A DNA stretch of 33,199 nucleotides. Origin: Spironucleus salmonicida. Its lineage: Eukaryota; Fornicata; Diplomonadida; Hexamitidae. Positions within the stretch are counted from its first letter, which is position 1. The number at the start of each line of letters is the position of its first letter. Below, piece after piece: positions 1 to 33,199 of the stretch. Location of the stretch: the NCBI GenBank assembly GCA_000497125.2, contig AUWU02000010.1, forward strand, positions 1 to 33,199. Direction: 5' to 3'. The notes under the pieces were generated by a model. It ran no database searches. It was not told the DNA's origin and saw nothing but the letters and a program-made list of their open reading frames with translations. The translations under genes and the position numbers were made by a program.

Positions 1-500
1 AACCTACTACCTACCTACCTACCTACCTACCTACCTACCTACCTACCTACCTACCTACCTACCTACCTACCTACCTACCTACCTACCTACCTACCTACCT
101 ACCTACCTACCTACCTACCTACCTACCTACCTACCTACCTACCTACCTACCTACCTACCTACCTACCTACCTACCTACCTACCTACCTACCTACCTACCT
201 ACCTACCTACCTACCTACCTACCTACCTACCTACCTACCTACCTACCTACCTACCTACCTACCTACCTACCTACCTACCTACCTACCTACCTACCTACCT
301 ACCTACCTACCTACCTACCTACCTACCTACCTACCTACCTACCTACCTACCTACCTACCTACCTACCTACCTACCTACCTACCTACCTACCTACCTACCT
401 ACCTACCTACCTACCTACCTACCTACCTACCTACCTACCTACCTACCTACCTACCTACCTACCTACCTACCTACCTACCTACCTACCTACCTATACCTAC
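1..500. repeat. Telomere, (CCTA)n / (TAGG)n
   Basis: This is an almost perfect 4-bp repeat, CCTA on the plus strand, from the first bases to about 493. It has one irregular word at the extreme end (CCTACTACC, bases 3-11) and degenerate words at the inner edge (CTATACCTAC). The C-rich strand reads inward from the left end, as expected at a left chromosome end, so the G-rich 3' strand would be (TAGG)n. The length, purity and terminal position, followed by subtelomeric repeats and rDNA, make a telomere far likelier than an internal microsatellite. Confidence 0.93.
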
Positions 501-520
501 ATGTTATACTAATATATATT

Positions 521-685
521 TCTTTCCTTTTACGGATATAACCTTCCTAAAAGTGATATAACCTTCCTTTTACGGATATAACCTTCCTAAAAGTGATATA
601 ACCTTCCTTTTACGGATATAACCTTCCTAAAAGTGATATAACCTTCCTTTTACGGATATAACCTTCCTAAAAGTGATATAATCTT
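521..685. repeat. Subtelomeric 40-bp (2 x 20) tandem repeat
   Basis: Eight 20-bp subunits begin with GATATAACCTTCCT at 535, 555, 575, 595, 615, 635, 655 and 675. They alternate between two 3' ends (AAAAGT and TTTACG), giving a 40-bp unit present about four times. The array lies directly inside the telomere. No coding potential is visible. Confidence 0.9.
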
Positions 686-750
686 CATATTCTCCTTAAA
701 TTAAAAAAAATAAAAATAATTCCTTTCATATAATAATTTATTTTTTATCT

Positions 751-810
751 GATATAACACTAATTCAGGTGATATAATATGTGTTTAAATGATATAACAT
801 TACTTAAATT
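751..810. repeat. Decayed relatives of the 20-bp subtelomeric repeat
   Basis: GATATAA recurs at 751, 771 and 791, again exactly 20 bp apart, while the bases between have diverged. These look like an older patch of the 535-685 array. The A+T-rich sequence between (686-750) shows no feature. Confidence 0.65.
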
Positions 811-1177
811 GAAGTATGTAGTATTTATAATTTTTTAAAAAGTTAAAAATAAAAATAAAAAATCAGTATTCTTCAGGATAAAATATTGCTAATTTTCATA
901 TAGCTTAATACTATAAATATTATTATTTACTTATATCACTAATGGAATTTAAAATTAAATTAATATTTTCATTCCTAAAATATATTTGAAAAAAAATCAA
1001 CATTTGGCAGATGACTGGTATAGCTGAATTCATACATGGCCAGAACAGGTGCTAAAATTTACCCTAAAATAGGTACGATGGAGCTGTAGTGGTTACCTGC
1101 AAGCATAATTAAAAAAATTAGTGTGCGAAATAATAAAACTAAATGGTAGTATTGACGGTTTTAATCAAAAAGACAAT
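811..1177. other. AT-rich spacer, no gene seen
   Basis: This is low-complexity A+T-rich DNA between the subtelomeric repeats and the 3' flank of the LSU gene, on the telomere side of the rRNA unit. Its composition becomes more mixed from about 1000. A box A-like word (TGGTATAGCTG, 1016-1026) is present, but such words are expected by chance. I see no open reading frame or recognisable RNA. Confidence 0.6.
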
Positions 1178-1204
1178 AGACAGTGAGTTCAATTCCCACT
1201 GTCT
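1178..1204 (+). other. Hairpin with tRNA T-loop-like apex
   Basis: An 8-bp perfect stem, AGACAGTG (1178-1185) with CACTGTCT (1197-1204), encloses AGTTCAATTCC. The apex contains GTTCAATTC (1187-1195), a full match to the Pol III box B / T-loop consensus GWTCRANNC. I cannot fold a complete tRNA around it: no D-arm, anticodon arm or acceptor partner sits at normal spacing. It may be a tRNA relic, a Pol III promoter element or a chance hairpin. Confidence 0.35.
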
Positions 1205-1276
1205 GCAAAATTAATAATCTAAACTATATATTTTGCATAGCTTAACGACTCAATCGAAACTTTATCGTGAACACTA

Positions 1277-1314
1277 GCAAATATTTTCTAGAAAAGATTT
1301 GCTAATTGCAAATC
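1277..1314 (-). terminator. Alternative hairpins just past the LSU 3' end
   Basis: Two hairpins share one arm. One is GATTTGC (1296-1302) with GCAAATC (1308-1314). The other spans 1277-1302, a near-perfect palindrome centred on TTTTCTAGAAAA with GCAAAT and ATTTGC at its ends. Because ATTTGC (1297-1302) is used by both, they are mutually exclusive. In the direction of rRNA transcription, the first hairpin follows the LSU 3' end and precedes a TTTTC run. This suits a termination or 3'-end processing signal, but that function is inferred from position only. Confidence 0.45.
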
Positions 1315-1501
1315 AGCATTCTTGCCTCAATGATCTATTGATCGCGACGCTCTTGTGGGGTAGTTTCACACTTAGATGCAGTCAGCGCTAATCTGTCTTG
1401 GGTGGCTTCGCAGCACTGGTATGTCAACCAACTGCATAAACTAGAGCCAAGTACAAATGGTTCCTCTCGTACTGAAATTGTATGCCACTTAAGTGATAGG
1501 A

Positions 1502-1558
<57 letters not shown>

Positions 1559-1649
1559 CACGGGTGAACAATCCGACACTTTCACAATTATGCTTGTGAA
1601 TGATAGGAAGAGCCGACATCGAAGAATCAAAAAGCCACGTCGCTATGAT

Positions 1650-1693
<44 letters not shown>

Positions 1694-4100
1694 TCACCTT
1701 TATGTTAACAATCTAAACAAGTTAAAGGATCGATAGGCCACGCTTTCACGGTGTATCTCGCCAATGACGAAATAAATCAGGTGAGCTTTTGCCCTTTTAC
1801 TCTACAACAGGTTTCCGTCCTGTTTGAGCTCACTTTAGGACGCCTGCGTTGCTTTTTAGCAGGCGCGCCGCCCCAGCCAAACTCCCCATCAAACGATGTA
1901 TATGAATAACATTAATTACTAAGATAATGGATTTACCATATAAGCGGAACAATGAGAGGTATCAGGGTTTTTCATGGTTGATTACTCTGCCCTGTAGCCT
2001 ACATTACCACCATCGTTCCACAACGTCTAACTAGAGTCAAGCTCAACAGGGTCTTCTTGCCCCGCTGGCCATTACCACTCGCCCGTTCCCGAGTCTGTAG
2101 TTTCGCGAAGATGCATCTAGGGACAGTAAGAACCTCGTTAATCCATTCATGCACGTCCAAAATTACTGGACGAGGCATTTGGCTACCTTAAAAGAGTCAT
2201 AGTTACTCCCGCCGTTTACCAGAGCTTGAATAACTTTCATCATATTGACATGCATAGCACTGGGCAGAAATCACATCGTGTCAAAACAAGTTGAAGCTAT
2301 CACGATGCTATGTTTTAATTAGACAGTCAGGTTCTTCTTGTCCGTTCCAGTTCTGATAGTAAGGAATTATCATCTCTTGAAGAGCAGTTCTATTCAACTA
2401 GACCTGAAAGTAAACCCTCAAGTTTCGTCGGTAGACATAAGCAGGACAAAAGATGATCCTAGATCAGAGCCACCCCTTTTCCCAAAGTTACGGAGCTAAT
2501 TTGCCGACTTCCCTTAGACACGTTATCTTCACACTAGAGGTTGTTAACCTTAGAGACCTGATGCGGTTATGGGTACGCCGTGACATGTTTATTAACTGGT
2601 ATTTTTCATGGGACTTCCCTAATCACGTTATACCGCAAATGCGATATTCTTCCGGTTACAATGCAGCTTCTATGACTAAATCATTCCACTGCGTTGACGC
2701 CGTTAAGAAGAAAAGACTATCCTTCAACGGACTAAAAGAAGTCTGGTACCAGGCAACTAGTCGCCTATAACAAATCACTAACGGGAATATTAACCCGTTT
2801 CCCTTTCGACCAGAGAATGGGACTAGCCACATGCCTTCTATTTTTCAACAGTCGCTTAGGAACGTATCACCCACGAGTCGTATAACGGCGCCGTGGAAGC
2901 CTTCTCTTCTTCAGTCTTCTGGCATACCAGAATAATTGCTACTACTACCTAGATCTGCACTAAAGTAACCTCTATACGACCTCACGATCATACTTCTAAG
3001 GTAACTTCACGACCTCCTACCCATTTTTGTGGTGCAGTATAAATACCAGGTTTAAGCGCGATCCATTTTTCGGACTAGGTAATTCGGCTGGTGGGTTGTT
3101 ACACACTCCTTAGAGAATTCCAACTTCTATGGCCATCTTCCAGCTGTCAATATTACCTAACGCCGTTTAGTCTGATGAACCTGGTTTACGCACTTTAACT
3201 GCACTATCGGAGCAATCCGCCTTGCCAATCCTGCTTACCAAGAGGGGCCCACTAGTTAACACTTGTATTTAAAATTACCCTTCAATTAAGAAAGAATAAC
3301 GCTCTGTATTCGGAGTTTGAGAGTCGGATGAGGACTGATCCCCACTATCTCCAATCATTGTCTCTACTACTAGAAACTACATTGTTAACCGCTATCCTGA
3401 GAGAAATTTCGGAGGTAACCAGCTACTAGATGGTTCGATGAGTCTTTCGCCCCTATACCCAACTCTGACAAGCGATTTGCACGTCAGCAACGTTACGAAC
3501 CTCCATCAGTCTTTCGACTGACTTCATTCTGGTCAGGTATAGATCACTATCTTTCGGGTCTACTTCGGCCGGCTTAGCCTAAAAGAATTATGGCAATTTA
3601 ATTATGACTTTCATTGCGCAGGATAGTTTAACACTATAATACTCGCCGGTCAAAATAAGTCCTAGGTCCGTGTTTCGAGACGGGCGAGAAGCCTGCAAAT
3701 ATTAATTACAGACATCCCCTTTAAGAAAGGGTTTCACGTCCTTTTAAATGACCCTTTAAGAGTCTGCTTTTCACAATTCGCTCACGCTACTCGGTACACT
3801 ATCGGTCTTGGATCGCTATTTAGTCTTAGAAGGATTGTACCTCCTGATTCATACTATACTCTCAAACAGTACTACTTAATCCATCATAAAGTGCAACGTT
3901 CTACAGGGACTTTCACCCTCTTTGGTCAGCCATTCCGGACTGTTACGAACTCTAGCAATATGAAGACAGACAACTCAGACGATTACTGTCAGACATTTCC
4001 CTTTTCGCTCGCCGCTACTAGAGGAATCTCTGTTGATTTCTTTTCCTTGGCTTATTGATATGCTTAAGTTCAGCCAGTAATCCACATTGAACCAGACGAC
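1315..4100 (-). rRNA. Large subunit rRNA (28S-like, reduced)
   Basis: This is the RNA of the large ribosomal subunit, including the peptidyl-transferase centre. Landmarks on the minus strand are CTGAACTTAAGC near the 5' end (4062-4073), GTAGCGGCGAGCGAA (4004-4018), GATGTCGGCTCTTCC of domain V (1606-1620) and the sarcin-ricin loop AGTACGAGAGGAACC (1459-1473). I placed the 5' end by spacing from CTGAACTTAAGC and the 3' end before the 1296-1314 hairpin; both may be off by tens of bases. At about 2.79 kb it is well below the roughly 3.4 kb of yeast, so eukaryotic expansion segments are shortened. It is the last gene of the unit, transcribed towards the telomere. I saw no intron or break. Confidence 0.95.
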
Positions 4101-4135
4101 AAATGATTTTGTTTATCTTTAATTAACGTTAGTTA
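4101..4135 (-). other. ITS2 (very short, AT-rich)
   Basis: Only about 35-45 nt of AT-rich sequence separates the 3' part of the 5.8S-like region from the LSU 5' region. Usual eukaryotic ITS2 is 100 nt or more. Microsporidia lack a cleaved ITS2, their 5.8S being part of the LSU, so this stretch could be either a minimal spacer or a retained loop. The limits come from alignment to conserved motifs on each side. Confidence 0.6.
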
Positions 4136-4281
4136 TTTTTGAGACCGTTCTGGAACAATGTTTAGAGTATTACATTCAAGAATCGATGCTTCGCAGGTCA
4201 TTACAGGTCCACATCGCAAATATCGCTTTGTGTCACGCTCTTCCTCGATATCCAAACCAATGGATCCACCCAATCCTATTG
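4136..4281 (-). rRNA. 5.8S rRNA (or 5.8S-like 5' domain of LSU)
   Basis: On the minus strand the segment contains GGATCCATTGG, then CGAGGAAGAGCGTGACA (4231-4247), which matches the universal GATGAAGAACGCAGCGA block, and then CATCGATTCTTGAATG (4173-4188), which matches CATCGAATCTTTGAACG. The order and spacing are those of 5.8S rRNA, lying between SSU and LSU as expected. The 5' end was set about 13 nt before GGATCC by analogy with yeast. Whether it exists as a separate molecule is uncertain, because the following spacer is so short. Confidence 0.85.
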
Positions 4282-4329
4282 GTAGTAAAGAGCGAACTCC
4301 TACTACCTAAAATTGTGAGATGATAATTT
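4282..4329 (-). other. ITS1 (very short)
   Basis: About 48 nt lie between the SSU 3' end (GGATCATTA) and the inferred 5.8S start. No structure was resolved. A spacer this short is typical of strongly reduced rDNA units. Confidence 0.65.
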
Positions 4330-5822
4330 AATGATCCTGCTGCAGGTTCCCCTACAGCAGCCTTGTTACGACTTCTCCTTCCTCTAGAAGAGCGGGCTCG
4401 CAATTGTTGCTACATAACGATACGAAATGTAGGTCCGAATAACTCACCAGATCTTCCCAATCAGTAGGAGCGACGGGCGGTGTGTACAAGGGGTAGGGAC
4501 GTAATCAGCGTAGATTCATAACCTACACTTACTAGACATTCCTCATTTATGAAGGATAATTTCAACCTTCAAGCCTAACCACGACAAGTTTTAATGAACT
4601 GCCACCATTTTCAGGGAAGCAACACGATGAACCTGCCATTGTAGTACGCGTGCGGCCTAGGGCTTCTAAGGGCATCACAGACCTGTTTTTGCCTCTGCCT
4701 TCCTCTAGTTCATCACTAGCAGTCTCAGATAATTAATCTGATAGAGGTCTCGTTCGTTATCGCAATAAAGCAGACAATTTAAATCACGGACTAAGAACGG
4801 CCATGCACCACCAACAACTTAATCATGAAAGATCACTCATCTGTCAATCCTCAAAGCTTCTGGGCCTAGTAAGATTTGCGTGTTGAGTCAAATTGAGCCG
4901 CAGACTCCACGTCTGGTGGTACCTCTCCGTCAATCCCTTCAAGTTTCAACCTTGCGATCATACTTCCCCCAGAGTCTGAAACCTTACGATTTCTCTTGGC
5001 AAATGAAGTAAAAACCCCATCAGCTAGGCGACATCGTTTAGGGTCAGGAATAAAACGGTTTCTAATCGTCGTCTATCCCCTGACTTTAGTTCTTGATCGT
5101 GATACTTAGACTGCGTTGGGAGCCTCCGCTACCGTTGGTCTTCGATAGATCATCCTATTTCACCTGTCCCTATCGAGTACCCCAAACTACGCCAAATACC
5201 GCATTATAATTTCATACTATAAAAACAGTTAAGTAGTTATAAACACTTAGATTTACTTATAGTGAAAAAGAAAATAAACTACGAACTTTTTAACTGCAGC
5301 AACACAATAGAATACTCTCCGTGTCGGAATTACCGCGGCTGCTGGCACCGAGCTTTCCCACGAATAACCGGTTAGCTTAGATATAACAGGCCCTAGATGG
5401 TGTACAAAAGTACCCTTCATTTCTTGTCACTGCCTCGTAACGAATACATTGGGCAATTTCCGCGCCTGCTGCCTTCCTTAGATGTATGAGCTGTTTCTCA
5501 TGCTCATTCTCCGGAGTCAAACCCTAATTCCCCGTAAGCGTCGAATCCTTGGTAGGCAAATACCCCACCAACGTAAGATGATGCTGCAGTGGCAGATATG
5601 CAAACGTACTTACTATTATCTTTAGTAGAATACTAAACATAGTTCATGTATTACTAACAGATTTTCCGTTACTATCCAACGAAATACATTGCATGTACTA
5701 ACCACTGATAAATGAGCTGTTCGCCGTCTTCGCTCCACAATAATGAATATAACTGTCTACACATAGGCATGCATGGCTTAATCTTTAAGAGAAGTATGCT
5801 ATCCTGGCAGGGTCAACCAGAT
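4330..5822 (-). rRNA. Small subunit rRNA (18S-like, reduced to about 1.49 kb)
   Basis: This is the RNA of the small ribosomal subunit. Minus-strand landmarks are CTGGTTGACCCTGCCAG at the 5' end (5804-5820; most eukaryotes have GAT where this has GAC), GTGCCAGCAGCCGCGG at the 530 loop (plus-strand block 5326-5348), TTGTACACACCGCCCGTCGC (4470-4489) and the terminal helix 45 region (4332-4361) ending in GGATCA. The helix 45 stem is TGCTG/CAGCA instead of the common TTCCG/CGGAA, a compensated change that resembles microsporidian forms. At about 1493 nt it is shorter than the usual 1.8 kb and longer than typical microsporidian SSU (about 1.3 kb). It is the first gene of the unit. Confidence 0.96.
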
Positions 5823-6076
5823 AATAATAATGAAAAAATTTCAAAAGTAAAATTAAGTAGTACCCGAATATTAATAAATATTAATTATATTTTTTAACAT
5901 ATTTTGTTAAATATATCCCGCATTAAAAATGCGATTGAATGATGATTAAAAGGTGATATTAATAGTTAACCCCGCTAATAGGGGTGTTTTGTTGTATTCT
6001 ATAGTTAAAAAGATACTTGTAGTTATAGAATACATTGCATAATGAAGAAATGTGTTGAATAAATATATTTATATGA
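5823..6076 (-). promoter_or_regulatory. rDNA 5' flank with three hairpins (5' ETS/promoter region)
   Basis: This AT-rich stretch immediately upstream of the SSU should hold the Pol I promoter and 5' external spacer. It contains three hairpins: CGCATT/AATGCG (5919-5933, loop AAA), ACCCC/GGGGT (5969-5985) and GTATTCTATA/TATAGAATAC (5994-6033, 10 bp). No promoter consensus can be assigned by eye. The regulatory role is inferred from position. Confidence 0.55.
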
Positions 6077-6534
6077 TTTTAGGTAGGGCGGCATTATTTT
6101 AGGTAAGGGTGGTTTTAGGTAAGGGTGGTTTAAGGAAGGGTGGTTTAAGGAAGGGTGGTTTAAGGGAATGGAGGTATTATTTTAGGTAAGGGTGGTTTTA
6201 GGTAAGGGTGGTTTAAGGAAGGGTGGTTTAAGGGAATGGAGGTATTATTTTAGGTAAGGGTGGTTTTAGGTAAGGGTGGTTTAAGGAAGGGTGGTTTAAG
6301 GGAATGGAGGTATTATTTTAGGTAAGGGTGGTTTTAGGTAAGGGTGGTTTTAAGGAAGGGTGATTTAAGGGAATGGAGGTATTATTTTAGGTAAGGGTGG
6401 TTTTAGGTAAGGGTGGTTTTAAGGAAGGGTGATTTAAGGAAGGGTGATTTAAGGGAATGGAGGTATTATTTTAGGTAAGGGTGGTTTTAGGTAAGGGTGA
6501 TTTAAGGAAGGGTGATTTAAGGGAAGGGTGATTT
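6077..6534. repeat. G-rich higher-order minisatellite upstream of rDNA
   Basis: The array is built from three related words: a = TTTTAGGTAAGGGTGG, b = TTTAAGGAAGGGTGG (or GGGTGA), and c, which starts TTTAAGGGAATGGAGG and ends in TATTA. They repeat as a-a-b-b-c, a-a-b-c, a-a-b-c, a-a-b-c, a-a-b-b-c and a final a-a-b-b lacking c, so the composite unit is about 68-85 bp. The strand that serves as rRNA template is G-rich. It sits where spacer enhancer repeats lie in other rDNA. It opens with one interstitial telomere-like word, TAGGTAGGG (6080-6088). Confidence 0.88.
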
Positions 6535-6650
6535 ATTTTTAAGAGAACAAAAAAATACATAATTGCAACTAAGCACTATTCTACTTCCGTAGTTAAAATT
6601 ACTACAAAATTCTTGATAATACAGTTATTCTAATTCATCATTTTGTTATT

Positions 6651-7075
6651 TGTGACAACAAATTAGACGAATCTAATTATCATGTCAAATCTCAATGTCT
6701 ATTAAAAGCCTTCGCGCATAATCCTGAATGACTATCATTACCCCCTAAGTATGAAGTTTAAAATTTCACCGGTTAAGGTTATCGACCAACTTGCAGGTAT
6801 TTAAGCGATAGCAGCCGCAGAACATATGCAGCTTAAAATAGACATTATGCTCGTTATCCGAAAATAACGAGTTGAGATAATCCAACCTAAAATAAGATCT
6901 AGACATAGGGATAGGTCACAAGAGACAAGCATCATCCGCAGGCCTCTTCCTCACTATCGATAGTAGGTCAGTTTCAAATAACGCTAATCTGATTCAGAAT
7001 GATAGTATTATCAATACAATTGCATAATCTATTTTATTTAGGGGGACGTGTTAATTTTACAATTGGGTCTGTCCC
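6651..7075 (-). ncRNA. Structured element A (paralogue of B), unknown RNA family
   Basis: Helices seen: TGACA/TGTCA (6653-6657 with 6683-6687) enclosing H1 AATTAGA/TCTAATT (6661-6667 with 6672-6678); H2 AATGTCTATT/AATAGACATT (6694-6703 with 6837-6846), enclosing a domain of about 130 nt; H3 CTCGTTAT/ATAACGAG (6850-6857 with 6864-6871); H4 TGATA/TATCA (7000-7013); and a terminal helix GGGAC/GTCCC (7043-7047 with 7071-7075). Single-stranded blocks ATAAGATCT (6892-6900), CATAGGGATAGGTCA (6904-6918) and TCACTATCGATAGTA (6951-6965) are shared with B. Read on the minus strand, H1 ends in a UUCG tetraloop and H3 in a U-G-closed UUCG loop, which favours minus-strand transcription. Ends are approximate. 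I do not recognise the family. Confidence 0.6.
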
Positions 7076-7118
7076 AAAACTTCATAGTAGATCGTAATCT
7101 CCACTATCTACTCACACT

Positions 7119-7516
7119 ATCTGGAAACAACAAACCAGACGAATCTGGTTCAAAGCACTACAAGGGTGAATACCGACACGTAATCTTTTAGCGTGGTCAA
7201 ACCACCGTTACGAAGAGTTCTGTTATGTAGTGCAGATGTCAAATTTTAATGTCTATAAATAGACATTCTTGTTATCCGAAAATAACAAGTTAAATAAATT
7301 AACTTAAGATAAGATCTTGCGATGCATAGGGACAGATCATAAGGAGCATGCATCGCTGCATGCCACATGGTCACTATCGATAATAAGCTTCATTTCAAAT
7401 AGTGCTAGTAGATTGTGTTATCTAAATATAGATAATTTTCTACTATTGGGTTTCTCTCCTAATCAGTAATACCTTTCCTTATTACCGATAGTGGGACCCG
7501 ACCCAATTGGTCCCAC
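7119..7516 (-). ncRNA. Structured element B (paralogue of A), unknown RNA family
   Basis: Helices seen: ATCTG/CAGAT (7119-7123 with 7233-7237); H1 AACCAGA/TCTGGTT (7133-7139 with 7144-7150); a helix absent from A, GCACTACA/TGTAGTGC (7155-7162 with 7226-7233), holding CGTAA/TTACG and GTGGT/ACCAC; H2 AATGTCT/AGACATT (7248-7267); H3 CTTGTTAT/ATAACAAG (7268-7289); GCATGCA/TGCATGC (7346-7363); H4 TTATCTA/TAGATAA (7418-7435); GTAATA/TATTAC (7466-7485); and terminal GTGGGACC/GGTCCCAC (7491-7516). H1 and H3 differ from A by paired compensatory changes while their loops are identical. On the minus strand the loops of H1 and 7346-7363 become UUCG and GCGA. Its edges are inferred from the outermost helices. 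Confidence 0.6.
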
Positions 7517-8005
7517 ATATATATAGTCAATTTCAAGAGGACAGCTTAGATGCCTGGGTATATTAGTTAAACTTCATTTTTTCTTACAATATTTTTTTCT
7601 AAAAATAGATTCATCAATAATATATTATGTATAATATAAAATTTAGTAAAATAAATAATAGTTATTATATATTTATAATTATATTTTTATTTATCTTATA
7701 CTATAAATAGAATAAACATTTAAAATATCATTTATATATAAATATTACTAATATATTATATATTATTGAGTTTTTAGATTAATTTTCAGTTTCTAATATT
7801 TTAAAAATATATATATACTACTATATAATAATGTGTTATTACTATTAATCTTATATTCAATATAATAATATGTTTAATTAATTTTTCACTTTAATAATTT
7901 TAATAATTTATAAATATGTATTTATATATATTATATAACACATATTTTTTAAAATATATAAATTTTACAAATAATTATAAAATTTAATAAAATTTAATAT
8001 CTATG
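7517..8005. other. AT-rich spacer, no gene seen
   Basis: After a short mixed stretch (to about 7565) the DNA is almost pure A+T with many ATATAT runs. No ORF, RNA-like fold or repeat of note was seen. Confidence 0.6.
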
Positions 8006-8518
8006 TATAATAATAGCATAATGCAAAACTATATTTTGAAAGTCTGCAAAAAGTATACTTATTTTTTCAGTATTGTATATATACTCCGCCACTATATTAA
8101 TATGTATTGTATTAAAATTTACACCAACTTATCATATGCATAAAAAGTAGCTACTTTATATATAAATCATATATAATAATAGCATAATGCAAAACTATAT
8201 TTTGAAAGTCTGCAAAAAGTATACTTATTTTTTCAGTATTGTATATATACTCCGCCACTATATTAATATGTATTGTATTAAAATTTACACCAACTTATCA
8301 TATGCATAAAAAGTAGCTATTTTATATATAAATCATATATAATAATAGCATAATGCAAAACTATATTTTGAAAGTCTGCAAAAAGTATACTTATTTTTTC
8401 AGTATTGTATATATACTCCGCCACTATATTAATATGTATTGTATTAAAATTTACACCAACTTATCATATGCATAAAAAGTAGCTACTTTATATATAAATC
8501 ATATATAATAATAGCATA
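8006..8518. repeat. 166-bp tandem repeat, about 3 copies
   Basis: The word TAGCATA recurs at 8014, 8180, 8346 and 8512, spacing exactly 166 bp, and the three full units are nearly identical (for example GCTACTTTA versus GCTATTTTA). Each unit has a GC spot, ACTCCGCCACTA, and the palindromes AAGTATACTT and GTATATATAC. The array is non-coding. The unit length is close to one nucleosome. Confidence 0.92.
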
Positions 8519-9565
8519 CACTTTGAAATATGTGTATTATATTATTATATATTAATAATCATAACCTTATAATTTCAAATGAGGCATATAGGTAACCCGT
8601 AATTAGGATAAATATATAATTAACTATGTTATTATAACCTTATATATATATAAAGTACTAATAATATAGTTAATTATAACTATATTTAACATAATTATAG
8701 TATTCTTTAATGTGTGTATTAATTTTATTATTAATTCTTAAACAAACATTACGACGTGCCTCGCAACTCCGGGTGCAGTTTATAGTTGTTGGTATAAATA
8801 TAATTATCTATAGAAATTTGAACTTTTTCATCTTATGCCAGCAAACTTCATTTTTAGCTTCGAATTGAAAAGTAAAAAAGTAGGTTTTGGTGGCATAGAC
8901 GATATCACCATCCACTAGGTGGGTACATAATATTAGCATCATATGTATGATTAGAATTAAGCTTAAGATCCATTTTTGTCATCATAGCAATGTTAAATTA
9001 AATTCGAGATTTCAAAAAATTAGGCCATCCTAAAATTCAACTTTCAACAATCATTCCCCTATATGATCACGGTGATTAGGAATATTTAAATATATATATG
9101 GATGCTAATTGCTTTTTAGCATCTTTACATCCTATTATTGTATCAAATAATAGGAGTTAGTGTACATGAATCTAGTATATTTTATAATGTTACGTGCTTA
9201 ACATTTGCGTGCTCATATACTTCTATATCTCTTAATAGTTATTTTCATCACTTTGTGTCAATCATTTATCTAGTAATTTATTCATTTAATACCATGCAGT
9301 TTTATCTCCATTGAATAAGGAATGTAAAAATCGGAGAGATTACAAATATGTATATAATGATTATTATATATTTAAATTAATATATAATATTTTGAGATAA
9401 ATCAAAAATAAATTGCTTGCATTTGGAGTGTTAAAACTATATAAATTATTAATATCAATATATTCTAGTTATTATTTTTTTTACGTTTTATTGACGTACT
9501 AATTTATTGTAGTAGTATATCTTTTTATAAGTTTGTTGTTAAAATATAGATTATAAACATAAATC
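8519..9565. other. Spacer with a mixed-composition patch at 8745-8930; no gene identified
   Basis: Most of this stretch is AT-rich. A more balanced patch, about 8745-8930, contains GTGCCTCGCAACTCCGGGTG, and TGGCATAGACG (8891-8901) matches the Pol III box A consensus TRGYNNANNNG. It is followed by a small hairpin CCAC/GTGG in CCACTAGGTGG. No box B was found downstream, and no reading frame extends through it. It could be a decayed RNA gene, but nothing can be named. Confidence 0.45.
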
Positions 9566-12500
9566 TATAATATTATGTTTTTTCCACTTTATTTTCTATT
9601 CCTTACTTAATATTATATAGTATATAATAACTTTTAGCTTTTGAAAACTACGAAACTATATATCTCCCACTTCTGCTGTTGTATACTTAAATCTTTTTAA
9701 GTATTATAGCCAATATATAGTATAATATAATTGTGTATAGTAGAAGTTTCCTACGTATGGGTAACGGCAATTATAAATTTTTAACGATGCCTCTGGGCTT
9801 AAGTCCAGATAATGGCATAATAGTTTGGCCGAAAGTTGAAATCCCAAAAAAGGTCAATTGTGAGTGGAGGCTCAGTTTCATTTTTAGCAAGACAGAACTG
9901 TCTGTTACAATAAAAATGAAACAATGAAAATTAATTTAACAAAAATAAAATAGAAAACGACCTTTTATCATCAGGTCGGCCAAAACTATTATCGATTAAA
10001 ATTTTTGAGTAGGAATTTTAAAAAAGTGATTTTTCAAACATTCACTAGGCGACTAGCAATTGAGGGTCCTTGTGTTAACACATTTTGGTGGTGCTAGATG
10101 ACTTCTCGGGATGACCTTGTGCGAAACATGATCTAGGTTTGTCAGAGAGATGAGAACCGACATAAATATTATATATTCTATATATCGACAATATATGCAT
10201 AAATTAGTTTTTTCTACGTATACAATTCTGCAAAAACTGAAATGTTGATATTTGTTGAGGTTACTAGTTTTTTAGTTTCTGTATTGTGAAAACAATACAA
10301 AATTTAATATAATATAAAAAATATACAAATATTTTTGTATAATATAAAATTAAGATTTAGATTTATGTATTAGTATTATATATATTACGAATATTAACGT
10401 TTTTCAATTTACTGTATATGTTAGTTTCTGGCAGAGATAGAAAAGGAAAAAATATAGTATATATATAATAGATATATATATTCTATATTGTATTTTAAAA
10501 GTACTTATTTTTCAAACGATTCGTCCAAAAAGGTCAAAAAATCATTATTTTGACACCTGTTGTGGAGTGGTACTTTTTGAAAAAAGGAGTTATGTAATTA
10601 TTATATAGGATTATGTTAAACTTATTTTTTTCAAATTTTCACACACTTTGTTATGGTGTAGTATTATGCAATTTTTCTATTGTTTAAAGTGGTGAAAAAA
10701 ATAATATATATATATTATAGGTATATTTTTTTGGTTTATAATATTGGAAAGATTTGTATTTTATATTAGTTTTGTACATAATTACATCAAAATTATACAT
10801 ACAAAATTACTATAAAATTCAGTTTCTACAGTTTCTATAGATTATTCAATATACAGACATATTATATTTACATATATATTAATAAATGTATTTTAAAGTA
10901 CTCAAATTTATCAAACAAACCCATCAACACTATCACAAAACTCACTATAAAATTTTATTAAAATTTTAAAGCCTATACTTGTATGGTTAAAATAAAACTT
11001 TTGTATTTTAAAAGTATATATATATAATAATATGTTTTAGAGTGGCAATATTTTTAGTATATTCTGGTATATAATATTATGTTTTTTCCACTTTATTTTC
11101 TATTCCTTACTTAATATTATATAGTATATAATAACTTTTAGCTTTTGAAAACTACGAAACTATATATCTCCCACTTCTGCTGTTGTATACTTAAATCTTT
11201 TTAAGTATTATAGCCAATATATAGTATAATATAATTGTGTATAGTAGAAGTTTCCTACGTATGGGTAACGGCAATTATAAATTTTTAACGATGCCTCTGG
11301 GCTTAAGTCCAGATAATGGCATAATAGTTTGGCCGAAAGTTGAAATCCCAAAAAAGGTCAATTGTGAGTGGAGGCTCAGTTTCATTTTTAGCAAGACAGA
11401 ACTGTCTGTTACAATAAAAATGAAACAATGAAAATTAATTTAACAAAAATAAAATAGAAAACGACCTTTTATCATCAGGTCGGCCAAAACTATTATCGAT
11501 TAAAATTTTTGAGTAGGAATTTTAAAAAAGTGATTTTTCAAACATTCACTAGGCGACTAGCAATTGAGGGTCCTTGTGTTAACACATTTTGGTGGTGCTA
11601 GATGACTTCTCGGGATGACCTTGTGCGAAACATGATCTAGGTTTGTCAGAGAGATGAGAACCGACATAAATATTATATATTCTATATATCGACAATATAT
11701 GCATAAATTAGTTTTTTCTACGTATACAATTCTGCAAAAACTGAAATGTTGATATTTGTTGAGGTTACTAGTTTTTTAGTTTCTGTATTGTGAAAACAAT
11801 ACAAAATTTAATATAATATAAAAAATATACAAATATTTTTGTATAATATAAAATTAAGATTTAGATTTATGTATTAGTATTATATATATTACGAATATTA
11901 ACGTTTTTCAATTTACTGTATATGTTAGTTTCTGGCAGAGATAGAAAAGGAAAAAATATAGTATATATATAATAGATATATATATTCTATATTGTATTTT
12001 AAAAGTACTTATTTTTCAAACGATTCGTCCAAAAAGGTCAAAAAATCATTATTTTGACACCTGTTGTGGAGTGGTACTTTTTGAAAAAAGGAGTTATGTA
12101 ATTATTATATAGGATTATGTTAAACTTATTTTTTTCAAATTTTCACACACTTTGTTATGGTGTAGTATTATGCAATTTTTCTATTGTTTAAAGTGGTGAA
12201 AAAAATAATATATATATATTATAGGTATATTTTTTTGGTTTATAATATTGGAAAGATTTGTATTTTATATTAGTTTTGTACATAATTACATCAAAATTAT
12301 ACATACAAAATTACTATAAAATTCAGTTTCTACAGTTTCTATAGATTATTCAATATACAGACATATTATATTTACATATATATTAATAAATGTATTTTAA
12401 AGTACTCAAATTTATCAAACAAACCCATCAACACTATCACAAAACTCACTATAAAATTTTATTAAAATTTTAAAGCCTATACTTGTATGGTTAAAATAAA

Positions 12501-15500
12501 ACTTTTGTATTTTAAAAGTATATATATATAATAATATGTTTTAGAGTGGCAATATTTTTAGTATATTCTGGTATATAATATTATGTTTTTTCCACTTTAT
12601 TTTCTATTCCTTACTTAATATTATATAGTATATAATAACTTTTAGCTTTTGAAAACTACGAAACTATATATCTCCCACTTCTGCTGTTGTATACTTAAAT
12701 CTTTTTAAGTATTATAGCCAATATATAGTATAATATAATTGTGTATAGTAGAAGTTTCCTACGTATGGGTAACGGCAATTATAAATTTTTAACGATGCCT
12801 CTGGGCTTAAGTCCAGATAATGGCATAATAGTTTGGCCGAAAGTTGAAATCCCAAAAAAGGTCAATTGTGAGTGGAGGCTCAGTTTCATTTTTAGCAAGA
12901 CAGAACTGTCTGTTACAATAAAAATGAAACAATGAAAATTAATTTAACAAAAATAAAATAGAAAACGACCTTTTATCATCAGGTCGGCCAAAACTATTAT
13001 CGATTAAAATTTTTGAGTAGGAATTTTAAAAAAGTGATTTTTCAAACATTCACTAGGCGACTAGCAATTGAGGGTCCTTGTGTTAACACATTTTGGTGGT
13101 GCTAGATGACTTCTCGGGATGACCTTGTGCGAAACATGATCTAGGTTTGTCAGAGAGATGAGAACCGACATAAATATTATATATTCTATATATCGACAAT
13201 ATATGCATAAATTAGTTTTTTCTACGTATACAATTCTGCAAAAACTGAAATGTTGATATTTGTTGAGGTTACTAGTTTTTTAGTTTCTGTATTGTGAAAA
13301 CAATACAAAATTTAATATAATATAAAAAATATACAAATATTTTTGTATAATATAAAATTAAGATTTAGATTTATGTATTAGTATTATATATATTACGAAT
13401 ATTAACGTTTTTCAATTTACTGTATATGTTAGTTTCTGGCAGAGATAGAAAAGGAAAAAATATAGTATATATATAATAGATATATATATTCTATATTGTA
13501 TTTTAAAAGTACTTATTTTTCAAACGATTCGTCCAAAAAGGTCAAAAAATCATTATTTTGACACCTGTTGTGGAGTGGTACTTTTTGAAAAAAGGAGTTA
13601 TGTAATTATTATATAGGATTATGTTAAACTTATTTTTTTCAAATTTTCACACACTTTGTTATGGTGTAGTATTATGCAATTTTTCTATTGTTTAAAGTGG
13701 TGAAAAAAATAATATATATATATTATAGGTATATTTTTTTGGTTTATAATATTGGAAAGATTTGTATTTTATATTAGTTTTGTACATAATTACATCAAAA
13801 TTATACATACAAAATTACTATAAAATTCAGTTTCTACAGTTTCTATAGATTATTCAATATACAGACATATTATATTTACATATATATTAATAAATGTATT
13901 TTAAAGTACTCAAATTTATCAAACAAACCCATCAACACTATCACAAAACTCACTATAAAATTTTATTAAAATTTTAAAGCCTATACTTGTATGGTTAAAA
14001 TAAAACTTTTGTATTTTAAAAGTATATATATATAATAATATGTTTTAGAGTGGCAATATTTTTAGTATATTCTGGTATATAATATTATGTTTTTTCCACT
14101 TTATTTTCTATTCCTTACTTAATATTATATAGTATATAATAACTTTTAGCTTTTGAAAACTACGAAACTATATATCTCCCACTTCTGCTGTTGTATACTT
14201 AAATCTTTTTAAGTATTATAGCCAATATATAGTATAATATAATTGTGTATAGTAGAAGTTTCCTACGTATGGGTAACGGCAATTATAAATTTTTAACGAT
14301 GCCTCTGGGCTTAAGTCCAGATAATGGCATAATAGTTTGGCCGAAAGTTGAAATCCCAAAAAAGGGCAATTGTGAGTGGAGGCTCAGTTTCATTTTTAGC
14401 AAGACAGAACTGTCTGTTACAATAAAAATGAAACAATGAAAATTAATTTAACAAAAATAAAATAGAAAACGACCTTTTATCATCAGGTCGGCCAAAACTA
14501 TTATCGATTAAAATTTTTGAGTAGGAATTTTAAAAAAGTGATTTTTCAAACATTCACTAGGCGACTAGCAATTGAGGGTCCTTGTGTTAACACATTTTGG
14601 TGGTGCTAGATGACTTCTCGGGATGACCTTGTGCGAAACATGATCTAGGTTTGTCAGAGAGATGAGAACCGACATAAATATTATATATTCTATATATCGA
14701 CAATATATGCATAAATTAGTTTTTTCTACGTATACAATTCTGCAAAAACTGAAATGTTGATATTTGTTGAGGTTACTAGTTTTTTAGTTTCTGTATTGTG
14801 AAAACAATACAAAATTTAATATAATATAAAAAATATACAAATATTTTTGTATAATATAAAATTAAGATTTAGATTTATGTATTAGTATTATATATATTAC
14901 GAATATTAACGTTTTTCAATTTACTGTATATGTTAGTTTCTGGCAGAGATAGAAAAGGAAAAAATATAGTATATATATAATAGATATATATATTCTATAT
15001 TGTATTTTAAAAGTACTTATTTTTCAAACGATTCGTCCAAAAAGGTCAAAAAATCATTATTTTGACACCTGTTGTGGAGTGGTACTTTTTGAAAAAAGGA
15101 GTTATGTAATTATTATATAGGATTATGTTAAACTTATTTTTTTCAAATTTTCACACACTTTGTTATGGTGTAGTATTATGCAATTTTTCTATTGTTTAAA
15201 GTGGTGAAAAAAATAATATATATATATTATAGGTATATTTTTTTGGTTTATAATATTGGAAAGATTTGTATTTTATATTAGTTTTGTACATAATTACATC
15301 AAAATTATACATACAAAATTACTATAAAATTCAGTTTCTACAGTTTCTATAGATTATTCAATATACAGACATATTATATTTACATATATATTAATAAATG
15401 TATTTTAAAGTACTCAAATTTATCAAACAAACCCATCAACACTATCACAAAACTCACTATAAAATTTTATTAAAATTTTAAAGCCTATACTTGTATGGTT

Positions 15501-18500
15501 AAAATAAAACTTTTGTATTTTAAAAGTATATATATATAATAATATGTTTTAGAGTGGCAATATTTTTAGTATATTCTGGTATATAATATTATGTTTTTTC
15601 CACTTTATTTTCTATTCCTTACTTAATATTATATAGTATATAATAACTTTTAGCTTTTGAAAACTACGAAACTATATATCTCCCACTTCTGCTGTTGTAT
15701 ACTTAAATCTTTTTAAGTATTATAGCCAATATATAGTATAATATAATTGTGTATAGTAGAAGTTTCCTACGTATGGGTAACGGCAATTATAAATTTTTAA
15801 CGATGCCTCTGGGCTTAAGTCCAGATAATGGCATAATAGTTTGGCCGAAAGTTGAAATCCCAAAAAAGGGCAATTGTGAGTGGAGGCTCAGTTTCATTTT
15901 TAGCAAGACAGAACTGTCTGTTACAATAAAAATGAAACAATGAAAATTAATTTAACAAAAATAAAATAGAAAACGACCTTTTATCATCAGGTCGGCCAAA
16001 ACTATTATCGATTAAAATTTTTGAGTAGGAATTTTAAAAAAGTGATTTTTCAAACATTCACTAGGCGACTAGCAATTGAGGGTCCTTGTGTTAACACATT
16101 TTGGTGGTGCTAGATGACTTCTCGGGATGACCTTGTGCGAAACATGATCTAGGTTTGTCAGAGAGATGAGAACCGACATAAATATTATATATTCTATATA
16201 TCGACAATATATGCATAAATTAGTTTTTTCTACGTATACAATTCTGCAAAAACTGAAATGTTGATATTTGTTGAGGTTACTAGTTTTTTAGTTTCTGTAT
16301 TGTGAAAACAATACAAAATTTAATATAATATAAAAAATATACAAATATTTTTGTATAATATAAAATTAAGATTTAGATTTATGTATTAGTATTATATATA
16401 TTACGAATATTAACGTTTTTCAATTTACTGTATATGTTAGTTTCTGGCAGAGATAGAAAAGGAAAAAATATAGTATATATATAATAGATATATATATTCT
16501 ATATTGTATTTTAAAAGTACTTATTTTTCAAACGATTCGTCCAAAAAGGTCAAAAAATCATTATTTTGACACCTGTTGTGGAGTGGTACTTTTTGAAAAA
16601 AGGAGTTATGTAATTATTATATAGGATTATGTTAAACTTATTTTTTTCAAATTTTCACACACTTTGTTATGGTGTAGTATTATGCAATTTTTCTATTGTT
16701 TAAAGTGGTGAAAAAAATAATATATATATATTATAGGTATATTTTTTTGGTTTATAATATTGGAAAGATTTGTATTTTATATTAGTTTTGTACATAATTA
16801 CATCAAAATTATACATACAAAATTACTATAAAATTCAGTTTCTACAGTTTCTATAGATTATTCAATATACAGACATATTATATTTACATATATATTAATA
16901 AATGTATTTTAAAGTACTCAAATTTATCAAACAAACCCATCAACACTATCACAAAACTCACTATAAAATTTTATTAAAATTTTAAAGCCTATACTTGTAT
17001 GGTTAAAATAAAACTTTTGTATTTTAAAAGTATATATATATAATAATATGTTTTAGAGTGGCAATATTTTTAGTATATTCTGGTATATAATATTATGTTT
17101 TTTCCACTTTATTTTCTATTCCTTACTTAATATTATATAGTATATAATAACTTTTAGCTTTTGAAAACTACGAAACTATATATCTCCCACTTCTGCTGTT
17201 GTATACTTAAATCTTTTTAAGTATTATAGCCAATATATAGTATAATATAATTGTGTATAGTAGAAGTTTCCTACGTATGGGTAACGGCAATTATAAATTT
17301 TTAACGATGCCTCTGGGCTTAAGTCCAGATAATGGCATAATAGTTTGGCCGAAAGTTGAAATCCCAAAAAAGGGCAATTGTGAGTGGAGGCTCAGTTTCA
17401 TTTTTAGCAAGACAGAACTGTCTGTTACAATAAAAATGAAACAATGAAAATTAATTTAACAAAAATAAAATAGAAAACGACCTTTTATCATCAGGTCGGC
17501 CAAAACTATTATCGATTAAAATTTTTGAGTAGGAATTTTAAAAAAGTGATTTTTCAAACATTCACTAGGCGACTAGCAATTGAGGGTCCTTGTGTTAACA
17601 CATTTTGGTGGTGCTAGATGACTTCTCGGGATGACCTTGTGCGAAACATGATCTAGGTTTGTCAGAGAGATGAGAACCGACATAAATATTATATATTCTA
17701 TATATCGACAATATATGCATAAATTAGTTTTTTCTACGTATACAATTCTGCAAAAACTGAAATGTTGATATTTGTTGAGGTTACTAGTTTTTTAGTTTCT
17801 GTATTGTGAAAACAATACAAAATTTAATATAATATAAAAAATATACAAATATTTTTGTATAATATAAAATTAAGATTTAGATTTATGTATTAGTATTATA
17901 TATATTACGAATATTAACGTTTTTCAATTTACTGTATATGTTAGTTTCTGGCAGAGATAGAAAAGGAAAAAATATAGTATATATATAATAGATATATATA
18001 TTCTATATTGTATTTTAAAAGTACTTATTTTTCAAACGATTCGTCCAAAAAGGTCAAAAAATCATTATTTTGACACCTGTTGTGGAGTGGTACTTTTTGA
18101 AAAAAGGAGTTATGTAATTATTATATAGGATTATGTTAAACTTATTTTTTTCAAATTTTCACACACTTTGTTATGGTGTAGTATTATGCAATTTTTCTAT
18201 TGTTTAAAGTGGTGAAAAAAATAATATATATATATTATAGGTATATTTTTTTGGTTTATAATATTGGAAAGATTTGTATTTTATATTAGTTTTGTACATA
18301 ATTACATCAAAATTATACATACAAAATTACTATAAAATTCAGTTTCTACAGTTTCTATAGATTATTCAATATACAGACATATTATATTTACATATATATT
18401 AATAAATGTATTTTAAAGTACTCAAATTTATCAAACAAACCCATCAACACTATCACAAAACTCACTATAAAATTTTATTAAAATTTTAAAGCCTATACTT

Positions 18501-21500
18501 GTATGGTTAAAATAAAACTTTTGTATTTTAAAAGTATATATATATAATAATATGTTTTAGAGTGGCAATATTTTTAGTATATTCTGGTATATAATATTAT
18601 GTTTTTTCCACTTTATTTTCTATTCCTTACTTAATATTATATAGTATATAATAACTTTTAGCTTTTGAAAACTACGAAACTATATATCTCCCACTTCTGC
18701 TGTTGTATACTTAAATCTTTTTAAGTATTATAGCCAATATATAGTATAATATAATTGTGTATAGTAGAAGTTTCCTACGTATGGGTAACGGCAATTATAA
18801 ATTTTTAACGATGCCTCTGGGCTTAAGTCCAGATAATGGCATAATAGTTTGGCCGAAAGTTGAAATCCCAAAAAAGGTCAATTGTGAGTGGAGGCTCAGT
18901 TTCATTTTTAGCAAGACAGAACTGTCTGTTACAATAAAAATGAAACAATGAAAATTAATTTAACAAAAATAAAATAGAAAACGACCTTTTATCATCAGGT
19001 CGGCCAAAACTATTATCGATTAAAATTTTTGAGTAGGAATTTTAAAAAAGTGATTTTTCAAACATTCACTAGGCGACTAGCAATTGAGGGTCCTTGTGTT
19101 AACACATTTTGGTGGTGCTAGATGACTTCTCGGGATGACCTTGTGCGAAACATGATCTAGGTTTGTCAGAGAGATGAGAACCGACATAAATATTATATAT
19201 TCTATATATCGACAATATATGCATAAATTAGTTTTTTCTACGTATACAATTCTGCAAAAACTGAAATGTTGATATTTGTTGAGGTTACTAGTTTTTTAGT
19301 TTCTGTATTGTGAAAACAATACAAAATTTAATATAATATAAAAAATATACAAATATTTTTGTATAATATAAAATTAAGATTTAGATTTATGTATTAGTAT
19401 TATATATATTACGAATATTAACGTTTTTCAATTTACTGTATATGTTAGTTTCTGGCAGAGATAGAAAAGGAAAAAATATAGTATATATATAATAGATATA
19501 TATATTCTATATTGTATTTTAAAAGTACTTATTTTTCAAACGATTCGTCCAAAAAGGTCAAAAAATCATTATTTTGACACCTGTTGTGGAGTGGTACTTT
19601 TTGAAAAAAGGAGTTATGTAATTATTATATAGGATTATGTTAAACTTATTTTTTTCAAATTTTCACACACTTTGTTATGGTGTAGTATTATGCAATTTTT
19701 CTATTGTTTAAAGTGGTGAAAAAAATAATATATATATATTATAGGTATATTTTTTTGGTTTATAATATTGGAAAGATTTGTATTTTATATTAGTTTTGTA
19801 CATAATTACATCAAAATTATACATACAAAATTACTATAAAATTCAGTTTCTACAGTTTCTATAGATTATTCAATATACAGACATATTATATTTACATATA
19901 TATTAATAAATGTATTTTAAAGTACTCAAATTTATCAAACAAACCCATCAACACTATCACAAAACTCACTATAAAATTTTATTAAAATTTTAAAGCCTAT
20001 ACTTGTATGGTTAAAATAAAACTTTTGTATTTTAAAAGTATATATATATAATAATATGTTTTAGAGTGGCAATATTTTTAGTATATTCTGGTATATAATA
20101 TTATGTTTTTTCCACTTTATTTTCTATTCCTTACTTAATATTATATAGTATATAATAACTTTTAGCTTTTGAAAACTACGAAACTATATATCTCCCACTT
20201 CTGCTGTTGTATACTTAAATCTTTTTAAGTATTATAGCCAATATATAGTATAATATAATTGTGTATAGTAGAAGTTTCCTACGTATGGGTAACGGCAATT
20301 ATAAATTTTTAACGATGCCTCTGGGCTTAAGTCCAGATAATGGCATAATAGTTTGGCCGAAAGTTGAAATCCCAAAAAAGGGCAATTGTGAGTGGAGGCT
20401 CAGTTTCATTTTTAGCAAGACAGAACTGTCTGTTACAATAAAAATGAAACAATGAAAATTAATTTAACAAAAATAAAATAGAAAACGACCTTTTATCATC
20501 AGGTCGGCCAAAACTATTATCGATTAAAATTTTTGAGTAGGAATTTTAAAAAAGTGATTTTTCAAACATTCACTAGGCGACTAGCAATTGAGGGTCCTTG
20601 TGTTAACACATTTTGGTGGTGCTAGATGACTTCTCGGGATGACCTTGTGCGAAACATGATCTAGGTTTGTCAGAGAGATGAGAACCGACATAAATATTAT
20701 ATATTCTATATATCGACAATATATGCATAAATTAGTTTTTTCTACGTATACAATTCTGCAAAAACTGAAATGTTGATATTTGTTGAGGTTACTAGTTTTT
20801 TAGTTTCTGTATTGTGAAAACAATACAAAATTTAATATAATATAAAAAATATACAAATATTTTTGTATAATATAAAATTAAGATTTAGATTTATGTATTA
20901 GTATTATATATATTACGAATATTAACGTTTTTCAATTTACTGTATATGTTAGTTTCTGGCAGAGATAGAAAAGGAAAAAATATAGTATATATATAATAGA
21001 TATATATATTCTATATTGTATTTTAAAAGTACTTATTTTTCAAACGATTCGTCCAAAAAGGTCAAAAAATCATTATTTTGACACCTGTTGTGGAGTGGTA
21101 CTTTTTGAAAAAAGGAGTTATGTAATTATTATATAGGATTATGTTAAACTTATTTTTTTCAAATTTTCACACACTTTGTTATGGTGTAGTATTATGCAAT
21201 TTTTCTATTGTTTAAAGTGGTGAAAAAAATAATATATATATATTATAGGTATATTTTTTTGGTTTATAATATTGGAAAGATTTGTATTTTATATTAGTTT
21301 TGTACATAATTACATCAAAATTATACATACAAAATTACTATAAAATTCAGTTTCTACAGTTTCTATAGATTATTCAATATACAGACATATTATATTTACA
21401 TATATATTAATAAATGTATTTTAAAGTACTCAAATTTATCAAACAAACCCATCAACACTATCACAAAACTCACTATAAAATTTTATTAAAATTTTAAAGC

Positions 21501-22999
21501 CTATACTTGTATGGTTAAAATAAAACTTTTGTATTTTAAAAGTATATATATATAATAATATGTTTTAGAGTGGCAATATTTTTAGTATATTCTGGTATAT
21601 AATATTATGTTTTTTCCACTTTATTTTCTATTCCTTACTTAATATTATATAGTATATAATAACTTTTAGCTTTTGAAAACTACGAAACTATATATCTCCC
21701 ACTTCTGCTGTTGTATACTTAAATCTTTTTAAGTATTATAGCCAATATATAGTATAATATAATTGTGTATAGTAGAAGTTTCCTACGTATGGGTAACGGC
21801 AATTATAAATTTTTAACGATGCCTCTGGGCTTAAGTCCAGATAATGGCATAATAGTTTGGCCGAAAGTTGAAATCCCAAAAAAGGGCAATTGTGAGTGGA
21901 GGCTCAGTTTCATTTTTAGCAAGACAGAACTGTCTGTTACAATAAAAATGAAACAATGAAAATTAATTTAACAAAAATAAAATAGAAAACGACCTTTTAT
22001 CATCAGGTCGGCCAAAACTATTATCGATTAAAATTTTTGAGTAGGAATTTTAAAAAAGTGATTTTTCAAACATTCACTAGGCGACTAGCAATTGAGGGTC
22101 CTTGTGTTAACACATTTTGGTGGTGCTAGATGACTTCTCGGGATGACCTTGTGCGAAACATGATCTAGGTTTGTCAGAGAGATGAGAACCGACATAAATA
22201 TTATATATTCTATATATCGACAATATATGCATAAATTAGTTTTTTCTACGTATACAATTCTGCAAAAACTGAAATGTTGATATTTGTTGAGGTTACTAGT
22301 TTTTTAGTTTCTGTATTGTGAAAACAATACAAAATTTAATATAATATAAAAAATATACAAATATTTTTGTATAATATAAAATTAAGATTTAGATTTATGT
22401 ATTAGTATTATATATATTACGAATATTAACGTTTTTCAATTTACTGTATATGTTAGTTTCTGGCAGAGATAGAAAAGGAAAAAATATAGTATATATATAA
22501 TAGATATATATATTCTATATTGTATTTTAAAAGTACTTATTTTTCAAACGATTCGTCCAAAAAGGTCAAAAAATCATTATTTTGACACCTGTTGTGGAGT
22601 GGTACTTTTTGAAAAAAGGAGTTATGTAATTATTATATAGGATTATGTTAAACTTATTTTTTTCAAATTTTCACACACTTTGTTATGGTGTAGTATTATG
22701 CAATTTTTCTATTGTTTAAAGTGGTGAAAAAAATAATATATATATATTATAGGTATATTTTTTTGGTTTATAATATTGGAAAGATTTGTATTTTATATTA
22801 GTTTTGTACATAATTACATCAAAATTATACATACAAAATTACTATAAAATTCAGTTTCTACAGTTTCTATAGATTATTCAATATACAGACATATTATATT
22901 TACATATATATTAATAAATGTATTTTAAAGTACTCAAATTTATCAAACAAACCCATCAACACTATCACAAAACTCACTATAAAATTTTATTAAAATTTT
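9566..22999. repeat. 1504-bp tandem satellite, 8.9 copies
   Basis: Nearly identical units begin at 9566, 11070, 12574, 14078, 15582, 17086, 18590, 20094 and 21598; the last stops at 22999, about 100 bp short. The left junction is at TATAATATTATG and the right junction falls in an A/T tract (AAAATTTT). Units are AT-rich with one GC-richer block of about 400 bp. The only variation noticed is T or G at unit position 289 (T in copies 1, 2, 3 and 7; G in 4, 5, 6, 8 and 9). A 64-codon frame in each unit starts at GTG and is unlikely to be a gene. The true copy number may be higher if the assembly collapsed the array. Confidence 0.95.
9757..10160 (+). ncRNA. Hairpin-rich block in each 1504-bp unit, candidate RNA (copy 1 of 9)
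   Basis: This roughly 400-bp block is clearly richer in G+C than the rest of the unit. In order it holds a 16-bp near-palindrome CTGGGCTTAAGTCCAG (9793-9808); a long hairpin GTTTCATTTTTA/TAAAAATGAAAC (9875-9886 with 9911-9922) carrying AGACA/TGTCT inside; CGACCT/AGGTCG (9958-9978); an Sm-site-like AATTTTTGA (10000-10008); CTAGCA/TGCTAG (10053-10097) around the palindrome TGTGTTAACACA; and nested TTCTC/GAGAA and TGAC/GTCA (10103-10156). The same block recurs every 1504 bp. No known RNA matches and the strand is uncertain. It could equally be protein-binding DNA or a decayed gene. Confidence 0.35.
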
Positions 23000-23749
23000 T
23001 TAACCCTTGTTTGAAGCTTATTATTAAAAATATCAAATAAAATTATTTTTAATATATATTATTATATGTTTTAAAATAAAATATTTACAATTAATTATTC
23101 TAGTTTCTTCTATAATTTGTGTGGCAATAATATATATATCTAAAATATACAATTATTTTCCTTTTTTAAGAGAGTATAATTTATTGAATATTACTATTAT
23201 ATTTGTATATTATATTAGTTGTTATAAGTTTTCCTTTTCTTTTTTACATTAATATAATTATAATTATATAAAATTAATAATTTTAAAATGGGTAATGATA
23301 ATAAAAATTAAAATGATCAAAAAAGTAAAGGAAATGGAAATTTATATTATTATATAATGAATATAATTTTATTAAAAAAAATAATGATCTATTCAGAGTT
23401 GAACCCAGTATTAGTAAAATTAAAAAAAATCGCTTATAACATCTAAACAAAAATTATTATTTATAGATTTTTGGAGTGGAAATATTTTTAAGAATTTAAA
23501 TAAATGGATATTATTATTATATATATTTAGATATACCATGGAAAGAAGAAATATTACGTATAATAAACAATAATATTAACAAATCAATTTATCGTAAAAA
23601 TGGATAATTAATAATTTCATATATATAAAATAGTACTAAAAATAGTCTCTAGAATATATTATATATAAAACTTTTTCTACCAGAAAAAGGAAGTATTGTA
23701 TAATACAATATAAAAATTATAATCCTATTTTTTTTTATAATTGAAAAAT
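23000..23749. other. AT-rich junction between satellites, with diverged 5186-bp-repeat sequence
   Basis: There is no gene. The last 100 bp or so resembles the end of the 5186-bp unit in the same register: GAAAAAGGAAGTA is at 23683-23695 and at 28869-28881, exactly 5186 bp apart, with mismatched but alignable sequence before each. It also carries the shared motif GGAGTGG (23473-23479). It is best read as a diverged tail of an earlier 5186-bp copy. Confidence 0.55.
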
Positions 23750-26700
23750 AATATGATTATATATGAATAATATAGTGTTTGGTGATGCTAAAAAACTATT
23801 TAGAAATCTACAAAACCGATCTATTTTTAGAATTAACATTTTAGAATAAGTGTATATGATTATATAATAATATGTAGTTTGCCCAGAAAAAACGCTTCAT
23901 TTTTATGATTATAGATAATTTACTATTATAATAGGTTTGGTAACTTCCGGATTTTTAGCCAACTGTAGATGTATAGGTTTTTCCTTTCCTAAACATAACC
24001 TTTTGGTATTTTTTTCTAATAGTGATTCTGCATTGTTATAATATATTATCTGGGCCCAAAAGTGTTACACAAAAAAGTGATTTTTTTAATTTTACTATGA
24101 TAATAGATATATATTGAATAGGTGGTGTTTGTATTATTGAAAAAAAAGTGTGGGTAGGGGTGCGACGATTTTCAAAAAAAGTGAAAAATGGCCTTCCCTT
24201 CCACAGTATATCTATTATATATTAAATAGAAGGATGCATTTGGGTCCAAAAAAGATTTGCCCTTCCAAAAAAAGATTTGAATTTGGCTGTTTAGTATTTG
24301 TGGAAGGGACCCTGTTTTTTTCCTATATAAATATATATATGTTAATATAGAACCCGGGCGGATCGAAAAAAATCTAGGTATTTATACAAACGAGTTATGA
24401 AAAGCGCACTTTCTTGTTTTGACCTTTTTGCAGCCACGATCCATTAATCTTGGGAAAACTTATGGAGTGATATTAATATATATATGTAGATAATTTTTTC
24501 CCCCGAATTCAGATCATTGAAATCAATACAAATTGGTGATCTTAACAAACTTCATTTTTTAACCCATTTTTGCCCAAGCTCGACCCACCTTCAACAGAAA
24601 CCGAAAAAAAAAATTATTGACTTATAAAAGTCATTAAACAATATATATGCAACTTTTTCTACACCAAAAAAAATGCTTGCTAAAATGAAGGCCCAAAAAG
24701 TTATTTTTCAAAACTGCTCATTTTAGCTAAAAGTCACCACAATGATTATAATCACTTAAAACGCGTTTCTACGACCATCTTTATGCCAAAATCGGTCTTT
24801 AGAAGGATTCGATATCTCATGTTAAATACTATGTTTTGAAAATAAATCGATAGCTTATTTTAGAGGGTCAGAGTATAGTCGTCCGTTCCTCGGAATATTC
24901 AATAAACTTTAAGTTTTTTGATTTTCAAAGTTTAGAAAGGGAGAAGTGGACAGTGAATATTATGGGTTGAAAAATGATATATAATTTGCATACTTTTTTT
25001 CAGTCCTTTTTACGAAGTGGAAGACCGACCAGCATAAATCGTTAAATCCACTTTTATCTTGGCTATTTTTATAGTAAAAACTAATTTAAAAGTTTTTCAA
25101 TGTATATATATCTATGACGCATATAACCCTCTTACAAATTTCCTGTAGTATTTTTGAACCTTGAGAAAAAAAAAGCAAAAAGTCAAAATAAGGTTTTTTG
25201 TATACTTTTGTTAATATAAAAGAGATGAAGCGGTGTCATTTTGTGACAACTTTTTCTGGTTAATATAATTGTATTATATATAGATTATTCCACTCCAAAA
25301 GATTTTTAAAGATTGAGCTAAGAACGAACAATTATTTTTTTAACTCACTAATTCTCCCTTTTTTCATTCCTTTTTTTTTTAAAGCAGAGGGAATGGAAAT
25401 TTGTCTTATTATGATAAATAATATAAAAAGATATTAATAATCCCCCGATTTTAGTGTCATATTTTCATAATTTCAAAAATTGATTATTTTGAGAAATTAA
25501 AATTTAATTCTCGCCTCGAAATGACATGAATTTTTAAATTTCACTATGAGACTCTATATTTATTATAGACAATATAATATATTTGTAAATTTAAAAAATT
25601 TACGAATCAAAAAATGAAAGTCAAGACAGTGAAAAAATGAAAAATCCATGTGGTCAAGTTTTGGCATTTGAATATGATTTGTAAATTTCACACGTTTTTT
25701 TGGTACAATTGTGGTAGGCATAGCGAAAGCGATACCTTCTAGAGCCTCTAGCGTATTCGGTCCTGGGTTCAAACCTCGCCAAAAAAATCAAAAAGATAGT
25801 GCTTTTGGATATGGATTTCGGCCACTTTGGCCAAAATTCAAAATTTGAAGTCGAATTTTGGACCAAATTTTGGCTAGTTAGTAGATTTTGCGAATTTTTG
25901 GAGAAAGTCTGGAGCTACACGTCTTTCGATATTTTTCATGATAAATGACGTTTTCACCCACTAGACTGTGGAAAGAAGCCAAAATAATCTCTGAATTAGG
26001 AGTGGAAAACGAGTGAAAACCAGAGGTGGAATGGAAAAAGTGCAAATTTCTTCGTTTTGGATAAAAATTAAAGATGGTATGTTGCTACTAATTTTCAAAA
26101 TTTGGGAGACAGACTCATGACCCATTTTTGGATTTTGCTCCATTTTTCTCCATTTTTAGAGCGGAAAGTTTATATATATATATAATAATTGATTTGATAA
26201 ACTTTTCTTACCTATTTTTCCAAAAATTGGAGTGGTGATTTTTAGTTAAGCCATAGGTCACTGGCAAAATCTGAAATTTTGTGAAAACATCAAATTTGGA
26301 AGGGAAAACGTCATATACTACTATTTATAGGCTAAATAGTTGTATGGTGAGATACACAAATGGAAAGAAATGAATATTCGAAATACATTATTTAAATCAT
26401 ATTATTTTTTCTACGATTTTTCTTCAAAATAAGTTAATATAATAGGAATATATTAATCTTTTTTTTTAATTTGTCCGGCTTTTTTTTAATACTTGTAAAT
26501 ATATATATAATAATGTTATTATTGTTATTCACGACACTATTTTGTCGAAAATTGGTTCTTCAAAATGCTAAAACTTACGAGCAGCTATATTACGGATATA
26601 TATTAACATTATTTTTTAAATGTACTCAATTTTTATTCTATTTTTAGTATTTTATGAATATATATTGAATATAATTCTGTTACAATTCCTTTTCATTATT

Positions 26701-28935
26701 TGAGAAACTATGTATATTAACATATATATAGTATTCATGAAAATTATCGTTTTTATAGAATTCAGTTTTTTTGGATAAAAATGAATATAATAATATATCA
26801 ACATATATTTAGCATAAATTTAATTATTTTAAATTTTAAGTATAATGTCACACATTTTATGCTATTTTCAAAATCTGATAATTCATTTGATATAGATTAA
26901 GAAAGCTTTAAAATTAATTATTGTTAATTTACAAAGTTTAAATTATATAAAACCAATAAGAGATTGATAAGCTTATATTTGATTTCCTTCTAAGGCTTAT
27001 TAGCAATATTTTTTATTAATATAGGTAGATTGTCAATAGTTATATAGTTTTAATTAAATATTGACAAATATATATATACTATATTAATATTATTCCAATA
27101 GATATAAAGTTTATAAATATATAAATAGATTTATGGTTAAAGTTAAACATCCTTTTTGAGCAAAGTTGCAAAATAGGCCAAAAAAGTGTTTTGCAAACAA
27201 ACATATAATATTTTTGAGAATATTTTTTTTTCATTTCTTTCCTATTCGGAAAGGAGGAAGGATATTTATATTAATAGTAAATATTGATAAATCACTTTTT
27301 TGCAAATTCCAAAAGTTGGTTTATATTCATATAATATTTTTGTAGTTAATATTTTTATGAAATTGCGCCTAGTTATGACAAAATTATTAAACGATATAAA
27401 TATTAAGTATATAATATATTAAATATTGTCAAATTTTACCACTCCACTAAATATGTGTTATTAATAATAATCAATTTAAGTGATTATATATTTTATAAAA
27501 AATAATTATGCATAATGTATTTATATATTTAGAATGGTGGACTTTGTAATATAATTTTACTGGAACTATCTTCACTTCACATCAATATTAATTTAAATAA
27601 TATAATATAGATATAGGAATAGAAAATTTTGCCTATTATATAGGCGATTATCAGGTCAAGACCGTTGAATTTTGAAAATTGATATATATAATTGAAATTA
27701 ATAAATATAAATATAAGTAATTTCTCAAAAACTCGTAAAAAAGAAACTTACTATGGGGGAAAAAATAATACTTTATTAATATTATATCAAAATACAACTA
27801 ATGAGATTATCCAGTCATCTTAAGAAAAAGTCAAATTAATTTCATTTTTCATTCCACTTGAGGGCCCCTTTCTAAAATTAGGAATGGAAAAGGAATGGAA
27901 AATATATGCTAATGGACTGACAACAATGAAACGAAAATTTAATTTGTTTTTGAATATTCCGTAAGCATGTGGAGTGGTAAACACTACTTGCAATAAATCT
28001 AAAAATAGATTTTTAAAAAATAAAAAATAAAATAATAAATCCTATTTTTAGAAAAACTAGTAGTCTATCAATAGATAAAAAATTACATATCACTTATTTA
28101 TCATTATATATTTATATTTTTTGTTAAAATAATTTTTTTTGTAACCACAATTCTTATGAAAATATTATATATTTTTAGTCATTATATCTCTCTATTTAAT
28201 AATTTACTTTTCTTAATGTTAATTTTTAATGATATTTATATCTATATTACTATAAGATATAAACTATTTAATTTAATTATTCTAATTTTACCTTATAGTT
28301 CTTGAGAAAACTTGATAATATTTTTTCAAAAAATATTTTTATTAAAAAATCAATGAGTACCCCCCTTACGATATTTTTTAAAATATAAAAATCTATAGAT
28401 ATATTTATTAACATATATATAATATATATTTTATGAAAATTATTTTATTGGTTATAATGATTTTATATATGTTAATATATGTATATCTTATATTTAAAAA
28501 CTGTATATATGATTTCTTTGATTTAATATTATATTGAATATTATATATTTTATATCAATATAATCTTTCTAAAAATTCTATACAATTTAGAGTGGTGTAT
28601 AAAAAGTAAAATCAAGGCAATTAAATATTATCTATTTATAATAATAAATAATTTAAACCAGTAGCTGGTTTCTTGTCTCGTGTCATAAAAATAGACATAT
28701 ATTATTATATGCTTAATAATAATGTAAATTTATCATAATATTATAAATAATATTAATAAATATTAGGAATCTGTTTTTATACAGCATTTTAATATATAGA
28801 TATTATATGATTTAAATAAGTTATAAAAACACTCAAAATATATATTATATACAAAAACTAATTTTGTAGAAAAAGGAAGTAATATATATTTACAATATTA
28901 AATGTTAGTTTCAATTCCTTTTTTAAAATCGTAAT
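23750..28935. repeat. 5186-bp tandem repeat, copy 1 (complete)
   Basis: The sequence from 23750 onward reappears from 28936 with a constant offset of 5186 bp and, as far as I compared, no differences. The first part (about 24130-26340) has mixed composition; the rest (26340-28935) is very AT-rich with long ATATAT and T runs. Small frames within it have no recognisable domain, and the plus-strand one starts at GTG. No terminal repeats, integrase-like or polymerase-like frame was found, so this is not a visible transposon or virus. A 9-bp hairpin CCAAAATTC/GAATTTTGG lies at 25831-25861. Confidence 0.92.
25707..25780 (+). ncRNA. tRNA-like / Pol III promoter-like block, copy 1
   Basis: TAGCGAAAGCG (25721-25731) fits box A (TRGYNNANNNG) and GTTCAAACC (25767-25775) fits box B (GWTCRANNC), 46 bp apart start to start. 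Between them is a hairpin: ATAC/GTAT (25732-25735 with 25753-25756) continuing into CTAG/CTAG around AGCCT. GCGAAAGC inside box A is a GNRA mini-hairpin. A proper acceptor stem and a well-paired T stem are missing, so an intact tRNA is unlikely. A tRNA-derived (SINE-like) element or a relic fits better. The block stands out as GC-rich within AT-rich DNA. Confidence 0.4.
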
Positions 28936-31900
28936 AATATCATTATATATGAATAATATAGTGTTTGGTGATGCTAAAAAACTATTTAGAAATCTACAAA
29001 ACCGATCTATTTTTAGAATTAACATTTTAGAATAAGTGTATATGATTATATAATAATATGTAGTTTGCCCAGAAAAAACGCTTCATTTTTATGATTATAG
29101 ATAATTTACTATTATAATAGGTTTGGTAACTTCCGGATTTTTAGCCAACTGTAGATGTATAGGTTTTTCCTTTCCTAAACATAACCTTTTGGTATTTTTT
29201 TCTAATAGTGATTCTGCATTGTTATAATATATTATCTGGGCCCAAAAGTGTTACACAAAAAAGTGATTTTTTTAATTTTACTATGATAATAGATATATAT
29301 TGAATAGGTGGTGTTTGTATTATTGAAAAAAAAGTGTGGGTAGGGGTGCGACGATTTTCAAAAAAAGTGAAAAATGGCCTTCCCTTCCACAGTATATCTA
29401 TTATATATTAAATAGAAGGATGCATTTGGGTCCAAAAAAGATTTGCCCTTCCAAAAAAAGATTTGAATTTGGCTGTTTAGTATTTGTGGAAGGGACCCTG
29501 TTTTTTTCCTATATAAATATATATATGTTAATATAGAACCCGGGCGGATCGAAAAAAATCTAGGTATTTATACAAACGAGTTATGAAAAGCGCACTTTCT
29601 TGTTTTGACCTTTTTGCAGCCACGATCCATTAATCTTGGGAAAACTTATGGAGTGATATTAATATATATATGTAGATAATTTTTTCCCCCGAATTCAGAT
29701 CATTGAAATCAATACAAATTGGTGATCTTAACAAACTTCATTTTTTAACCCATTTTTGCCCAAGCTCGACCCACCTTCAACAGAAACCGAAAAAAAAAAT
29801 TATTGACTTATAAAAGTCATTAAACAATATATATGCAACTTTTTCTACACCAAAAAAAATGCTTGCTAAAATGAAGGCCCAAAAAGTTATTTTTCAAAAC
29901 TGCTCATTTTAGCTAAAAGTCACCACAATGATTATAATCACTTAAAACGCGTTTCTACGACCATCTTTATGCCAAAATCGGTCTTTAGAAGGATTCGATA
30001 TCTCATGTTAAATACTATGTTTTGAAAATAAATCGATAGCTTATTTTAGAGGGTCAGAGTATAGTCGTCCGTTCCTCGGAATATTCAATAAACTTTAAGT
30101 TTTTTGATTTTCAAAGTTTAGAAAGGGAGAAGTGGACAGTGAATATTATGGGTTGAAAAATGATATATAATTTGCATACTTTTTTTCAGTCCTTTTTACG
30201 AAGTGGAAGACCGACCAGCATAAATCGTTAAATCCACTTTTATCTTGGCTATTTTTATAGTAAAAACTAATTTAAAAGTTTTTCAATGTATATATATCTA
30301 TGACGCATATAACCCTCTTACAAATTTCCTGTAGTATTTTTGAACCTTGAGAAAAAAAAAGCAAAAAGTCAAAATAAGGTTTTTTGTATACTTTTGTTAA
30401 TATAAAAGAGATGAAGCGGTGTCATTTTGTGACAACTTTTTCTGGTTAATATAATTGTATTATATATAGATTATTCCACTCCAAAAGATTTTTAAAGATT
30501 GAGCTAAGAACGAACAATTATTTTTTTAACTCACTAATTCTCCCTTTTTTCATTCCTTTTTTTTTTAAAGCAGAGGGAATGGAAATTTGTCTTATTATGA
30601 TAAATAATATAAAAAGATATTAATAATCCCCCGATTTTAGTGTCATATTTTCATAATTTCAAAAATTGATTATTTTGAGAAATTAAAATTTAATTCTCGC
30701 CTCGAAATGACATGAATTTTTAAATTTCACTATGAGACTCTATATTTATTATAGACAATATAATATATTTGTAAATTTAAAAAATTTACGAATCAAAAAA
30801 TGAAAGTCAAGACAGTGAAAAAATGAAAAATCCATGTGGTCAAGTTTTGGCATTTGAATATGATTTGTAAATTTCACACGTTTTTTTGGTACAATTGTGG
30901 TAGGCATAGCGAAAGCGATACCTTCTAGAGCCTCTAGCGTATTCGGTCCTGGGTTCAAACCTCGCCAAAAAAATCAAAAAGATAGTGCTTTTGGATATGG
31001 ATTTCGGCCACTTTGGCCAAAATTCAAAATTTGAAGTCGAATTTTGGACCAAATTTTGGCTAGTTAGTAGATTTTGCGAATTTTTGGAGAAAGTCTGGAG
31101 CTACACGTCTTTCGATATTTTTCATGATAAATGACGTTTTCACCCACTAGACTGTGGAAAGAAGCCAAAATAATCTCTGAATTAGGAGTGGAAAACGAGT
31201 GAAAACCAGAGGTGGAATGGAAAAAGTGCAAATTTCTTCGTTTTGGATAAAAATTAAAGATGGTATGTTGCTACTAATTTTCAAAATTTGGGAGACAGAC
31301 TCATGACCCATTTTTGGATTTTGCTCCATTTTTCTCCATTTTTAGAGCGGAAAGTTTATATATATATATAATAATTGATTTGATAAACTTTTCTTACCTA
31401 TTTTTCCAAAAATTGGAGTGGTGATTTTTAGTTAAGCCATAGGTCACTGGCAAAATCTGAAATTTTGTGAAAACATCAAATTTGGAAGGGAAAACGTCAT
31501 ATACTACTATTTATAGGCTAAATAGTTGTATGGTGAGATACACAAATGGAAAGAAATGAATATTCGAAATACATTATTTAAATCATATTATTTTTTCTAC
31601 GATTTTTCTTCAAAATAAGTTAATATAATAGGAATATATTAATCTTTTTTTTTAATTTGTCCGGCTTTTTTTTAATACTTGTAAATATATATATAATAAT
31701 GTTATTATTGTTATTCACGACACTATTTTGTCGAAAATTGGTTCTTCAAAATGCTAAAACTTACGAGCAGCTATATTACGGATATATATTAACATTATTT
31801 TTTAAATGTACTCAATTTTTATTCTATTTTTAGTATTTTATGAATATATATTGAATATAATTCTGTTACAATTCCTTTTCATTATTTGAGAAACTATGTA

Positions 31901-33199
31901 TATTAACATATATATAGTATTCATGAAAATTATCGTTTTTATAGAATTCAGTTTTTTTGGATAAAAATGAATATAATAATATATCAACATATATTTAGCA
32001 TAAATTTAATTATTTTAAATTTTAAGTATAATGTCACACATTTTATGCTATTTTCAAAATCTGATAATTCATTTGATATAGATTAAGAAAGCTTTAAAAT
32101 TAATTATTGTTAATTTACAAAGTTTAAATTATATAAAACCAATAAGAGATTGATAAGCTTATATTTGATTTCCTTCTAAGGCTTATTAGCAATATTTTTT
32201 ATTAATATAGGTAGATTGTCAATAGTTATATAGTTTTAATTAAATATTGACAAATATATATATACTATATTAATATTATTCCAATAGATATAAAGTTTAT
32301 AAATATATAAATAGATTTATGGTTAAAGTTAAACATCCTTTTTGAGCAAAGTTGCAAAATAGGCCAAAAAAGTGTTTTGCAAACAAACATATAATATTTT
32401 TGAGAATATTTTTTTTTCATTTCTTTCCTATTCGGAAAGGAGGAAGGATATTTATATTAATAGTAAATATTGATAAATCACTTTTTTGCAAATTCCAAAA
32501 GTTGGTTTATATTCATATAATATTTTTGTAGTTAATATTTTTATGAAATTGCGCCTAGTTATGACAAAATTATTAAACGATATAAATATTAAGTATATAA
32601 TATATTAAATATTGTCAAATTTTACCACTCCACTAAATATGTGTTATTAATAATAATCAATTTAAGTGATTATATATTTTATAAAAAATAATTATGCATA
32701 ATGTATTTATATATTTAGAATGGTGGACTTTGTAATATAATTTTACTGGAACTATCTTCACTTCACATCAATATTAATTTAAATAATATAATATAGATAT
32801 AGGAATAGAAAATTTTGCCTATTATATAGGCGATTATCAGGTCAAGACCGTTGAATTTTGAAAATTGATATATATAATTGAAATTAATAAATATAAATAT
32901 AAGTAATTTCTCAAAAACTCGTAAAAAAGAAACTTACTATGGGGGAAAAAATAATACTTTATTAATATTATATCAAAATACAACTAATGAGATTATCCAG
33001 TCATCTTAAGAAAAAGTCAAATTAATTTCATTTTTCATTCCACTTGAGGGCCCCTTTCTAAAATTAGGAATGGAAAAGGAATGGAAAATATATGCTAATG
33101 GACTGACAACAATGAAACGAAAATTTAATTTGTTTTTGAATATTCCGTAAGCATGTGGAGTGGTAAACACTACTTGCAATAAATCTAAAAATAGATTTT
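28936..33199. repeat. 5186-bp tandem repeat, copy 2 (cut by window end)
   Basis: This matches copy 1 base for base where compared and runs off the window at a point equivalent to 28013. The sequence just before it (about 28830-28935) aligns loosely with 23644-23749, so the unit boundary is a step in divergence, not an abrupt junction. Nothing coding was found. Confidence 0.92.
30893..30966 (+). ncRNA. tRNA-like / Pol III promoter-like block, copy 2
   Basis: This is the second copy of the block at 25707-25780, with box A at 30907-30917 and box B at 30953-30961. It carries the same hairpin and the same lack of an acceptor stem. Confidence 0.4.

Follow-up and report, generated by a model that had tools for sequence, protein, structure and literature searches.

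The 5' external transcribed spacer (ETS) of rRNA genes is generally helix-rich, its sequence diverging while its structure is kept, and the U3 snoRNA is tied to pre-rRNA processing. RNase P and RNase MRP RNAs are paralogues, each with a long P1 as its closing helix. In mammals, pRNA is described as a sense transcript of the rDNA spacer that is recognised through a stem-loop (PMC3961174), and the human pRNA gene is reported to contain (CCCT)n repeats (PMC12570693). For diplomonads, the titles and opening lines of abstracts in the open-licence literature yielded no description of a 5' ETS or of a structured rDNA-spacer RNA, and the 2014 genome paper, in its available excerpts, mentions an rRNA contig but not spacer elements (PMC3916229).

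Spironucleus salmonicida is described as having nine chromosomes and (TAGG)n telomeres. Its 18S, 5.8S and 28S genes are reported on one small contig and nowhere else, the extra contigs of the assembly measure at most 36 kb, and the coverage of the rRNA contig, 15 times the average, indicates that several copies have probably been collapsed (PMC9509377). The stretch analysed here, called the window below, corresponds to contig C10 in its entirety (33,199 bases), and the genome searched is an assembly of 14.47 Mb in 37 contigs. By its telomere repeat and its rRNA genes, the window is very probably the rRNA contig described for S. salmonicida.

Two tandem elements in the rDNA spacer

Read from its first base, the window contains the telomeric (TAGG)n repeat, read as (ACCT)n (2-493), the LSU rRNA gene (1169-4100, minus strand; Rfam RF02543, 2122.8 bits), the SSU rRNA gene (4329-5823, minus strand; Rfam RF01960, 1172.8 bits), a G-rich 16/68-bp tandem array (6097-6535) and then two elements, A and B. 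By position alone, the 5.8S region probably lies between the LSU and SSU genes, and an SSU search of the whole assembly found one copy. Both elements are multi-helix units of 430-470 nt, given here on the minus strand with their 5' leader hairpins: A covers 6613-7078 (closing stem 6613-6652 with 6975-7014) and B covers 7091-7516 (closing stem 7102-7126 with 7393-7417). With a GC content of 35-37%, they stand out from the sequence immediately upstream (7517-8005, 11%) and from 5824-6096 and 6536-6612 (23-25%). An earlier note on this DNA had described two diverged tandem elements with covarying helices, and this is borne out, as the stems and loops it quoted occur where it had placed them. Both elements are present, but they extend, through their closing stems, beyond the limits it had drawn.

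Sequence comparison supports the view that A and B are paralogous, diverged tandem copies with a common multi-helix fold. When A was used as a query against the assembly (486 bases, E up to 10), B was matched at 7257-7407 (75% identity, E 2.6e-17), and no third copy was detected in these 14.5 Mb besides A itself and B. As B was retrieved at 75% identity, the search was able to see relatives that distant. A further copy is also unsupported by the 16-mer of helix H3, which is found genome-wide with at most two mismatches at 16 places (the two exact ones being A and B), fewer than the 21 of the reversed control. A blastn search of the phages collection returned a single 33-base piece (E 0.3), and one exact pattern retrieved no relative of A or B from the viral_contigs and genome_contigs collections. 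The "unrecognised structured RNA family" of the earlier note therefore stands as regards structure and the lack of an Rfam match, but the family amounts to two paralogues at one locus, three collections having been scanned without relatives.

The AT-rich stretch at 5890-6049, just upstream of the SSU gene, folds well too (z -3.9 on the minus strand), and it contains an inverted repeat (5993-6010/6017-6034).

A common fold and its probable strand

On the minus strand, along which B precedes A, the core reads 5' to 3' as the leader hairpin (GGGAC type), P1, P2 (enclosing P3 and P4), P8 (enclosing P5 and P6), P7 and the return of P1. P4, P5, P6 and P7 are the helices H4, H3, H2 and H1 of the earlier note, from which the long closing helix P1 was absent, as were P2 and P3. 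The GGGAC/GTCCC hairpin has 5 bp around a long loop in A and 8 bp in B. The P1 core pairs 6644-6652 with 6975-6983 in A and 7115-7123 with 7396-7404 in B, spanning 340 and 290 nt, respectively; the copies differ there by two compensatory changes and a one-sided one, and the outermost pair is open in A on the minus strand. P2 (6964-6969 with 6884-6889 in A, 7384-7389 with 7301-7306 in B) shows one compensatory and two one-sided changes (G.U). P3, located around P4 (6954-6958 with 6910-6914 in A, 7374-7378 with 7331-7335 in B), shows a one-sided change giving U.G in B. P4 itself (6920-6948 in A, 7341-7368 in B) is modelled with 12 pairs, two positions being unpaired in A and two in B; it displays three one-sided G.U changes between copies, and its GCGA loop in B makes it GNRA-capped on the minus strand. 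P8 is weak, with three pairs in A (6874-6876 with 6691-6693) and two in B (7292-7293 with 7246-7247), one of its pairs being compensatory.

The sequences previously quoted for H1 and H3 are confirmed. H1 (P7) is AATTAGA/TCTAATT in A (6661-6678) and AACCAGA/TCTGGTT in B (7133-7150), that is, two double changes around an identical CGAA loop, while H3 (P5; 6850-6871 in A, 7268-7289 in B) exhibits one double change around an identical CCGAAA loop. On the minus strand, both helices are UUCG-capped in both copies. H2 (P6) pairs 6694-6701 with 6839-6846 in A and occupies 7248-7267 in B; its eight pairs are the same in the two copies and thus uninformative for covariation. The H2 loop measures 137 nt in A (6702-6838) versus 4 nt in B, and B carries a domain of its own between H2 and H1 (7152-7233, 82 nt, closed by 7226-7233 with 7155-7162), which folds. 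Insertions at differing sites, with the core preserved, are usual in structured RNAs.

Built from two sequences of one locus in a hand-edited alignment, the model comprises 59 pairs, of which 39 are unchanged, seven compensatory, seven changed on one side yet still paired, and six imperfect (four in P4, unpaired in one or other copy, one in P1, and one gapped pair of the three in P8). P1 (nine pairs), H1 (seven), H2 (eight) and H3 (eight) account for 32 pairs, with five compensatory changes, one one-sided change that keeps the pair and one pair broken on the plus strand. We shuffled the substitutions among aligned columns having the same base in A, in 200,000 runs. At least five compensatory changes in these 32 pairs arose in 237 runs (208 columns) or 9 runs (112 core columns), at least three with at most one broken pair in 12 runs (208 columns) or 1 run (112 core columns), and at least three with none broken, for H1-H3 alone, in 11 runs, but these figures are not clean p-values, as the helices were picked for pairing in both copies and the test is flattered accordingly. 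When the 3' partners were slid by one to three columns, 33-42% of cells paired, compared with 95.7% in register, and the seven double changes dropped to 0-2. The comparison, of two sequences only, supports compensatory change in the common A/B fold in excess of chance.

The earlier note had drawn the helices on the plus strand. We consider the minus strand, which is that of the rRNA genes, more likely to be the RNA strand, as the UUCG caps, the consensus fold and the flanking stem of A all favour it. In this orientation, H1 reads AGA-UUCG-UCU and H3 UAUU-UUCG-GAUA. UUCG hairpins with at least seven uninterrupted stem pairs (G.U allowed) occur four times on the two strands of the 33-kb window, each time on the minus strand: they are H1 and H3 of the two elements. 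Under the same stem criterion, there are four GNRA hairpins on the minus strand (one in H4 of B and three inside rRNA genes) and 11 on the plus strand (nine times one hairpin of a 1.5-kb repeat, and two in a 5.2-kb repeat). The consensus fold reaches -47.7 kcal/mol on the minus strand versus -31.4 on the plus strand (z -7.4 and -5.8, respectively, neither being equalled in 200 column shuffles), and the unguided minus-strand fold recovers P1, P2, P3, part of P4, P5, P6 and P7, but not P8. H1 has equal computed energy on both strands and H3 is more stable on the minus strand, as are the H4 pieces (-9.8 versus -4.6 kcal/mol in A, -6.8 versus -5.7 in B). The 59-pair model includes nine G.U cells on the minus strand versus one C/A cell, a count that favours this strand partly by construction, P2, P3, P4 and P8 having been taken from minus-strand folds; the strand-blind helices (P1, H1-H3) provide one cell for each strand.

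Single-sequence z-scores against dinucleotide shuffles do not discriminate strand. For A, we obtained -3.5 on the plus and -4.6 on the minus strand (6600-7090), or -2.9 and -2.2 with narrower ends (6640-7090). For B, the corresponding values are -6.1 and -4.7 (7091-7516), or -6.0 and -5.3 (7091-7530). When 40 windows of 160 bases were folded from 5830 onwards, four of the five within 7150-7549 had z-scores of -2.8 or lower on at least one strand, and A was scarcely distinct (best z only -2.7).

Stems also occur outside the cores. Pairing just outside the P1 core of A amounts to -18.8 kcal/mol on the plus strand, and on neither strand did any of 1000 shuffles do as well. Outside that of B, 22-nt arms give -11.2 on the plus strand (8 of 1000 shuffles as good; 13 of 1000 on the minus strand), and 34-nt arms a less clear -11.6 (44 of 1000; 23 of 1000 on the minus strand). 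Further out, B is flanked on the minus strand by a 16-bp stem (7492-7509 with 7060-7076; -27.6 kcal/mol, not equalled in 2000 shuffles, and just as good on the plus strand). This stem results in part from the recurrence of the CAATTGGGTC motif, and the leader hairpins compete with it. A is flanked by a stem (7076-7089 with 6600-6613) of 14 bp (-12.0) on the minus strand versus 4 bp (-4.1) on the plus strand, and 1 and 3 of 2000 shuffles were as good on the minus strand. The two flanking stems meet at base 7076. As for background, none of 123 spaced 19-mer pairs reaches -12, and the only one of 123 25-mer pairs to reach -27 is, by position, the B stem itself.

Such inverted repeats might act as DNA rather than RNA, as an imperfect spacer duplication (an origin, a replication-fork barrier or a promoter element) whose symmetry would be maintained by cruciform formation or paired binding sites. 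rDNA spacers can hold duplicated control elements, the rDNA origin of Tetrahymena being duplicated, hairpins are present on both strands here, and ACTATC/GATAGT occurs eight times in 6731-7492, out of 29 occurrences across the window. However, RNA fits better with long-range nested helices showing compensatory change and with invariant UUCG loops, and the changes are G.U-tolerant on one strand, the flanking stem of A being full-length on the minus strand only. We thus regard a role as DNA as quite improbable.

Known families, coding potential and other repeats

At the gathering score, a scan of the whole window with 4227 Rfam families detected the LSU and SSU rRNAs only, and cmscan of 5830-7620 at E up to 10 gave four hits (E 0.23 to 4.6), all under the family cut-off. 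None of the known RNAs against which the earlier note had set its claim (RNase P/MRP RNA, SRP RNA and group I introns) matches A or B in Rfam, and neither do group II introns or other Rfam families, at the gathering score in the window or at E up to 10 in 5830-7620. Nuclear RNase P RNA (RF00009) is not among the four hits; the genome has its own elsewhere (45.6 bits), above cut-off at C6:1002776-1002979 and C28:2151-2354, with strings GGGAAGGUCUGAG and AACCCAAUUCAGACUAC. Similarly, U3 (RF00012) has no match in 5830-7620, and two copies are found above cut-off on another contig (C5:432457-432629 and C5:452798-452970, 49 bits). RNase MRP RNA (RF00030) matches neither element and has no hit above cut-off genome-wide (Rfam, best E 7.8), and the model may miss this lineage. 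MRP RNA is thus excluded for A and B only by the absent model match and the absent CR-I/CR-V-type strings: those present in RNase P RNA of this genome were sought, along with some variants, and matched neither strand of 6600-7520.

This lack of an MRP RNA above cut-off leaves room for A and B to be relics, whether of a known kind of RNA gene (RNase MRP RNA, for instance) that was duplicated and then decayed or diverged past recognition, or as functionless spacer debris. Such an origin is very unlikely, as RNase P RNA and U3 score above cut-off elsewhere in this genome, the CR-I/CR-V strings are unmatched in the elements, and the presence of compensatory changes around unchanged loops points to constraint since the duplication.

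Other candidates were considered. Four 6-nt rotations of a telomerase template were sought on the two strands of 6600-7520. The single match, ACCTAC on the minus strand of A (6963-6968), lies inside P2, is missing from B and is about the chance expectation. Protein coding (table 6, TAR = Gln) was rejected, as the core indels of 1, 4, 1, 1, 1 and 3 nt misfit a common frame; Pfam returned no match for four table-6 frames at E up to 0.1. Table 11 frames of at least 80 aa number four in the window, three in the telomere repeat and one antisense to the LSU gene. Between U3 and the minus strand of 5824-7600, no Watson-Crick run exceeds those of shuffles, and the longest run with G.U (16 pairs in A, the shuffled 95% point being 14) has no counterpart at that position in B. 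Complementarity to rRNA of at least 10 nt occurs once in the SSU and three times in the LSU for B and not at all for A, which by a rough estimate is near chance. In the Spironucleus species concerned, the 3' motif for ncRNA processing known from Giardia is described as not conserved (PMC6679479).

The rest of the window is repetitive. Tandem units of 1504 bp, nine copies of which matched in the window, reach about 22,990, and each carries an island (9743-10168, plus strand) with a GC content of 35% versus about 20% around it. From its sequence, this island looks like a second structured RNA, on the plus strand. Its consensus fold with a copy on the chromosome-size contig C4 (C4:931337-932272) amounts to -94.0 on the plus versus -74.1 on the minus strand; in a comparison with 13 differences in 426 columns, all four changed pairs of the plus fold still pair (two of them via a double change), and the minus fold has one changed pair. 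With E values up to 2 allowed, Rfam returned no match for the island. Contig C4 also carries, at 928000-936000, repeats known from the spacer of the rDNA contig, namely one 1.5-kb unit and what by eye is the beginning of a 5.2-kb unit. They adjoin a GC-rich stretch that by eye resembles a cysteine-rich protein gene, and an SSU search found no rRNA gene on that contig. Finally, a unit of ~5.2 kb is repeated almost twice from about 23,700 to the contig end (33,199). Near 25,770, a string resembles a tRNA T-arm by eye, and ARAGORN reports no tRNA.

Proposed transcription and possible nature of the elements

Our proposed reading, to which we give a probability of about one half, is that the two elements are paralogous RNA domains of a transcribed spacer and are transcribed together with the pre-rRNA or just ahead of it. 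The sequence supports their paralogy, their covarying fold and flanking stems, the probable strand, and the orientation and position given above; transcription, a common transcript with the rRNA, assignment to the 5' ETS, processing and function are inferred. Under this proposal, A and B would lie head to tail on the minus strand, upstream of and co-oriented with SSU-LSU at a telomere-linked rDNA end, and one transcript carrying both would run into the pre-rRNA or lie just ahead of it (as a long 5' ETS or a spacer transcript). The two domains would fold as protein-binding scaffolds, and each unit would be removed or released via cleavage in the stems that flank it. Co-transcription and cleavage in these stems are suggested by the position of the elements upstream of the SSU gene, their direction (the SSU gene is on the minus strand, as A and B probably are), the meeting of their flanking stems, the scant room for a promoter between the two elements, and a GC content well above that of the AT-rich spacer. 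About 25 nt separate the closing stem of B from the leader hairpin of A, which leaves little room for a second promoter.

Alternatively, A and B may be stable stand-alone ncRNAs (a pair of RNP RNAs, or pRNA-like spacer-promoter RNAs) that are expressed from a separate promoter within the non-transcribed spacer and act either in trans or on the chromatin of the rDNA. Four-T runs, of which the minus strand has five in A and one in B, argue against transcription by Pol III, however, as does the little promoter room before A against independent expression, and a further copy was not found in the assembly. Conversely, A and B are each equipped with a leader hairpin, a closing helix and a flanking stem, and they differ in their extra domains. 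The best argument for an upstream spacer RNA is the G-rich array separating A from the SSU gene, which looks more like upstream spacer than ETS and suggests that the pre-rRNA starts nearer to the SSU gene. Mammalian pRNA, a sense RNA described as originating upstream of the rRNA promoter, provides a precedent (PMC3961174). We regard stand-alone RNAs as somewhat unlikely.

Co-transcribed RNA domains might also represent a new diplomonad class of rDNA-encoded RNP RNA, excised at the flanking stems and stable, each copy being specialised by its own extra domain, perhaps for ribosome assembly or rDNA end maintenance; we offer this as a doubtful extension of the proposal. Lying upstream of the SSU gene, a constrained pair of domains would either define the diplomonad 5' ETS or reveal an rDNA-linked RNA without known relative. 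Both outcomes would be testable in strain ATCC 50377, which is described as axenically culturable (PMC9509377).

Among known systems, U3 snoRNA differs in location, the genome's U3 lying on contig C5 and not at A/B. A paralogous pair with a long P1 is reminiscent of RNase P and RNase MRP RNAs, although this is an analogy: A and B have neither an Rfam match nor a CR-I/CR-V-type string. The likeness to pRNA is one of position, and not of compared sequence or fold, as NoRC-bound pRNA measures 150-200 nt and contains promoter sequence, whereas A and B are multi-helix units more than twice as long, located further upstream. Finally, A and B differ from a 5' ETS in being a tandem paralogous pair, set off from the SSU gene by the G-rich array and with no supported U3 pairing site, but they resemble one in that they are helix-rich, have diverged in sequence with their structure kept, and lie upstream of, and co-oriented with, the SSU gene.
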